A stretch of DNA of 64,000 bases, from the NCBI GenBank assembly GCA_024743315.1, contig JANSWU010000001.1, positions 310,001 to 374,000 on the forward strand, given 5' to 3'. How positions within the stretch are numbered: position 1 is the stretch's first letter; every line of letters starts with the position of its first letter. Of the stretch, positions 1 through 64,000 are shown piece after piece. Both the position numbers and the translations under genes were made by a program. Origin of the DNA: Hyphomonadaceae bacterium (GTDB taxonomy: Bacteria > Pseudomonadota > Alphaproteobacteria > Caulobacterales > Hyphomonadaceae). The notes beneath the pieces were generated by a model. It was not told where the DNA came from. It was given only the letters and a program-made list of their open reading frames with translations, and searched no databases.

Positions 1-312
1 CATGCCGCCCGGTCCGAGGCTTGGTTCAAGCAAGGTTTCCACTTCCTCACGCGTTAGCACGCGCGCTTCGAACACATTTGCCAAAACCTCAACCCGATCA
101 GCCACGTCTTCGGCTGTGCGCCGATCGACGCTGCGCATGATTACTGTGAGATCGCCTTCAATCTGAGCGCCCCAGGCCTCGGCTGCCTTATAGGTCCCGC
201 GCGTGGTCAATGCGGCCAGCGCGGCAAGAAAGCACAAAGCCCCGATGACGAAGAACAGGGCCGCTTCACGGGCATCCGTCGCTGGCAAAAGCGGTGTTTC
301 GCGCCGGGTCAT
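1..312 (-). CDS. ftsX: Cell division protein FtsX, N-terminal part (cut by window edge)
   Basis: This is the first 104 codons of FtsX, the membrane subunit that pairs with the FtsE ATPase and passes ATP-driven signals to periplasmic murein hydrolases at the division site. The reading frame stays open to the window edge. The visible part has a short basic cytoplasmic start (MTRRE), one hydrophobic segment at about residues 18-37, and then the start of the first periplasmic loop, as expected for FtsX. The ATG at 312 overlaps the TGA of ftsE (ATGA), so the two are translationally coupled. The identity rests mostly on the gene order, because the ABC permease domain lies outside the window. Confidence 0.85.
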   Translation of the reverse strand, partial: MTRRETPLLPATDAREAALFFVIGALCFLAALAALTTRGTYKAAEAWGAQIEGDLTVIMRSVDRRTAEDVADRVEVLANVFEARVLTREEVETLLEPSLGPGGM

Positions 313-1025
313 TCTGCGCCTCCATATTCGACATCGCGGACCAACAGCCCGTTTGCGAGCCGAAGCACCGGCGAATCGAATTCGCGCAAAAGTTCAAGAT
401 CATGGGTGGCGATCAAAATGGTCGTCCCGACACGTTTATTCAGCTCCGCGAACAGGCGTAGAATTTTCCGGCCCATTTCAGGGTCAACATTGCCAGTCGG
501 TTCGTCGGCAATCAGAAGATCTGGTTTGTTGATCAAAGCGCGGGCGATGGCCACGCGTTGCTGTTCGCCGCCGGAAAGAGACGGGATCGGCGCATCGACC
601 CGCTCGCCGAGCCCAACCCAACGCAACAGGTCGATGACCTCATTCTGATAGGCGTCTGCTTTTTGGCCCGCGACCCGAAGCGGCAGGGCGACATTCTCAA
701 ACGCAGTCAAATGATCGAGCAGCCTAAACTCTTGAAAAACAACACCAATTCTTCGTCGCAAAGCAGCGAGCTGTTTGCGTTTCAGATCATAAGTCTGCCG
801 CCCAAATAGGCGAATTCCACCGCGCGTCGGGGCATGCGCAAGATACATCAATTTCAACAAGGAGGATTTGCCCGCCCCCGATGGACCGGTCAAAAAGGTG
901 AAGCTGCCCTGGCGGAGCACCAGGTCAATTTCGCTCAAGACTTCGCCCGTCCGTTCGTATGATAGGCTGACCCCATCCAAACGCACTGCCGGTTCGTCGC
1001 TGAGATCTGGTCGAAACCGCGCCAT
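309..1025 (-). CDS. ftsE: Cell division ATP-binding protein FtsE
   Basis: This 238-aa protein is the ATPase of the FtsEX ABC-type complex, which acts at the inner face of the membrane during division. Visible motifs are Walker A GPSGAGKS (about residues 47-54), a Q-loop in VVFQEF (Gln98), the ABC signature LSGGEQQR (about 150-157), and Walker B LLIADEP followed by a downstream switch His in ATHD. The length is typical of FtsE. It overlaps ftsX by four bases and is divergent from the zinc-ribbon gene at 1094, leaving a shared 68-bp promoter region. A generic LolD-like ATPase is the alternative, but the ftsX partner argues for FtsE. Confidence 0.95.
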   Translation of the reverse strand: MARFRPDLSDEPAVRLDGVSLSYERTGEVLSEIDLVLRQGSFTFLTGPSGAGKSSLLKLMYLAHAPTRGGIRLFGRQTYDLKRKQLAALRRRIGVVFQEFRLLDHLTAFENVALPLRVAGQKADAYQNEVIDLLRWVGLGERVDAPIPSLSGGEQQRVAIARALINKPDLLIADEPTGNVDPEMGRKILRLFAELNKRVGTTILIATHDLELLREFDSPVLRLANGLLVRDVEYGGAE

Positions 1026-1093
1026 GTAAATCCTTCAGCAATAGGAGTTCGGGCATATCGACTATTCCTAAAAATTGAGCGAATGTCCAAGCC

Positions 1094-1756
1094 ATGATCC
1101 TCACCTGCCCAGAATGCGAGACTCAGTATTTCGCTGAAGACTCAACGATCGGTGATAGCGGCCGCACGGTGAAATGTGCGACCTGCGGGCATTCCTGGTT
1201 TGTCGGGCCTGAAGGGGCGACCCCGGGAAGCGCGACGCTCGGGGCGCATGAGGCGTATCGGCTGAAAGTGCGCGAACGGCGTCGGCGCAAGAGTCGAGCG
1301 GCCGCGCTGAGCGCCTGGACCGCGACCGCCGCCGCCTTCGTGGTGATTTTGACGGGCCTTGTTCTGTTTCGCGGCGAAGTCGTCAAACGCTGGCCGGAAT
1401 CAGCCTCAACCTATGCCGCGATCGGCATGCCGGTGAATCGGTTTGGGCTGGATTTTCTGGAGACAGAAGCGCAGCGCTATTTTGATGGCACCACGCCGAT
1501 CCTGGAAGTGCGCGGCGCCGTCCAGAATGTTACCGGGCGCACGGTCAGCGCGCCGTTGGTTCGGGTGATTTTGCTGGATGATCAAGGGGCCCAGGTGGCG
1601 GAAGCGTATGCGCCAATCACGCCGTCTTCGATCCCTGAAGGGGCGACCGCCCTGTTTGCCGCACGCGTGCAGAATCCACCTTTTGAGTCCTTCGAGCTTG
1701 AACTCGATCTGGTTCCCGCCGATACCGCCTTGGCTGAGACCGGAACCGCACGCTGA
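1094..1756 (+). CDS. MJ0042-type zinc-ribbon membrane protein with DUF3426-like C-terminus
   Basis: This 220-aa protein begins with a zinc ribbon (CPEC near residue 5 and CATC near residue 28), the MJ0042 family signature common at alphaproteobacterial N-termini. A basic stretch (about 58-72) leads into one membrane segment (about 75-94). The C-terminal half resembles the DUF3426 fold, with the conserved idea of a GAVQN...TGR...PLVRV strand. The zinc ribbon is predicted to be cytoplasmic and the DUF3426 part periplasmic. The molecular role is unknown. Its stop overlaps the start of the following phosphoribosyltransferase (TGATG), so the pair is probably one transcript, divergent from ftsEX. 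The position next to ftsEX is a recurring alphaproteobacterial arrangement. Confidence 0.8.
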   Translation: MILTCPECETQYFAEDSTIGDSGRTVKCATCGHSWFVGPEGATPGSATLGAHEAYRLKVRERRRRKSRAAALSAWTATAAAFVVILTGLVLFRGEVVKRWPESASTYAAIGMPVNRFGLDFLETEAQRYFDGTTPILEVRGAVQNVTGRTVSAPLVRVILLDDQGAQVAEAYAPITPSSIPEGATALFAARVQNPPFESFELELDLVPADTALAETGTAR

Positions 1757-2283
1757 TGACCCTGCCCAAAATTGAGACTGTGTTGAGCGAAACCGACCTG
1801 ATGACGCGGATCGATGCGCTTGCAGAACGGCTCGCGCCGCATTTGACGGGTGACTGGACCGCGATCAATATCCTGATCGGGGCCACGCCATTCACGAGCG
1901 ATCTGATGAAGGCCCTGGCCCGGCTCGACGTTCACCCGGTGCTTGATGCGCTCTGGCTTGAAAGCTATCGTGACGCGCGGGAGAGTTCCGGCCGTGTGGT
2001 AGTTCGGGCCGACATTGCCCGGCAAGTGACCGGACGCGGCGTTTTGCTGATTGATGATGTGTTCGATACGGGGCGCACCCTGGCTTTCGCCCGCCGCCAT
2101 ATGCTCGCCAAAGGGGCCCGCGAGGTGATCACCTGCGCGCTCGCCCGCAAGCCCTGGGCACCGGAAGGCGAAGGCAATGTCGACTTCCACGCTTTTGATG
2201 CGCCCGGACGCTATCTGGTCGGCTATGGGATGGATGATGCCGGCCTATATCGCGGCCTGCCTTATATTGGCGCGCTCGACTAA
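1756..2283 (+). CDS. hpt: Phosphoribosyltransferase, probably hypoxanthine phosphoribosyltransferase
   Basis: This 175-aa type I phosphoribosyltransferase would salvage purine bases by transfer of the ribose-5-phosphate of PRPP. The PRPP-binding loop is clear: VLLIDDVFDTGRTL at about residues 96-109, with the paired acidic residues and the TGRT phosphate clamp. The length matches bacterial HPRT. Base specificity cannot be read directly, so xanthine-guanine or a generic PRTase remains possible. It overlaps the zinc-ribbon gene by one base. It ends facing the alpha/beta hydrolase on the other strand, with the two stops overlapping by four bases. Confidence 0.8.
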   Translation: MTLPKIETVLSETDLMTRIDALAERLAPHLTGDWTAINILIGATPFTSDLMKALARLDVHPVLDALWLESYRDARESSGRVVVRADIARQVTGRGVLLIDDVFDTGRTLAFARRHMLAKGAREVITCALARKPWAPEGEGNVDFHAFDAPGRYLVGYGMDDAGLYRGLPYIGALD

Positions 2284-3050
2284 AGCTTGCGATCAAGCCA
2301 TTCGAGAATATCGCTGCTAACCTGCTCGGTACCGGGCTCATCAACGATCCAGTGGGCGTGGCTGCCATATTCAATATAATCGCCGGGATGCCCCGCCTTG
2401 GCAAATTTTGCGCCGACTTTGCGAACTGCCTTGATCACGGTCGCACGGTCCTTCTTGGCACCAATGGTCAGGGTTGGGATCGTGACCTTGCTGGCATCGA
2501 TTTCATCGGGATTGCCGAGATCATGATAGACCCGGCCACTGTCAAACAAGGCCTCGGCATAGATCGCGTCATGCCGCTCCGGCGGGACCGCGTTCAAGAC
2601 GCCCCAACGAAACCCGTTGGGCCCGACTTTGAACACCCTGCCGGGCACGTTTTTCTGGCCAACTTTCAAGATGCTCCAAAATGTGCGCAAGACGCGCCAA
2701 TCCACCACGGTGCAGCCTTTCGGCTGTGCAGGCGTGAGAAAGATTCCGCCCCGGACCGCACCAGCTTCTGCCAATTTCTGGGCGATCAAACCGCCCATGG
2801 AATGGCCAATCACCACGGGTTTTTGGCCATCGCGCGCGGTCAATTCATCAGCAAATTTTTTTGAGGCTTGAACATAATCCTCAAGCGTCAGATCAGCGAG
2901 ACTGTCCGGCGGGGCCGCACGCGTCCGCAATTGCGGAAACAGGGTTGGCGCCTCGCAGACCCAGCCTGCCATGACAAAATCCCGCTTCATGCGGTCCCAG
3001 ACCTCGCCGCCGCAGCCGACCCCGTGGATCATTAGCAGTGTCTTGCTCAT
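2280..3050 (-). CDS. Alpha/beta hydrolase
   Basis: This 256-aa protein has the alpha/beta hydrolase fold. It shows an early oxyanion motif MIHGVGCGG, the nucleophile elbow GHSMGG (about residues 82-87, Ser84), and a likely catalytic His in GSHAHWIVDEPG near the C-terminus. No signal peptide is visible, so it is probably cytoplasmic. The substrate is unknown; an esterase or lactonase-like activity would fit the family. The ATG at 3050 is preferred, though a GTG one codon upstream (3053) is also in frame and neither has a strong ribosome site. It converges with the phosphoribosyltransferase gene. Confidence 0.8.
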   Translation of the reverse strand: MSKTLLMIHGVGCGGEVWDRMKRDFVMAGWVCEAPTLFPQLRTRAAPPDSLADLTLEDYVQASKKFADELTARDGQKPVVIGHSMGGLIAQKLAEAGAVRGGIFLTPAQPKGCTVVDWRVLRTFWSILKVGQKNVPGRVFKVGPNGFRWGVLNAVPPERHDAIYAEALFDSGRVYHDLGNPDEIDASKVTIPTLTIGAKKDRATVIKAVRKVGAKFAKAGHPGDYIEYGSHAHWIVDEPGTEQVSSDILEWLDRKL

Positions 3051-3130
3051 CACTCTGGCCCTTCCACCTGCCCTTTAATACAAGCATAGGCAGAGTTTGC
3101 GCGGAATGGAAATCGCGCTTCCTTTAGTGC

Positions 3131-3622
3131 TCAGACAGGCTCGCTCCAGCGCTGGAATCGTTTCGCCACGTCTTCATAGACCGGGCGTTTGAACGGCACG
3201 ATCAGGTCCGGGACCTCATCCAGCCTGGCCCAGCGCCAAGCATCGAATTCCGGCGTGTGCTTGTCGAGCCGGACATCACTGTCAGAGCCCTTGAAGCGCA
3301 GCGCGAACCATTTCTGACGCTGTCCGAGATAAGGCCCGCCCATGCGCCGCAGCAGGTCTGGCGGAAAATCATAATAGAGCCAATCCTCGGTCTCTTCGAG
3401 GACATCGACCAGTTTGGCCGCCACCCCGATTTCTTCGTCCATTTCACGCAAGGCAGCTTCGGCAGGGTCTTCTCCCTTATCCACCCCTCCCTGGGGCATT
3501 TGCCATTGGAAGGCGCCGCGGCCATTGACCCGGCGGCCGACGAAAACGTGACCTGCCTTTGAAAACAAGGCCAGGCCAACATTGGCGCGATACAGCGCGG
3601 GATCTCGTTTCTTTTTGCTCAC
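3131..3622 (-). CDS. rppH: RNA pyrophosphohydrolase RppH (Nudix family)
   Basis: This 163-aa Nudix hydrolase removes pyrophosphate from the 5' end of triphosphorylated RNA, which triggers decay; IalA/RppH proteins of this size are typical of alphaproteobacteria. The Nudix box lies at about residues 45-67 and keeps GGVDKGE, then REMDEEIG with the metal-binding glutamates. The N-terminal YRANVGLALF and the FQWQMPQGG just before the box are RppH-like and separate it from other Nudix proteins. It starts with GTG at 3622, and that codon overlaps the TGA of the upstream deacetylase-like gene (GTGA), so translation is coupled. It is the last gene of the envC-ctpA-deacetylase-rppH group. Confidence 0.92.
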   Translation of the reverse strand: MSKKKRDPALYRANVGLALFSKAGHVFVGRRVNGRGAFQWQMPQGGVDKGEDPAEAALREMDEEIGVAAKLVDVLEETEDWLYYDFPPDLLRRMGGPYLGQRQKWFALRFKGSDSDVRLDKHTPEFDAWRWARLDEVPDLIVPFKRPVYEDVAKRFQRWSEPV

Positions 3623-4878
3623 CCTTGCGGGTCTAAACTAGCCTGTTGAATCTGGCCAGATCGCAGTGACCGCTTGGCATAATGAGATGCTGGCGCGAGC
3701 GCGATGCCCTTCTCTTCAAGGGTTGGCAGCCATTCCTGCAAAATGTCGAAGGTAACTGGGAAGGGTGTGCCCGTGCCGAGCGCCGCGCCGCGTTCGCGCG
3801 CTGTGGATTCGAGCAAGAGGAGTTGCTGAGAGATCTCATCCGCCCCCGGGATTGAGTCGATTGCACTCGTCGCCTTACCGAAGGCGAGCCGCGATTTCTT
3901 GGCGCTTGAGCTGAACTCTGATCGCACAAGATTGCCGTCTTCAAACATGGCGAGCCCCTTGTCGCTCAACTCCGCCATGATCGGATCGACCGCCGCCGGA
4001 TTGGTCGCGAATTTGGCACCCTGATAATTCATCACACCGATATAACCTGGCGTGCGCGCCAACAATTTGGCCAAGCGCTGCTTATTCTCTTCGGGTGACA
4101 ACTCCGCGCGCATGACGTGGGCATGCGGGCTTTGGCGTCCGAAATCATACGGTTCCATCGGCACTTCGATCAGCACTTCGTGTCCGGCGCGGCGCGCCTG
4201 GCGGACCCAGCCGCTAAGATTGTCGGCGGTCGGCGCGAAAGCCAATGTCACTTCCGGTGGCAAATCATTGATCGCCGCGCGGGTTCGCGTGGCATTGGTG
4301 CCAAGCCCGCCGACAATGATCGAGACGGTCGGCTTATTGTCAGGATTGGCAAAAGCCCGCGCATTGCGCATTAAGGGCGCGCTCGGCAAGAGTGCGGGGG
4401 CAGCAGGTGCCTGCGCTTCGCCGGTTTCATTTGTTGTCATCGAGGCCGCGATTTGAACGGTTTGCGAGACCTGGCTGTAAGACTGGCCGGGCATTACGGT
4501 CTTGCCATTGATGCGAATGCCTTTTGGCGCGGACTCTGTAGAGGCGACCGCAGTAACCGCTTGCGCGCCGGAATACTCGACCCCGAGATCGGGCTCAGAC
4601 CCGCTATTTTGTGTGAACGATCCTGCCGGCGGCGTCGCTTCTGCCAATCCGATCGCTTCCTGATAACCTGGCAGTCTCGGATTCAGTTGTGGGGCATCTC
4701 CCGGCGCATCGTCAAACAAGGCCATTCGTACGGCTGGGCTGGCATCCGACGAACTGCCAAACATGTGCATGGCGGAAGCCCCTGAACCCAGCACAAGGGT
4801 CAATGTAAAAGCGCCCAATGCGCTATGCACCAGGCCGCTTCGAAATGGAGATGGGTCGCGCGAAGAGCGAGCAGACAT
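3619..4878 (-). CDS. Divergent polysaccharide deacetylase family protein (YibQ-like)
   Basis: This 419-aa protein has one membrane anchor near the N-terminus (about residues 20-38), a disordered Ser/Pro/Ala-rich linker to about residue 170, and a C-terminal divergent polysaccharide deacetylase domain (KPTVSIIVGGLG near its start, then EVPMEPYDF and a run ending with LAPASHYA). Family members are periplasmic and encoded next to envC and ctpA in many proteobacteria; the enzymatic role is not established. The ATG at 4878 is chosen because AGGAG sits six bases before it. A GTG 18 bases upstream is possible. Two TTAACC-type half sites lie 50-80 bp upstream. Confidence 0.88.
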   Translation of the reverse strand: MSARSSRDPSPFRSGLVHSALGAFTLTLVLGSGASAMHMFGSSSDASPAVRMALFDDAPGDAPQLNPRLPGYQEAIGLAEATPPAGSFTQNSGSEPDLGVEYSGAQAVTAVASTESAPKGIRINGKTVMPGQSYSQVSQTVQIAASMTTNETGEAQAPAAPALLPSAPLMRNARAFANPDNKPTVSIIVGGLGTNATRTRAAINDLPPEVTLAFAPTADNLSGWVRQARRAGHEVLIEVPMEPYDFGRQSPHAHVMRAELSPEENKQRLAKLLARTPGYIGVMNYQGAKFATNPAAVDPIMAELSDKGLAMFEDGNLVRSEFSSSAKKSRLAFGKATSAIDSIPGADEISQQLLLLESTARERGAALGTGTPFPVTFDILQEWLPTLEEKGIALAPASHYAKRSLRSGQIQQASLDPQG

Positions 4879-4928
4879 TTGGGCTCCTGAGAACACTAAA
4901 ATCAGTCAGCGTTCAGTTTGCCGTTCCA

Positions 4929-4959
4929 ATGGTTAAGAAGAGGCAAACCGGAATTAACC
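4929..4959. promoter_or_regulatory. Candidate CtrA half-sites upstream of the divergent deacetylase gene
   Basis: Positions 4929-4936 read ATGGTTAA, the reverse complement of the CtrA half-site TTAACCAT, and a second TTAACC occurs at 4954-4959 in the opposite orientation. They lie 51-81 bp upstream of the start at 4878. The motif match is exact but short, so chance occurrence cannot be excluded. Confidence 0.35.
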
Positions 4960-4983
4960 TTTGAGCTGATTTGCAGCGCTCAT

Positions 4984-5010
4984 CGACCGCAATTGCATTA
5001 CAATTCGGTC
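4984..5010. other. Imperfect hairpin between ctpA and the divergent deacetylase gene
   Basis: GACCG-C-AATTG and CAATTCGGTC form a 9-10 bp stem with one bulge around a CATTA loop, just after the ctpA stop in the direction of transcription. There is no run of T after it, so it may be an mRNA-stabilising or processing element and not a clear terminator. Confidence 0.35.
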
Positions 5011-5047
5011 AGAGCCCGCCTTGATTAGAGGTGAATTCGCTGCGCGA

Positions 5048-6376
5048 TTAACCTGCGCGTGTATTGGTACTCGCCACCACACCGCCAGATTTCAGGAATT
5101 CAATCGCTTTCTCGAGCTGATAATCTTCGCCTTCATAGTCTTCCGGCGGCATATCATCTGGAATGTGGGGCAAGTTCCGAGCTGCGCCATTCTCATTGTC
5201 GAGCGCGTTTGGCAGATCGGCTTCAGAATAGCGCCGGATACGCGCGAGATCGTCCTCGCTGACCCGCCGATTGGCAACTTCAATATCCGGAACGATCCCG
5301 GTGGCCTGAATCGAGCGGCCAGATGGCGTATAATACCGCGCTGTGGTCAAGCGGATTGCGCCCCGTTCTGCGCCGAGCGGAACAACCGTTTGAACGGAGC
5401 CTTTGCCGAAGCTGGTCATGCCGATGACCGTTGCGCGATCGCGATCTTGCAAGGCCCCTGCAACAATCTCAGACGCTGAGGCAGAGCCATTATTGATCAG
5501 CACGACGATCGGGACGTTCTTGAACACTTCGCCTTTTTGGGCATTCGAGCGCATGACATCGCCTGGGCGACGCCCAATTGTCGAAACAACTTCGCCGCCG
5601 GACAGGAATTGATCACTGACCGAAACCGCCTCGTCTAACAGGCCGCCCCCATTATTACGCAAATCAAGGATGATGCCGCCTGGGCGGCGCCCAATCTCTT
5701 CGCGGATCTGATCGAACGCTTCGATCAGTTTGGTCGTGGTTTTCTTATTGTTGAAAGTCGCAATCCGAATATAGGCAATGCCGTCACCTTTGTCGGTGAA
5801 CTCGACATATTTCGGCTCAATCACTTCGCGCACCAGGGTCACGTCGAACGGGTCTTGGCCATCGCGATAAACCGTGACGGTCAACTCAGTTCCGGGCTCG
5901 CCGCGCATATCGCGGACCGCATCATCCAGGCTGAGGCCGACAATCGCTTTTGAATTGATATGGGTAAGAAGATCACCGGGCTCGAGGCCGGCACGACTGG
6001 CGGGCGTATCGTCCATCGGCGTCACGACTTTGACAAAGCCATCTTCCATCGTCACTTCAATGCCAAGGCCACCATATTCGCCGGACGTGGTGACTTGTAG
6101 GGCTTCAAACTCTTGCGGTGACATATAACCGGAATGCGGATCAAGCGATCCGAGCATGCCATCAATTGCGGCTTCCAGGGCAGCAACTTCGTCAATCTCT
6201 TCGACATAGTCGGCCTTGGCGCGCGCCATGACTTCCGTGAACAGAGAGAGCTGCTCAAACGCGGCCTCATAGCGCGGCGACTGATATTCCGCATCGGGCC
6301 ATGCAACTGCTGACACACCCACTGCTGTCGCCCCTAAAACGATCCCCAGCGCGGCTCCTGTCAGCATAGCTCTCAT
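5048..6376 (-). CDS. ctpA: C-terminal processing peptidase, S41 family (CtpA)
   Basis: This 442-aa periplasmic serine protease cuts near the C-terminus of envelope proteins and helps control murein hydrolases. It has a signal peptide or anchor (about residues 1-26), a PDZ domain (about 93-175, with GGLGIEV and AGLEPGD), and an S41 catalytic domain (about 195-365). By alignment with the Prc/CtpA motif spacing, the catalytic Ser is Ser300 in NNGSASASEI and the general base is Lys325 in TSFGKGSVQ. AGGAG stands 8 bases before the ATG at 6376. It is 22 bp downstream of envC, so the two are probably cotranscribed, which fits a joint role in cell-wall cleavage. Confidence 0.95.
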   Translation of the reverse strand: MRAMLTGAALGIVLGATAVGVSAVAWPDAEYQSPRYEAAFEQLSLFTEVMARAKADYVEEIDEVAALEAAIDGMLGSLDPHSGYMSPQEFEALQVTTSGEYGGLGIEVTMEDGFVKVVTPMDDTPASRAGLEPGDLLTHINSKAIVGLSLDDAVRDMRGEPGTELTVTVYRDGQDPFDVTLVREVIEPKYVEFTDKGDGIAYIRIATFNNKKTTTKLIEAFDQIREEIGRRPGGIILDLRNNGGGLLDEAVSVSDQFLSGGEVVSTIGRRPGDVMRSNAQKGEVFKNVPIVVLINNGSASASEIVAGALQDRDRATVIGMTSFGKGSVQTVVPLGAERGAIRLTTARYYTPSGRSIQATGIVPDIEVANRRVSEDDLARIRRYSEADLPNALDNENGAARNLPHIPDDMPPEDYEGEDYQLEKAIEFLKSGGVVASTNTRAG

Positions 6377-6398
6377 AGACGTGTCTCCTGTTCCGGCC

Positions 6399-7610
6399 TC
6401 AGCCGCGTTTCATCCATTTTGCCGGGTCCATAGGTTCGCCACCTTTACGGACCTCCATATACAGTTCCGGCTCGCCATTCGCGCGCTCCGCCATGGTCGC
6501 GACCGGTTCGCCCTGCTGCACAGACTGGCCGACTGTAACATAGCTGGACGACATTCCCCACAACAGAACATGGTATCCGTCGCTTGTCGAGAGGATCAGT
6601 AACTGCCCATAACTCCGAAATGGGCCCGAGAACTCTACAGTTCCACTAATTGGTGCAGTCACTTGCGCCCCGCTTCGGGTCGCGAACGCAACGTTTTCTG
6701 ATTTTGCACCGCCGGGCATGCGATCCCCCCAAGTCCGGATCATGCGGCCAGTGGCCGGTAAAGCGAGCACCCCAAGCGGCTGCGACACCGTCGGGCGTGG
6801 CAAGCTGGCGCGTTGGACCGGACGGGGTCGATTAACTTCCGCCAGTGCCAAACGCGGTTTCAAGCGCGGCGCAGTCGGCGCGGCTGCTTCGAGCGCAACG
6901 ATGAGCTCTCGAATGGTATTCGCTTTTTCTCCAAGCAATTCAGCGCGTTGACGGAGTTGTGCCGCATCCGCGTTGACGTCTTCAAAGGCCGCGCGTTTGG
7001 CAGCCGTGAGCTGCGTGATCTCTTCTTTCTTCAGCGCCAGCGCCGCATCGGCCGCGGCCAGGACCTTTTGCTCGCGAAGGATCTGGCGCTCGAGACGGCG
7101 CAGTTCCGTGATCTCTTCGGTCAAGGCACTGGTTTTTTCGCGCACCTGCGGGGCGACCTCGCCCATCAAGATGGCAGCACGAATGGCCTGATTAGCATCT
7201 TCAGGTTGGGTCAGAAGCGCTGGAGGACGGTGCCGCCCAGAAATCGCCAGGGAGGCCATCAAATCTTCGAGAGCTCCTTCGCCATCAACCAGTTCGGTCC
7301 GCGCCGAGCCAAGCCGTGAGCGCAAGGAGACCAGCTTGAGTTCGGCTGACGTGGCTTGATCTTCGCGGCGTTGGCTCTCCATCGCTGCCGAAATCAGGTC
7401 GCGCTCCAGGGCTTCGAGATCCCCGGCGACGACGCTACCCGCTTCTTCAAGCGCTGTGAGTTTTTGCAATGTCTCGGCGCGCTCGGCTTCGAGCGCTTCC
7501 AGTTCAGCGCGCGACACGCCATCCTGGCCCTGAACCGGCATCGCCGCCAATCCGATGATGGCGGCACAGGCCAAGAGGCGCCTGAAGAAAAACTGGGTCG
7601 CAACGCGCAT
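6399..7610 (-). CDS. envC: EnvC-like murein hydrolase activator with degenerate LytM domain
   Basis: This 403-aa protein starts with a signal peptide (about residues 1-28, ending near VQGQDG), then long coiled-coil helices rich in Glu, Ala, Arg and Leu (about 30-260), and ends with a LytM/M23-like domain (about 300-400). The domain keeps the beta-strand pattern (VTAPISGTVEFSGPF, YGQLLIL) but lacks the zinc ligands: the first His motif reads AFATRSG and the final HxH position reads LYMEVRK. It is therefore predicted to activate amidases and not to cleave murein itself, as EnvC does with FtsEX. The ATG at 7610 is preferred; a GTG two codons upstream is also in frame. Confidence 0.9.
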   Translation of the reverse strand: MRVATQFFFRRLLACAAIIGLAAMPVQGQDGVSRAELEALEAERAETLQKLTALEEAGSVVAGDLEALERDLISAAMESQRREDQATSAELKLVSLRSRLGSARTELVDGEGALEDLMASLAISGRHRPPALLTQPEDANQAIRAAILMGEVAPQVREKTSALTEEITELRRLERQILREQKVLAAADAALALKKEEITQLTAAKRAAFEDVNADAAQLRQRAELLGEKANTIRELIVALEAAAPTAPRLKPRLALAEVNRPRPVQRASLPRPTVSQPLGVLALPATGRMIRTWGDRMPGGAKSENVAFATRSGAQVTAPISGTVEFSGPFRSYGQLLILSTSDGYHVLLWGMSSSYVTVGQSVQQGEPVATMAERANGEPELYMEVRKGGEPMDPAKWMKRG

Positions 7611-7687
7611 GGACACACTATGACACGCCCAGAGTGATCAGGACATTAACGAATTTGGCGAAGGCAAAGCCTGATTGTTTACGCGCT

Positions 7688-8719
7688 CTAGCCGTCTTTA
7701 GCGGCAATCTGGTCAGCCAGATCGACGATGACTTTGGCTTGTTTCCAGGTCGCATCGTCCTGCATTTTGCCATCCAGCATGGCGACGCCGGCACCATCCG
7801 GAATCGCCTCGAGGACCCGGCGGGCAAAGGCAACTTCATCTGGGTCCGGGCTGAACACCTTTTTGGCGACCTCAATCTGGCTCGGATGCAAGGTCCAGGT
7901 GCCGACACAGCCCATCAGGAAGGCATTGCGGAATTGCTGCTCACAGGCCTCAAGGTCGGCAATGTCGCCAAACGGGCCGTAAAATGGCTTGATGCCGGCC
8001 ATGCCGCAGGCATCGACCATTTTACCAAGCGTATAATGCCAGGGGTCTTGCTGGGCGCTGGCACGCGGCGCCCCATCCTCCGTCGGGTCTTCGATGACGC
8101 GATAGAAAGGATGTCCACCGCCAACGCGCGTGGTCTTCATTTTTCGGGACGCGGCAAGATCAGCAGGGCCCAGCGAGATGCCTTGCATTCGCGGCGAAGC
8201 AAGCGCGATGTCTTCCACCCGCGCTACCCCCTCAGCGGTTTCCAGGATGGCATGCAGCAGGATCGGGCGAGAGAGGCCGGCTTTGGCTTCCAGCTGCGCA
8301 ACCAGTTGATCGACATAATGAATGTCCCACGGCCCCTCGACTTTCGGGATCATCAGGACGTCTATCTGATGCCCGGCCTGGGTAATCAATTCGGTGACAT
8401 CATCCAGAAACCAGGGCGAGTTGAGGCAATTGACCCGGCTCCACAGGCCGGTGCCTTTGGCTTGCCAGTCCAGCATGCCGGCCATTTCGATGACGCCGGC
8501 CCGCGCCGCTTCCTTGGCATCGGCTGGAATGGCATCTTCAAGATTGCCCAGCACGACATCACACGTGTCGGCCATGCCGGGCACTTTCGCGCGAACCTTA
8601 TCAAGGTGTGGTGGCACGAACTGGATCATCCGCTCGACCCGCACCGGAAGCTCGCGCATCGGCTCGGGTGCGCCTGCGGCAAGAGGCTTAAAGTATTGAC
8701 GCGGTGCTTTCTGACTCAT
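7688..8719 (-). CDS. HpcH/HpaI aldolase family protein, probably L-malyl-CoA/beta-methylmalyl-CoA lyase
   Basis: This 343-aa protein belongs to the citrate lyase beta/HpcH-HpaI family. The N-terminus through [13 protein letters not shown] (Glu61 and Asp62, metal/substrate site), the long [14 protein letters not shown] segment and the [10 protein letters not shown] motif are typical of the malyl-CoA lyase branch, which splits malyl-CoA into acetyl-CoA and glyoxylate and methylmalyl-CoA into propionyl-CoA and glyoxylate. Such enzymes serve the ethylmalonyl-CoA and related pathways. No other gene of these pathways is adjacent, so the exact substrate is inferred from sequence feel alone. GGAGGAG lies five bases before the ATG, a strong start. 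It stands alone, between envC and xerD on the same strand. Confidence 0.8.
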
Positions 8720-8790
8720 CGAGGCTCCTCCGAATTGCCGCGCACCCTAGCGGGCAAAAAACTAAGAGCAATGGGAAGAAAGCCGCAGGA

Positions 8791-9687
8791 CTAGCGCGCC
8801 ATTGGATGGCTGGTTTCCAGCAATTCTGCCAGTTCGTCCGTCAGCACATGCGTATAGATTTGCGTCGTGGCGATATCGGCATGGCCGAGCAGGGTCTGAA
8901 CGCTGCGCAAATCCGCGCCGCCCTGCAACAGGTGGGTCGCATAGGCATGGCGGAGCGCATGGGGGTGCACACGGCTTGGTTCAATTCCAGTATCATTGGC
9001 GAGCCGTTCCAGCATTTGCGCCAATCGGCGGCGAGTCAGGTGACCAGACTTGCCTCGGGATGGAAACACGAAGGCACCGCTGCCCATGCCATATTTGTCA
9101 CCATCGCGAAGGTCCAGCCAATTGCGTAGGGCGAGCAGGGCCGGAGCGCCAAGCGGACATAGTCTTTCCTTGCCGCCTTTGCCGCGAATGATCATGTCGC
9201 GCGTTTCCCACAGGCCGAGCCGACGGCGCGGCAGATCGCCGAGCCGCAGACTGACCAGTTCAGACACGCGCAGCCCAGCCCCGTAGAGCAATTCCAACAA
9301 GCAGGTCAGGCGCGCATCGTCTGCGCAGGCCGAGAGGAGATTGTCGATATCCTGGCGCGACAAGACATCTGGGACATCGCGCTGCACTTTCGGTGCGTCG
9401 AGTTTTGACGTGGGATCGTCCGTGCGGTCGCGCTCTTCAAACAGGAACCGGAAAAAGCGCTTCAGCGAGGACAACTTGCGGGCCTGGGTCGATGCGGCAA
9501 GGCCATCCTTAGCGAGGCTTTGCAGCCAGCCTGACAAGTCTGCTGCGTTGGCCGCGCAAAGATGCCCGCCCAAATAGCCGGAAGCATCCAACAAGTCGCG
9601 GCCATAAGCATCCAGCGTGTGCGGTGACGCCCCGCGTTCAGCAGACATCATTTCAAGGAACGCTTCAATGCGGGCCATGTCGGACAT
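8791..9687 (-). CDS. xerD: Site-specific tyrosine recombinase XerD
   Basis: This 298-aa tyrosine recombinase acts with XerC at dif to resolve chromosome dimers. It has the N-terminal SAM-like core-binding domain (about residues 1-90, with RKLSSLKRFFRFL) and a catalytic domain with all expected residues: Arg140 in GAGLRVSEL, Lys near 170-173 in RGKGGKER, His243 and Arg246 in HPHALRHAYATHL, His269 in LLGHADI, and the nucleophile Tyr278 in QIYTHV. The length and lack of neighbouring mobile DNA indicate the housekeeping XerD and not a phage or integron integrase. Confidence 0.93.
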   Translation of the reverse strand: MSDMARIEAFLEMMSAERGASPHTLDAYGRDLLDASGYLGGHLCAANAADLSGWLQSLAKDGLAASTQARKLSSLKRFFRFLFEERDRTDDPTSKLDAPKVQRDVPDVLSRQDIDNLLSACADDARLTCLLELLYGAGLRVSELVSLRLGDLPRRRLGLWETRDMIIRGKGGKERLCPLGAPALLALRNWLDLRDGDKYGMGSGAFVFPSRGKSGHLTRRRLAQMLERLANDTGIEPSRVHPHALRHAYATHLLQGGADLRSVQTLLGHADIATTQIYTHVLTDELAELLETSHPMAR

Positions 9688-9725
9688 GAGGTCTGATTAC
9701 GTCAGAGACCTTAACGCCAAACAAA

Positions 9726-9755
9726 AAACGGGCGCCCTGAACAGAGCGCCCGTTT
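9726..9755 (-). terminator. Rho-independent terminator of the symporter gene
   Basis: A perfect 10-bp stem (AAACGGGCGC at 9726-9735 paired with GCGCCCGTTT at 9746-9755) with a 10-base loop lies about 20 bp after the symporter stop. On the minus strand it runs into six T residues. It also separates the gene from xerD. Confidence 0.85.
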
Positions 9756-9776
9756 GATTGGGATTGTGTCTCCCGC

Positions 9777-11312
9777 TTATTCCGCAGAAGTCGCGCTCGG
9801 CGGCGCTTGGTAAGGCTTTCCATCTGAGCCAAGCATAATGCTATCCCCATCCTCGGTATCCGGGTCACCATTATTGCGATGGATGGCCAGAACCACGCCA
9901 GACAAGGCAATGACCGCAATCAGGTTCGGCAGCACCATGGAAGCGTTCGCAATATCCCCAAAGCGCCAGATAAAGGTCACGGGGAAAGTCGTACCGACAA
10001 AGATCAGGACCACCCAGAGATAGCGGATCGGATGGGTTGCCCATTCGCCGACAACATATGTCGCCGCCTGTTCGGCATAATACGACCATCCGAGAATTGT
10101 CGTGAACGCGAACAAGGCCAAACAGATGGTCACGAATACGCCGCCAAATCCGCCCGGCAGGGCTTTGTTGAAGGCCTCATTGGTGATCGCTGACGCCGCC
10201 AATCCATCCGCCTGGAAGACATATTGCGTGGTTTCCGCCACGCCCGCGGCGACCAAATCCGGATTGGTGGTCCAGGTGCCCGACACAGACAGGATTACCA
10301 GGGCGGTCATGGTACAAATGATCAGCGTATCGATGAACACGCCAAGCATCGCGATCTCGCCTTGGACGACAGGGTTTTTGGTCTGCGCTGCGGCGTGCGC
10401 GATCGGTGCAGAGCCTTGCCCAGCTTCGTTCGAGAACAGACCGCGCGCCACCCCTTCTCGCACCGCGAACAGGACGCCATATCCAGCCAAGCCGCCGGCC
10501 GCTTCCTGCAGGCCAAAGGCCGATTTGATGATCATCATGAAGGCGGCCGGGACATTCTCGATGTTCAGGATCAGCGCGATGAAAGCGACCACGATATAAA
10601 GCCCCGCCATGACCGGAATGACTTTACCCGCGACGCTACCGATGGACTTGATGCCGCCAATAATGACCGCGAAAGTCAAACCCGCAATGACCAGACCCAC
10701 GGCCCAATTCGGGATCGCAAACCCGGTGAAACGATCGACGTCTGCAACAACCGTTTGGGTGATTGAGTTCGATTGGATCATCCCGCCAGTCACAGCGGCT
10801 GAAAACATACACCCTAGGCAAAACAGGATGCCAAGCCATTTCCAGTTCTTGCCGAGGCCGTTCTTGATATAATACATCGGGCCGCCATTAATGCGGCCAT
10901 ATTCGTCTTTTTCGCGGTATTTGATGGCCAATGAGCTTTCAGCGAAAGCCAGTGCCATGCCGAACAAGGCGGTCACCCACATCCAGAAGATTGCGCCAGG
11001 ACCACCGACGGAAATCGCGGTTGCAACGCCGGCCAGATTGCCGGTCCCAACCTGGCCGGACAGCGCGGTTGAAAGCGCTTGCCAGGGTGTAATCTGATTA
11101 GGATCACCATTGCCTTTTCGGCCTGCCCAGACCTCGGCAATCGCCGGTCCAAGGCGGCGGAGGGGCCGAAATCCAAGCCGGATCATGAGATATAGACCGG
11201 TTCCTAAAAGGAAGACGGCGATCGGGCCAAATGAGAAAATCTGATTCCCGTACCAGCTCCCGCCCCAAAGGAAGTTGCTGATTTCAATGATGAAAGTTTG
11301 GACGGCTTCCAT
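9777..11312 (-). CDS. Alanine/glycine:cation symporter family protein (AGCS)
   Basis: This 511-aa integral membrane protein belongs to the AGCS family, which imports alanine or glycine with Na+ or H+. About 11 hydrophobic segments are visible. Family motifs include GTGNLAGVATAI near residue 90, NGGPMYYIKNGLG near 145, and EGVARGLFSNEAGQGSAPIAHA near 290. GGGGAGG precedes the ATG at 11312 by 4-5 bases, a strong start. It is monocistronic, followed by a clear terminator. The transported amino acid cannot be read from the sequence. Confidence 0.92.
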   Translation of the reverse strand: MEAVQTFIIEISNFLWGGSWYGNQIFSFGPIAVFLLGTGLYLMIRLGFRPLRRLGPAIAEVWAGRKGNGDPNQITPWQALSTALSGQVGTGNLAGVATAISVGGPGAIFWMWVTALFGMALAFAESSLAIKYREKDEYGRINGGPMYYIKNGLGKNWKWLGILFCLGCMFSAAVTGGMIQSNSITQTVVADVDRFTGFAIPNWAVGLVIAGLTFAVIIGGIKSIGSVAGKVIPVMAGLYIVVAFIALILNIENVPAAFMMIIKSAFGLQEAAGGLAGYGVLFAVREGVARGLFSNEAGQGSAPIAHAAAQTKNPVVQGEIAMLGVFIDTLIICTMTALVILSVSGTWTTNPDLVAAGVAETTQYVFQADGLAASAITNEAFNKALPGGFGGVFVTICLALFAFTTILGWSYYAEQAATYVVGEWATHPIRYLWVVLIFVGTTFPVTFIWRFGDIANASMVLPNLIAVIALSGVVLAIHRNNGDPDTEDGDSIMLGSDGKPYQAPPSATSAE

Positions 11313-11366
11313 AATGCCTCCCCGGCAAAGCTATTGTTCCTACTCGGGGATACCCTAGAACAGAAA

Positions 11367-11386
11367 CGGGCGCTGTGAAGCGCCCG
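11367..11386 (-). terminator. Hairpin downstream of the unknown membrane protein gene
   Basis: A perfect 8-bp GC-rich stem (CGGGCGCT at 11367-11374, AGCGCCCG at 11379-11386) with a 4-base loop lies about 40 bp after the stop at 11426. On the minus strand it is followed only by a broken T-run (TTTCTGTT), so it is a weak terminator candidate. Confidence 0.5.
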
Positions 11387-11425
11387 CCTGAAGTTTTTGC
11401 AGATTTGCGAGGTTTTGCGGAAGAT

Positions 11426-12007
11426 CTATCCAACAAAGCCTTCGCCGACGCCAAAGTCGCGCCGCGCCGAAACAATCGTCACCACCACGCCCGCCAGCAC
11501 GTCAAGCAAGGCCATCACGGTCAGGATGAAGAAGACCGAAGTCGCAAAGTTTGGATGCAATAGAAACAGCATCAGGCAAACGATAAAAACAATCATCGAC
11601 AAGGCGTGATTCATAATCGTCGCAGTGCCGGTGCTGGTCGATTTTAGGATTTCCATGAACAGGACCGCAATTGACAGCAGCAACAGCGCATCGCCTTTGG
11701 TCAGCACCCATTCAATCTCGCCGCCAATCATGCCGATGGCAAAGAATTTCTGCCCCAGCACGCCCATGAGTGGAGACGCTTTTTCGCTCAGCACTTGCGT
11801 ACCATGCGTCAAGGTGGTTGGGTCGCCAGAGGTTGTCAGGGCGATCAGGCAATAAATCCCGACAGGGATGATAAAGAGCGGAAACGCGCTCATCACAAGT
11901 CGCATCAGATTTCCCCTTCTACGCGGGCCACGACCATTCTGGCGCTTCGCCCTTTCTTGTTTATCGTCGAGACGGGCTGCCGCAGCGGCCGGAAAGAGCA
12001 CTGACAT
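11426..12007 (-). CDS. Uncharacterised multi-pass membrane protein
   Basis: I do not recognise this 193-aa protein. It has a hydrophilic, Arg-rich N-terminus (about residues 1-35) and four predicted membrane segments (about 36-56, 98-116, 126-147 and 152-172), with the loop motif GGEIEWVLTKGD and the phrase STSTGTATIMNH between segments. The ATG at 12007 is chosen because GAGGAG lies six bases before it; a second ATG at residue 35 is possible, and a longer frame upstream would cross the divergent ATPase gene. It is divergent from the P-loop ATPase at 12062, with about 54 bp between the starts. No transporter or enzyme motif was seen. Confidence 0.7.
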   Translation of the reverse strand: MSVLFPAAAAARLDDKQERAKRQNGRGPRRRGNLMRLVMSAFPLFIIPVGIYCLIALTTSGDPTTLTHGTQVLSEKASPLMGVLGQKFFAIGMIGGEIEWVLTKGDALLLLSIAVLFMEILKSTSTGTATIMNHALSMIVFIVCLMLFLLHPNFATSVFFILTVMALLDVLAGVVVTIVSARRDFGVGEGFVG

Positions 12008-12061
12008 GTCCGTCTCCTCGCCAATCCAGTTAACCGCATTGAGCCTTAATGCAAAGTGAGC

Positions 12062-12604
12062 ATGTGTGCCATGATCGAAATGCCTCCGCCTTATTTCATC
12101 CTGACCGGGCCGCCAGGCGCCGGCAAGACCAGCCTGCTCGAGGTAATGGCAGGGCGAATCTCTATTATTCGCGAAGCGGCCCGTCGCGTCCTGGCCGAAC
12201 AGCGAGCGAGCGGCGGTACCGCCACTGGGGAGCAAGATCCTGCCGGATTCATCAAGGCCATGCTCGATGTGGCGAGAACCGACTATGACCAAGCGAACGG
12301 AGCAACCGTTTTCGACCGCGGCTTGCCGGACCTTTTAGCGTTCTGCGCGCATTACAAATTTGACGATGCAGCGATCAAAAGCGCGCTTGCGCCCCGGCCT
12401 TATCAGGCAACGGTGTTTTTCCTGCCTGCCTGGGAAGAGATTTATGCTCAAGACGAGGAGCGAACACTGGATTTTGCCGGCGCAAATGCGTTTGGTGAAC
12501 TCACCCGCAGGGCTTATCTGGATTCTGGATACGAGCTCATCGATGTACCTAAAATCGACCCGGCCAAGCGTGCCGCCTTCGTCTTGAACAAGATCGGCGC
12601 TTAA
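12062..12604 (+). CDS. P-loop ATPase/kinase-like protein (AAA_28-type)
   Basis: This 180-aa protein has a Walker A motif at the N-terminus (TGPPGAGKTS, about residues 14-23), a FDRGLPDLLAF motif typical of small ATPase/kinase-like proteins of the AAA_28 family, and a C-terminal segment ending in AFVLNKIGA. Such proteins bind ATP or GTP and may phosphorylate a small molecule, but none has a settled function. Starts at 12056 (GTG), 12062 (ATG) and 12071 (ATG) are all possible, and none has a strong ribosome site. Its stop overlaps the stop of the glycosyltransferase on the other strand by four bases. Confidence 0.75.
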   Translation: MCAMIEMPPPYFILTGPPGAGKTSLLEVMAGRISIIREAARRVLAEQRASGGTATGEQDPAGFIKAMLDVARTDYDQANGATVFDRGLPDLLAFCAHYKFDDAAIKSALAPRPYQATVFFLPAWEEIYAQDEERTLDFAGANAFGELTRRAYLDSGYELIDVPKIDPAKRAAFVLNKIGA

Positions 12605-13332
12605 AGCTCGTCGGAGCCGCCTGGATTCCGGCGGCGCCGGATCAACCACATGACGCCGCGCAGATCCGAGAGTGCATCGAGCAAGCGGCCAAAATTGGTA
12701 TATTTTGACTGGCCGGTACCGCGTTCGCGGTGATTGACGTCCATGAATTCGACCGTCAGCCCCTCTGCATTCATCAATGCGGGCATATAACGGTGCATAT
12801 GATCAAAATAAGGGAGCGACAGAAACGCCTCGCGTTTCATCACTTTGATTCCGCAGCCACTATCATCGCAATCATCACGCAGAAGGCGTTTACGGATCGA
12901 ATTGGCAAACCGTGATCCAAACCGTTTCCAGGCGGTGTCCTTGCGGCTGGCGCGGCGCCCCATCACCATGGTCAGGCCTTCCGGCGCATCGGCGCGGGTC
13001 AGGCTGCGATACAGAGCTGGTAAATCGGCCGGATCATTCTGGCCATCGCCATCGAGGGTGCCGACAATCGGCGCGCGCGCATGCTGGATCGCAGTGCGTA
13101 GCGCCCGCGATTGACCCGCATTCTTGCGATGAGCGATCACCCGCAATTCCGGATACTTGGCTTTCAAGCCGGCCAGGACCGCACGCGTATCATCGGTCGA
13201 GGCATCATCCGTGATCACCATCTCATAGGCGCGGCCATTCAGCGCCGCAGCGATTTCGTCGATAAGGTGTTCAGCATTGCCGGATTCATTGTGCATCGGC
13301 ACGCAGACCGAAAATTCAGGCGCTTGGGTCAA
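12601..13332 (-). CDS. Glycosyltransferase family 2 protein (dolichol-phosphate mannosyltransferase-like)
   Basis: This 243-aa GT-A fold enzyme transfers a sugar from a nucleotide donor, probably to a lipid phosphate carrier. It has the N-terminal SVCVPMHNESGN, the donor-binding ITDDASTDDTR and the DxD-containing TLDGDGQNDP (about residues 93-102), followed by the conserved GCGIKVMKRE and a QSKYTNFGR motif near the C-terminus, as in DPM1-like enzymes. No membrane segments follow, so it is a soluble or peripheral form. It starts with TTG at 13332, supported by GGAGGGG six bases before it. Confidence 0.87.
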   Translation of the reverse strand: MTQAPEFSVCVPMHNESGNAEHLIDEIAAALNGRAYEMVITDDASTDDTRAVLAGLKAKYPELRVIAHRKNAGQSRALRTAIQHARAPIVGTLDGDGQNDPADLPALYRSLTRADAPEGLTMVMGRRASRKDTAWKRFGSRFANSIRKRLLRDDCDDSGCGIKVMKREAFLSLPYFDHMHRYMPALMNAEGLTVEFMDVNHRERGTGQSKYTNFGRLLDALSDLRGVMWLIRRRRNPGGSDEL

Positions 13333-13410
13333 GGGCTGCCCCTCCGCAATCGAATAGATCGGCTGCCTTTAGTTGAATTCCAGCGATTGCGAAAGCGGCA
13401 GACTGAGGAC

Positions 13411-15858
13411 ATGACTGCTTTTATGAGCGATCTACCCATCGAACCCCTGCTGCCGGAGATTGCCGCGACCCTAAAGCGCGCGCGGCGCCTGATCCTCGGG
13501 GCGCCACCGGGAGCCGGCAAAACCACACGGGTGCCCCTGGCATTGGCCGGGCTGCTTGATGGGTTCGTGCCCTTGCCGGGCAAGATTATCATGCTTGAGC
13601 CGCGCCGGATCGCGGCGCGCATGGCGGCGCAGCGCATGGCGCAAACAATCGGCGAAAAGCTGGGCCGGCGGATCGGTCTGTCGACGCGAGTTGATCGCCA
13701 GGTCAGCAGCGACACCTTGGTCGAAGTCGTCACGGATGGATTGTTCACCCGTCGCCTGCTCGCGGATCCTGAGCTGACCGGGGTCAGCGCGGTGATCTTT
13801 GATGAGATCCATGAACGTAGTCTCAGCGCCGATCTCGGGCTCGCGCTGGCTCAGGACAGCCAGTCCGCCCTGCGCGAGGATCTTCATTTGCTGGCCATGT
13901 CTGCGACCCTGAACACGTCAGACATGGCCGCCAAACTCAAGGCGCCGGTGATTGAGAGCGAGGGGCGACAATACCCAATCGAGACGCGCTATCTCGGCCG
14001 CACGCAAGATCGCCTCGAAGCCCAAATGGCGCGCGCGATCGAACGGGCTTTGCGGGAAACAGACGGATCTATTCTCGCCTTCCTGCCTGGTGCGGGCGAA
14101 ATCCGGCGGACCGCCGAGCGCCTTTCTGTGAATGACACTGTGACCATCGCCCCGCTGTTTGGGGCGCTCAGCCCGCAGGAACAGGATGCTGCGATCCGGC
14201 CAAGCCCAGCCGGACAGCGTAAAGTCGTGCTCGCCACCGATATTGCCGAAAGTGCGCTGACTATTGATGGCGTCTCAGTCGTTATAGATAGCGGTTATGC
14301 CCGGGTCCCGCGTTATGTGCCGGGCGGGATGTCGACAGAGTTGCAAACCATTCGAGCCGCACGGGCCAATGTCGACCAACGGCGCGGGCGTGCCGGGCGT
14401 CTCGGCCCAGGCATTTGTTACCGGCTGTGGGACGAAGCCGAAACCCGCGGCCTGACCCCGGCACCGGAACCTGAAATCCTCAATGCCGACCTGTCCGGCC
14501 TATTACTGACGCTTGCCGATTGGGGCGAGCGCGATCCGCTGCGGCTTAACTGGCTGACCCCGCCGCCAGCCGGGCGCCTGACGGCCGCCAAAGCGGACCT
14601 GGCCGCCCTTGGCGCGATTGACCCAGCCGGTCAATTGACCGACACCGGCCGGACGATCGCCAAACTGCCTCTGCCGCCGCGCCTGGCAGCTTTGGTCGCG
14701 ACGGCGCAATCCCCGGGCGAAACCGCGCTTGCCGCACACGTGGCAGCCTTGTTGAGCGAGCGCGGCATAGGCGGTCAGAGCACCGATCTCAACGGTCGAC
14801 TGTCTCGGTTTATGACCGATCGCAGTCGCCGCGCCGAAGCCTTGAAACGCCAGGCAAGCAAGTGGGGAAAGGGGGCACGGCCGGATGGCAATCTCGCCGA
14901 CATCCTGGGCCGAGCCTGGCCGGATATGATCGCGCGACGACGATCTGGCAGCACCACACAATTCATTCTCGCCTCAGGGCGCGCCGGGCAACTAGACGAG
15001 ACCTCTGTTTTGGCAAAGTCAGACTGGCTGATCGCCGCGGACATGGTTGGCAGCGCGAGATCTGCCCGCATTACCCTCGGCCTGGCAATCGATGAAGCCG
15101 TGGCGCTCAAACATGGCCGGGTCGAAACGCGCGAAGACGCCGAGTTTGATCCAAAGAATGGCACGTTCAAGGCGCGCCGGGTCAAGGCGATGGGGGCGAT
15201 CGTCTTTTCCGAACAGCCGCTGCCGAAACCGTCTGCAAAGGTCGCGAATGAAGCGTTTCTGGCACATCTCAAGGCGGACGGATTTGAACCGACCGGACTG
15301 GATGAAACTATTCGCGGACTGCTTGCCCGGTTGAATATGCTGCAATCGGTTTTTGGCGAACCATGGCCGAATTGGACCGGCGATGATCTGGCCGCGCGCG
15401 TCGATGACTGGTTGGGACCAGCGCTTAACGCGCAATCGTTCACCATTCCGTCACCTGGCTTGGTGATTGATGCCCTGAAAGCGCAGCTGCCCTGGCCCCT
15501 GCCGCAAGAGCTTGATCAGAAAGCGCCGGGGGCAATTGCTCTGCCATCTGGACGCAAAGCTCGCGTCAACTGGCTTGATGAGCGCGCGCCGATGATCGAA
15601 TGCAAGGCCCAGGAGCTCTATGGCAGCCAGTCTCATCTTCACGTCGCTGACGGGCGAGTGCCGGTGACGCTGCAAATCCTTTCCCCGGGTGGGAAGCCAG
15701 TTGCAACAACTCAAGACCTGCCGGGCTTCTGGCGTGGCGGCTATCACGATATGGCGAAAGATATGCGCGGGCGCTACCCGAAGCATGATTGGCCAGAGAA
15801 GCCTGAACAGGCCCAAGCGCATGCCGGTATGACCAAAGCCCGGCTCGCCAAAGGCTAA
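13411..15858 (+). CDS. hrpB: ATP-dependent helicase HrpB
   Basis: This 815-aa DEAH-box helicase unwinds RNA using ATP; its cellular role is poorly defined. It has Walker [10 protein letters not shown] (about residues 30-38), the DEIH form of motif II (IFDEIHERS), motif III SAT in AMSATLN, motif [10 protein letters not shown], then the helicase-associated domain and the C-terminal HrpB domain ([19 protein letters not shown]). The frame is open 300 bases further upstream, but that stretch lies antisense inside the glycosyltransferase gene, so the ATG at 13411 (or 13423) is used. The length matches the family (about 820 aa). Confidence 0.92.
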
Positions 15859-16403
15859 GCGTCGCGCCAGTCTCCACTTGCCAACCCGTCCAGGGTCCAG
15901 TTGGCAATACGATAGCGGATCAGTCGCAAAGTCGGGTGCCCGACGGCTGCCGTCATGCGCCGAACCTGGCGATTGCGGCCCTCCGTGATGGTGACGGAAA
16001 CCCAACTGTCTGGAATTGTTTTACGCACCCGAATGGGATGGGTGCGCGGCCACAAGTCGCGCGGCGGCTCCATCAAAGCCACTTTGGCTGGGGCGGTTCG
16101 ACCGTCTTTCAAACTGACCCCCTGGCGCAGCGCCTGCAGGGCTTGCTCGTCTGGAATGCCCTCGACTTGAGCCCAATACGTCTTTGGCGTTTTATGCTTT
16201 GGATTGCTGATCTGCGCTTGCAGGCGGCCATTGTCGGTCAGAACCAGCAAGCCCTCGCTATCGCGGTCGAGCCGACCCGCCGCATAGACGCCGGGAACCG
16301 CGATAAAGTCCGATAAGGTCTGACGCGATGATGCCTCGGTGCCGCGGTCGGTAAATTGCGACAGCACATTGTGGGGTTTGTTGAACAAGATGGTCCGGGT
16401 CAT
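15855..16403 (-). CDS. rluE: 23S rRNA pseudouridine synthase, RsuA family (RluE-like)
   Basis: This 182-aa enzyme isomerises a uridine of 23S rRNA to pseudouridine; RluE acts on U2457 in E. coli. The catalytic motif is [11 protein letters not shown] (about residues 43-53) with the nucleophile Asp46. The opening [15 protein letters not shown] and the later GRNRQVRRM segment are typical of the RluE/RluF branch. There is no N-terminal S4 domain, as for RluE. The ATG at 16403 gives the family-like N-terminus; the frame extends to a GTG at 16442. Its stop overlaps the hrpB stop by four bases on the other strand. Confidence 0.87.
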
Positions 16404-16492
16404 CGCTTCTGCATGTCGATAACCTGCAATAAGGTCCAGCACGAAAAGCTGAGAAACCCTATTATATCAGAGATTAATCGCAATAATTACAC

Positions 16493-16545
16493 CGAACCCG
16501 TACAATTTTTAATCCGTGTTACTCCATATTTTTCGTCCGGGTTCG
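16493..16545. repeat. Spaced inverted repeat upstream of a small membrane protein gene
   Basis: CGAACCCG (16493-16500) and CGGGTTCG (16538-16545) are exact complements separated by 37 AT-rich bases, in the 210-bp gap between rluE and the small protein gene. Possible paired binding sites; chance is not excluded. Confidence 0.3.
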
Positions 16546-16613
16546 TTGCATTCCTGTAAAACTGTGTTAAGCATGCTTTAGTGCAAGTAACCAGCGGAGG
16601 GAGGCGAGTAGAG

Positions 16614-16781
16614 ATGAATACACTTCCTATGCAACATCGAGAACTGAACGATCAAGACAAGTTCAATGGGCCAATCATTGATCGCGAGAAGCTGCGCGAA
16701 GGGACCTATGTCGCCATGCTGACAGCGATTGGCTCAGTCTTCCTCGTGGCCTTGGTCAAAGGCGTTTACCTGATCTTTTAA
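16614..16781 (+). CDS. Small single-pass membrane protein (55 aa), unknown
   Basis: This 55-aa protein has a charged N-terminus (residues 1-30) and one membrane segment (about 31-53, VAMLTAIGSVFLVALVKGVYL) ending right at the C-terminus. GGAGGGAGG lies 10-18 bases before the ATG at 16614, a strong ribosome site, which supports a real gene. A start at 16581 is possible but not needed. It sits 60 bp upstream of miaB on the same strand, so it might be cotranscribed. No family was recognised. Confidence 0.65.
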   Translation: MNTLPMQHRELNDQDKFNGPIIDREKLREGTYVAMLTAIGSVFLVALVKGVYLIF

Positions 16782-16840
16782 GCGTAAAGAACTGAACGCA
16801 GATATGGCCTTTTGACCGGTTTTCGGTCATAAGCCGCGCG

Positions 16841-18220
16841 ATGACGACACCAGCAAATGAAAAGCCCACAAAATCGGTCTTCATAAAGACCTATGGCTGC
16901 CAGATGAATGTCTATGATAGCGAGCGCATGAAAGATGTGCTGGCCCCGATTGGCTATACGCCGGTTGATAGTCCAGATGGCGCTGATCTCGTGGTTTTGA
17001 ACACCTGCCACATTCGCGAAAAAGCGACTGAAAAAGTCTATTCGGAACTCGGCCAGATCAAAAAACTGAAACAGGCCCAAGGCGGCAAGATGACGATTGC
17101 CGTGGCTGGCTGCGTCGCCCAAGCTGAAGGCGCTGAAATCATGCGCCGCCAGCCCGCGGTTGACCTGGTACTCGGCCCTCAAGCCTATCACAAGCTGCCG
17201 GAGATGATCGCTCGGGTCCACCGCTCAACCGGTGAACGGCTGGAAACCGAATTCGAGACCCTGGAAAAATTTGATGCGCTGCCAAAGGCGCGCAAAGCCG
17301 ATGGGCCCACCGCGTTTTTGTCGGTACAGGAAGGCTGCGATAAGTTCTGCACCTTCTGTGTGGTGCCTTATACGCGCGGTGCAGAACTGTCCCGGCCCGT
17401 CGATGACATCACGCTCGAAGCGCGCGGCCTCGCGGCGCAAGGCGTGCGCGAGATCACCCTGCTCGGTCAGAACGTCAACGCGTATCATGGCGCGGCCCCG
17501 ATGATCGATGGAAATGGCGAATGGACGCTCGCACAATTGGTCCGTCATTTGGCCAAGATTGGCGGCTTTGACCGGCTTCGCTACACGACCAGCCACCCGC
17601 GCGATATGGATGATGATCTCATCGCCGCGCATGCCGATACCCCCGAGCTGATGCCGTTCCTGCACCTGCCCGTGCAATCTGGGTCAAACAATATCCTTAA
17701 AGCGATGAATCGCGGCCATACGCGGGAGCACTATCTCGATATTATGCGTCGTATGAAAGAGGCACGGCCAGACATGGCATTGGCCTCAGATTTCATCGTC
17801 GGCTTTCCAGGCGAGAGCGACAAGGATTTTGAACACACGATGGATCTCGTTCGCGAGGTCAATTACGCCATCGCCTATTCTTTCAAATATTCAGAACGCC
17901 CAGGCACGCCCGCCGCCGAAATGTTCGGCCAGGTGCCGGAAGAGGTAAAGAATGAGCGACTGCAAGCCCTGCAGGCATTGCTGCGCGAACAACAGACCGC
18001 GTTCAATGCTTCCAAGATTGGCCAAACGGTGCCGATCCTGGTCACCGGAACCGGCCGCAAGGACGGCCAGATGCATGGGCGTTCCCCCTGGCTGCAAGCG
18101 GTCCATTTTGATGGGGCCTCTGACCTGGTCGGCCAGATCATTGATGTGAAAATCAATGGTGCGACACTCAACTCCCTGTCTGGCGAGCTTGCCGCGCAAT
18201 CGAATGAGGTTGCCGCTTGA
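16841..18220 (+). CDS. miaB: tRNA-2-methylthio-N6-dimethylallyladenosine synthase MiaB
   Basis: This 459-aa radical SAM methylthiotransferase adds the 2-methylthio group to i6A37 of tRNAs. The N-terminal UPF0004 domain carries the auxiliary cluster cysteines Cys20 (TYGCQMN), Cys56 (NTCHIRE) and Cys91 (AGCVAQ). The radical SAM cysteines are Cys166, Cys170 and Cys173 (GCDKFCTFC). A TRAM RNA-binding domain closes the protein (about 385-450). The length is standard. It is the first gene of the conserved string miaB-phoH-ybeY-corC-lnt. No strong ribosome site was seen at the ATG. Confidence 0.96.
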
Positions 18221-19170
18221 GCCAAGTCTGGACCCCTCAGGACGCATCGCTATTGCCAGTGATTTGCGGTCCCAATCATATGAATCTGCTCTATCTGGAG
18301 AATGAGCTTTCGGATGGGGCGCTGAAGGCCGAGAGCCAGGGCGGAGGCATCCGGCTGGAAGGTTCAGCCGAAGCGATTGCTACCGCAGAGCTGGCGCTCA
18401 GCGTGTTCGAAACAGTCCTGTCGCAAAATCCGAATGCCGGGATTGCAGCTCTCGAAGGCGCGCTCGAACAAGCGCGCACGCCGAACCAGCATTATCGCAC
18501 ACTGACTGGTCTGAAAGTTCCGATCAAGCCGCAAACCAGCGCGCAGGCCAAATATCTCGACCTGCTCACCGGCACCAAGAATGACCTTATTTTCGGAGTC
18601 GGTCCGGCCGGCACCGGGAAGACCTTTCTGGCTGTCGCTGCCGGGGCTGCCGCCTTGAAAAACAAAGCCGCCTCGAAACTGATCATCACCCGTCCCGCTG
18701 TTGAAGCTGGCGAAAATCTCGGCTTTCTGCCCGGCGATCTGGAAGAAAAGGTCGAGCCCTATCTGCGCCCCATCTGGGATGCCCTGGATGAGACATTAGG
18801 CGCCGATCAGGCAGGCCGTTTGCGGGAAAAGCGTGTGATTGAAGTGGCCCCGCTCGCGTTTATGCGCGGGCGGACCTTGAAAAACGCCTTCGTCATCATG
18901 GACGAAGCGCAGAACGCCACAGTGGCGCAAATGAAAATGGTTCTGACACGGCTCGGGCGCGACAGCCGCATGGTGGTCACCGGTGATCCCGGTCAGGTCG
19001 ACTTGCCCAAGAATCAGCCATCTGGCCTTGCACATGCCCTGCGAATCTTGCGCGGCGTGGAAGGCGTTGGACGCGTGACCTTCTCAGCCCGTGATGTTCG
19101 CCGTCACGCCTTGGTCAGCCGGATTATTCAGGCCTATGACAAGGACTCCGAGCGCAAACGCGATGATTGA
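18217..19170 (+). CDS. PhoH-like ATPase (YbeZ family)
   Basis: This 317-aa protein is the PhoH/YbeZ ATPase usually encoded next to ybeY and thought to help it in rRNA processing. It has an N-terminal KH-like region (about residues 15-90), Walker A GPAGTGKT (129-136), and Walker [10 protein letters not shown] (about 226-234), followed by the [13 protein letters not shown] motif. The TTG at 18217 overlaps the miaB stop (TTGA) and has GAGG seven bases before it, so translation is probably coupled; an ATG at 18280 would cut the N-terminal region. Confidence 0.92.
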
Positions 19171-19609
19171 CCTAGAGCTACGGGTTGAGGCGACGGCCTG
19201 GGCCGAACTGGTCCCCGAATTAGAGCAGGTTTGCCAGCGCGCCATCGATGCCGGTGCCGCGCAAAAACAGTCTGCGGGCGCAGTCAGCCTGCTGCTCACC
19301 GATAATGCTGAAATTCAGACCCTCAATCGCGATTGGCGCGGCAAGGACAAACCAACGGATGTGCTCTCCTTCCCCGCCGACCCTCTGGATGAACCTTTTC
19401 TGGGCGATATCGCCATTGCGCTCGGTGTAACGCAGGAAGATGCAAAATCTCGCGCCATCGGTCTCGATCAGCACCTCTCGCACCTGCTCATTCATGGCGT
19501 GCTGCATCTTTTGGGACATGATCACAAAGATGACACAGAGGCGGCTGAAATGGAGGCGCTTGAGGTAGCAGCGCTTGCATCCCTAGGCTGGCCTGATCCA
19601 TATAAGTAA
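19163..19609 (+). CDS. ybeY: Endoribonuclease YbeY
   Basis: This 148-aa zinc metalloprotein processes the 3' end of 16S rRNA and takes part in ribosome quality control. The zinc site is HGVLHLLGHDH near residues 112-122, the exact family pattern H-x3-H-x5-H. The segment TDVLSFPADP is also typical. The ATG at 19163 overlaps the phoH stop by eight bases and gives the normal family length; the frame is open further upstream inside phoH. Confidence 0.94.
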   Translation: MIDLELRVEATAWAELVPELEQVCQRAIDAGAAQKQSAGAVSLLLTDNAEIQTLNRDWRGKDKPTDVLSFPADPLDEPFLGDIAIALGVTQEDAKSRAIGLDQHLSHLLIHGVLHLLGHDHKDDTEAAEMEALEVAALASLGWPDPYK

Positions 19610-19649
19610 TTTGCGATTCGAACGCGCATCAGCAGGACCATAGATCGAT

Positions 19650-20474
19650 ATGTCGGAAGGACGCAGAGGCTTGTTTGGCCTGTTCAAACGGAACGGAAAC
19701 GGCATCGCTGATCCGGTGCCCGAGAGCACCGAACTCCCCACTCAGAAAGAGATGCGATTGCGGATCGCGGATTTTGAGCGCGCCCGGGTTGAAGACGTGA
19801 TGATTCCGCGCGCCGAAATCATCGCTGTGGAGCTGTCCACCAGCCTCGAAGACTTGATCCAGCTTTATGCCAGCGAAGCGCATTCGAGACTGCCCGTCTA
19901 TCGCGAAACCCTGGATGACCCGGTGGGCGTCGTTCACATTCGAGACGTCATGAGCGAAATCGCACGTGCCAATGGCGATGCGCCGGACGAAAATGATGTG
20001 CCGCTGGAACGCTTGCGACGAGATATTCTTTTCGTCCCGCCCTCCATGCCTCTGCCAGACCTGTTGGTGAAAATGCAGGCCTCGCGCACCCACCTGGCGC
20101 TCGTGGTCGACGAATATGGTGGTACGGACGGTCTGGTAAGTCTCGAAGACCTAGTCGAGGAAATCGTTGGAGACATTGAGGACGAGCATGACGAGGAAGT
20201 GGCGATGCTGGTGCGCCGCGGCCGTCTTGCCTGGGAAGTTGATGCGCGCATGGAAACCGATGATTTCGCGGAAGAAACCGGCCTGCAGCTCGACCTCGAA
20301 GACCATGATGTTGATACTTTGGGCGGGGTCGCCTTCGCGTTGGCCGGACGTGTGCCCTTGCGGGGCGAAGTGCTGCCACATCCGACCGGCGTCGATATCG
20401 AAATCCTGGAAAGCGATGTCCGGCGCATCCTCCGACTGGTGGTGCGTCAGCCAGCTTCGGAGCCAAATGCATGA
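19650..20474 (+). CDS. corC: CBS-domain transporter-associated protein, CorC/HlyC family
   Basis: This 274-aa cytoplasmic protein has a short basic N-terminus, two CBS domains (about residues 45-110 and 120-180, with LARANGD between them and [11 protein letters not shown] at the end of the second) and a C-terminal CorC_HlyC domain (about 195-270). It lacks the membrane DUF21 part, so it matches the short CorC form that accompanies ybeY and lnt. Proposed roles in the family are in magnesium/cobalt efflux. It overlaps lnt by four bases (ATGA). Confidence 0.9.
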
Positions 20475-22135
20475 TCGAACATCAAGAGACCCGCAGCCGA
20501 GGCCTTGGCGTCCTGACGGCATTGCATGAGGCTGTCGCGCGCACGCGCGGCCTGACCGCCACGTTGTTTGCGATATTACTCGGCGCTTTCTCCGCGCTCG
20601 GCTTTGCCCCCTTCCATTTGACGCCCGCTCTGGTTGTCGCCTGTGTCGGTTTGATTTGGATGCTCGATGGCGCCCGCAGTCAAAGGCAATGGGGCCGGGC
20701 CATGTTCGCCAGGGCTTGGGCGTTTGGCTTTGGATATTTTCTGGTCGGCATGTACTGGACCGCCTTTCCGTTCCTGGTCGAACCGGAAAAGCACGCCATC
20801 TTTTTGTGGATGCCGCTGGTCTTGTTGCCTGGCGGCATGGCCCTAATCTGGGGCGCCGCGTGCGCTTTGGGCGGGGCATTCTGGTCAGCTTCACCGTCAC
20901 GCGTTTTCATTTTTGCTTTGTTTATGGGCGGGGCGGAATTAATCCGTGGCACTCTGTTTGGGGGCTTCCCCTGGAACCTGCCCGGCACCACCTGGGCCCC
21001 AGGTGGTGCACTCTCTCAAGTGGTCTCGATTGGCGGGGTCTACTGGCTCACGGCAGTTACCCTGTTCATTGCCGCCGCGCCCGCAGCGCTGGTCGACACA
21101 CGTGATGCGAATGGCGTGCTCGGACGCGCCCTCCCTGCGGTCATGGCGGTCGCTCTTGTCGGCTTTTCCTTTGCGTGGGGGTCACAACGCCTGAGCAATG
21201 ACACCGTGATCACGGAGCGCTCAGTTCTGCTCATGGACGCTGGCGTGCCGCAAGCGGAGAAATTCGACAATGGCGGCGAGGCGGTGATCGCGCGCTACAT
21301 CCAATTGCTGCAGGACGTGCCCAGCGAAGATGGCGACATCATCATCTGGCCTGAAGGCGCATTGCCGAACGGTCTCCTGCCAAACCCCTATTTGCCGAAT
21401 TATGACGCGCTGGAACTGATCTCGGCGTTTCTCGATCGCCGCGCATTGATCGCTGGATCGGCGCGCTTCACACGCGACGGTGAGGATGTCAGCGCGTTCA
21501 ACAGCCTCGTTATGTTTACGCCCGGAGCTAACGCCGCCAGCCTGGCGGCGCTGTACGATAAGCACCGACTGGTGCCATTTGGAGAATTGCCGGCGACAAA
21601 AATCATTCCGTTCGGAGAAAGCATTGCCGGCATCCTGCCATCCGCGATGCAACGCATGGCAAAGAACGGCTTTGAACCAGGTCCTGAAGCCACGGTGCTG
21701 CTCCCTCAAATCGTCGCCCCGCCTTTCATCCCATTGATCTGTTATGAAGGGCTGTTTCCAGAAATCGTTCGTAAGGCGCAACCACAACGCGAGGCGGCGG
21801 AATGGATCGTCGTGATCTCAAATGATGCGTGGTTCGGCGGCGGACTGGGTCCGGCTCAGCATTATGCGCAAAACCGCTATCGCGCGATTGAAAGTGGCCT
21901 GCCAATGGCACGTGTTGCAACGCGCGGGATGACCGCAATGGTGGATGGATATGGGCGTGAACTTGCGCGCGGAAATCCGGCGCCCGGTGACCCAGCTGGC
22001 TGGCGGTCTGCGGTTGTACGAACAGGTCTTCCCGCCAAGCTAGAAAACACACCATATCAAAGGTTTGGTGAGACATTTTTCTGGTTGACAATGGTCCTGT
22101 TTGCTGGACTAGCCTTTGTGACCTGGCGACGTTAG
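20471..22135 (+). CDS. lnt: Apolipoprotein N-acyltransferase Lnt
   Basis: This 554-aa inner-membrane enzyme adds the third acyl chain to the N-terminal cysteine of lipoproteins. Several membrane segments fill residues 30-235, and the nitrilase-like periplasmic domain follows (about 245-520), with a last membrane segment at the C-terminus. The catalytic triad is visible: Glu295 in IIWPEGALP, Lys364 in YDKHRLVPFGE and Cys424 in LICYEGLFPE. Its start overlaps the corC stop. The Wza-type lipoprotein at 53883 and other lipoproteins would be its substrates. Confidence 0.95.
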   Translation: MIEHQETRSRGLGVLTALHEAVARTRGLTATLFAILLGAFSALGFAPFHLTPALVVACVGLIWMLDGARSQRQWGRAMFARAWAFGFGYFLVGMYWTAFPFLVEPEKHAIFLWMPLVLLPGGMALIWGAACALGGAFWSASPSRVFIFALFMGGAELIRGTLFGGFPWNLPGTTWAPGGALSQVVSIGGVYWLTAVTLFIAAAPAALVDTRDANGVLGRALPAVMAVALVGFSFAWGSQRLSNDTVITERSVLLMDAGVPQAEKFDNGGEAVIARYIQLLQDVPSEDGDIIIWPEGALPNGLLPNPYLPNYDALELISAFLDRRALIAGSARFTRDGEDVSAFNSLVMFTPGANAASLAALYDKHRLVPFGELPATKIIPFGESIAGILPSAMQRMAKNGFEPGPEATVLLPQIVAPPFIPLICYEGLFPEIVRKAQPQREAAEWIVVISNDAWFGGGLGPAQHYAQNRYRAIESGLPMARVATRGMTAMVDGYGRELARGNPAPGDPAGWRSAVVRTGLPAKLENTPYQRFGETFFWLTMVLFAGLAFVTWRR

Positions 22136-22170
22136 AAACCTAAAATTAGTATAACGGAGTTGGGCGGAGG

Positions 22171-22593
22171 ATGTCAGAGAATAAAGTACCAAGCGGAATT
22201 GATCGAATTGTCGGTCAAAGACTGAGATGGCGTCGACGTGAGTTGAAACTCACCCAAGAACAGCTTGGTGAAAAACTTGGTCTCACCTTTCAGCAGGTCC
22301 AAAAATACGAGAAAGGGGTGAACCGCATCTCGGCAGGACGCTTGTTCGAAATGGCACAAGTGCTCGGCATCACCATCACCTATTTCTACGAAGGCGTTGA
22401 TGATTTGCTTGACGCGCCGCCCTCGCTGGCCGTTCAGGATGGCGATCATCCCCCGAGCTTGCCAGTTCTTGACAATGAAGCGATGGAATTGGTCACCGCC
22501 TTCCAGAAGATCGGTGACAAATCGCTGCGCCGCTCCTTGCTCGAAACCATTCGAGCCGCCGCCGCGACAACGGAAGTCGAGCCGACCGCTTAA
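22171..22593 (+). CDS. XRE-family helix-turn-helix transcriptional regulator
   Basis: This 140-aa DNA-binding protein has an N-terminal Cro/C1-type HTH (about residues 10-65, with LRWRRRELKLTQEQLGEKLG and FQQVQKYEKGVNRIS), followed by an acidic linker and a short helical C-terminus. It is typical of the alphaproteobacterial regulator that often follows lnt (PraR/SinR-like). GGCGGAGG precedes the ATG. In many relatives metK and trmB come next; here a 3-hydroxyacyl-CoA dehydrogenase gene follows. Confidence 0.88.
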   Translation: MSENKVPSGIDRIVGQRLRWRRRELKLTQEQLGEKLGLTFQQVQKYEKGVNRISAGRLFEMAQVLGITITYFYEGVDDLLDAPPSLAVQDGDHPPSLPVLDNEAMELVTAFQKIGDKSLRRSLLETIRAAAATTEVEPTA

Positions 22594-22656
22594 TCCCTTC
22601 CATCTGTGGCCCTGAAGCGACAGGCCGCCGGGTTTTGCAACTGCGAAAGAAATCCA

Positions 22657-22687
22657 AGGTTGCTTTGCCGCACTGCACAAGCAACCT
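22657..22687. promoter_or_regulatory. Perfect 9-bp inverted repeat in the leader of the 3-hydroxyacyl-CoA dehydrogenase gene
   Basis: AGGTTGCTT (22657-22665) and AAGCAACCT (22679-22687) are exact complements with 13 bases between, ending 40 bp before the TTG start at 22728. It could be an operator or a transcript hairpin; there is no T-run after it. Confidence 0.4.
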
Positions 22688-22727
22688 AGTTTGCTTACGG
22701 TTTTGAAATTTCCGACGGGAGACTGAA

Positions 22728-23606
22728 TTGGCGGAAATCAACACGATCGGCGTCGTGGGCGCTGGGCAAATGGGCAACGGGATCGCACATGTTTGTGCGC
22801 TGGCAGGATACGATGTCATTCTCAACGATATCTCGCAGGATGCACTCGATGCTGGGGTAACCACAATTGAGAAAAATCTCGGACGCCAGCTGTCGCGCGA
22901 TCTGATCTCGATGGATGAAATGAAGGCCGCCCAGGCCCGCATCACAACCACAGTCGCCCTCGATCCACTCGCGAAAGTTGACCTGGCGATTGAAGCGGCG
23001 ACCGAAAACCGGGAAGTCAAAGAGAGGATCTTCGCGGATTTATGCGGCGTTGTTCCTGCGCATGCTTATCTCGCGACCAACACATCGTCTATATCCGTCA
23101 CCCGTTTGGCCTCGACCACGGACCGGCCAGAGCGCTTCATTGGCCTCCATTTCATGAACCCTGTGCCGCTGATGAAGCTGATGGAAATCATTCGTGGGCT
23201 GGCGACCGACCAGGACACGTATGACATGGCCATCGGCTTTGCCGAACGGCTCGGCAAAACCACGACGAATGCCGAGGATTACCCCGCCTTTATCGTCAAT
23301 CGTATCCTTGTGCCGATGATCAATGAAGCGGTCTATGCGCTCTATGAAGGTGTTGGCACGGTTGAGAGCATCGATACCGCGATGCGGCTGGGCGCCAATC
23401 ATCCGATGGGCCCGCTCACCCTGGCTGATTTCATTGGTCTCGATACCTGCTTGTCCATCATGCAAGTCCTGCATGACGGTCTCGCGGACACCAAGTATCG
23501 GCCGTGCCCACTGCTGGTGAAGTATGTCGAGGCCGGTTGGGTCGGTCGCAAAGTCGGTCGCGGATTCTATGATTATTCCGGCGATGCGCCGGTGCCGACG
23601 CGATAG
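22728..23606 (+). CDS. 3-hydroxybutyryl-CoA dehydrogenase
   Basis: This 292-aa NAD-dependent enzyme interconverts acetoacetyl-CoA and 3-hydroxybutyryl-CoA, in butyrate, PHB or fatty-acid metabolism. The Rossmann motif VVGAGQMGNGIA lies at about residues 9-20, the catalytic His is in GLHFMNPVPLMKLME, and the C-terminal domain carries LGANHPMGPLTLADFIGLD. The length fits the short stand-alone form. It starts with TTG at 22728; GGGAG lies seven bases before it and no better start is present. It converges with the Rieske gene, leaving three bases between stops. Confidence 0.92.
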   Translation: MAEINTIGVVGAGQMGNGIAHVCALAGYDVILNDISQDALDAGVTTIEKNLGRQLSRDLISMDEMKAAQARITTTVALDPLAKVDLAIEAATENREVKERIFADLCGVVPAHAYLATNTSSISVTRLASTTDRPERFIGLHFMNPVPLMKLMEIIRGLATDQDTYDMAIGFAERLGKTTTNAEDYPAFIVNRILVPMINEAVYALYEGVGTVESIDTAMRLGANHPMGPLTLADFIGLDTCLSIMQVLHDGLADTKYRPCPLLVKYVEAGWVGRKVGRGFYDYSGDAPVPTR

Positions 23607-23609
23607 AGA

Positions 23610-24725
23610 CTAACTGCGCCAGCGCAACGTCGTTGGCTCAATCTTGTTTTTAAACGGTCTTTGTTCTTCTCGCGAGGCGACCCATTCCTTTTTGAGCATC
23701 TGATACCATTTTGCTTGGACGTCGATATCATCGACCCAGAGCATCGCCTTTTGGTGATCCATGCCAAGGTTTTGCAGATCCACCATATCACCGTCCTGGC
23801 GCAGGAATTTGCGCGCCATCGGTTTGGCGATTGGGATGGCGAGATTGAGCAAGGGTGCCCCTGTCCACCAGGTAATTTGCGTAATCCGAGTGCGCTTCTC
23901 AGCCTCTGGCGTCAGGCATGTCAGAGTGACAAAGCGGGCCCGGTCATTCGAAATGATCTCCCATCGAAAGCCCGGCAATTGGAACCGGATTTCGGTTTCG
24001 ACCTTGTCGCCGAAAACCCATCGATACAGCCGCGAATTGGAACTGGGTTGATGGCGGTCAATGGCCCAGCCCCGTTCGGCCGGGATAAACGGCTTCTCTT
24101 TCAGTTTCAGACCGACGGAAGGGGGACGCCACCACCATTGATTGTGAACAAAGGGCACATGGGCTGGATCCATCAAACCGACAATCGCATCGTCCATCTT
24201 GGCATTAAAGACGTCTTCAATCACAAATTTTGGAGAATTTGGCAGGGGACCAAAATCGGGTTTTGGGACGTCCGGACTACGATCGAGACGCGGATTGTCG
24301 GAAATAAAGACGAAAATCGCACCATTTGTCTCATGAACCGGGTAGCGACGCACTTTTACCCGCGATGGATCATAAGGTTCAGATCCCGTCAGGCTTGGCA
24401 TCAGTTTGCAGACACCATCCGTGCCGAAACGCCAGCCATGATACGGGCATTCGAGCGTCGTTTCCCCTTCGGTCTGAATTTGCCGACCAGCACTCAGCGG
24501 CACCAAGCGATGCGGACAAATATCGCGCAACGCAAACACCTCACCCATCTCGGTGCGCGCCACCACGATGGGTTGGTCCAGCGCCATACGGCGAACCTGC
24601 TGACCCCGCTTCAGCTCTTTAGAAACGCAAATAAAATACCAGCTGTCCGTCAGCCACCCTTCCGGCGTGATGCCCACCCGTTTGGGCGCAGGGGTATTGT
24701 CGATGAGGGATTCTGACTCGGCCAT
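23610..24725 (-). CDS. Rieske [2Fe-2S] aromatic ring-hydroxylating oxygenase, large subunit type
   Basis: This 371-aa protein is a Rieske non-heme iron oxygenase. The Rieske cluster ligands are Cys70 and His72 (ICPHRL) and Cys93 and His96 (CPYHGW). The mononuclear iron site begins with His189 and His194 in MDPAHVPFVHN, and a later acidic ligand is expected in the C-terminal domain. The single-polypeptide size resembles vanillate O-demethylase, PaO-like or related oxygenases. No ferredoxin or reductase gene is adjacent, so its electron donor must be elsewhere. It lies 13 bp downstream of a hypothetical gene on the same strand, a likely two-gene operon. Confidence 0.87.
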   Translation of the reverse strand: MAESESLIDNTPAPKRVGITPEGWLTDSWYFICVSKELKRGQQVRRMALDQPIVVARTEMGEVFALRDICPHRLVPLSAGRQIQTEGETTLECPYHGWRFGTDGVCKLMPSLTGSEPYDPSRVKVRRYPVHETNGAIFVFISDNPRLDRSPDVPKPDFGPLPNSPKFVIEDVFNAKMDDAIVGLMDPAHVPFVHNQWWWRPPSVGLKLKEKPFIPAERGWAIDRHQPSSNSRLYRWVFGDKVETEIRFQLPGFRWEIISNDRARFVTLTCLTPEAEKRTRITQITWWTGAPLLNLAIPIAKPMARKFLRQDGDMVDLQNLGMDHQKAMLWVDDIDVQAKWYQMLKKEWVASREEQRPFKNKIEPTTLRWRS

Positions 24726-24738
24726 TCCTGTCTTATAC

Positions 24739-25218
24739 TTACTCTTGATAGATGCGTGAATAATCGGCGAACACGGACCCGTCCAAGGCTTCGGCGATCA
24801 CCGTCTCTGCTATTTCAGCATCGAGCACGCGACAACAAATCTCGATTTTGCCGCCGATGATCCGGCCCTCATCACAAAAACCGAGTCCGGTCCAACCCAA
24901 CTTTTCACTCAGCGCGTCCTCGATGTCTTCCTGCTTGTCGCGGTCATCATCACCATCGCCGCTCGCGGCATACTCAATCACCAGAGTTGAAAAAGCACTC
25001 TCAGGCAATTCTTCAAAGCCGAGGTTTCGGGCTGGTTCGAGCACTTGCTGAAACTGTTTTTCGAGAGAACCAAAGATCTTGATGCGGTGCGTCGCTGTCT
25101 CGCCCGCCTCCCCAATATAGCCCCAATGCTCAACGATCCGGCGATTGTGCGGCTCAATCCAGGCCTCATGATAGGCGACAGGCTTGCCGGTTTCATCCTG
25201 TTTGTAGAGTCGGATCAT
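24739..25218 (-). CDS. Hypothetical protein next to the Rieske oxygenase
   Basis: I do not recognise this 159-aa protein. It looks soluble and acidic, with an aromatic N-terminal part (HEAWIEPHNRRIVEHWGYIGE), a Gly/Asp linker near residue 95 (SGDGDDDRDKQ) and a Cys-containing C-terminal part (GLGFCDEGRIIGGK, EICCRVLD). The N-terminal half looks faintly like WGR-type folds, and the whole may be two related small domains. It is probably cotranscribed with the oxygenase and divergent from lepA. Confidence 0.7.
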   Translation of the reverse strand: MIRLYKQDETGKPVAYHEAWIEPHNRRIVEHWGYIGEAGETATHRIKIFGSLEKQFQQVLEPARNLGFEELPESAFSTLVIEYAASGDGDDDRDKQEDIEDALSEKLGWTGLGFCDEGRIIGGKIEICCRVLDAEIAETVIAEALDGSVFADYSRIYQE

Positions 25219-25244
25219 CTGAGTCTCAACTTATTGATGTGGGG

Positions 25245-25269
25245 CCCATATGGGGAGGCTCGTTGCCTC
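25245..25269. promoter_or_regulatory. Palindrome and short hairpin in the lepA divergent promoter region
   Basis: CCCATATGGG (25245-25254) is a perfect palindrome, followed at once by a small hairpin GAGGC/GCCTC (25255-25269). The region is the 120-bp gap between the hypothetical gene (minus) and lepA (plus). Confidence 0.3.
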
Positions 25270-25338
25270 GCGCCACTTATCGCAGTTCTTGTCGCAGCTC
25301 TGCTTCCCTAAAGCACCGGTCATGTCTATATCGCGCCT

Positions 25339-27144
25339 ATGACACCGCGCGATAAAATTCGTAACTTTTCCATCGTGGCCCACATTGACCACGGCAAGTC
25401 GACCCTGGCCGATCGCCTAATCCAGAAGACGGGCGGCCTGACCGAACGTGAAATGTCTGAGCAGGTCCTCGACTCGATGGATATCGAGAAAGAGCGTGGC
25501 ATCACGATCAAAGCGCAAACTGTTCGTCTCAATTATAAGGCCAAGGATGGTGAGACCTACACGCTCAACCTGATGGACACGCCGGGCCATGTCGATTTCT
25601 CGTACGAAGTCAGCCGCTGTCTCGCCGCCTGTGAGGGCTCTTTGCTGGTGGTTGATGCGAGCCAGGGGGTTGAGGCGCAGACCCTTGCCAATGTTTATCA
25701 GGCCATCGATCAGGATCATGAGATTGTTCCTGTCCTTAATAAGATCGACTTGCCGGCCGCTGACCCGCAGCGCGTAAAAGATCAGATCGAAGACATTATC
25801 GGCCTTGATGCCTCAGAGGCAGTTGAGATCTCGGCCAAGACCGGCCTTGGCATTGAAGACGTGCTGGAGGCGATCGTTGAACGCCTGCCAGCCCCGGACC
25901 ACGGTGAGGTCGACAAGCCACTCAAAGCCGCGCTCGTCGACGCTTATTATGATCCCTATCTCGGCGTTGTCGTCATCGTGCGCATGCATGATGGCGTGCT
26001 GAAAAAGAAAATGAAGATCCGGATGATGAAGACGGGCGCGACTTATGACATTGATCGCGTTGGGGTTTTCAAGCCAAAGCCGACCGATGTCGACGAGCTT
26101 GGTCCAGGCGAAGTCGGGTTTCTGGTCGCGTCGATCAAAGAGGTTGCCGATTGCGCCATCGGGGACACGATCACCACCGAAAAAGGCGGCACGACCGAAG
26201 CCCTGCCGGGCTATAAGGAAGTCCAGCCAGTGGTGTTCTGCGGTCTGTTCCCTGTCGATGCGGCCGATTTTGACGATTTGCGCGCGGCGATGGGCAAGCT
26301 TCGCTTGAATGATGCCAGCTTCACCTGGGAAATGGAAACCTCCGCGGCACTCGGCATGGGGTTTCGGTGCGGTTTCCTTGGGCTTTTGCACCTGGAGATC
26401 ATCCAGGAACGGCTCAGCCGCGAGTTCGACCTCGATCTGATCGCGACGGCGCCAAGCGTGGTCTATGAAATGACCATGACGGACGGCACCGAAATCGAGC
26501 TACACAATCCAGCCGACATGCCAGACGTGGTCAAAATCGCAGAAATCCGCGAGCCCTGGATCGAAGCGACCATTTACACGCCGGATGAATATCTGGGTTC
26601 CATTTTGAAACTATGTCAGGATCGACGGGGTATTCAAAAGGAACTCTCTTATGTCGGCGGCCGGGCCCTGGTGAAATATGAATTGCCGCTCAATGAGGTC
26701 GTGTTCGATTTCTATGATCGCCTGAAATCCATGTCGCGCGGCTATGCGAGTTTTGATTATGAGATTATCGGCCATCGCGCCGAGGACCTCGTGAAAATGA
26801 ACATCCTGGTCAATGACGAGCCGGTGGATGCGCTCGCCATGCTGGTCCACCGTGCCCGCGCTGAGGGGCGCGGCCGGCAGATGTGTGAGCGCCTCAAAGA
26901 CCTGATCCCGCGCCAAATGTTCAAGATTCCGATCCAGGCGGCGATTGGCGGACGGATTATCGCCCGCGAGACAATTTCGGCGCTGCGCAAGGATGTGACC
27001 GCGAAATGCTATGGCGGCGACGCGACTCGGAAGCGTAAGCTGCTGGAAAAACAGAAGGCCGGCAAACAGCGCATGCGCCAGTTCGGCAAAGTCGAAATTC
27101 CGCAAGAGGCCTTCGTGGCGGCGCTCCGCATGGACGGCGATTAG
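25339..27144 (+). CDS. lepA: Elongation factor 4 (LepA)
   Basis: This 601-aa translational GTPase back-translocates or helps rescue stalled ribosomes and binds the membrane under some conditions. GTPase motifs are G1 AHIDHGKST (about residues 15-23), G3 DTPGHVDF and G4 [10 protein letters not shown], followed by domain II, EF-G-like domains III and V, and the LepA-specific C-terminal domain (ending ...[15 protein letters not shown]). The length is standard. No clear ribosome site precedes the ATG; the TATATC box nine bases before it raises the possibility of a very short leader. Confidence 0.97.
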
Positions 27145-27171
27145 CAAAGCTGGAATCAGCTTTTGACCAGA

Positions 27172-27198
27172 CTTGAGAAAAATCCTCAGCTTCTCAAG
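27172..27198. other. Perfect hairpin downstream of lepA
   Basis: CTTGAGAA (27172-27179) pairs with TTCTCAAG (27191-27198) over an 11-base loop, 28 bp after the lepA stop. It is followed by AAAAC and not T, so it may be part of the folE leader and not a terminator. Confidence 0.4.
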
Positions 27199-27392
27199 AA
27201 AACTTGAAATCCACTCTCGCCAGCTTGCCGTAAGAAGAGTCTGGTAACTTGTGGAATTCGCCACTATGTTATCTTCATCGCCCTGAGGGTTATTCACTCC
27301 GGGCGGGCGTTAAGTCCTTATCTGGCCGGAGCCTTGAATGGTCGACCGCAGATACGGCTCGACCTCCGTCCCTCAGACTAAGGAAATGCACT

Positions 27393-28013
27393 ATGGCCAT
27401 GGACGCCATCACCCCTGAAGATCAAATCACACGCGCCGATGATGTCGAGCGCCCCAGCATGGAAGAAGCGATGGACGCGGTCCGTACGCTCATCGCATGG
27501 GCGGGAGACGACCCGCAGCGCGAAGGCTTGATCGATACGCCAAAGCGCGTTGTCAAAGCCTATGAAGAATGGTTCTCCGGTTACAAAGAAGATCCGGTGA
27601 AATATCTCTCCCGCACATTTGATGATGTTCAGGGCTATGATGACATTGTCATGCTCAAGAATATTGATGTCGAAAGCCATTGCGAACACCACATGGCACC
27701 GTTTCTCGGCAAAGCTTTTGTCGCTTACATGCCGACTCAGGCTGTGGTTGGCATCTCGAAGCTCGCCCGGGTGGTTGAGATTTTTTCCAAGCGGCTACAA
27801 ACGCAAGAAACCATGACGGCTCAGATCTGCGACGCAATCACGGAAAGCCTGGCGCCGATGGGCGTTGCCGTCCTGATCGATGCCGAACATCAGTGCATGT
27901 CGACCCGCGGGGTTCACCACAAAGACGTGACCACCGTGACCACACAATTTACTGGCGTGTTCAAGACCGACAAAGACCTGCGCAATCGCTTTCTGCGCCT
28001 CGCCGGTCAGTAA
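27393..28013 (+). CDS. folE: GTP cyclohydrolase I FolE
   Basis: This 206-aa enzyme converts GTP to dihydroneopterin triphosphate, the first step of folate synthesis. Zinc-binding residues are visible in ESHCEHHMAPF (Cys and His) and in the later AEHQCMSTRGVHH (Cys). The STRGVHHKD substrate motif and the C-terminal FLRLAGQ are typical. The ATG at 27393 has AAGGAA nine bases before it; the frame is open further upstream through non-coding-looking sequence. There is no riboswitch that I can recognise in the 248-bp leader. Confidence 0.94.
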   Translation: MAMDAITPEDQITRADDVERPSMEEAMDAVRTLIAWAGDDPQREGLIDTPKRVVKAYEEWFSGYKEDPVKYLSRTFDDVQGYDDIVMLKNIDVESHCEHHMAPFLGKAFVAYMPTQAVVGISKLARVVEIFSKRLQTQETMTAQICDAITESLAPMGVAVLIDAEHQCMSTRGVHHKDVTTVTTQFTGVFKTDKDLRNRFLRLAGQ

Positions 28014-28084
28014 ACGCTTTTTCAAACACCATTGACCTTCGCAGATCTTGCCCAATGATGGGACAAGATTTGCCGGAGGGGGTC

Positions 28085-28465
28085 ATGGACTTAAAATCAT
28101 CAAAACCGACCATATTTCTCGCCACTTCGGACGCCGAGGCGGCGAGATCTTTTTATGAGCAAGTGCTTGGATTGGCGCTCGAAGTCGACGACGCTTTTGC
28201 CTTGGTTTATCAATTGGCGGGTGCGGAACTTCGCATTTCAAAAGTCCCCAATCACACGCCGCTGCCGTTCACCGTTCTCGACTGGCAGGTTCCAGACATA
28301 GACGCTGCACATCAAACCCTCGCCAATAAAGGCGTGGAATTCTCCATTTTCGAAGGCATGGGCCAGGATGAAAAAGGGATTTGGACGAGCCCGGATGGCG
28401 GCGCCCGCATTCTTTGGTTCAAGGATCCAGACGGAAACGTCTTGTCCGTCTCGGAACGCGCTTAG
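28085..28465 (+). CDS. VOC (glyoxalase/bleomycin-resistance) family protein
   Basis: This 126-aa protein has the VOC fold with paired beta-alpha-beta-beta-beta units: KPTIFLATSDAEAARSFYEQVLGL at the start and WFKDPDGNVLSVSE at the end. Such proteins bind metal and act on varied substrates; the function here cannot be assigned. The ATG at 28085 has GGAGGGGG just before it. It lies 71 bp after folE. Confidence 0.82.
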   Translation: MDLKSSKPTIFLATSDAEAARSFYEQVLGLALEVDDAFALVYQLAGAELRISKVPNHTPLPFTVLDWQVPDIDAAHQTLANKGVEFSIFEGMGQDEKGIWTSPDGGARILWFKDPDGNVLSVSERA

Positions 28466-28495
28466 CTGTGGATTTGCCCGCACTGGCGTCTTTTG

Positions 28496-28503
28496 TTAAC
28501 CAT
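28496..28503 (+). promoter_or_regulatory. Candidate CtrA half-site TTAACCAT upstream of a secreted hypothetical gene
   Basis: TTAACCAT at 28496-28503 matches the CtrA half-site exactly and lies 55 bp before the start at 28558. A single 8-bp match in this genome could be chance. Confidence 0.35.
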
Positions 28504-28557
28504 AGTCGCAGTCGCCCAATAATTGGACGCGGCATAAGCCTTCGGGAGGATGGTTCC

Positions 28558-28884
28558 ATGAAAAAGTTTATCAGCGCAGCAATTGCTGCGACCTTTATCG
28601 CAGCGCCAGCATTTGCGGCGACAATCACGCTGTCATTTGCGAACGATGACGGCACCACTCAGGAGTGGACGTTCGATTCTGAAACCAATATGGCGACAGC
28701 CGGTGAGTTGAGCGTGCCCTACACCTGGGACGAAGAAGCCGCGACCCTGTGCGCCGAAATCCCGGATCAGGGCGAAGTCTGCGCGACCTTCAATGAAGTG
28801 GCTCAAGCCGTCGGCGAGTCGTCAACCTACACATTGTCCACCGGTGGCACAGGCACGGCAACAATCACGGCGATGGCCGAGTAA
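28558..28884 (+). CDS. Small secreted hypothetical protein
   Basis: This 108-aa protein has a classic signal peptide (basic MKK, hydrophobic core to about residue 18, cut after AFA) and an acidic, Thr/Gly-rich mature part with two Cys residues (about 65 and 74) that could form a disulfide in the periplasm. GGGAGG precedes the ATG at 28558. A strong terminator follows. No domain was recognised. Confidence 0.75.
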   Translation: MKKFISAAIAATFIAAPAFAATITLSFANDDGTTQEWTFDSETNMATAGELSVPYTWDEEAATLCAEIPDQGEVCATFNEVAQAVGESSTYTLSTGGTGTATITAMAE

Positions 28885-28906
28885 GTCTCCCAAAATCAAT
28901 CATTGG

Positions 28907-28937
28907 AGCCCGGGATGGAAACATTCCGGGCTTTTTG
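28907..28937 (+). terminator. Rho-independent terminator of the secreted hypothetical gene
   Basis: AGCCCGGG at 28907-28914 pairs with TCCGGGCT at 28925-28932, followed by TTTTT (28932-28936). It lies 22 bp after the stop at 28884. Confidence 0.85.
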
Positions 28938-28965
28938 TTGACTTTTGCCGATAAAGTCATATTGT
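28938..28965 (+). promoter_or_regulatory. Candidate promoter with overlapping inverted repeat
   Basis: TTGACT at 28938-28943 and TATTGT at 28960-28965 with 16 bases between resemble a sigma-70 promoter. TGACTTT (28939-28945) and AAAGTCA (28953-28959) are perfect inverted arms with 7 bases between, and they overlap the -35 box, as an operator would. Confidence 0.45.
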
Positions 28966-28989
28966 TTATCAATAAGAAGGAGTCCTCCC

Positions 28990-29412
28990 ATGCATGCAGA
29001 AATTGTCCGCCTCGGATTACACCAAGTCGATATCAAGATCGTCAGTGGCGATCAGATGCACGTTCTGCAATGGCGACGAAACCTGTTATGGGATGAGGTG
29101 CTTTTGAACGGCAAACGCCAAGCCCATTCATCCGGCTTTTTCGGGCGTGAGAAAGTCTATGGCCTGGTCTTTGGCGCCGATGAGAATGGCCAGGGCGGCA
29201 CGCAAGTCATGCTCTTGCTCGACCCGAGCACTGAATATGGCAATTGGAGTGGCAATCAACGCATTGCTGGGGTTCGCCTTGAGGCAAAAGATGGACCAAT
29301 TGTCTGGTATGGCTCCCTCGATCCGCAAGCTCTGCAAAAGCCGTCAACCTTTTCCGACTGGATGAAAAAAACCATGGGCATGGAGTGGGGCAACCATAAC
29401 CCACACCAATAG
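28990..29412 (+). CDS. Hypothetical soluble protein (140 aa)
   Basis: I do not recognise this 140-aa protein. It appears soluble with no signal peptide, beta-rich at the start (EIVRLGLHQVDIKIV) and with a Trp-rich middle and end (WSGNQRIAGV, PIVWYGSLD, FSDWMKK). The ATG at 28990 has AAGGAG eight bases before it. It has its own candidate promoter and is followed by a bidirectional terminator, so it is probably a single-gene unit. Confidence 0.75.
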   Translation: MHAEIVRLGLHQVDIKIVSGDQMHVLQWRRNLLWDEVLLNGKRQAHSSGFFGREKVYGLVFGADENGQGGTQVMLLLDPSTEYGNWSGNQRIAGVRLEAKDGPIVWYGSLDPQALQKPSTFSDWMKKTMGMEWGNHNPHQ

Positions 29413-29417
29413 AAAAA

Positions 29418-29446
29418 GGCGTTGAGCAACTTGCCCAACGCCCTTT
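29418..29446. terminator. Bidirectional terminator between convergent genes
   Basis: GGCGTTG (29418-29424) pairs with CAACGCC (29436-29442). A-rich sequence before it and TTT after it give T-runs on both strands, serving the hypothetical gene (plus) and the CAP gene (minus, stop at 29467). Confidence 0.7.
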
Positions 29447-29466
29447 CACGTGAGGTCGTGGGGACC

Positions 29467-30312
29467 TTAGTTCTGACCGCTGACCAAAGGCCCTTTAAGC
29501 ACGTAAGTGTCATTGCGCAGCCCAACGAGCACGTTGAGCGACGCATCCGCGCCGTCGAGCCCGGAAAACCGCATGCGCGGGACTGAACCTCGGACGAGCG
29601 GCTCCCCAGACGCAGTGTCCATCAATCCCCATGCCATCAAGCGCTGATTGCGATGCGCAAGATCAACGCGAAGTGCCGCGGTTCCGGTGGCAAATACTGG
29701 CAAGGCTTCGCGAAGGTCGCCCTGGGCGTCTGCAAAGACTTCGACCACATAGTATTGGCCGGCTTCTTCGACCACGCCGATCCCAACATCCGTAAAGCTT
29801 TCCCGCAAAATGTTCTCGGCGCTCTCAGCGTCGCGTTTGATCTTTTCGTGCACAGCAGCAGCGTCTGCTGCTGATTTGCTGACGGTCACATTAGACCCTG
29901 AGGCTCCGACCAGCATGGTGCGATCAAAGGCGCGAATACGGTGCAGGTGATCCCGTCCTTCCGGATCTACATGATCGGCATAGATGCGAACCGACATATC
30001 GAGCGCATGCGATTGCGCCGCCATGTCGAGCGAGGCCCGCCGGTTCAAAGGGGCGAGCCCGTTGGCTACGCGCTCGGCATTGATTTCAGCGAACAATCCA
30101 TCAGCGACCTGTGTCTCGAAATTCGTTGCTTCCTTGATGCAGGTGGTGGCTTCGGAAACATAGGCAGCGACTTGCTGGGCATAGCCATTTTCAAGGCTGC
30201 ATCCAGCCTCAGACGCGGTCGCCGTGCCCGATAATGCTGCTCCTCCAGCGGCCGCAAGTGCCAGCAGCAGGGAGGACTTTAGTGTGTCATATTTTTGTAA
30301 CATTACCGTCAT
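29467..30312 (-). CDS. CAP (SCP/PR1-like) domain secreted protein
   Basis: This 281-aa protein has a signal peptide (about residues 10-33, ending TATAS) and a CAP domain: LFAEINAERVANGLAPLNRRASLDMAAQSHALDM and ADHVDPEGRDHLHRI carry the conserved helix and cleft His residues (about 69-140). The C-terminal part is beta-rich and not recognised. Bacterial CAP proteins are secreted and often act at the cell envelope; the activity is unclear. The start codon lies inside a small inverted repeat, and a larger one lies just upstream. Confidence 0.85.
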   Translation of the reverse strand: MTVMLQKYDTLKSSLLLALAAAGGAALSGTATASEAGCSLENGYAQQVAAYVSEATTCIKEATNFETQVADGLFAEINAERVANGLAPLNRRASLDMAAQSHALDMSVRIYADHVDPEGRDHLHRIRAFDRTMLVGASGSNVTVSKSAADAAAVHEKIKRDAESAENILRESFTDVGIGVVEEAGQYYVVEVFADAQGDLREALPVFATGTAALRVDLAHRNQRLMAWGLMDTASGEPLVRGSVPRMRFSGLDGADASLNVLVGLRNDTYVLKGPLVSGQN

Positions 30313-30388
30313 TTACGGTATGTGACAGATATGTGTCAAACCATTTTTGTCCGGTTTCGGATAGTTAATCATCCCTAACCGGACAAAA
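30304..30388. promoter_or_regulatory. Three nested inverted repeats in the CAP gene leader
   Basis: TACCGT/ACGGTA (30304-30309 and 30315-30320) overlaps the start codon; TGACA/TGTCA lies at 30323-30327 and 30334-30338; and a perfect 12-bp repeat TTTTGTCCGGTT/AACCGGACAAAA lies at 30345-30356 and 30377-30388 with a 20-base gap. This density suggests operators or an RNA switch in front of the CAP gene. Confidence 0.5.
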
Positions 30389-30398
30389 CAATAGCAAA

Positions 30399-30425
30399 AA
30401 GGCCGCTCCCAGCGGGAACGGCCTT
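30399..30425 (-). terminator. Rho-independent terminator of pnp
   Basis: AAGGCCG (30399-30405) pairs with CGGCCTT (30419-30425), with CCC/GGG pairing inside the loop, and it runs into TTTTT on the minus strand. It lies about 35 bp after the pnp stop. Confidence 0.8.
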
Positions 30426-30460
30426 ACTGCAATTTGATGCTTTTAGATCAGCAAGAGCGC

Positions 30461-32587
30461 TTATTCAGCCGCTTCCTGCGTCACTTCTTTGCCGGTCTCC
30501 TGATCGATATTTTTCATCGACAGGCGGACTTTGCCGCGATCATCAAAGCCCATGAGTTTGACATAGACTTGCTGACCTTCGGAGACGACGTCCTTCGGAT
30601 GGCCGATGCGCTCATTCGCCATTTGCGAAACGTGCACCAAGCCGTCTTTGGGGCCGAAGAAGTTCACGAAGGCGCCGAAATCCTTGATCGAAACGACTTT
30701 GCCTTCATAAATCTCACCGACTTCTGGCTCGGCGACGATCTCTTTGATCATCTTCAGCGCCTTGTCGATGCTTTCGCGATCGGTGGCTGAGACCTGGACG
30801 GTGCCATCATCATCAATGTTCACCTTGGCACCAGACTCATCGACGATGCCACGGATGACTTTACCGCCAGAGCCGATGACTTCGCGGATCTTGTCTTCCG
30901 GCACTTTGATGATTTCCATTTGCGGCGCATTGTCCGCCAGGCTCTCACGCACCGTGTCGAGACCTTTGGCCATTTCGGCCAGGATGTGCGCGCGGCCGCC
31001 TTTGGCCTGCTCGAGCGCGGTTTCCATGATCTCTTTGGTAATGCCGGCAATCTTGATGTCCATCTGCAAGCTGGTCAGGCCCTTTTCAGTGCCCGCAACT
31101 TTAAAATCCATGTCGCCGAGATGGTCCTCATCGCCAAGGATGTCAGACAGGACAGCAACGCCCTCATCATCCTTGATCAGACCCATCGCGATGCCAGACA
31201 CCGGCCGCTTCAGCGGCACACCGGCATCCATCATGGCCAGTGAACAGCCACACACCGTCGCCATTGAAGACGAGCCGTTCGACTCGGTAATCTCCGAGAC
31301 CATGCGGATCGTGTAAGGAAACTCCTCATGCTCTGGCAGGACCGCCCGCAGGGCACGCCAGGCCAGTTTCCCGTGGCCGGTCTCACGACGGCTGGTGCCG
31401 CCCATCCGGCCCGCTTCACCGACAGAATATGGCGGGAAGTTATAGTGCAGCAGGAATTTCTCTTTGCGCGTGCCGTCGAGCCCATCGATGAATTGCTCAT
31501 CATCGCTGGTGCCGAGTGTCGCCACACAGATCGCCTGCGTTTCCCCGCGGGTGAACAGGGCCGAGCCGTGTGTGCGTGGCAGGAAGCCCGCCTCGGCAAG
31601 GATCGGACGAACCTGATCGAGCGAACGGCCATCAATCCGCTTACCGGTCTTGATGATGTCACCGCGAACGACTTTCGCTTCGGCTTTCTTGAAGGCTGAC
31701 TTGAACACGTTCGGGTCCATGCCGTCTTCATTCTCTTCGGTCGCGACCAGAGCCGCAGCCGCTTTCTCACGGGCTTCGCCAACGGCCGCCTGACGCTCCA
31801 GCTTCTCAGTGATCTGATAGGCTTTGGAGAGATCAGCCCCGACCAGTTTCTGGATCGCGGCAAGCTCGTCTGAAAGGTCTTCGGCTTCGAACTCAAATGG
31901 CTCTTTGGCGGCCGCTTCGGCCAGCTTGATGATCGCATCAATCACTGGCTGCATCGCTTCATGTCCGGCCATGACAGCACCGAGCATAATGTCTTCTGAC
32001 AGCTCTTTGGCTTCAGATTCGACCATCATCACCGCATCAGCGGTGCCGGCAACGACGAGATCGAGCTCAGACTCTTCGAGCTCTTCGACGGTTGGGTTGA
32101 TGACATAATTGCCATCCTTATAGCCGACGCGCGCAGCGCCGATCGGGCCCATGAAGGGGGCACCAGACAGAACCAGCGCAGCGGACGCGCCGATCATGCC
32201 GAGAATGTCCGGATCGTTTTCCAGATCATAAGAGATTGCGGTCAGGACAACCTGCACCTCATTCTTGAAGCCGTCGACGAAAAGTGGACGGATCGGACGA
32301 TCGATCAGGCGAGACGTCAGGGTCTCTTTCTCGGTTGGGCGTCCCTCGCGCTTAAAGAAACCGCCTGGAATGCGGCCTGACGCGTAGTATTTTTCCATAT
32401 AGTTGACCGTCAGCGGGAAAAAGTCCTGTCCGGGCTTGGCTTCCTTGGCATAGACGGCGGTCGCGAGGACCGTTGTGTCCCCGTATGACACCATGACGGC
32501 GCCATCGGCTTGACGAGCCACCTGGCCCGTTTCGATTTTCAGTGTCCGGCCGGCCCATTCCAGCGAGACAGATTGCTTATCAAACAT
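30461..32587 (-). CDS. pnp: Polynucleotide phosphorylase
   Basis: This 708-aa phosphorolytic 3'-5' exoribonuclease degrades RNA as part of the degradosome. Domains in order are RNase PH 1 (about residues 10-230), an alpha-helical linker (about 240-320), RNase PH 2 (about 325-545), KH (about 555-615, with [15 protein letters not shown]) and S1 (about 620-690, with [18 protein letters not shown]). The length is standard. It follows rpsO on the same strand with a hairpin between, the usual rpsO-pnp pair. Confidence 0.98.
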
Positions 32588-32616
32588 ACGATTTGCTTTC
32601 TTTCATACATACGAAA

Positions 32617-32647
32617 AGCCCGCCGGGTCCCCATGACCGGGCGGGCT
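32617..32647 (-). terminator. Strong hairpin between rpsO and pnp
   Basis: AGCCCGCC (32617-32624) pairs with GGCGGGCT (32640-32647), extended by GGTC/GACC inside, followed by TTTT on the minus strand. It is 12 bp after the rpsO stop and 30 bp before the pnp start, so it may terminate or partly attenuate readthrough and protect the rpsO 3' end. Confidence 0.75.
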
Positions 32648-32658
32648 GTTTGGGGAGC

Positions 32659-32928
32659 CTAGCGACGAATGCCGAGCTCTCCGATGAGCGTTTGGTAACG
32701 CTCTTCATTTTTCCTCTTCACATAGTCGAGGAGTTTGCGTCGGGTGGCGACCATCGCCAACAGTCCGCGACGCGAATGGTTATCTTTTTTATTGTCCTTG
32801 AAGTGCTCGGTCAGATTATTGATCCGTTCAGTCAGGATCGCGACCTGGACTTCAGGGCTACCCGTATCACCATCGGTGCGGGCAAATTTCTTGATCAGTT
32901 CGGCTTTACGCTCAGCTGTGATCGACAT
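32659..32928 (-). CDS. rpsO: 30S ribosomal protein S15
   Basis: This 89-aa protein binds the central domain of 16S rRNA and helps form the inter-subunit bridge. The sequence is standard: [12 protein letters not shown] at the start, [22 protein letters not shown] in the middle, [21 protein letters not shown] near the end. It is usually autoregulated at its own leader, but no pseudoknot was worked out here. Confidence 0.98.
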
Positions 32929-33141
32929 CGGTATACTTTCTTTTGTCGCCTTGCGGCGGGTTACAGATAAGGCCGTTTTGACCTGGATTTGAGGGAGGGC
33001 TGTGCGGGTTCAGCCATGTCCGGGATGTCGTCCAGACAGGCTAGAGTTGCACATTGCTCGCAACAAGCCGGGCATTTGGCACATTTGATTGCATTTGGAA
33101 AGGGTTTGCGTGCGGTGATTGGAGTCGATTCGCTTATTCCT

Positions 33142-33241
33142 CCGCAGATGCCAGCGCAGGCTGGTATCCATGGACCGCAGGCTCCCTACAGTCTGATTTG
33201 CAGGACCGTCCCTGGACCCCAGCCTGCGCTGGGGTTGGCGG
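33142..33241. repeat. Palindromic intergenic repeat, copy 1
   Basis: A ~100-bp element with complementary ends: left arm 33142-33175 and right arm 33208-33241 share the core CCAGCGCAGGCTGG and GGTCCATGGAC-like blocks in reverse. The right arm has its own perfect 7-bp hairpin CCCCAGC/GCTGGGG (33217-33234). Confidence 0.7.
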
Positions 33242-33300
33242 TGAATAGGGGTGTTTCAGATTCTCGCTGCCCCGGACTGGATCCTAAAATCTCCTCTCAC

Positions 33301-33440
33301 ATTCTCCCGCCCGGCGTTCCCCACGGCTCGTCCGTGGGGCCCATCACCCGATCTCGAACCGAGGATCGAGAGCATTCTGATCGCTCCCGGTCTTGTGGCT
33401 ATGCACCGTGCTGGGCTGCCCAGACAAGCTGGGCAGAGCG
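33301..33440. other. Hairpin-rich segment between the two repeats
   Basis: Contains a perfect 8-bp stem CCCCACGG/CCGTGGGG (33319-33339), a near-perfect CGAT-CTCG/CGAG-ATCG hairpin (33349-33368), and a perfect 7-bp stem TGCCCAG/CTGGGCA (33417-33435). It could be another intergenic repeat or a structured RNA; no promoter was assigned. Confidence 0.5.
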
Positions 33441-33471
33441 CCCTTTAGCCGTCCGTCCTTTCCTGTTACGT

Positions 33472-33570
33472 CGCCGATACCTGCGTAGGTATGTATCCAG
33501 GGACCGCGATTGCCTACTGGCTGATTTGTGCCTCCTGTCCCTGGACCCCAGCCCGCGCTGGGGTCGGCGG
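33472..33570. repeat. Palindromic intergenic repeat, copy 2
   Basis: A diverged copy of the element at 33142 in the same orientation: the blocks GTATCCA-GGACCGC, CTGATTTG and TCCCTGGACCCCAGCC-GCGCTGGGG recur in the same order. It ends 11 bp after the UbiB-like stop, and its perfect hairpin CCCCAGC/GCTGGGG (33546-33563) may act as that gene's terminator. Confidence 0.7.
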
Positions 33571-33580
33571 ATATTTAAGG

Positions 33581-34948
33581 TCAACCGGACAGCCCAACCG
33601 CTGCCAGGGCTTCGCCCTGCGCCTTGCCCAAAGCCGCTTCGCTAAAGCCTTCGAGGCTCTGCTCAAACAGGCGGTGGAAATTGAGCTCCGCCCCCAGCCG
33701 CAAATAGGCGGCGCCGAGGCCGATGGCGGCGCGGTCCATGAACACAAATTCGCGCGGAATTGTCACGGGCCCCTTTTCCTTGAGCAGCTTGCGCACCGCA
33801 AAGGCTTCCTTACGGCCATATTCGCCCGGTTTGATGCCATCGGCGACGCTGCGCACGCGGTCATCGAGCAACGGGCCATAGATAAAGCGTGCCCAGATAT
33901 TCAGAACCTCGACCAGATCCTTGTTGAGGCCCTTGAAGCCCCATTTTTCATAAGCGGCATAGGTCGCGTCGAAATCATCCGCCAGAACCGCTCGGTAAAG
34001 CTCGACGACACCGGCGACAAATTGCGGCGGGAAGACCCGGATGCAGCCAAAATCCAGCAAATTCAGGCCCTGCCCGTCTTGCGTCACCTGGTAATTGCCA
34101 AGATGCGGGTCGCCATGGATCACGGCGCGCGAATTGAACGGGTGCCACCAGGTCCAGAACAGATTTTCGGCAATCTGGTTGCGGACCTCTTGCGGCGCGT
34201 CCTCATAGGCATTGAGACGCTCGCCTTCGACCCAGCTCATGGTCAACAAACGATCCGTACACAGCTCCGCAATCGGTTCTGGAACGGTAACAAATTCCTT
34301 GTCCGCCAGGATATGTGCGTAGAGCGCCATATGCTTGGCTTCGCGGGCATAATCCAATTCTTCGCGCAAACGATCGGTGATCTCCTCGACCATTTCAGTC
34401 GGGTCAATTGAGCCATCCATGCGCTTGAACATGCCGAGCACCAGCTTGAGCTGACCGACATCGCTCTCAACCGCTGAAGACATGTCAGGATATTGTAGCT
34501 TGCATGCCACCTCGCGGCCATCGGGCAGCGTCGCGCGATGGACCTGGCCAAGGCTCGCCGCGTGGGCGGCCTCTTTACCAAACTCTGCGAATTCATTTTG
34601 CCAATCGGCCCCCAGTTCAGCCCGCATACGTCGTCGCACAAAGGGCCAGCCCATCGCGGGAGCCTGCGCCTGTAGCTGGCTGAGCTCCTCGGCATATTCA
34701 GCGGGCAGAAAGTCCGGAATGGTCGAGACCATTTGCGCGACCTTCATCAGCGGGCCCTTGGACTTGCCGAGCGCCGCTGCCAAAGCCTTGGCGATTCGCT
34801 CATCGCCCTTATCGCCGCCAAACATCGCATTGGCGGCAAAGGTCAGGCCGGCACCGGACAGGTTGGTGCCGACCTTCACTGTGCGGCCAAGCCGCGCCGA
34901 CAGGCGGTTGCGTTCGGGGTCTTTTTCGAGGTCAGTCGTGTCGCTCAT
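33581..34948 (-). CDS. ABC1/UbiB (AarF) family protein kinase-like protein
   Basis: This 455-aa protein belongs to the UbiB/ADCK atypical kinase family, which supports quinone lipid metabolism or other lipid-linked tasks. It shows the nucleotide-binding Lys in VACKLQYPDM, the catalytic-loop motif HGDPHLGNYQV and the metal motif LLDFGCIRVFP. The signature KxGQ motif reads KVAQ here, with Ala for Gly. No C-terminal membrane helices are evident, unlike UbiB proper. The ATG at 34948 gives a normal N-terminus (MSDTTDLEKDPER); the frame is open further upstream but runs across the start of the helicase gene. Confidence 0.88.
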   Translation of the reverse strand: MSDTTDLEKDPERNRLSARLGRTVKVGTNLSGAGLTFAANAMFGGDKGDERIAKALAAALGKSKGPLMKVAQMVSTIPDFLPAEYAEELSQLQAQAPAMGWPFVRRRMRAELGADWQNEFAEFGKEAAHAASLGQVHRATLPDGREVACKLQYPDMSSAVESDVGQLKLVLGMFKRMDGSIDPTEMVEEITDRLREELDYAREAKHMALYAHILADKEFVTVPEPIAELCTDRLLTMSWVEGERLNAYEDAPQEVRNQIAENLFWTWWHPFNSRAVIHGDPHLGNYQVTQDGQGLNLLDFGCIRVFPPQFVAGVVELYRAVLADDFDATYAAYEKWGFKGLNKDLVEVLNIWARFIYGPLLDDRVRSVADGIKPGEYGRKEAFAVRKLLKEKGPVTIPREFVFMDRAAIGLGAAYLRLGAELNFHRLFEQSLEGFSEAALGKAQGEALAAVGLSG

Positions 34949-35050
34949 GGTCACTCTATTGAAGGGTTTCCACAAACATAGGGCTAAAAGCGCAGCCGCG
35001 AAGGGGAGAAGGAGTCGCGGGGGCGGCAGAACGTGTCTATATTCCCTCCC

Positions 35051-37384
35051 ATGACGGGACCGAATCGCAAAATGAGCATCTCGGAAATGGCCGCCGCGAA
35101 AGCGCCTGTGCCGAGCGCGAGCGCGGATTATCTTGACGGGCTGAACCCGGAGCAGAAAGAAGCGGTGCTGACGACCGAGGGGCCGCTGCTCGTCCTGGCC
35201 GGCGCCGGCACCGGCAAAACCCGCGTTCTGACCACGCGATTGGCGCACATTATCGCTTCGGGCCTCGCCTATCCAAGCCAGACCCTGACCGTGACCTTTA
35301 CCAATAAGGCGGCGCGTGAAATGCGCGAACGGGCCCTGAAACTGACCGGCGAAGCAGGTGAAGGCTTGCGCTGGCTTGGCACGTTCCACTCGATCTCGGC
35401 CCAGATCCTGCGCCGCCTTGCCGAACTGGTCGGGCTAAAATCGAGTTTCACCATAATCGACACCGATGATCAGATCCGGCTCTGCAAACAGATCATCGAG
35501 GCCGAAGAGATTGATCCGAAACGCTGGACGCCGCGCTATCTCGCTAGTCTGATTGATGGCTGGAAGAACCGAGCCCTGCTGCCTCATAAGGTGCCGGGCG
35601 ATGAGGCCTATCAGTTTGCCGATGGCAAAGGAATCAAATGCTATGAGACCTATCAGGCCCGGCTCAAAGTGTTGAACGCGTGCGATTTCGGTGACTTGCT
35701 GATCCACAATATCACGCTGTTCCAGGACAATCCGGACCTGCTCGCAGACTTCCATCGCAAGTTCAAATACATCCTGGTCGACGAGTATCAGGACACCAAT
35801 GTCGCCCAATATCTCTGGCTGCGCCTGCTCGCGCAGGGTAATTCGAACATTTGCTGTGTCGGCGATGATGACCAATCCATCTATGGCTGGCGCGGGGCCG
35901 AGGTCGACAATATCCTGCGCTTCGAGAAGGATTTCCCAGGCGCCAAGGTCATTCGCCTGGAGCGCAATTACCGCTCGACCGAGCCAATCCTGGCCGCCGC
36001 TTCGGCGGTGATCTCGAACAATAAGGGCCGGCTTGGCAAGACCCTGTTTGTCGGCGGCGATTGGGCTGGCGATCCAGATGCCAAAAAAGTCCAGGTCCGA
36101 GGCCTCTGGGATGGCGAAGCCGAAGCCCGCATGGTCTGCGACGAGATCGAGGCCTGGGCGGCAAAGGGCGGCAAGAACTGCTATGAGGATTGCGCCATTC
36201 TGGTTCGCGCCTCTTGGCAGATGCGCCTGTTTGAAGAACGCCTGATCATTCTCGGCATTCCGTATCGCGTGATTGGTGGCCCGCGCTTCTTCGAGCGCGC
36301 CGAAATTCGTGATGCGATGGCTTATCTGCGCCTAATCCGCTCGACCGATGATGACCTCGCCTTTGAGCGCGTGGTCAATCAACCAAAGCGCGGGGTCGGC
36401 AACACGACGGTGCAGAAACTGCAGCGCTATGCCCGTGACGATGGCCGCAGCCTGTTCACGCTGACCCCAATGGTCCTGCAGACCGATGAGATCAAAGGCC
36501 CAGGCAAGCGCGGGCTGACGCAGTTCATCGACCAGATCAATCTCTGGCGCGATCGCTATAATAGCGGCATGAGCCATACCGACCTCGCCCAGGTCATCCT
36601 CGATGAATCCGGCTATACGGACATGCTGCAAAAGGATCGCAGCCCGCAGGCCCAGACCCGGCTCGACAATTTGAAAGAGCTGATCAATGCGATGGGCGAG
36701 TTCGAAAACCTGACCGGGTTCCTCGAACATGTTGAACTGGTCATGGATGCTGGTCGCGACGGCAATGGCGACGAGGTCCAGATCCTCACTCTACACGGGG
36801 CCAAGGGACTGGAATGGCCGCTCGTCTTCCTGCCGGGCTGGGAGGAAGAAGTGTTCCCGTCCCGCCGCAGCCTCGATGAAAGCGGCATGAAAGGGCTCGA
36901 GGAAGAACGCCGCCTTGCTTATGTCGGGATCACAAGGGCGCGCGAAGTGTGCCGGATTTCTTTTGTCGCCAATCGCCAGATTTTTGGCCGCTGGCAGAGC
37001 GTGTTACCAAGCCGCTTTGTCGATGAGCTGCCGCATGACCAGGTCGAGGCCGAAGCCGAGACCGGCTATTCCTCCCTGCCCGGCAGCGAGGATGGCTTTA
37101 CCGGCACAGTCGAGGATTTGGGCGAACGTTCAAACTATACCTCACCCGGCTGGCGGCGCCTGAAAGAGAATGCCGGCAAGTATGAATCCGGCCCGGTGAT
37201 AGATGGCAAGGCGACACTGGTGGCGTCAGAAACCGGCCAGTCCGGCTTCAAACTCAATCAGCGCGTTTTCCACGAGAAATTCGGCTACGGCAAAGTCATG
37301 GACGCCAATGGCACCAAGCTCACCGTGGCGTTTGAGAAAGCGGGCTTGAAGAAAGTGATCTCGACGTTTGTGACGGCGGCTTAA
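35051..37384 (+). CDS. uvrD: ATP-dependent DNA helicase, UvrD/PcrA family
   Basis: This 777-aa superfamily 1A helicase unwinds DNA 3'-5' in repair and replication. Motifs are Walker A AGAGTGKTRVLTTR, motif Ia TFTNKAAREMRER, Walker B VDEYQDTN, motif III GDDDQSIYGWRGA, motif IV RNYRS, motif V LTLHGAKGLEW and motif VI VGITRAREV. The C-terminal SH3-like tail (FGYGKVMDANGTKLTVAFE) is PcrA/UvrD-like. Start choice is uncertain (GTG 35033, ATG 35051 or ATG 35072) because none has a clear ribosome site. Its stop overlaps the metY stop on the other strand by four bases. Confidence 0.93.
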   Translation: MTGPNRKMSISEMAAAKAPVPSASADYLDGLNPEQKEAVLTTEGPLLVLAGAGTGKTRVLTTRLAHIIASGLAYPSQTLTVTFTNKAAREMRERALKLTGEAGEGLRWLGTFHSISAQILRRLAELVGLKSSFTIIDTDDQIRLCKQIIEAEEIDPKRWTPRYLASLIDGWKNRALLPHKVPGDEAYQFADGKGIKCYETYQARLKVLNACDFGDLLIHNITLFQDNPDLLADFHRKFKYILVDEYQDTNVAQYLWLRLLAQGNSNICCVGDDDQSIYGWRGAEVDNILRFEKDFPGAKVIRLERNYRSTEPILAAASAVISNNKGRLGKTLFVGGDWAGDPDAKKVQVRGLWDGEAEARMVCDEIEAWAAKGGKNCYEDCAILVRASWQMRLFEERLIILGIPYRVIGGPRFFERAEIRDAMAYLRLIRSTDDDLAFERVVNQPKRGVGNTTVQKLQRYARDDGRSLFTLTPMVLQTDEIKGPGKRGLTQFIDQINLWRDRYNSGMSHTDLAQVILDESGYTDMLQKDRSPQAQTRLDNLKELINAMGEFENLTGFLEHVELVMDAGRDGNGDEVQILTLHGAKGLEWPLVFLPGWEEEVFPSRRSLDESGMKGLEEERRLAYVGITRAREVCRISFVANRQIFGRWQSVLPSRFVDELPHDQVEAEAETGYSSLPGSEDGFTGTVEDLGERSNYTSPGWRRLKENAGKYESGPVIDGKATLVASETGQSGFKLNQRVFHEKFGYGKVMDANGTKLTVAFEKAGLKKVISTFVTAA

Positions 37385-38667
37385 CCCGCCGCCTTCAGTG
37401 CCTGGTCCAGGTCGGCCATCAAGTCCTCAGCGTTCTCAATCCCGATCGACAGCCGGACCGAATCCGGCGCGGCGCCCGCGGCGATTTTCTGCGCATCGGT
37501 GAGTTGGCGGTGCGTGGTTGAGGCCGGATGAATGACCAGCGAGCGAGCATCGCCGAGATTGGCGACATGGCTGAACAGCTCCAATCCGTTGACGAATTTC
37601 ACACAAGACTCATAGCCGCCCTTGAGCTGCACGGTGAACAGCGCCCCGGCCCCTTTCGGGCACAGGCGTTGCGCGCGGGCCTTATAAGGCGAGCTGTCCA
37701 GGCCGGCATAAGTGACGCTGGACACCGCCTCATGACCTTCCAGCCAGGCGGCGATCTTTTCGGCATTGGCGACATGTCGCTCCATACGCAGCGACAGGGT
37801 CTCAATCCCCATCAGTGTGTAATGCGCGCCTTGCGGGTTCATGGTCATGCCAAGATCGCGCAGGCCAATTGCAATCGAGTGGAAGGTGAAAGCCGCCGGA
37901 CCAAACGTCTCGTGGAATTTCAGGCCATGATAGGCAGGCTCTGGTTCGGTCAGAGAGGGAAACTTGCCCGCCGCGGTCCAGTCAAAAGCCCCGGAATCAA
38001 TGATGGCGCCGCCCGTGACCGTGCCATTGCCGGTGAGGTATTTGGTCAGCGAGTGCGTGATCAAAGTCGCGCCATACTGGATCGGGTTGCAGAGATAGGG
38101 CGTCGCCGTCGTGTTATCGACGATGAGCGGCACCTGCGCGTCATTGGCAATTGCCGCGATGGCTTCCAGATCGGTGACATAGCCGCCTGGATTGGCGATG
38201 GTCTCGCAGAAGATTGCGCGCGTATTCTCGTCAATCGCCGCTTTGACGGCATCGAGATCATCAAAATCGACAAAAGTGGCGGACCAGCCGAAGCGTTTGA
38301 TCGTATGGGTAAACTGGGTCACCGAGCCGCCATAAAGCCGGGTCGAGACGACGACATTGCGGCCTGGTTCCATCAGCGGGAACAGTGCCATCAATTGTGC
38401 CGCATGACCCGAGGAACAACAGACACCGCCAGCGCCGCCTTCGAGATGCGTGATCCGTTCGGCCAGCGCGCCCACCGTGGGATTGGTCAGGCGTGAATAA
38501 ATATAGCCAACTTCCTGCAGGTTGAACAAAGCCGCCGCATGGTCGGCATCGCGGAAGACAAAAGCGGTCGATTGATAGATCGGGACTTGCCGCGCCCCGG
38601 TGGCCGGATCAGCCGCCGCGCCGGCGTGAATTTGCTTGGTGTCGAAGCCGTGCTCTTGCTCGCTCAT
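37381..38667 (-). CDS. metY: O-acetylhomoserine sulfhydrylase MetY
   Basis: This 428-aa PLP enzyme makes homocysteine from O-acetylhomoserine and sulfide. The PLP lysine is in ITHSLTKYLTGNGTV; other cues are the early FDTKQIHAGAAADPATGARQ motif, SSGHAAQLMAL and the C-terminal HPASTTHRQLT. The length (about 430 aa) separates it from shorter cystathionine synthases. GGGAGG precedes the ATG at 38667. It is upstream-independent from dnaJ, which lies 71 bp before it on the same strand. Confidence 0.95.
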   Translation of the reverse strand: MSEQEHGFDTKQIHAGAAADPATGARQVPIYQSTAFVFRDADHAAALFNLQEVGYIYSRLTNPTVGALAERITHLEGGAGGVCCSSGHAAQLMALFPLMEPGRNVVVSTRLYGGSVTQFTHTIKRFGWSATFVDFDDLDAVKAAIDENTRAIFCETIANPGGYVTDLEAIAAIANDAQVPLIVDNTTATPYLCNPIQYGATLITHSLTKYLTGNGTVTGGAIIDSGAFDWTAAGKFPSLTEPEPAYHGLKFHETFGPAAFTFHSIAIGLRDLGMTMNPQGAHYTLMGIETLSLRMERHVANAEKIAAWLEGHEAVSSVTYAGLDSSPYKARAQRLCPKGAGALFTVQLKGGYESCVKFVNGLELFSHVANLGDARSLVIHPASTTHRQLTDAQKIAAGAAPDSVRLSIGIENAEDLMADLDQALKAAG

Positions 38668-38738
38668 TGGTCTTGCCTCCCTTTGGATTTGAAAGGGTCG
38701 TAGACCAGTGAATAGATTGGTTCAACTAAAGCTTCGAT

Positions 38739-39905
38739 TTAGTGCTTAGTGGCTTCGTCTTCGCCGCCAATGCCGTCCCAGAATTTCTTCACGCGGCCCA
38801 TAAAGCCTTCGGATTCCGGATTGCAGTCCTTGCCGGAGCAGTCGCAAAACTCGCGCAGGATTTCTTTCTGGCGGGCCGACAGGTTGCGCGGGGTCTCGAC
38901 GAACATTTCAATATAGAGATCGCCGGTCTGATGATTGCCGCGCAGGCTCGGCATGCCCTTGCCACGCAAACGCAGCTTGCGGCCGGTCTGGGCCCCTTCC
39001 GGGATCGTCACTCGGGCGCGCCCGCCATCAATGGTCGGGATTTCAACCTCACCGCCAAGCGCTGCGGTGACCATGGAGACCGGCGTGCGGCAGTAAAGGT
39101 TCGGACCATCACGTTCGAAAATGTCATGTTCGTCGACATTGACGAAAATATAGAGATCGCCTTTGGGACCGCCTTGCGTGCCAGGCTCGCCTTCACCCGA
39201 CAAACGAATCCGCATGCCGCTCTCGACACCGGCCGGAATCTTCACAGAGAGATTTCGATCCTCCTGGACCTGACCCGCGCCCCGGCAGACTTTGCACGGG
39301 TCCGAAATGACCGTGCCCTTGCCGTGACAGCGCCCGCAGGTGCGCTCCATGGTGAAGAAACCTTGCTGGGCGCGGACCCGTCCGGCCCCGCCGCAGGTTG
39401 GGCAGGTTTCAGGGCTGGTGCCGGGCTCGGCGCCCGAGCCGTCACAGGCATTACAATCCACCGCCGTCGGCACATTGATGGTCGCGTCCTTGCCGTTGAA
39501 GGCCTCTTCCAGAGTGATATCCATATCATAGCGCAGGTCCGCGCCGCGCTGCGGCCCGCCGCGCCGGCGACCGCCGCCAAATGGGTTGCCGCCAAAGACC
39601 TGACTGAAAATATCCTGGAAGATGTCGTTGGGATCACCGCCACCGAAGGGATTTCCGCCGGCGCCACCGCCCATGCCATTCTCGAATGCGGCATGGCCAA
39701 AGCGGTCATAAGCCGCTTTTTTCTCAGGGTCAGACAAGACCGCATAGGCCTCGCCAACCTCCTTGAACATGGCTTCAGCTTCGGCATCATCCGGATTCTG
39801 GTCCGGATGGTATTTCATGGCGAGCTTCCGATAGGCGCTCTTCAGGGCCTTTTCGTCAGCGGATCGGTCAACGCCGAGCACGTCATAATAGTCGCGTTTG
39901 CTCAT
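38739..39905 (-). CDS. dnaJ: Chaperone protein DnaJ
   Basis: This 388-aa Hsp40 stimulates DnaK. It has the J domain (about residues 1-70, with HPD in KYHPDQNP), a Gly/Phe-rich region (about 75-110), four CxxCxGxG zinc motifs ([32 protein letters not shown]; about 145-215) and a C-terminal substrate domain. A Cys-containing tail ([13 protein letters not shown]) near the end resembles other alphaproteobacterial DnaJs. dnaK, usually adjacent, is not in the window. Confidence 0.96.
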
Positions 39906-39990
39906 TTAGCGGGTACCTGTTGGTTTAACTCACTCTCGCCCGCCAAGGTGGGGAGGTCCGCAGCGAAGTGCAAGGGCTGTTCCTGCAGGC

Positions 39991-42900
39991 CTAACCCGCC
40001 TTTTTCAGATCGTCGTCTTTTAGGACACGGTCAGCGATTTCCTTGGGCACGATCATCAATGTGTCGTTGAGTGTCTGTCCCCATTCCTTGAGCATTTCTG
40101 CCGCCCGCGCGGATCCGGTTCGCTCTTTGTGGATTTCGAGCATCATCAGGAAGACATCAATATGCTTCTGATCCATGTCTACGAGTGGATACCAGTCGAT
40201 CGCGTCGGGATTGGCGACATGCTCGAATTGCTGTTCTGGATCCCAGATATAGGCGACTCCACCGGTCATGCCAGCGCCGAAATTGTCGCCAATCGGGCCA
40301 AGAATGGCGACCCGACCTCCGGTCATGTATTCGCACCCATTGGCGCCGCAGCCCTCGACCACCGCTTCGGCGCCCGAATTGCGCACGCCGAAGCGAACGC
40401 CCGCCTGTCCGGCGGCATAGAGTTTACCGCTGGTCGCGCCATAAAGACATGTATTGCCAATGATGGTGTTTTCTCCGCCTTGGAAGGAGGCGTCACTCGG
40501 AGGGCGCAATTGAATGGTCGCGCCAGACAGGCCTTTGCCGACATAATCATTGGCATCGCCGACCACGTCGAGCAGCAGGCCTTGCACACTGAACGCCCCG
40601 AGCGATTGGCCGGCGCTGCCGGTCAAGCGAATATGTAGCCGACCCTCTGGCAAGGCTTTCTCGCCAAACTTACGAACAATCACAGAGCTTGAGCGCGCGC
40701 CGATCGAGCGCTGAACATTCTGTACCTCATAGGTCAGCTGCATCTTTTCCCCGCGGGCAAAGAATGGCTCGCCATCGCGCAGAATTTGCGCATCCAGCGT
40801 GTCCGGCACCTCTTCGCGGCGATCTGGCTGATAAGCGATCGGCTCGATCGTATCGACCTGAACCAGCAGGGGATTGAGGTCGAGATCATCCAAATGCGGC
40901 GCGCCGCGCGACACCTGCGCCAGCAAATCCGTTCGGCCAATCGCTTCATCCAGCGAGTTCAGGCCGAGCGAAGCTAGGATCCGGCGAACGTCTTCGGCAA
41001 TGAAGCTCATCAGGTTGATGACCTTGTCCGCCGTCCCCGTAAACTTGGCCCGCAGCGATTCATCCTGCGTGCAGACGCCGACCGGGCAGGTATTGGAATG
41101 GCACTGACGCACCATGATACAGCCCATGGCGACCAGGCTGGCCGTGCCAATGCCATACTCCTCGGCGCCAAGCATCGCTGCAATGACAATATCGCGCCCA
41201 GTGCGCAGCCCGCCATCGGTGCGCAAGGTCACCTTATCGCGCAGATTATTCAGACTGAGCACCTGATGCGCTTCGGCGAGGCCCATTTCCCATGGCAGAC
41301 CGGCATATTTGATACTGGTCTGTGGTGAGGCGCCGGTGCCGCCAACGCCGCCCGCAATCAGGATCACATCGGCTTTGGCCTTGGCGACGCCCGCGGCCAC
41401 GGTGCCGACCCCGGATTGGGCCACGAGCTTCACACAGACCCGACAATCAGGATTGATCTGCTTGAGGTCATAGATCAGCTGCGCCAAGTCTTCGATCGAA
41501 TAAATATCATGATGCGGCGGCGGACTGATCAGCGTCACGCCAGGTGTCGAGTGCCGGTTCTTGGCGATGAATTCGGTGACTTTGAAACCCGGCAACTGAC
41601 CCCCTTCGCCAGGCTTCGCGCCCTGCGCGACTTTGATCTCGACCTCGCGGCAATTGTTGAGATATTCGGCCGTCACGCCAAACCGGCCCGAGGCCACTTG
41701 TTTGACCGCCGAGTTCATATTGTCGCCATTCGGCAACGGCCGATAGCGCTCGCGCACCTCGCCGCCCTCGCCAGATACGGATTTCGCGCCGATCCGGTTC
41801 ATCGCGACATTGAGCGTGCCATGGGCTTCCGGGCTCAGCGCGCCAAGCGACATGCCGGGCGTGACAAAGCGCTTCCGGATCTCGTTGACCGACTGCACGC
41901 GGCTCAACGGTTCTTCTGGACCGGCCGGCTTGAAGTCAAGCAAGTCACGCAACTGGATTGGTTGCTCGCGCTCATTCACCGCCTTGGCATATTTCTCGAA
42001 GATCCCGTAATCGCCGCGATCACAGGCCGCCTGCAATGTATGGATGAGATTTCCATCCAGGGCGTGGGGTTCGGACTTTGCGCGGAGGCGGTAGAATCCG
42101 CCAACCGGCAGTGCGATGACATCCTCATCAAACGCTTCTTCGTGGCGGGTCACCGCATTCTCTTCGATGCCGGCAAGACCAAGACCCGAAATCCGGCTCG
42201 CCAGCCCCGGGAAATAGTCCGCAACGAGGGCGCGTGATAGGCCAAGCGCTTCGAAATTGTATCCGCCGCGATAAGATGAGATCACCGAGATGCCCATCTT
42301 GGACATGATTTTCAAAAGACCGGCTTCGATCGCTTTCTTATAATTGAGCACGGCTTGACCGATCGAGATATCACCCAGGAGACCGCGGGCATGTCGATCC
42401 GCAATCGCATCCTGAGCCAGATAGGCGTTCACACAAGTCGCTCCAACCCCGATCAGGACAGCGAAATAATGCGTGTCGATACACTCGGCTGACCGTACCG
42501 TGATCGAACAGAAGGTTCTGAGGCCTTGCGCGACCAGGTGCGAATGCACCGCGCCGGTTGCCAGGATCATTGGGATCGCGACATGCGTATCGCCCTGGTT
42601 TTCGTCCGTCAGGACAATGTGCTCGCGGCCGGCCCGAACGGCGTCTTCGGCTTCCTGGCGGATGCGCGCGAGCGCATCGCGCAGCGCGCTGCCATTGCCG
42701 CTCGCCTGATCAAGCTCAAAAGTACAATCGATCTGCTGGACCCCGTCGCCAAGCATGCCGATCAGACGATCATACATGCCGGTCGACAGGACCGGGCTTT
42801 CCAGCACGAACACGTCCTGCTGGGTCTTGTCCGTGGCCAGCACGTTGCCGAGATTCTTGAAACGGGTTTTCAGACTCATCACCCGATCTTCGCGCAATGG

Positions 42901-44517
42901 ATCGACCGGCGGATTCGTCACCTGGCTGAAATTCTGGCGGAAGAAATGAGATAGCGGCCGGAACTGTTCGGATAGCACCGCGACCGGGCTGTCATCGCCC
43001 ATTGAGCCAATCGCTTCTTTCCCGCTTTCCGCCATCGGTGCGAGGATCAATTCCAATGTTTCCAGCGTGAAACCGGCGACTTTCTGACGCCGCATCATTG
43101 CTTCTGTTTCGAACAGACGCGGCTCTGGCCCCGGACCGATCTCCGGATCAAGATCGCGGACATTTTTCAGCCATTTCTCATATGGATGTTTGGCCGCCAG
43201 CTCATCTACGATTTCCGTATGCTCATAGAATTTGCCGGTGCCGAGATCGGCCGCGATCATCCCGCCGGCCTGGACATGGCCGCGGCGTACGACTTCATGT
43301 CCGGATAGCGGGCACATGCCGGTTTCGGAGCCGACCGCGAGAATGCCGTCTCCGGTCAGCGCATAGCGCAGCGGGCGTAAGCCATTACGATCGAGCCCGG
43401 CCACCGCCCAGCGCCCGTCATAGGCGCAGATCGCGGCCGGCCCGTCCCAGGGCTCCATCACCGAATTACAATAAGCGTAAAGCGCCGCATGCTTTTCCGG
43501 CATGATCGAAGCCCGCTTCGACCAGGCCTCTGGGATCAGCAGTGCTTTGGTCATCGGGGCGGTGCGCCCGGCTTTGCAGAGAATTTCGAACACCGCATCC
43601 AAGGCGCCGGAATCCGAGCTGCCTTGCGGGGCCACCGGCTTCACGTCATCGACATAATCGCCAAATGTCCCAGAGACCATTTTGATCTCATGGCTCTTCA
43701 TCCAATTGAGATTGCCGCGCAGCGTATTGATCTCACCATTATGCGCGAGCATCCGGAATGGCTGGGCCAGCGCCCATTGCGGGAATGTATTGGTTGAATA
43801 GCGCTGGTGATAAATCGCCACCGCCGACTCAAAGCGCTCATCCTTCAAATCGAGATAGAAATTATCAATGTCCTGCGCCAGGAACATGCCTTTATAGATC
43901 AGCGATTTATGGCTGAGGGAGCAGATATAGAAACTCGGAATCCCGGCCTCACGCGCGCGGCGCTCGATCCGGCGGCGACAAATATAGAGCGCCCGTTCAA
44001 GCTCTTCAGGATCGCGGTTCTGATCGTCTCGGAACATGATCTGTTCAATCTCGGGGCGCGTGTCCTGCGCCTTTTGGCCAATGATCGAGACATCCACCGG
44101 CGGCTGCCGCCAGCCATAGATGTAGAATCCAAAATGCAGGATTTCGGTCTCGACAATCGCCCGGGCGGCCTCCTGCTGGCTGAGATCCGTGCGCGGCAGA
44201 AAAATTTGTCCAACACAGATCGGATCATCAGTCGGCGTGTGGCCGCAGCGGCTGACTTGATAGCGGAAGAATTCCTGCGGCACCTCGACCCGGATACCGG
44301 CCCCGTCGCCGGTCTTGCCATCGGCATCAACGGCGCCGCGATGCCAGACATTCTTGAGCGCTTTAATGCCCATTTCGACGATCTCGCGCCTCGGTTTGCC
44401 GTCCAGCGCTGCGACCAGGCCGACGCCGCAGGCGCTATGTTCGTCTTCAGGGTTATAGGCATGCGCCTCGATCAGACGGTCACGGTTGGCGAGATAGTTT
44501 TGAACAAAATCAGTCAT
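39991..44517 (-). CDS. gltB: Glutamate synthase large subunit (GltB)
   Basis: This 1508-aa protein makes two glutamates from glutamine and 2-oxoglutarate with NADPH. It has a class II amidotransferase domain with the nucleophile Cys30 (EHSACGVG) after a short propeptide, the central domain, the FMN-binding synthase domain with a 3Fe-4S cluster (VRQCHSNTCPVGVC, about residues 1135-1150), and the GXGXG repeat domain at the end. The ATG at 44517 overlaps the preceding GFA gene by eight bases. A longer frame upstream is not needed. It forms a unit with gltD despite the inserted gene. Confidence 0.97.
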   Translation of the reverse strand: MTDFVQNYLANRDRLIEAHAYNPEDEHSACGVGLVAALDGKPRREIVEMGIKALKNVWHRGAVDADGKTGDGAGIRVEVPQEFFRYQVSRCGHTPTDDPICVGQIFLPRTDLSQQEAARAIVETEILHFGFYIYGWRQPPVDVSIIGQKAQDTRPEIEQIMFRDDQNRDPEELERALYICRRRIERRAREAGIPSFYICSLSHKSLIYKGMFLAQDIDNFYLDLKDERFESAVAIYHQRYSTNTFPQWALAQPFRMLAHNGEINTLRGNLNWMKSHEIKMVSGTFGDYVDDVKPVAPQGSSDSGALDAVFEILCKAGRTAPMTKALLIPEAWSKRASIMPEKHAALYAYCNSVMEPWDGPAAICAYDGRWAVAGLDRNGLRPLRYALTGDGILAVGSETGMCPLSGHEVVRRGHVQAGGMIAADLGTGKFYEHTEIVDELAAKHPYEKWLKNVRDLDPEIGPGPEPRLFETEAMMRRQKVAGFTLETLELILAPMAESGKEAIGSMGDDSPVAVLSEQFRPLSHFFRQNFSQVTNPPVDPLREDRVMSLKTRFKNLGNVLATDKTQQDVFVLESPVLSTGMYDRLIGMLGDGVQQIDCTFELDQASGNGSALRDALARIRQEAEDAVRAGREHIVLTDENQGDTHVAIPMILATGAVHSHLVAQGLRTFCSITVRSAECIDTHYFAVLIGVGATCVNAYLAQDAIADRHARGLLGDISIGQAVLNYKKAIEAGLLKIMSKMGISVISSYRGGYNFEALGLSRALVADYFPGLASRISGLGLAGIEENAVTRHEEAFDEDVIALPVGGFYRLRAKSEPHALDGNLIHTLQAACDRGDYGIFEKYAKAVNEREQPIQLRDLLDFKPAGPEEPLSRVQSVNEIRKRFVTPGMSLGALSPEAHGTLNVAMNRIGAKSVSGEGGEVRERYRPLPNGDNMNSAVKQVASGRFGVTAEYLNNCREVEIKVAQGAKPGEGGQLPGFKVTEFIAKNRHSTPGVTLISPPPHHDIYSIEDLAQLIYDLKQINPDCRVCVKLVAQSGVGTVAAGVAKAKADVILIAGGVGGTGASPQTSIKYAGLPWEMGLAEAHQVLSLNNLRDKVTLRTDGGLRTGRDIVIAAMLGAEEYGIGTASLVAMGCIMVRQCHSNTCPVGVCTQDESLRAKFTGTADKVINLMSFIAEDVRRILASLGLNSLDEAIGRTDLLAQVSRGAPHLDDLDLNPLLVQVDTIEPIAYQPDRREEVPDTLDAQILRDGEPFFARGEKMQLTYEVQNVQRSIGARSSSVIVRKFGEKALPEGRLHIRLTGSAGQSLGAFSVQGLLLDVVGDANDYVGKGLSGATIQLRPPSDASFQGGENTIIGNTCLYGATSGKLYAAGQAGVRFGVRNSGAEAVVEGCGANGCEYMTGGRVAILGPIGDNFGAGMTGGVAYIWDPEQQFEHVANPDAIDWYPLVDMDQKHIDVFLMMLEIHKERTGSARAAEMLKEWGQTLNDTLMIVPKEIADRVLKDDDLKKAG

Positions 44518-44953
44518 TGTTTTGCTGCTCTGCTTGGTATTTTTCGAACCGCTCGAACATTTGCGCACTGGTGAGGCGCGGCGCGTCGGTGTCGAAGCGA
44601 TAATAATCTGGTTGTTCGTCAACGAAGATTTCTTCGTGAATCTTGAGGCCGTCCGGCAGCTCAAACAGGCCGGCCTGGCTGCTATGAATCTGATCGGACC
44701 CGATCAGGTGATAGTAGAGCGTCGTTCCGCAAATCGAGCAGAAGGCGCGTTCGGCCCAGTCGGAGCTTTGATAAGCGCGGATCTTGTCTGCGCCGGCGGT
44801 AATTTTAACGCCATTCTCAAACGTCGCGGCAATGGCTGGGCTGCCATGCCAGTGAAGACACATGCTGCAATGACAGATCTCCAGTTTTGGCGCGCCGTGG
44901 CCTTGCAGCTGAACTGTCCCGCACAGGCAATGGCCTTGATAGGTCTCGCTCAT
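44510..44953 (-). CDS. GFA family (glutathione-dependent formaldehyde-activating-like) zinc protein
   Basis: This 147-aa protein has the GFA/CENP-V zinc pattern: GHCLCGTVQ (CxC), EICHCSMC (CxxC), and the C-terminal FCSICGTTLYY. Family members bind zinc and are named for S-hydroxymethylglutathione synthase activity, which is doubtful for many of them. It lies between gltD (3-bp gap) and gltB (8-bp overlap) on the same strand, so it is translated as part of the glutamate synthase operon. Its role there is unknown. Confidence 0.85.
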   Translation of the reverse strand: MSETYQGHCLCGTVQLQGHGAPKLEICHCSMCLHWHGSPAIAATFENGVKITAGADKIRAYQSSDWAERAFCSICGTTLYYHLIGSDQIHSSQAGLFELPDGLKIHEEIFVDEQPDYYRFDTDAPRLTSAQMFERFEKYQAEQQNND

Positions 44954-44956
44954 GCC

Positions 44957-46402
44957 CTACTCCGCCGCCATGCGTTGTTGCTTGGCGGATGCACGCATCG
45001 CTTTGTGCATCTGTTCTGCGGCCTCGCGGCCATCGACAATCGCCCAGACAACGAGCGAGGCGCCGCGCACAATATCGCCGGCCGCATAGACCCCAGGCAG
45101 GCTGGTCTCCATGGTTTTGTAATCGACCTGGATCGCGCCCCAGCGATTGACCCGAAGCGCCGGCTCATCAAACAGGACAGGCAAGTCTTCAGGATCAAAG
45201 CCGAGCGCCTTGATCACCATGTCAGCTTTGACATCGATGGTTTCATCGGTTTTTTCCGGCGATTGACGGCCGGACGCATCTGGTGCGCCAAGCTTCATGC
45301 GGCGGACTTTCACGCCTTTGACTTTATTGGCCTTGGTGTGCAGCACCGCTTCCGGACCTGATAGCCACTCAAACTTCACGCCTTCTTCTTCAGCATTGGC
45401 CACTTCGCGCTGAGAGCCTGGCATGTTGGCCCGGTCGCGGCGATAGAGACAGGTCACAGCTTTCGCGCCTTGGCGCACAGCGGTGCGAACACAATCCATC
45501 GCCGTATCACCGCCGCCAATCACGACCACGCGTTTCTCTGCAGCATTCAAGGCCCCCGTTTCAAACGCTTCCACGGTGTCGCCAAAACCGACCCGGTTTG
45601 ACGCGGTCAGGAAATCGAGCGCCGGATAAACCCCATCCGCACCAATGCCGGGCACTTTCAGATCACGCGCTTTATAAACGCCCGTTGCGATCAGCACCGT
45701 GTCATGACTGTCTCTGATTTCGCTCAAGGAAATATCGGTTCCGACATCGCAATTGAAGCGGAAGGTTATGCCGCTGTCTTCAAGGTGCTTGATGCGGCGC
45801 TCGACAATATCTTTTTCGAGCTTGAAGCCCGGGATTCCATAAACCAGCAAGCCGCCGCCACGATCATACCGGTCATAGACAGTAACTTGATAGCCCTTGC
45901 GACGCAGCTGCTCGGCCGCGGCCAAGCCGCCAGGCCCGGCGCCGATAATGCCTGCCGATTGCGTGCGCTCGCGCGGCGGTTTGATGGGTTTCACCCAGCC
46001 CTGTTTCCAGGCCGTGTCGGTGATGTGCCGCTCGATCGATCCGATCGTGACGGTGCCGTGCCCTGACTGCTCAATCGTACAAATGCCTTCGCAGAGCCGG
46101 TCTTGCGGACAGATGCGACCGCAGATTTCTGGCATATTATTGGTCGCGCTGGACACCGCATAGGCTTCTTCAAGTCGGTCTTCGGCCGCAAGTTTCAGCC
46201 AATCGGGAATATTGTTTGAAAGCGGACAGCCTTGCTGGCAAAAGGGAACACCGCATTGCGAGCAGCGCGAGGCCTGATCCCGCGCCGCTTTTTTGGCATA
46301 GTCCCCATAGATTTCATTAAAGTCCGACTTGCGCGTTTTGGCGGCCCGCTTTTTCGGCATTGCGCGATCGACTTTGATAAATTGCAGCATTTTTTCTGCC
46401 AT
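44957..46402 (-). CDS. gltD: Glutamate synthase small subunit (GltD)
   Basis: This 481-aa flavoprotein passes electrons from NADPH to GltB. It has N-terminal iron-sulfur cysteines (SRCSQCGVPFCQQGCPL, about residues 42-57, and the GRICPQDRLCEGIC set further on), FAD-binding GAGPGGLAAAEQL (about 152-164), and NADPH-binding VIGGGDTAMDCV (about 288-299). The length is standard. It begins the gltD-GFA-gltB operon, transcribed toward gltB, the reverse of the common gltBD order. Confidence 0.97.
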   Translation of the reverse strand: MAEKMLQFIKVDRAMPKKRAAKTRKSDFNEIYGDYAKKAARDQASRCSQCGVPFCQQGCPLSNNIPDWLKLAAEDRLEEAYAVSSATNNMPEICGRICPQDRLCEGICTIEQSGHGTVTIGSIERHITDTAWKQGWVKPIKPPRERTQSAGIIGAGPGGLAAAEQLRRKGYQVTVYDRYDRGGGLLVYGIPGFKLEKDIVERRIKHLEDSGITFRFNCDVGTDISLSEIRDSHDTVLIATGVYKARDLKVPGIGADGVYPALDFLTASNRVGFGDTVEAFETGALNAAEKRVVVIGGGDTAMDCVRTAVRQGAKAVTCLYRRDRANMPGSQREVANAEEEGVKFEWLSGPEAVLHTKANKVKGVKVRRMKLGAPDASGRQSPEKTDETIDVKADMVIKALGFDPEDLPVLFDEPALRVNRWGAIQVDYKTMETSLPGVYAAGDIVRGASLVVWAIVDGREAAEQMHKAMRASAKQQRMAAE

Positions 46403-46477
46403 ATCGGGCTCCCAAAGGTAGAGCCTTGCTTATGTTCTGCCGAAAGCATCGCCGCAAGGGAGAATCTTTCCTTAGAG

Positions 46478-46490
46478 TATCATTATGATA
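46478..46490. promoter_or_regulatory. Perfect 13-bp palindrome between gltD and uppP
   Basis: TATCAT-T-ATGATA at 46478-46490 lies in the 232-bp divergent gap, 76 bp before the gltD start, in AT-rich sequence (ATTTAAAT follows). It could be a regulator site for either gene, or chance in an AT-rich promoter. Confidence 0.4.
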
Positions 46491-46634
46491 TTTAAATGCT
46501 GCTTTGTGAGGACCTGAATTGTCGTTTCTTCCCACCAAAAGCTTTATGCATTTCATTTTGATATATACTTAAAACTCGTGCGCCTCGTCGCGAATTGTGC
46601 CACTGGCTGGTCAGACTAGGAGAGCCAAGAGATA

Positions 46635-47486
46635 ATGTCGCTATTACAACTGACCATCATCGCTTTGGTGCAAGGGCTAACCGAGTGGTTGCCGATCTCC
46701 TCCTCCGGCCATGTTTTGCTGGCGGCGAACTTCTTCACGCTGGAGGGCCGGGATGAGCTGCTGATCAATGCGGTCTCAAACCTTGGCACACTGGCGGCGA
46801 TGCTGATCTATTTCCGAAAAGATGTCGCCGCTGCCACGCTCGGCGGGTTCGAATTATTGGGCGCCAGCTTTCGCAAAGCACCATTGTCGCGCGGCGCCAA
46901 TCTCGCGCTTTGCATCATTGTCGCGACCCCGATTGCGGTGATTGCGGCCATCGCCCATGAAGTCTTTGTCCCAGAGAGCATCCAGGCTCAGTTGCGTAGC
47001 GTTTGGACTGTGGCGGGCGCCACGATTGGTTTCGGCCTCCTGCTCTGGTGGGCAGATGTCGCGGGCGGCAAAGATCGAAAAGAGGCGGACATGACGCTCG
47101 CCCATGCAGCCTTGATTGGCGCGACCCAAGCCATCGCCGCCCTGATCCCGGGCACCAGCCGCTCTGGCATCACCATGACCGCCGCCCGAGCTCTCGGCTA
47201 TGAGCGCACCGAGGCGGCGCGTTTCTCCATGCTGATCGGCGCGCCAATTCTGGCCGCCGCTGGCCTCTATGGCGCCATCGGATTGCTCGACGCCGACAGT
47301 GCTGGCGCATTGGTGACGCTGCAGGACGGGATGATCGTTGCCGCCCTGGCCTTTGTCTCAGGAATCGCTTCGATCCACGCTTTGATGACCCTGCTGAAAC
47401 GCATGAGCTTCCTGCCCTTCGTCATCTATCGCCTGCTTCTCGGCATCGGCCTGATTTTGGCCGCCCCCGTTTTGGGATTGATTTAA
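46635..47486 (+). CDS. uppP: Undecaprenyl-diphosphatase UppP (BacA)
   Basis: This 283-aa membrane enzyme recycles undecaprenyl pyrophosphate to the monophosphate carrier, which is needed for murein and for exopolysaccharide synthesis. The two active-site motifs are visible: QGLTEWLPISSSGH (about residues 14-27) and PGTSRSGIT (about 173-181). About eight membrane segments are predicted. It has a divergent promoter shared with gltD. It is close to the exopolysaccharide locus, which also uses this carrier. Confidence 0.95.
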   Translation: MSLLQLTIIALVQGLTEWLPISSSGHVLLAANFFTLEGRDELLINAVSNLGTLAAMLIYFRKDVAAATLGGFELLGASFRKAPLSRGANLALCIIVATPIAVIAAIAHEVFVPESIQAQLRSVWTVAGATIGFGLLLWWADVAGGKDRKEADMTLAHAALIGATQAIAALIPGTSRSGITMTAARALGYERTEAARFSMLIGAPILAAAGLYGAIGLLDADSAGALVTLQDGMIVAALAFVSGIASIHALMTLLKRMSFLPFVIYRLLLGIGLILAAPVLGLI

Positions 47487-47605
47487 AAGGGAAAAATTCT
47501 GTCAGGACACTTTTTCACTGGCGTCTTGGCACAATCCTCCTTTTATAACAGAGCAAGTGTCGAAAAGTGCGGGCCACTGGTCTAGCCCATCCGATCAGGT
47601 GAGGA

Positions 47606-48409
47606 ATGAAACGCCGAGAAAAGAAGAGCGAAAGCTTGGACATCCGTCTGCCATACCAACAGAAGCAAGACTTCATGGCGGCAACCAAACAACAGGGCGA
47701 GACCGCGTCTCAAGCTCTGCGCCGTTTCATTTCTGACTATATCGAAGAGGCTCGGCTGGCTGAACAACCGCACCCGGTCCAGGAGATCTCTATGACCATC
47801 GCACGACACAGACTGAAAACCCTCGCCACCGCCGCCGGCGCCGCTCTCGGCGTCTTTTCCATCACAGCCTTGCCCTCGGCAGCCGATTCCTCTGCCTTTG
47901 ATGCCCTCGACAAGAACAAGGATGGCGTCCTGACCGAAGGCGAGATTGCGCCCGGCTATGATGCCGACATTATCAGCAAGCTCGACACGGATGGTTCCGG
48001 CGGCGTGAGCCGCGAGGAACTCGAAGCCGCTGGCGATCACATTGTCATCCGAGATGACGAGACAACCTCGGACGAAGACGGCAAGACCGTCACCCGCAAA
48101 ACCGTGAAGGTGCTTGAATTCAGCGATAGCGCAGACGGCGTCATCCAAGGCGAAGTCAAAACTGAAGTCGACCGCAAGATCGTCATCAAGCGAATGGATT
48201 CCGGGTCGGAGCTCTCCGAAGCGGAAATGGAAGCCTTGATCGAAGAAGCCCTGGCAGAAGCGGGCGGCATGCTGGACGATGCCGAATTGATCACCGAAAC
48301 CATTCACGAAGAAGTGGATGAGGACGGCAATAAGCGCGTCATCATCAAGAAAATGAACCGGTCAGAGAAAACCGTCACGACGGACGAAGAGACAGAGTCC
48401 GAGGACTAG
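47606..48409 (+). CDS. Ribbon-helix-helix / membrane segment / EF-hand protein
   Basis: This 267-aa frame is unusual. Residues 1-50 form a CopG/ParD-like ribbon-helix-helix (ESLDIRLPYQQKQDFM, then ETASQALRRFISDYIEEA). Residues 63-95 look like a signal peptide or membrane segment (MTIARHRLKTLATAAG, then a hydrophobic core ending LPSAADS). Then come two canonical EF-hand loops: DKNKDGVLTEGE (about 105-116) and DTDGSGGVSREE (about 128-139). A Glu/Asp-rich tail ends the protein. As read, a DNA-binding domain faces the cytoplasm and a Ca2+-binding domain the periplasm, like a one-component sensor. However, ATG63 has AGGAG six bases before it, so a separate secreted EF-hand protein of 205 aa may be made from the same frame. 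It lies 119 bp after uppP. Confidence 0.75.
   Translation: MKRREKKSESLDIRLPYQQKQDFMAATKQQGETASQALRRFISDYIEEARLAEQPHPVQEISMTIARHRLKTLATAAGAALGVFSITALPSAADSSAFDALDKNKDGVLTEGEIAPGYDADIISKLDTDGSGGVSREELEAAGDHIVIRDDETTSDEDGKTVTRKTVKVLEFSDSADGVIQGEVKTEVDRKIVIKRMDSGSELSEAEMEALIEEALAEAGGMLDDAELITETIHEEVDEDGNKRVIIKKMNRSEKTVTTDEETESED
47781..47794 (+). promoter_or_regulatory. In-frame internal ribosome site and start in the RHH/EF-hand gene
   Basis: AGGAG at 47781-47785 and ATG at 47792-47794, spaced by six bases, stand exactly where the ribbon-helix-helix part ends and a signal peptide-like sequence begins. Starting here would give a secreted 205-aa EF-hand protein. Confidence 0.6.
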
Positions 48410-48419
48410 CTCGCCAAGT

Positions 48420-49427
48420 CTAAACGGTCTCTGATTTTTGGTGGTACTGACCGTACGGGCGGAACCGGTAGAGATAACTCGGAACGATTGCTTCGACCGT
48501 TTCGAGCTCATCAACGCCGAGATCTGCCAAGGTCAGCGCGCCCTCGGCAACAACATTGTCCGTCTTCAGCATTTCAACTTGGTCGCCCGTGATGGGCGGC
48601 GCGCCGAGAATGCCGGAGGAGAGCGGCCAGACGTAGCGAAACAGGGTCCCGAAGGCGAGCCCGAGAGGTTTGGCAATGAAAAAGGGTAGCGGCAGCGCGT
48701 AGCGCTTACGGTCGATCGTCTCGCCGATAAAATCGTACAAGTCTTTGAACGTATAGGTGCGCGGTCCCCCAAGTTCATAAGTGTTCCCGACGGCATCAGC
48801 GCGGGTCACGGCCGCAGCGATGGCATCCGCGACATCCCCGGCATAGACAGGTTGCACCTTGGTCTTGCCGCCGCCAATGGCGGGCAAGAAAGGCGCGATT
48901 GAAGACACCGGATGGGCTGACATGGCCGCAAAGCGGTTGAAAAACTCGTCTTCTGGTCCGAACACGATGGACGGTCGCAGGATCACAGCGCTCGGAAGCA
49001 CGGCGCGAATCCCAGATTCTGCCTCCCCCTTGGTCTCTGCATAATCGGCATTGGACTCCGCATCCGCGCCAATCGCTGAAATGTGCACCAGGCGCTCGAT
49101 TCCGGCGTCCCGGCAGGCTTCGGCAACGTTAATCGCGCCATCTCTTTGTGCCCCTTCAAAGCTTTGGCGGCCTTTTTCAAACAGGATCCCGACCAAGTTC
49201 ACGACGGCGTCCGCGCCTTCAATCGCGTTCGCCACCGAGGTTTTGTTGCGAACATTGGCTTGGACAATGTCGACCCAGCCCGGGGCGCCCGCCAACCGGA
49301 CCTCCCCCGCCAAATGTGGGCGGCGCACCGCAACCCGAACACGGTAGCCCGCTTGGACCAAGGTCCTGGCCGCATATCTGCCGATAAAGCCTGACCCGCC
49401 AAATAGCGTGACTAGTCCTTTTGCCAT
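48420..49427 (-). CDS. NAD(P)-binding short-chain protein, NDUFA9-like (complex I-associated)
   Basis: This 335-aa protein has a Rossmann fold with the nucleotide motif TLFGGSGFIGRYAARTLV (about residues 7-24) and an atypical SDR body, matching the NDUFA9/complex I NAD(P)H-binding family found in alphaproteobacteria. Its role in these bacteria is not settled; quinone or respiratory-complex assembly is plausible. The ATG at 49427 has GAGAG eight bases before it. The frame continues upstream but that would cross the promoter region. It is divergent from the polysaccharide locus. Confidence 0.87.
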   Translation of the reverse strand: MAKGLVTLFGGSGFIGRYAARTLVQAGYRVRVAVRRPHLAGEVRLAGAPGWVDIVQANVRNKTSVANAIEGADAVVNLVGILFEKGRQSFEGAQRDGAINVAEACRDAGIERLVHISAIGADAESNADYAETKGEAESGIRAVLPSAVILRPSIVFGPEDEFFNRFAAMSAHPVSSIAPFLPAIGGGKTKVQPVYAGDVADAIAAAVTRADAVGNTYELGGPRTYTFKDLYDFIGETIDRKRYALPLPFFIAKPLGLAFGTLFRYVWPLSSGILGAPPITGDQVEMLKTDNVVAEGALTLADLGVDELETVEAIVPSYLYRFRPYGQYHQKSETV

Positions 49428-49546
49428 GGTCGAAATCTCTCGTTTCTCAGCCTTGAATCGTTGCGCCGCTTTGATCACGACCGCACACAATTGTCCATGC
49501 GCAAGGACCGCGCACTTGCAGAGGATATACGCCCGGATTCTACCCA

Positions 49547-49572
49547 AAATTGTTGCGCATATGCAACAATTT
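49547..49572. promoter_or_regulatory. Perfect 10-bp inverted repeat before the polysaccharide locus
   Basis: AAATTGTTGC (49547-49556) and GCAACAATTT (49563-49572) are exact complements with a GCATAT spacer, 120 bp upstream of the NDUFA9-like start and 135 bp before the propeller gene. The length and symmetry suggest a dimeric regulator binding site. Confidence 0.55.
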
Positions 49573-49631
49573 GCAGAATACGTGGCGTGCACATTGCTTA
49601 ACTGTAAAGAAGCTGTGAAAAAACAGATTGG

Positions 49632-49656
49632 CTGAGAGGCGTAGTTAATCTCTCAG
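49632..49656. other. Hairpin just upstream of the propeller gene
   Basis: CTGAGAG (49632-49638) pairs with CTCTCAG (49650-49656), 51 bp before the ATG at 49707. It could be an operator or part of the transcript leader. Confidence 0.35.
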
Positions 49657-49706
49657 TTTGGGACGTGGCGATCGAAGAATTCGATCTGCATCAGGAGAGT
49701 ACACCA

Positions 49707-51698
49707 ATGTCGGGGCGAGACGCGTACCTTGAGCTAGGTTATCACCAAAAACCGGTGAAAACCCCGGAAGCAACACCAAAAAACGAGTTGGTTGACCAGC
49801 CGATGGAGACCGACACGCCCTCTTACTTGGCGATTGATCCCGCACAATATTCCGCAACGCCTGGATACAGTGATCCGGCCGTCCAATCGGAACGCTCTGG
49901 CGATTACCTCGCCGGGCTTATCGTGATTTTGGTTCTATTATTTGCCGGCGCGCTCGCAGGTTATTTCGGCCGCGGTTGGCTCAGCGACGGGACGTCGCGG
50001 GCCGTGACTCCAACAATTCTAAGCGCCCAACCAAATGCAGCGACTGAAATGTTTGGCGCGACCGGAACCCCAAGTGCCATGGTGTTTGGGTCCACCGCTT
50101 CAGATCAGGTCCTCGCGGTCGATATGACCCCGGGTGGAGACGCGTTGCTCTTGGTCAAAAGCTATGTTGGACCAAACGCCACAGATACAGAAACGCGCCT
50201 GTTCAGCACCTCAGCACCTTCCGACTCTGGTGTCGAAGCCGCGCCCATTGAGCTCACGTCGCTTCAAGGTGAAGGCCTCCACCTGACCCGCCTCGATGAT
50301 GGCGCCCTGATTGCGTTCTCGATCGATGGAAACGAATTGATCGTGGCGCGCCTGACCGATTCCGGCCGCGAAGTGTGGCGCCAATCCTTTGCCGCAAGCG
50401 CGGTCGATCGTTCGGAGGTCGCTTACGCAAAAGATACAAACGGCCTGGTGTTTATGGCACCGTCCTCATCACGCACGCTGACACAATTGGTCTCTATCAG
50501 TTCAGATGGCAACATCGCTTGGGAGCGTGTTTTTGATCGCCCGGACATGTGGCACAATTCATTTGTCAGCATCGATCAAACGGGTCTGACTTACGCTGTT
50601 TTGGGGCCGGCCAGCGATGACCAAACCTTCGGCGATCAAATTATTGCCCTGGTCGACACAAATGGCCGCCTGCTCCGGCAGCGAGCGCTCGCGCTCGACG
50701 CCTCTGACATGATATCCGGGGTCGCACCACGTGCTGCAGGCGGTGTTTCTTTTTTTGTGTCAGGAGATATGCCGCGCCTGATCCAGATTAATGAAAGCGC
50801 GCAGAGCGCTGGCACCATTGATTTGCCCTATATGCAGTACCTCTCGGACGCCCATATCATTCCGGTCGGACAAGGCGACATGTTTATCGCCAGCACTTAC
50901 GCGCCGATGGGCGACCGGATTGACCTCGTGCTCGAAAAACGCACGGCTGACGGCACGTCCCTCGGACAACTCTCTTGGGCGCTCCCGGCTGGCGCGACCA
51001 TGGACGACATGGTTAAATTGGCGGAGAATCGCTACTTGATCGCCGGCAGCGTGCGGTCCGACCGCTACATGCCGACCGATGTCTTTGTCCAAGAAATCAG
51101 CTTTGTTCCGAATGACCGAACACTGGCTATGGCCGCAGAGTCTGCGCAACCCGTGAGCCTGGCCGAGGAGTCTGCGAGCTCGAACGTGCAGCTCGCAGAG
51201 ACTGAAAATACGACAGAGTCGCTGCCGCTGATCGCCTCTTTGACAGTCGCTGCTCCAAGCCTTGAAGTGGCCGACGCCGCTGTGGCGCCGATCGAAGCCC
51301 CGACGGACGAACAAGAAAGCTCCGCTACAGAAACCGAAAATGTCATTTCTGAACCAGTCGTACCTGCGGCCGATCTGGCCACAGCGGTGAGCGAAACAGA
51401 GGAACCACTAACGGTCGAGACAGATGGCCCGAACGTGGTCCAAATGGAATCTGGTGTCGAATTCATTGTCGATGAGAATGCTGCGGCCATTTCGCGCTTC
51501 ATCGACGGTTCGATCGTCACGCAATGCCGTTTCACCTGCCTGGATCCTGCGACATCTAACTCATTCCCGATGACCGGGCATTTCCTGCCAGCACTATTGA
51601 GCACGGCACAGGATGCCAGCGCTCTGCACACTCGCGTCTGCGAGTCGGCGGACCTGGCTCCAGACGTCCAAACCCGCCCGACATGCGGATTTAACTAG
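49707..51698 (+). CDS. Membrane-anchored beta-propeller-like protein of the polysaccharide locus
   Basis: I do not recognise this 663-aa protein. It has a ~65-aa cytoplasmic N-terminus, one membrane segment (about residues 67-86), and a large periplasmic part whose repeating beta-rich units (for example LARLTDSGREVW, ISSDGNIAWERV, LVDTNGRLLRQRAL) resemble PQQ- or WD-type propeller blades. A low-complexity Glu/Thr/Ala-rich region (about 470-595) and a Cys-containing C-terminal domain (CRFTCLD, VCESADL, TCGFN) follow. The ATG at 49707 has AGGAG nine bases before it. It is the first gene of the exopolysaccharide run and may be a scaffold or sensor. Confidence 0.75.
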   Translation: MSGRDAYLELGYHQKPVKTPEATPKNELVDQPMETDTPSYLAIDPAQYSATPGYSDPAVQSERSGDYLAGLIVILVLLFAGALAGYFGRGWLSDGTSRAVTPTILSAQPNAATEMFGATGTPSAMVFGSTASDQVLAVDMTPGGDALLLVKSYVGPNATDTETRLFSTSAPSDSGVEAAPIELTSLQGEGLHLTRLDDGALIAFSIDGNELIVARLTDSGREVWRQSFAASAVDRSEVAYAKDTNGLVFMAPSSSRTLTQLVSISSDGNIAWERVFDRPDMWHNSFVSIDQTGLTYAVLGPASDDQTFGDQIIALVDTNGRLLRQRALALDASDMISGVAPRAAGGVSFFVSGDMPRLIQINESAQSAGTIDLPYMQYLSDAHIIPVGQGDMFIASTYAPMGDRIDLVLEKRTADGTSLGQLSWALPAGATMDDMVKLAENRYLIAGSVRSDRYMPTDVFVQEISFVPNDRTLAMAAESAQPVSLAEESASSNVQLAETENTTESLPLIASLTVAAPSLEVADAAVAPIEAPTDEQESSATETENVISEPVVPAADLATAVSETEEPLTVETDGPNVVQMESGVEFIVDENAAAISRFIDGSIVTQCRFTCLDPATSNSFPMTGHFLPALLSTAQDASALHTRVCESADLAPDVQTRPTCGFN

Positions 51699-51767
51699 TC
51701 GCAACGGCCCTTGGCGCGTTAAGGGCTAGGACGTCATTGCGCCGTCGGCATCGCCGCCAATCGAGTG

Positions 51768-53816
51768 ATGACTCAGAACAACTTATTGCGTACTGTTTGG
51801 TACGGGATTTGCTCACTGCTGGGGACGAGTACGACTTCTGATGATGACGGGACGCGATCTATGTCCATGGCGGCGACAAAAATCGGTGGGGATATGAAGG
51901 TGGAAGCGCCCAGCGTTCAGCCTGAAACAGTCCTGGCTGTGATACCAACTTTGAATGAAGCCGTGCACATCGAGGCTTGCATTCGCTCTCTCATGACCGG
52001 TCATGACGCGCTTAAATCGGTACCGCTGGTCGTGGTCGATGGTGGCAGCACGGACGCGACCGTGGCGATTGTCGAAGACTTGATGAAAGAATTCGAGAAC
52101 CTGAGCGTCCTTTCGAATCCAAAGAAACTGCAATCGGCGGCCCTCAATCTGGCGGTCAGCGAAGCGGCAATGGAGAAATCCAGATGGCTGGTCCGCTGCG
52201 ATGCGCACTCCCTTTATCCGCCAAACTTCATCCTCGACATCGCCGAATCGCTTGTCGAAACCCGCGCGGAATCCGTCGTCATCGCCATGGATGCTGTCGG
52301 CACCACCTGTTTCGAGAAAGCCAATGCCTGGATCGTCGATACACCGTTGGGGTCAGGCGGTGCAGCGCATCGTGGTGGCCAAGCGTCCGGTTATGTTGAT
52401 CATGGACACCATGCCGGCTTTGCAATCGAAGAATTCCGGCGCCTGGGCGGGTATGACGAAACCTTCTCTCATAATGAGGACGCCGAATACGATGCCCGCC
52501 TGACAGCACAAGGTGGACGCATCTTCTTGGACGCTGACATTCGTATTCAGTACGTCCCTCGGGGATCTATCTCGGAGCTCGCGCGACAATACTTCAATTA
52601 TGGCAAAGGTCGCGCGCGCAACGTCGCCAAAAACAAAACCCAGCTCAAACTAAGACAAATGCTGCCCGTCTTGGCACTACTGGCCAATCTTGGGGGCATC
52701 TTGCTGGCTCCATTCTTCTGGCCAGCCTTGCTGATCCCAGCGGCTTATCTGTCGGTTTTGATCCTCGCGTCGCTCTATGTCGCGCTTAAACACATGTCGG
52801 TTTGCGGCCTGTTTGCGGGCCTTGCCCTCGGCACTATGCATATGAGCTGGGCAGGCGGGTTTCTAAAGCAAAGCTATCGTCACTTTTCGGACTCGCGGCG
52901 ATCCAAAGGCGAACCGCGCGAGGCGCCGCACTCTGGGTTCTCACCCAAGCTGATGATCTCGGCAATCGGTCGCAATGCCCTCAACCTGCTCGCTCCGATT
53001 ACGGGACGACGGCGGACCTATGGTGCGCCATCCGCCGCCAATGAAAACTTTCGGATACACCGTCCAGTCACGCGCGTGACCAGCGTTCCCGAAGGACACT
53101 GCGTCTACGCGATTGGCGACATTCATGGCCGGTTTGATTTGCTCGAGGCGCTGATCCAGCAAATTGAAGCAGATGCTTCAAACTTGCCCGAGGGCACGAA
53201 GCAGACGCTTGTTTTTCTTGGAGATTATATCGATCGTGGGCTGCAGTCGCGGCAGATCATCGACTATTTCCTCAGCGATCGCCTGTCCGCGTTTGAAACA
53301 GTTTACTTGATGGGTAATCACGAAGAGGCGCTGCTCAATTTCATCCAGGATCCGAACTTCGGACAAAAATGGGCGATGTATGGCGGTGCCGAAACCTTGT
53401 TCTCATATGGCCTGCAACCGCCGCCCCGCGGCCTGAGTGCCAGTAATCCGGCGGCAGCGCGCGATGCCTGGGTGACGCTGTGGAATCAGTTTCGTGCGAG
53501 ATTGCCCGACGATCATTTGACATTCTACCAAACCCTGAAATTGTCGCACACGATTGGCGATTATGTATTTGTCCATGCCGGTATGCGTCCGGGCGTCCCC
53601 CTCGATCAGCAAACTGGCGAAGACATGATGTGGATCCGGGAAGAGTTTCTCGCCGCCAGTGGCAATTTTGACAAACTGGTCGTCCACGGACACACGCCGA
53701 CGGATACGGTGTATAGGGACAATCGCCGAATTGGACTGGATACCGGCGCTTACATGACTGGCCGTTTGACGGCGGCAAAGTTTTTGAATGAAGATATAGA
53801 CTATCTTTCCACTTAA
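51768..53816 (+). CDS. Glycosyltransferase family 2 fused to a PPP-type metallophosphatase
   Basis: This 682-aa protein joins two enzymes. The N-terminal half is a GT2 of the ExoA type: VLAVIPTLNE (about residues 53-62), VVVDGGSTDATVAIV, then the acceptor region GGYDETFSHNEDAEYDARL, followed by membrane segments (about 300-355). The C-terminal half is a calcineurin-like phosphatase with the PPP set GDIHGR (about 450), GDYIDRG (about 485), GNHEEA (about 517) and HGHTPT (about 642), matching PrpA/lambda-type phosphatases. The frame is continuous with no internal stop, so this is a true fusion if the sequence is right. The start is uncertain (51765-51894). It lies 69 bp after the propeller gene. 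Confidence 0.85.
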   Translation: MTQNNLLRTVWYGICSLLGTSTTSDDDGTRSMSMAATKIGGDMKVEAPSVQPETVLAVIPTLNEAVHIEACIRSLMTGHDALKSVPLVVVDGGSTDATVAIVEDLMKEFENLSVLSNPKKLQSAALNLAVSEAAMEKSRWLVRCDAHSLYPPNFILDIAESLVETRAESVVIAMDAVGTTCFEKANAWIVDTPLGSGGAAHRGGQASGYVDHGHHAGFAIEEFRRLGGYDETFSHNEDAEYDARLTAQGGRIFLDADIRIQYVPRGSISELARQYFNYGKGRARNVAKNKTQLKLRQMLPVLALLANLGGILLAPFFWPALLIPAAYLSVLILASLYVALKHMSVCGLFAGLALGTMHMSWAGGFLKQSYRHFSDSRRSKGEPREAPHSGFSPKLMISAIGRNALNLLAPITGRRRTYGAPSAANENFRIHRPVTRVTSVPEGHCVYAIGDIHGRFDLLEALIQQIEADASNLPEGTKQTLVFLGDYIDRGLQSRQIIDYFLSDRLSAFETVYLMGNHEEALLNFIQDPNFGQKWAMYGGAETLFSYGLQPPPRGLSASNPAAARDAWVTLWNQFRARLPDDHLTFYQTLKLSHTIGDYVFVHAGMRPGVPLDQQTGEDMMWIREEFLAASGNFDKLVVHGHTPTDTVYRDNRRIGLDTGAYMTGRLTAAKFLNEDIDYLST

Positions 53817-53882
53817 CCGTCCCCGCGCACTCAAACCGTGCACGGATAAACAAGAAAATTGGATCAAAGGAGCTAGACCGAG

Positions 53883-54467
53883 ATGCCCCATGCCCTAAAA
53901 ATTTCGAGTGTTGCGCTTGGCTTGAGCGCCTTGCTCATCAGCGCCTGTCAATCGGGCCCCGCCCCCGCCACACCGACAGCATCCGCGCCCGCGACAACTG
54001 TCACAGTCACTGAGTATACGCTATCATCCGGGGATCAGGTTAAAGTCACTGTGTTCGGTCAGCCTGACTTGTCCGGGCAATTTGAAGTCGACGGCAGCGG
54101 GACTTTCTCGATGCCATTGATCGGGCAAGTGAGTGCAGAGGGGCTTTCAGTGCCACAGCTGGAGTCCACGATTGCGGCAGCCCTGGCCGATGGCTATTTG
54201 GTCAATCCACAGGTCAGCGCCGAAGTTGCCAATTACCGGCCCTATTACATTCTTGGAGAAGTAAGAAATCCGGGTGAATATCCGTACACGAATGGACTGA
54301 CCGTGATGGAAGCTGTGGCCTCAGCTGGTGGCTTTACCTACCGGGCACGGAAGAATGTCGTCTTTGTCCGCGCGACCGATGCCAATGCAGAGCAATCTGT
54401 GGCTTTGACCGCGACCACTCAAGTGAAACCAGGCGATACGCTTCGCATCGGTGAGCGCATCTTCTAA
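53883..54467 (+). CDS. Polysaccharide export lipoprotein (Wza family)
   Basis: This 194-aa outer-membrane lipoprotein forms part of the polysaccharide export channel. It has a lipobox LISAC (Cys20), a Poly_export domain (about residues 45-120, with YTLSSGDQVKVTVFG), and an SLBB domain (about 120-170, with YYILGEVRNPGEYPYTNGL). It lacks the C-terminal amphipathic helix of E. coli Wza, so it may be a short form that needs a partner, such as the outer-membrane barrel at 62156. AAAGGAG precedes the ATG. Confidence 0.92.
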   Translation: MPHALKISSVALGLSALLISACQSGPAPATPTASAPATTVTVTEYTLSSGDQVKVTVFGQPDLSGQFEVDGSGTFSMPLIGQVSAEGLSVPQLESTIAAALADGYLVNPQVSAEVANYRPYYILGEVRNPGEYPYTNGLTVMEAVASAGGFTYRARKNVVFVRATDANAEQSVALTATTQVKPGDTLRIGERIF

Positions 54468-54846
54468 GCACGCCGAAACAGTCTCGTGCAGATTTACGCC
54501 CGGTCGAGTGCCGGGCGTATTTCGTTGATAAGGGTAAATGGGTTTTTACCATTCGTGGATTCGGTTGCCCAAAATGCCAGTTTTAATTGTCGTACTGTCT
54601 CATTTTTGGACGCTTTGAGCGTGAAATTCGTCAGATTTCGGGACTTTCTTAAGAAACTGCAAAAAAGTACTCTCGTGGTTGGGGAATTCACTGGAAAAAT
54701 CACCGAAATATGAGCGTATAGGCGGTGAGCTTTTTGCAAGAGCCTTGGGGAATGGCTCATTCGCGGCACCTGCGTATTTTCGACCGCTTCGAATGTGTTC
54801 TTTTGGTTTTTGTTGAGAGTAATCTTTAGAGTTTTGGGGGCGCAGT
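54468..54846. other. Intergenic stretch before the sugar transferase gene
   Basis: About 380 bp. It begins with a terminator hairpin (54495-54519) and then turns AT-rich; no gene or clear promoter was recognised, though a promoter for the sugar transferase is expected near its end. Confidence 0.6.
54495..54519 (+). terminator. Terminator downstream of the export lipoprotein gene
   Basis: A perfect 9-bp stem TACGCCCGG (54495-54503) / CCGGGCGTA (54511-54519) with a 7-base loop, then TTTCGTT. It lies 28 bp after the stop at 54467. Confidence 0.7.
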
Positions 54847-55539
54847 ATGCGTGTTAGAGTATCAGAAGATCCCATGCATCTGACCGGCGTTCGGATTGAA
54901 TCCAGCCACGCAGAGCATATCACACCAAATATAGACCCACTGAAGCGGGCCTTCGATATTGTCGTGGCCGCAACGGCCTTGGTGCTGCTTGCGCCGCTGA
55001 TCCTTTTATTCGCAATTCTCGTCCGCATCCAGGATGGCGGGAAGTCGATTTTCGCGCATGACCGGTATGGACTGAACGGAACCACGTTCAAATGCTATAA
55101 GCTTCGCTCGATGGCGGTCGACGCCACGGAGCGACTGCAAACGCTGCTCAATGAGAACCCGGAACTTCGGCGGGAATGGCAAGCGACGCAAAAGCTGAAA
55201 AACGATCCCCGGATCACGCCGCTCGGTCAATTCCTGCGCAAGTCTTCAATCGATGAGTTGCCTCAACTCTGGAACGTGCTGCGCGGTGATATGTCGATCG
55301 TCGGCCCGCGTCCGATTGTGAAAAACGAAATCCAGAAATATGGCGACAGCTATCGGTTCTACACCGCTGTCCGTCCTGGCCTGACAGGCCTTTGGCAAGT
55401 TGAGGGTCGTACCGAGACCACATATCAGGAACGTGTTGAGATGGACGTGCGATACGTCCAGACACGGAGTTTCTGGAATGATGTCTGGATCGTTCTTAAA
55501 ACCATCCCTGCTGTGATCGCTTCACGCGGCGCTGTTTAA
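54847..55539 (+). CDS. Priming sugar transferase (ExoY/WbaP-type)
   Basis: This 230-aa protein transfers the first sugar-1-phosphate to the undecaprenyl phosphate carrier and so starts polysaccharide synthesis. The Bac_transf signature is complete: KRAFDIVVAATALVLLAPL (membrane reentrant helix, about residues 32-50), FKCYKLRSM, SIDELPQLWNVLRGDMS and GPRPIV. There is one hydrophobic segment, the monotopic form. The sugar is not readable. GGGGGCG lies before the ATG at 54847. It works with the GT2 and GT4 enzymes and uppP nearby. Confidence 0.93.
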   Translation: MRVRVSEDPMHLTGVRIESSHAEHITPNIDPLKRAFDIVVAATALVLLAPLILLFAILVRIQDGGKSIFAHDRYGLNGTTFKCYKLRSMAVDATERLQTLLNENPELRREWQATQKLKNDPRITPLGQFLRKSSIDELPQLWNVLRGDMSIVGPRPIVKNEIQKYGDSYRFYTAVRPGLTGLWQVEGRTETTYQERVEMDVRYVQTRSFWNDVWIVLKTIPAVIASRGAV

Positions 55540-55642
55540 CCCAAACTTCGAAGACGCTCGCTGAGCCGTTACTCGCAACAAAGTTCGGATTGATTCTTGC
55601 TGTGTCTGGATCAATCCGGAACAATCGTGTGATATTGACGCT

Positions 55643-56599
55643 ATGGCTAACCCCCCGATCTTAATCTCAGGCTGTCCGCGCTCAGGCACCACGTTTTGCG
55701 GCAACATTGTCTCCAAAGCGCCCGAGATTTTTGAGGTATACGAGCCGTTCAATCATGACTTCACGTATCATCTCGACCTACCGACGAAATTCTTTCGCGT
55801 CACTGCCGAGAACGAGGCCGAATACAAACCCCGAATCGATCGCCTATTGGCTCTAAGCAGCCCGGCGCAACGCTGGCGCCATTTGCCGCGCGGCGCGGTT
55901 GAGCGCCTAGCCTCTAAAAAGGACATGACCGCGGCGCTGTCCCTGAAAAAGCTGGCTCAGGATCGCGACAGTTTCCTGCACGCCTCTCGAATCTCTATCA
56001 AAGATCCGATCGCCTTCTTCTCCGCCGATTGGCTGGCCCGCACGTATGGCGCCCGTGTTGTCATTATGTGCCGCCACCCGGGCGGTGTGGTCTCGTCATT
56101 CCTGAATCTTGGCTGGGAATCAGAAACCAAATATATCGTCGATCATCCACTGCCTTTGTCCAACGGTAAGTTTGATAAAGAAATCGCGGCTTGGCGACGC
56201 AAGCCTGACGACGCCGTCGGCGCGGTGATCTTGCAATGGAAATTGTTCACCCAAGCCAGTCTGGATTGGCACAAAATGCACGCCGATTGGTTCTTCTGCC
56301 TGCATGATCAGCTTTGCGATCACCCAGTGGATCTGTTTCGGGCGATCTTCAGGTCCATTGACTTGCCTTTTACACCCAAGATCGAAGCGCAAATTCGGGC
56401 CGATACGGGGGCCTCAAACATTATCGACCCTGCACAGCACACGCAGCACAATTTGCGACGCCAGAGCGCGGAACTCAAAGACCAGTGGCGCAAGCGACTG
56501 GATCCAGACATCGGCAATCGGATTGTCAAGGAAACCGAAGCTCTTTGGGACGAGGCGACGCGTGCCTTTTCGATCGATTTGTCGCGAGCGGCGGCTTAA
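55643..56599 (+). CDS. Sulfotransferase family protein
   Basis: This 318-aa protein has the PAPS-binding loop ISGCPRSGTTF (about residues 8-18) and the 3'-phosphate motif MCRHPGGVVSSFLNLG (about 140-155), typical of Golgi-type or bacterial sulfotransferases. Its place among polysaccharide genes suggests it sulfates the exported polymer, a common trait of marine bacterial exopolysaccharides, though other acceptors are possible. It is 103 bp after the sugar transferase. The stop overlaps a small convergent gene by four bases. Confidence 0.87.
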   Translation: MANPPILISGCPRSGTTFCGNIVSKAPEIFEVYEPFNHDFTYHLDLPTKFFRVTAENEAEYKPRIDRLLALSSPAQRWRHLPRGAVERLASKKDMTAALSLKKLAQDRDSFLHASRISIKDPIAFFSADWLARTYGARVVIMCRHPGGVVSSFLNLGWESETKYIVDHPLPLSNGKFDKEIAAWRRKPDDAVGAVILQWKLFTQASLDWHKMHADWFFCLHDQLCDHPVDLFRAIFRSIDLPFTPKIEAQIRADTGASNIIDPAQHTQHNLRRQSAELKDQWRKRLDPDIGNRIVKETEALWDEATRAFSIDLSRAAA

Positions 56600-56781
56600 C
56601 TCAGCAAAAACCGAATGCCGGCTATGATCAGCGTCCACAATCCAGCGCTGATGCTCAAAATGATCAAGACCCGAACCCAGACCGGCCATTTGCGATTGCG
56701 ATCATCTTGATCAATCGCATGGTCCGCGGTGCGCTCGCCAATAAATGGTTGATTCATTTTCACGGTGATGGGGTCGCTCAT
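56596..56781 (-). CDS. Small single-pass membrane protein (61 aa)
   Basis: This 61-aa protein has a charged N-terminal half (TADHAIDQDDRNRKWP) and one membrane segment (about residues 37-60, starting VRVLIILSISAG). It lies between the sulfotransferase and the GT4-like gene, on the strand of the latter. No family was recognised. The start may also be the second Met at 56757. Its small size makes the call tentative, though its position in the locus supports it. Confidence 0.5.
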   Translation of the reverse strand: MSDPITVKMNQPFIGERTADHAIDQDDRNRKWPVWVRVLIILSISAGLWTLIIAGIRFLLS

Positions 56782-56953
56782 ACTCTCAACAACGAAACCG
56801 AAGTTACAGAAGGATTAATTCGGTTGCTTCAAATGGGCTCTTCAAAGTGTTTAAGTCGCTGGAATAAGAAATTAGCCTGAATCTGCCAGAGTCCAAGCTC
56901 CACCAACAGCAAGTGCATCGGAAAAGGGATGGATGAAGCGCGTGGAACGCGCT

Positions 56954-58093
56954 CTAGTCTGCGAGTATCTCTCTGATGATATTGGACAAAAACCCGGCAG
57001 GTTGCACAAAAACATCAGTCGACTTGGAAAGGAGTACTTTTTGGTAATCGAGGATCTGGTCACGTTTTGACAGCAAGTCCTCTACGAATCGCGGCAATGT
57101 CTCCTCCAGTCGCTCTTCGACCGTAAAGCCAACCCCGTGATCCGTGATCCAGGCCGCCGTCTGCGTGCCCGCAGGCGCAATCGACGGCACAGCATAATAA
57201 CCGCCTTCATAAATCCGGTTCGGCAACAGCCAGACCGAATTATGCCCGGCTTCCATGAAATCGCCGGCCCAGACCACATCCAGCTTTTCGTAAATCGCCG
57301 ACAAGTCTTCAGGAGAGCGATATCGGCCGTGAAAGGTCATATTGTCCCGCGCCTCAATAACCGGTTCAAATACGGGTATCTCAGTGCGCGCGGGAATGCC
57401 GTGTAAATGAATGTGAACGCGCGGGCCGAGCTGGTCGGCTGTTTGGGCGAGCAAGTCCAAAGATCGCTTGCAGCGAAGCTTGCCGATCCAGCCAATCTGC
57501 AAAGGGTCAACCTCTGCACTGACTTTCGCGGCGGGTCTGGCACCATATTCGGCGCCCGCGGCGAGACGGTTTTCGATTAAATAGGCTTTGTAATCCCCAG
57601 GATAATATCGCTCGAAATGGTTTTCGACGAAGCCCGGAGAACTGACGACCAGGGCGCGACACCGCTTCAAGAGCCGGTGCTCGAGGGATCGGAAGGCCCG
57701 CCCGAACAGGTCGGTTCGGCTCAACATGCGATGCACATCAAGGCTCTCATACACTACGGGAGTATCGAGTTTGAGTTTTCGCTTGGTCAGAAATGCCAAG
57801 GCCAGCATGTCCAGATTGCGCGCATAAATCAGATCAGCCGCGCGCAAACGCGCCGCGTCCTCCGCCGCGATTGAGGCGCCGGAGAAAATCGAGCGAATGC
57901 GTTGGAGGAAAGCCGAGTCCCGGGTTTCGCCCAGATCAACATTGTCCCAGAACAGCGACCCCGGATCGCGTCGATGCATCATGTAGCCCGTCACTCCGAG
58001 GCCATCATCTTGAAACGCCTGGACGCGGCGTCGGTTGGCGGCATCTGCGGAGTCATGACCGAAAAAGGCGATATGGATCGGTCTGTCAGGCAT
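56954..58093 (-). CDS. Glycosyltransferase, GT4-like (GT-B fold)
   Basis: This 379-aa protein has the two-domain GT-B layout: N-terminal IAFFGHDSADAANRRRVQAF, an acceptor/linker region, and C-terminal LQIGWIGKLRCKRSLDLLA followed by the Glu-rich motif NRIYEGGYYAVPSIAPAGT near residue 315. It would add a sugar to the growing repeat unit. The stop of the flippase gene is four bases before its ATG, so the two are cotranscribed. No strong ribosome site was seen. Confidence 0.87.
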   Translation of the reverse strand: MPDRPIHIAFFGHDSADAANRRRVQAFQDDGLGVTGYMMHRRDPGSLFWDNVDLGETRDSAFLQRIRSIFSGASIAAEDAARLRAADLIYARNLDMLALAFLTKRKLKLDTPVVYESLDVHRMLSRTDLFGRAFRSLEHRLLKRCRALVVSSPGFVENHFERYYPGDYKAYLIENRLAAGAEYGARPAAKVSAEVDPLQIGWIGKLRCKRSLDLLAQTADQLGPRVHIHLHGIPARTEIPVFEPVIEARDNMTFHGRYRSPEDLSAIYEKLDVVWAGDFMEAGHNSVWLLPNRIYEGGYYAVPSIAPAGTQTAAWITDHGVGFTVEERLEETLPRFVEDLLSKRDQILDYQKVLLSKSTDVFVQPAGFLSNIIREILAD

Positions 58094-58097
58094 CGAA

Positions 58098-59564
58098 CTA
58101 AGCCGGTTTCACCTGGGTTTTTCGATCGAGCACCATTTCAATCGTTTTTTGCAACCAGGTCCGATGAACCAGGAACAGGTAACCAAAATAAGCGGCCACG
58201 CCGATACTCGATTTGAGACCAATCTGCCAAAGCGATGGCATATGGTCGAAAAAGGATGCCGCCGTCAGCACGACAATGGCCATGACAACCGCACCCAAAT
58301 AAGCCGGCGCGACCCGATGGACGAGGGCGGCGAGTTGGACTCCGACCTCTTTCAGAACGATCGGCATGAAGAGCACGGTTGAGACCAAATAGACAATCCC
58401 CAAAGCGCTCACCATACCGGTAATGCCGAACGGTCTCAGGAGCAGGCAAAGCGACCCCAAGAAGACGAGGTCCCAAAGCGCCAGATTGACCAGTGCGCGG
58501 GTTCGTTTCAGGGCGATCAGGACCGCATTTCGGAAATTGTAGAACGGGGCCAAGGACCCAAACAGGGCCAACAATCCGAGGATCGGACCAACGGCTTTGA
58601 ATTCATAGGCAACAAAGACGTCAATGAAGTTCTGAGAGATCAATGCGATCCCAACAAAAACCGGCACCAGAATGGTGGCACCCAATTGTGTCAGATTGAG
58701 AAAAATCCGCTTTTTGTCTTCTGGGCCTGTATCCTTGGCGGACAACAAGATTACCCAAAGGGATGAAATCGGATTGGCGAATGCCGCGAAAACAGCCTGC
58801 ATGATCCGTTCGGCGATCCGCCACAGGCCGACCGCAGCGGCGCCGAAAAATGCGGCAATCGCGACATCAAGGACACGCAATAAAGACTTCACACAGGTCT
58901 GCGCCATGAAGATGCGGCCCGCTTCTTTGGCGAATTCCCGGGCCCAGGATCGGTCGAAATTGAAGGAGGGGAAGATCCGCGTTTGCACGATCAGCAGGCC
59001 TGCTTCAGCTGTGTTCGCCATCACCCTTTGGGCCACAAGAGCCCATTCGGGATGCGGCCCAAAGGCGACAATCAAAGCCGTGATGCCGCCAACAAACTTT
59101 GCAAAAATGGCGCGCAGCGTGATGGTTTTAAAATCGTGTCGCTCATAGAGCACCGCAGTTGGGGCGAGGGCAAATGGGATAATGATCAATGTCACGGCGA
59201 GCGCGCGCAGAACATCGGTGATCTCAGGATAGCCAAAAGCTCCAGCAATAACCGGGGCCAGAAGGACAAAGAGCGCCGCGAAGCCACCATAAATCATGGT
59301 CGCAACCCAATAGATCGTTGCGAGGGATTTCTTGTCGAAACGCTGCCGCTGGACAATGGCATCAATAATCGAAAAGCGACCCTCGAGATTGAAGAACTCA
59401 ATAAATACGAGCGCTAGCGCGAAGATGCCGAAGACAACCGGGGACAGCTTTGTGGTCAGAAGCAGGAAAATGGCGAGCGTCATGACCTGACCGACGCCAA
59501 TGTTCAGCATGTTCCAGGTCAGCGCGGAACGGAACGAAGATCCAAATTGCTTCTGCTCAGACAT
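58098..59564 (-). CDS. Polysaccharide flippase (Wzx/MATE-like)
   Basis: This 488-aa membrane protein has about 12-14 hydrophobic segments and the opening SSFRSALTWNMLNIGVGQVM, as in PST-type exporters that flip undecaprenyl-linked repeat units. No enzyme motif is present. It sits between the GT4-like gene and the tyrosine kinase, all on one strand. Together with the priming transferase this supports a Wzx-dependent pathway, but no Wzy polymerase lies in the window. Confidence 0.88.
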   Translation of the reverse strand: MSEQKQFGSSFRSALTWNMLNIGVGQVMTLAIFLLLTTKLSPVVFGIFALALVFIEFFNLEGRFSIIDAIVQRQRFDKKSLATIYWVATMIYGGFAALFVLLAPVIAGAFGYPEITDVLRALAVTLIIIPFALAPTAVLYERHDFKTITLRAIFAKFVGGITALIVAFGPHPEWALVAQRVMANTAEAGLLIVQTRIFPSFNFDRSWAREFAKEAGRIFMAQTCVKSLLRVLDVAIAAFFGAAAVGLWRIAERIMQAVFAAFANPISSLWVILLSAKDTGPEDKKRIFLNLTQLGATILVPVFVGIALISQNFIDVFVAYEFKAVGPILGLLALFGSLAPFYNFRNAVLIALKRTRALVNLALWDLVFLGSLCLLLRPFGITGMVSALGIVYLVSTVLFMPIVLKEVGVQLAALVHRVAPAYLGAVVMAIVVLTAASFFDHMPSLWQIGLKSSIGVAAYFGYLFLVHRTWLQKTIEMVLDRKTQVKPA

Positions 59565-59637
59565 ACCTTAGCTCCGCTATGAGGGGCTCAGAGCCCGGCA
59601 TGAAACCGAGCTCAGACTTTGGCCCTCAAATCCCTTT

Positions 59638-62073
59638 CTACTTCGTAGATGATCCAGACCACTTGGCTTGCTTTGCAGGTTCTTTGGCCTCTGGGGCGCC
59701 AACGAAATTGGGCGTTTCCTCATTCGCTGGGCGCAGAGCTGCGGCTGGGCGCGGGATCGGATTGTCCTGCACTGGCGGGAGTTTGTCCTTACTGCCAAAC
59801 AGTTTGTTGCGTGTGCCCATGGAGTAATATTTGCTGTACGCTTTATTACTGGCGCTTGGGTCTTTGTGATGGCGACGGCTGGTCAGGTTGACCATGTTGA
59901 GGGCGACGCCAAGCAGGTTCGCATTGAAGTTCTTCAGCAGATTCAACGACTGGCGCGCCGCACCGCGGCTCGTATGACGCCAGCGGACGATGAGGATCGT
60001 CTTGTCAGCTTTACCCGCAATTACCCGTGCCTCTGCCATCAACAGGAGCGGACCAGTATCGATCAGGATGCTGTCATACTTCTGCTTCAGCACTTCCAGC
60101 AGGTCATCAAAGGCCCGCGTCCCGAACACGTCATGCGGCGTATGGCCGGTTTTAGACAAGGGAAGAATATCGAGTGATGATTTTGTGTCGCGATGGATCG
60201 CTTCGTCGAGGCTGCCCGCGCCAAACAAGTGTTCAATGAACCCAATCTTCGGCGAAATCCCGACCATCCGCGTCAACTCCCGACGGCGGAAGTCACCATC
60301 AATGACCAAGGTCCGAGAGCCAGACATGGCCGACATCCGTCCAAGGCTGAGGGTCAGGCTGGTCTTGCCTTCATTCGGCAGAGACGAGGTGATTGCAACC
60401 GTCTTGGTCTGACTGTCGAGATCCGAGAAAGCGATCGCGGCGCGCAAGTAGCGGACACTTTCGGCATAGGCCGAGAGCGGATTCTTGGTCATGAAATCCG
60501 GTGGACTATTCTTGCCAAGACCGAGAATGCCGCGGTTTGGAATGAATGGGATCGAGCCAATCGATTTTGAACGCAACTTGCGTTCGACATCTTCCGTCGA
60601 GCTGACATGCATGTCGAACATTTCGGCCAGCATGGCGAGGCCAATCCCGAACATGCCCCCCAACAAGACGCCGAGAACCAGATTGATCATGGTTTTGGGT
60701 GAGCTTGGCCCCACCGGCACAGATGCGGTCGATAGGATGCGCGCATCGGCTTCCGCCAGATCGTCTTGTTCGCCGGTTTCTTTGGCGCGGCTGATAAAAT
60801 CTTCATATAGAACACGGCTGGCTTCAGCATCCCGCTCAAGTTCGTTCAAACGAACCTGATTGCGATTGTTCTGGATCAATTGGCCGCGCGCGCGCCCGAT
60901 CGCGGCGTTCAGCTTGTTGACCTCATCCTGGGCGGCCTGAACTTCGTTCTCCAGCGTGGTGATGATCTTCTGGACCTCAACATTAATCGCGCGCTCGATA
61001 TCAGCCGCCTCACTGCGCACACGGATCAGGTCCGGGTGGCGCGACCCCAAAGTGCTTTCAAGGTCGGCTTGGCGACGCAAAACGACCGCCTGCTGGCTCT
61101 TGAGATCAGAGATCACTGGATTGTTCAAAACTTCAGCGATTGAGTCGACACCGGTACCAGAGGCCTGGGCGCGACGCACGTTCTCGAATCGCGCCCGAGC
61201 TCGGTTGAGCAGCGCCTCTTGTTGAATTTTTTGCGACGACAGCGATGCAATCTCTTGCTCGGTCAGCGACGTCCCCGCCGCCGCGAGGAGTCCAGACTCA
61301 GAGCGATACTCTTCGACCCGTCTTTCCTTTTCGGACACTTCATCCCGGAGGCCTGACACCCGTTCAAGCAGCCAATTGGTGGCGCGTTGGGTGGTTTCCA
61401 GTTTCGCTTCAAGTTGATCAACCCGGTATTGGTCCGCGACGGCATTGGCGAGATCGGCTGATTTCTGGGCCGAGACGCTATACACCTCTGCATTGATCAG
61501 GAAGGTGGTCCCGACCCGTTTGACATCCACATGTCGGGAGAAATTGTTGGTTGTATCTTCGAGGATCTTGGCGTTTTTCTGATCCTCGGTCATGCCTTCA
61601 AAAGGATCGACATCCTTGTCCTTATTGCCGCCGACAAGGCCACGGAGAAAGCCTTTGATTTGCCCGACGGCACCTTTTGGGCCGCCTGTGTTCAGGTGCG
61701 GGTTGAACTCAGGATCCTCAACCAGGTTCTGAGCGCGAACCACACGGGTCAAAAGGGATTTTGATCCCATGATTTCAACTTCGGTGTCGATTTCTGCGGT
61801 ATTGCCGCCAACCCCACCAATAACGCTGCCGAGGTCAATCACATTGCGTTCTTTGGTATCAACAATAACCGTGGCTTTCGCAGTATAGACCGGAGTCGCC
61901 GTGAAGGTCATGTAGGCCACCAGCGAGAACACGGTTAGAAAACCGATCGCGATGATCCAGTAGCGTCGATAAACGACATCAACGATCGACTTGATCGTGA
62001 CTGGCAAGCCTTGGTCTTCATATCCGCTACCTGCGGATGCTTGCGGCAATTCGATGCTGTACCTTGTGCTCAC
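59638..62073 (-). CDS. Polysaccharide co-polymerase / tyrosine autokinase (Wzc/ExoP-type)
   Basis: This 811-aa protein controls chain length and export. It has a Wzz-like N-terminal domain with membrane segments at about residues 35-55 and 455-480 and a coiled-coil periplasmic part (GNVR-type), then a cytoplasmic BY-kinase domain with Walker A LPNEGKTS (about 568-575), Walker A' LVIDGDF (about 590) and Walker B SILIDTGP (about 668). The C-terminal tail carries a Tyr cluster (AYSKYYS) for autophosphorylation. It starts with GTG at 62073 with AGGGTG before it. No low-molecular-weight tyrosine phosphatase gene is present nearby. Confidence 0.94.
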   Translation of the reverse strand: MSTRYSIELPQASAGSGYEDQGLPVTIKSIVDVVYRRYWIIAIGFLTVFSLVAYMTFTATPVYTAKATVIVDTKERNVIDLGSVIGGVGGNTAEIDTEVEIMGSKSLLTRVVRAQNLVEDPEFNPHLNTGGPKGAVGQIKGFLRGLVGGNKDKDVDPFEGMTEDQKNAKILEDTTNNFSRHVDVKRVGTTFLINAEVYSVSAQKSADLANAVADQYRVDQLEAKLETTQRATNWLLERVSGLRDEVSEKERRVEEYRSESGLLAAAGTSLTEQEIASLSSQKIQQEALLNRARARFENVRRAQASGTGVDSIAEVLNNPVISDLKSQQAVVLRRQADLESTLGSRHPDLIRVRSEAADIERAINVEVQKIITTLENEVQAAQDEVNKLNAAIGRARGQLIQNNRNQVRLNELERDAEASRVLYEDFISRAKETGEQDDLAEADARILSTASVPVGPSSPKTMINLVLGVLLGGMFGIGLAMLAEMFDMHVSSTEDVERKLRSKSIGSIPFIPNRGILGLGKNSPPDFMTKNPLSAYAESVRYLRAAIAFSDLDSQTKTVAITSSLPNEGKTSLTLSLGRMSAMSGSRTLVIDGDFRRRELTRMVGISPKIGFIEHLFGAGSLDEAIHRDTKSSLDILPLSKTGHTPHDVFGTRAFDDLLEVLKQKYDSILIDTGPLLLMAEARVIAGKADKTILIVRWRHTSRGAARQSLNLLKNFNANLLGVALNMVNLTSRRHHKDPSASNKAYSKYYSMGTRNKLFGSKDKLPPVQDNPIPRPAAALRPANEETPNFVGAPEAKEPAKQAKWSGSSTK

Positions 62074-62117
62074 TGTATCACCCTGTGAATAGATATTTGT
62101 TTTTGTTTTTTGAGGAC

Positions 62118-62140
62118 CCGGCCGAGCATTTCTCGGCCGG
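62118..62140. other. Perfect hairpin between the barrel and kinase genes
   Basis: CCGGCCGAG (62118-62126) and CTCGGCCGG (62132-62140) form a 9-bp stem with a 5-base loop, 15 bp after the barrel stop. Neither strand has the proper T-run in the transcribed direction, so it may be a processing or mRNA-protecting hairpin. Confidence 0.5.
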
Positions 62141-62155
62141 ATCTAGACGTGTATC

Positions 62156-63469
62156 TTACGGGAAGATTGAAAGAGCGATGCCGATCTCATTGGTTGAGAA
62201 GCTCGGATCAAAGGCATTGCCTGTAATCGACGCATCGCGTTCGATGTTCTGCACATATCCGGTCACATGCGCGCGCTTGTTCAGCTTGTAAGTCAAACCA
62301 GCGCCGAAGCGTGTATAATCGTCTTTACGATCGATCTCCTGATAATCGTCCTCGACAATGCTACCAAACAGACTGCCAATCACTTGTCGTGAGAATTCAT
62401 GGTCGATATTTGCACCGAAGCTGGTTTGCAGCGTGCTCGGCGACTCAATCAGTCCATTGTCTGTGACCCGGCGACCGGCGGTCAGCGTGACCGTCGTCAA
62501 ACGGCTCGGAAACCATTCCACATTGCCATCAACAGATAGGCCATCGACATCCTCGAAGGCATTGTCCTTTTTGTCTTCAGAGAAGAAGCCAATGGCAATA
62601 TCGCCGCGCAGCAAATTGGTGGTTTCGAAATTCACACCACCAGCGACGACATAACCGTCTGAGTCACGCACGCGTGGTGTTGCGACAAGCGTGGTTGGGT
62701 CGATGACCGTGCGGGCGCTGTCATATTCGGTTTGCGTGACGGTCCCTTGACCAAAGACGGCGATGTTTGGGGAAACGGCATATGACAGTCGAGAGGTGAA
62801 GTTCACATCATCATTGTCGCGGAAATCCTGCTCAAACACGGTGTTGGTGTTGCGGAAAAACCCATCGTCAAAGTCTGACTGGGTCAGACGCAAGGCATTG
62901 GTCCAACGAATACGCTCACTTTGATAGTTACCAGCGACGCGGACCGTGGTTCGCGTGAATTCGATCGGGCTGTCGAGCTGCGCCCCATTGGCATAGTTCG
63001 AGCGTGGCTGCACCGTATCACGGATAGATGCTTCGGCAGAGACGTTGAATGCGCGAGAGACATCAAGCCGTCCGGATGCGCCGACATCAACTTCGGTGAA
63101 CGACTCATCCGAGAAATCGGAGAACTCTGTACGACCGAGACGCCCGCGCAAGCCGACTTCGTGGACGCTCCAATCGGTTCGAGCGTCGGCCGAGACCGCC
63201 GCGCTGAGAAGCGTGTCAGACTCTTCAGGATTGCCGGTATTACCGCTGGCCGCAAATACATTGTCTGTGGTTGCGACGCCGACGGTCAGGTCTGAAGCCA
63301 CCACGAATGCGCCGAGGCGAACGGGTTCTGGGTCAAAATCGGGTTGGGCTCGATCTTTGACAGCTTCATATTTGTCGCGATCATAAAAATTGTCTTGGGC
63401 ATTGGCTTGAACAGACATCAGGCCAAGGGTTGCGATCGCGATGAGCGATGAGTTTCGTAGATACTTCAT
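62156..63469 (-). CDS. Outer-membrane beta-barrel protein (BBP2-type porin)
   Basis: This 437-aa protein has a signal peptide (about residues 1-24, ending VQANAQ) and a long series of amphipathic beta-strands with Phe at the ends, including the final VTGYVQNIERDASITGNAF and IGIALSIFP. The pattern matches outer-membrane beta-barrel porin 2 proteins that often accompany exopolysaccharide export genes. It may form the outer-membrane gate with the Wza-type lipoprotein. The ATG at 63469 is preferred; the frame extends to 63517, over a hairpin. A Wzi-like role is possible. Confidence 0.87.
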   Translation of the reverse strand: MKYLRNSSLIAIATLGLMSVQANAQDNFYDRDKYEAVKDRAQPDFDPEPVRLGAFVVASDLTVGVATTDNVFAASGNTGNPEESDTLLSAAVSADARTDWSVHEVGLRGRLGRTEFSDFSDESFTEVDVGASGRLDVSRAFNVSAEASIRDTVQPRSNYANGAQLDSPIEFTRTTVRVAGNYQSERIRWTNALRLTQSDFDDGFFRNTNTVFEQDFRDNDDVNFTSRLSYAVSPNIAVFGQGTVTQTEYDSARTVIDPTTLVATPRVRDSDGYVVAGGVNFETTNLLRGDIAIGFFSEDKKDNAFEDVDGLSVDGNVEWFPSRLTTVTLTAGRRVTDNGLIESPSTLQTSFGANIDHEFSRQVIGSLFGSIVEDDYQEIDRKDDYTRFGAGLTYKLNKRAHVTGYVQNIERDASITGNAFDPSFSTNEIGIALSIFP

Positions 63470-63944
63470 GGATTTAACAATCCCCACTTTACTGGATCCG
63501 GGCGCGCCCCGGATCATTGGACGTGATGAAGCAATGCACGTGCCAAGTTACAATTCGTATAACCATAAACTACCAAATGCTTACTGCATTCTCGGCGTCC
63601 CCTTGCCGTCAGCGTTTCGCTGGGTTGATGCGAACCTTCAGTCATCTGATTGAACGCGTCCCACACACTTAGCTTCTTAAGTGCTCCTGCGACCGCTTGG
63701 GGTCACGGATTTGATATGGCACAATAAAATTCGATTGTCAGTGATTTCCTCTGTTTTTTTTGCCTTCGTCAGACCTGGTTCGACAACTGGCATAGGCCTG
63801 TAAATACGTACGATTCCGCGTCTACCTGTCTCAACGCAAAAATGTATTATTGTGCCCGCGCATTCAGCTTGATAACTGGCGTCGGGATTGCACGCGCGAA
63901 CAGCAAGGCTTGAACCATCGGTTCAGAATGGGACGTGACTGAAA
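63470..63944. other. Intergenic stretch upstream of the barrel gene
   Basis: About 475 bp without a recognisable gene. It contains the barrel leader hairpin (63495-63515), an inverted repeat CACTTA/TAAGTG (63666-63683) and a distant pair GCACAATAA/TTATTGTGC (63719-63727 and 63847-63855). The last part leads into an open frame starting at 63945. Confidence 0.55.
63495..63515. promoter_or_regulatory. Leader hairpin of the beta-barrel gene
   Basis: GATCCGGG (63495-63502) pairs with CCCGGATC (63508-63515), 26 bp before the barrel start at 63469. It could affect translation or be an operator; it lacks a T-run on the minus strand. Confidence 0.4.
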
Positions 63945-64000
63945 ATGATTATCGTAGACACCGCGCTGGCCAAGCGCGCTGAACAACAGCGACCTCTGCA
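63945..64000 (+). CDS. Start of a gene cut by the window edge, possibly an NAD(P)-dependent oxidoreductase
   Basis: Only about 18 codons are visible (MIIVDTALAKRAEQQ...). The N-terminus resembles SAF-domain NAD(P)-dependent oxidoreductases of the homoserine dehydrogenase type, some of which work in sugar or branched-chain metabolism. The call is a guess from the first residues; the nucleotide-binding motif lies outside the window. Confidence 0.3.
   Translation, partial: MIIVDTALAKRAEQQRPL

Follow-up and report, generated by a model that had tools for sequence, protein, structure and literature searches.

Positions 51768 to 53816 of the window, by which we mean the whole 64,000-nucleotide stretch of Hyphomonadaceae DNA analyzed here, encode a single protein in which a GT2 glycosyltransferase (GT) is followed by a PPP phosphatase. 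The gene lies in a polysaccharide locus, and its parts and neighbors are listed below with the evidence for each.

51768..53816, plus strand: fused gene, GT2 glycosyltransferase and PPP phosphatase, 682 aa from the ATG
51924..52565, plus strand: GT2 catalytic core, about residues 53-266 (PF00535, model elements 55-262, motifs)
52650..52904, plus strand: membrane-associated helices 295-313, 318-341, and 345-379, with HxxWxxG (model, hydrophobicity, motif)
52905..53087, plus strand: linker, mostly of low confidence, with a short helix 393-408 (model, comparison with separate phosphatases)
53088..53813, plus strand: PPP phosphatase domain, residues 441-682, with all metal-site motifs (PF00149, motifs, model, fold matches)
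53883..54467, plus strand: Wza-type polysaccharide export protein (PF02563), next gene after the fusion (Pfam, locus comparison)
54847..55539, plus strand: initiating sugar-phosphate transferase (PF02397; Pfam)
55643-56599, after the initiating transferase: sulfotransferase (PF13469; Pfam)
56954..58093, minus strand: GT4-like glycosyltransferase, both Pfam matches below their cutoffs (Pfam, locus comparison)
58098..59564, minus strand: Wzx-type flippase (PF13440; Pfam)
59638..62073, minus strand: Wzc-type tyrosine autokinase with Wzz, GNVR, and kinase domains and the tail KAYSKYYSMG (Pfam, motifs)
62156..63517, minus strand: outer-membrane beta-barrel (PF10082; Pfam)

The fused gene could begin at GTG 51765 or ATG 51768, ends at 53816, and contains no internal stop codon. 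Pfam recognizes both domains above the curated cutoffs, GT2 (PF00535) at residues 58-189 (E = 1.2e-18) and Metallophos (PF00149) at residues 446-653 (E = 6.8e-16), confirming the original prediction of a glycosyltransferase-phosphatase fusion in one frame. The full PPP motif set that had been read in the C-terminal half is likewise present: GDIHG 450, GDYIDRG 485, GNHEE 516, HAG 603, and HGHTPT 640 supply every element that defines the PPP family (GDxHG, GDxxDRG, GNH(E/D), and two further metal-binding histidines), and the metal-site motifs are retained in aligned relatives. Pfam matches to LMW-PTP (PF01451) or CpsB-type (PF19567) domains were absent from the fused protein at E values up to 0.001.

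The N-terminal half carries the GT2 motifs DGGS 91 and HNEDAEYD 235. Its earlier description as an ExoA-type GT2 held only in part, in that a GT2 domain with C-terminal membrane helices is present but no ExoA-specific model was matched. None of the NCBIfam models reached its cutoff on this half, the best glycosyltransferase model being EpsD with 45.7 of 370 bits. In structure, residues 14-373 resemble PcManGT (6yv7), a GT2 enzyme with C-terminal membrane helices (Z 21.9, 3.8 Å, 295 residues aligned); unlike the window protein, the matched PcManGT chain covers no phosphatase.

In a model of the whole fused protein (mean pLDDT 85, pTM 0.58), the GT2 core (55-262) and the helices (295-379) are followed by a linker, mostly of low confidence (385-434), and then by the phosphatase as a compact unit (444-682); how the halves are oriented toward each other in this model is unreliable. 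Modeled alone, the phosphatase has a mean pLDDT of 95.5. The retention of the metal-site motifs in relatives and the high confidence with which both domains are predicted to fold indicate that the fused frame is not a chance open reading frame. The short linker helix (393-408) sits where separate phosphatases have an N-terminal extension. Codon-position composition runs across the join with no clear break; since the two composition windows over the join show the highest second-position GC (0.54 and 0.58), composition is weak evidence on the join. As internal starts for a free phosphatase we considered the in-frame ATG 52953 and GTG 53076, upstream of which no clear Shine-Dalgarno sequence was seen by eye.

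The kinase of the locus has the Wzz domain, the Walker A, A′, and B motifs, and the three tail tyrosines of a Wzc-type BY-kinase (BYK), as the original prediction of a tyrosine autokinase had it. The claim that no LMW phosphatase lies beside this kinase also held: PF01451 has no match on the window's contig (C4), and elsewhere in the genome it matches on contig C7 and, in part, on C1. The genome's second PPP, 41% identical to the window's, belongs to another polysaccharide locus (G000:C2:71481-78031, L123), which also encodes an initiating transferase, an export protein, and a separate BYK whose tail carries eight tyrosines.

The sulfotransferase raises the possibility that the polymer of the window strain is sulfated. 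That the phosphatase might be a PAP phosphatase partnering this enzyme was rejected: a model made solely from the window's sulfotransferase matched only the window among the loci collected by then, so the enzyme is not a conserved partner. Immediately upstream of the fusion, a 677-residue protein (49665-51698) has no Pfam match, a single membrane segment by eye, and no relatives in the collected loci. An EF-hand protein (47606-48409) opposes another open reading frame (47582-48307), the latter with no Pfam match.

The conserved gene unit and the origin of the fusion

PPP relatives were assigned to classes A, B, and C by bit score, class A being the closest (at least 310 bits). The counts for B and C were taken from locus listings, the tabulated rows for these two classes containing fragments and domains counted twice. 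An export gene lies directly downstream of the PPP in 48 of the 49 class A loci that have at least 800 bp beyond it, and the conserved unit is the phosphatase with its Wza-type export gene rather than the fusion. A Wzz or BYK gene occurs within the available stretch in 29 of 54 class A loci; most of the other 25 are short stretches, and nine of them reach about 10 kb downstream with no such gene. LMW-PTP matches are absent from all 54 stretches. For the genome's second PPP and its orthologues (all 12 of the genus), 11 of the 12 loci include a BYK and the remaining one is a contig of 8.6 kb; among the more distant PPPs of the genus neither a BYK nor an export gene was found in the 12 loci examined of 20 matches. 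Of six annotated plasmid loci examined, five are polysaccharide loci by annotation, three of those with a BYK, and the sixth, in A. brasilense, is not a polysaccharide locus. One of the three, from Azospirillum TSH100, has a 25-bp overlap between its annotated PPP gene and the start of the BYK gene. Outside Hyphomonadaceae, EPS and non-EPS members are mixed in the topology of a FastTree phylogeny of the PPPs, so the whole PPP family does not form one EPS clade.

To describe the fusion we used loci from a scan of genome contigs (the best 80 of 90 loci kept) together with loci added later. Both genes occur in 50 loci (one genome counted twice), where they are fused in 2, adjacent in 34, and otherwise placed, meaning not adjacent in the order GT then phosphatase, in 14. 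In the adjacent loci the first in-frame ATG of the phosphatase, which need not be its true start, falls between -42 and +74 bp when measured from the last base of the GT stop codon; three of an initial 37 pairs (L067, L075, L091) were dropped, the phosphatase being upstream there. Only 2 of the 36 adjacent or joined pairs are fused, namely the window and L030 of genome G028, which is the one further fused genome among 29 of the genus, our own included. G018 and G027 have the two genes as separate neighbors, and in others of the genus the phosphatase lies apart from the GT or occurs with no partner GT. The GT is several kilobases away on the opposite strand in L061, L068, L071, and L072, and Henriciella loci such as L111-L118 have the PPP-export pair with no partner GT in the available stretch. 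The fusion is not a family of its own but an exception among separate neighboring genes, and it recurs in one other genome. The condition set to refute the original reading, separate and unlinked halves in close relatives, applies by half: the halves are usually separate and are linked in 50 loci, but some genomes of the genus have the phosphatase with no partner GT.

The GT tree and the PPP tree alike place the fused L030 as sister, at a support of 100/99, to the split L065, in which the GT stop and the phosphatase start overlap as ATGA. The window lies on another branch in both trees, its own position having no starred support, and the GT tree includes a partly filled, very long-branched row (L096). 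This branching argues against a single fusion event, which we rejected; as read from the trees, adjacent genes were joined on at least two occasions, the alternative being a history with many splits. Two candidates for further PPP fusions, in G038 (488 aa) and G109 (507 aa), proved to be upstream read-through with no second domain by our own models.

Nearest known phosphatases

Among solved structures, RLPH2, the Arabidopsis Rhizobiales-like phosphatase (Rhilph), was the first match to the window phosphatase in a profile search (9.8e-20, followed by Pnkp at 2.8e-19 and lambda phosphatase at 1.3e-17), in Foldseek, and in VIA fold matching (Z 22.1, 2.6 Å, 216 residues). Its lead over the Pnkp phosphatase (Z 21.3) is less than one Z unit, effectively a tie. 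Lambda phosphatase and ApaH are close behind, and a tyrosine-specific Shewanella enzyme follows RLPH2 and Pnkp at Z 18; the closest folds are those of protein phosphatases and nucleotide or polynucleotide phosphatases. Identity to RLPH2 over the fold alignment is 25-26%, and RLPH2 differs in being a plant protein with a longer insert. RLPH2 has been described as preferring phosphotyrosine through a deeper active site and as acting on MAP kinases (PMC12817480). A 2004 study found plant Rhilphs to be nearest to alphaproteobacterial PPPs, named a common insert motif, and described bacterial PPPs as possibly tyrosine specific, with a specificity that cannot be predicted without experiment (PMC535813). 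The strict insert motif of alphaproteobacterial group I PPPs and Rhilphs, LXXAXPXXH between GNHE and HAG, occurs in 3 of the 55 class A proteins and 10 of the 13 in class B but in none of the 12 in class C, and the window insert FRARLPDDH departs from it; the relaxed form [LF]xxxxPxxH occurs in 55 of 55, 10 of 13, and 0 of 12, respectively.

PssZ of Rhizobium leguminosarum is a PPP whose EPS cluster encodes a BYK, PssP, as well; it is needed for EPS, its mutant makes none and shows altered expression of many genes, and the published accounts label it Ser/Thr-specific from its sequence (PMC6071215, PMC6628131). Compared by published motifs only, PssZ has SDVHG and GNHD where the window has GDIHG and GNHE, and unlike the window protein it is described as a single protein of 263 aa, not fused. 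The Wza-Wzb-Wzc triad likewise places an export protein, a phosphatase, and a tyrosine autokinase in one polysaccharide locus, but Wzb is an LMW-PTP, whereas the window phosphatase is a metal-dependent PPP. YwqE is a PHP phosphatase paired with a BYK, and CpsB and YwqE belong to a domain family (PHP) other than that of the window enzyme. CpsB PHP phosphatases resemble the window phosphatase in being metal dependent and are paired with a BYK, according to a review that names two kinds of BYK phosphatase, LMW-PTP and PHP (PMC12220298). The alphaproteobacterium Gluconacetobacter is reported to have an LMW-PTP homologue, GDI2535, not far from the BYK GDI2549, judging by gene number (PMC8620434), and a Sphingomonas EPS cluster contains a tyrosine kinase, in an article whose main text does not use the word “phosphatase” (PMC11340318). 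No paper in the literature that we searched presents a PPP as the phosphatase of a BYK, and none describes a GT2-PPP fusion.

Kinase partners and the proposed role of the phosphatase

For a wider view of phosphatase partners, we used 96 alphaproteobacterial genomes, one per family, which contained 47 long-frame BYK matches, 50 high-scoring PPPs, and 134 LMW-PTP matches. BYK matches below 115 bits or with short frames were dropped (a 363-aa frame in G034 fell out and a 366-aa frame in G036 stayed in); for the Wzz part, frame length was the sole criterion in all 47. With search models built largely from the loci described above, which favors finding linked forms, a PPP was found within 20 kb of 15 of the 47 BYKs, compared with 0.6 pairs expected from genome sizes; the count becomes 16 with a contig-end fragment and 13 of 45 without our own genome. 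An LMW-PTP was found within 20 kb of none of the 47 (1.1 expected), 46 of which are in genomes possessing one, and within 40 kb of one (2.1 expected). None of the 47 had any of the 20 lower-scoring PPPs within 20 kb, and CpsB-type PHP domains (PF19567) were absent from all 96 genomes, our own included. The remaining 32 BYKs have no PPP within 20 kb, broken contigs accounting for part of them, and 35 of the 50 PPPs have no such BYK in range; twelve unlinked PPPs (L161-L172) have no kinase or export gene by our own models.

In a control of 27 non-alphaproteobacterial kinase matches (frames of at least 650 aa), an LMW-PTP lay within 4 kb in two (G142, G164) and a PPP within 20 kb in none, as counted by eye. 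These two cases show that the method detects LMW partners, but such partners are few there too, which weakens the alphaproteobacterial contrast. Two alphaproteobacterial genomes in the control sample add three more BYKs with a PPP 8-10 kb away, two of them in G152 and the third in G159.

Kinase tails were compared in a small set from related genomes, 32 BYKs that have both domains and differ in their tails. Where the locus contains a PPP, the tail has at least three tyrosines in every case (26 of 26); where it shows none, this holds for 2 of 6 (tyrosine counts 0, 0, 0, 2, 4, and 5). The available stretch of L058, whose BYK has 5 tail tyrosines and no PPP, ends at the kinase. BYK tails in L081, L100, L101, and L102, loci showing no PPP, have 0 to 2 tyrosines.

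The N-terminal extensions of the six separate PPPs examined have no membrane segment, and in 61 of 67 GTs the tail that follows the last helix has a net positive charge. Both observations favor a cytosolic phosphatase; the third helix (345-379) is only weakly hydrophobic. By this predicted topology, the phosphatase would be on the same side of the membrane as the kinase tail.

Given the fusion, the motifs, the predicted fold, the gene linkage, and the co-occurrence, we propose, with a probability of about 0.55, that the PPP reverses tyrosine phosphorylation of the BYK as Wzb does elsewhere and that the fusion tethers the PPP to the membrane. The C-terminal half would be a cytosolic two-metal PPP, active on phosphotyrosine, whose substrate is the Wzc-type autokinase encoded in this locus; it would dephosphorylate the kinase tail, KAYSKYYSMG, a job performed elsewhere by Wzb (LMW-PTP) or CpsB (PHP). 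Cycles of autophosphorylation and dephosphorylation would then control kinase oligomerization and, through it, chain length and export. In relatives the PPP is a free protein with an N-terminal extension, encoded in Hyphomonas directly after the GT2 gene; gene joining, here and independently in one other genome, may have tethered the PPP, through the membrane-bound GT2, to the place where repeat units are assembled, to whatever benefit such tethering would bring.

Several of these results strengthen the original suggestion of a PPP working for the kinase. The reading is favored by the position of the PPP beside the export gene (48/49), by the BYK near orthologues of the second PPP (11/12), by the 15 of 47 BYKs with a nearby PPP as against 0 of 47 with a nearby LMW-PTP (and no PHP), by the overlapping genes of TSH100 and the 26 of 26 tyrosine tails, and by the phosphotyrosine preference described for RLPH2. 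Among the four genomes of the genus with a GT-PPP pair, G018 and G028 have no LMW-PTP match, which also favors it; G000 and G027 have one or more. The same reading is weakened by the tie of RLPH2 with Pnkp and the closeness of lambda phosphatase and ApaH, by the many unlinked BYKs and PPPs (32/47 and 35/50), by the nine longer class A stretches lacking Wzz or BYK, and by the LMW-PTP elsewhere in our own genome, which could serve the kinase. The reported LMW-PTP homologue of Gluconacetobacter, the A. brasilense PPP outside a polysaccharide locus, and the bias of the search models toward linked forms weaken it as well. So does the gene next door in Hyphomonas: it encodes a GT, and the phosphatase may be directed at that enzyme or at what it makes.

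That last point leads to a different role, in which the phosphatase has as its substrate the glycosyltransferase beside it, or else an intermediate that is a sugar phosphate or is lipid-linked. The 34 adjacent loci, the ATGA overlap in L065, and the two fusions speak for such a role, but the Henriciella loci that pair the PPP with the export gene alone, the four loci with a distant GT on the other strand, and the prevalence of protein, nucleotide, or polynucleotide phosphatases among the closest folds make it quite improbable. Another candidate is a PssZ-like Ser/Thr phosphatase that regulates EPS through Ser/Thr sites on regulators or enzymes, the kinase being merely a neighbor. The EPS defect of the PssZ mutant (PMC6071215, PMC6628131) and the many PPPs of the same family that lie away from BYKs lend it some weight, but the Ser/Thr specificity of PssZ was assigned in those accounts from sequence, and window-type PPPs are linked to export and kinase genes, a linkage that follows the presence of the tyrosine tail; we regard this role as unlikely.

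Two further explanations concern the join itself. The fusion could be a neutral accident of two coupled operon genes, with activities as in the separate proteins, a reading compatible with the kinase-directed role of the phosphatase and one to which we give somewhat less than an even chance. Both fusions come from neighbors a few bases apart and only 2 of 36 pairs are fused, as a neutral event would have it; nothing in our data speaks directly against it, and the extension-like linker helix neither supports nor excludes a role for the join. A sequencing or assembly error that erased a stop codon between two genes appears very improbable: the frames are in register in L025-L029, so loss of the stop would join them, but a second genome has its own fusion, and the composition at the join is indecisive.

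For a BY-kinase to cycle, a phosphatase is required; if our kinase-directed reading is true, a PPP in this role would fill an alphaproteobacterial gap, suggest a possible substrate for PssZ, and hint at the role of bacterial relatives of a plant tyrosine phosphatase. The interest of the fusion would thus lie in pointing to a PPP in the Wzb slot of alphaproteobacterial polysaccharide loci. More tentatively, alphaproteobacterial PPPs may constitute a third class of BY-kinase phosphatase, with RLPH2 descending from this capsule-kinase line and the class twice fused to a pathway glycosyltransferase, which would tie sugar assembly to kinase switching. The free-standing PPP gene of Hyphomonas would make the question testable. 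In one Hyphomonas record (L042:10034-11080), the GT frame is split in two by a stop. Four Acidobacteria-labeled contigs (L053, L055, L056, and L057) carry a GT-phosphatase pair that is nested in the Hyphomonas clade at short distances, and these are probably mis-binned metagenome contigs.
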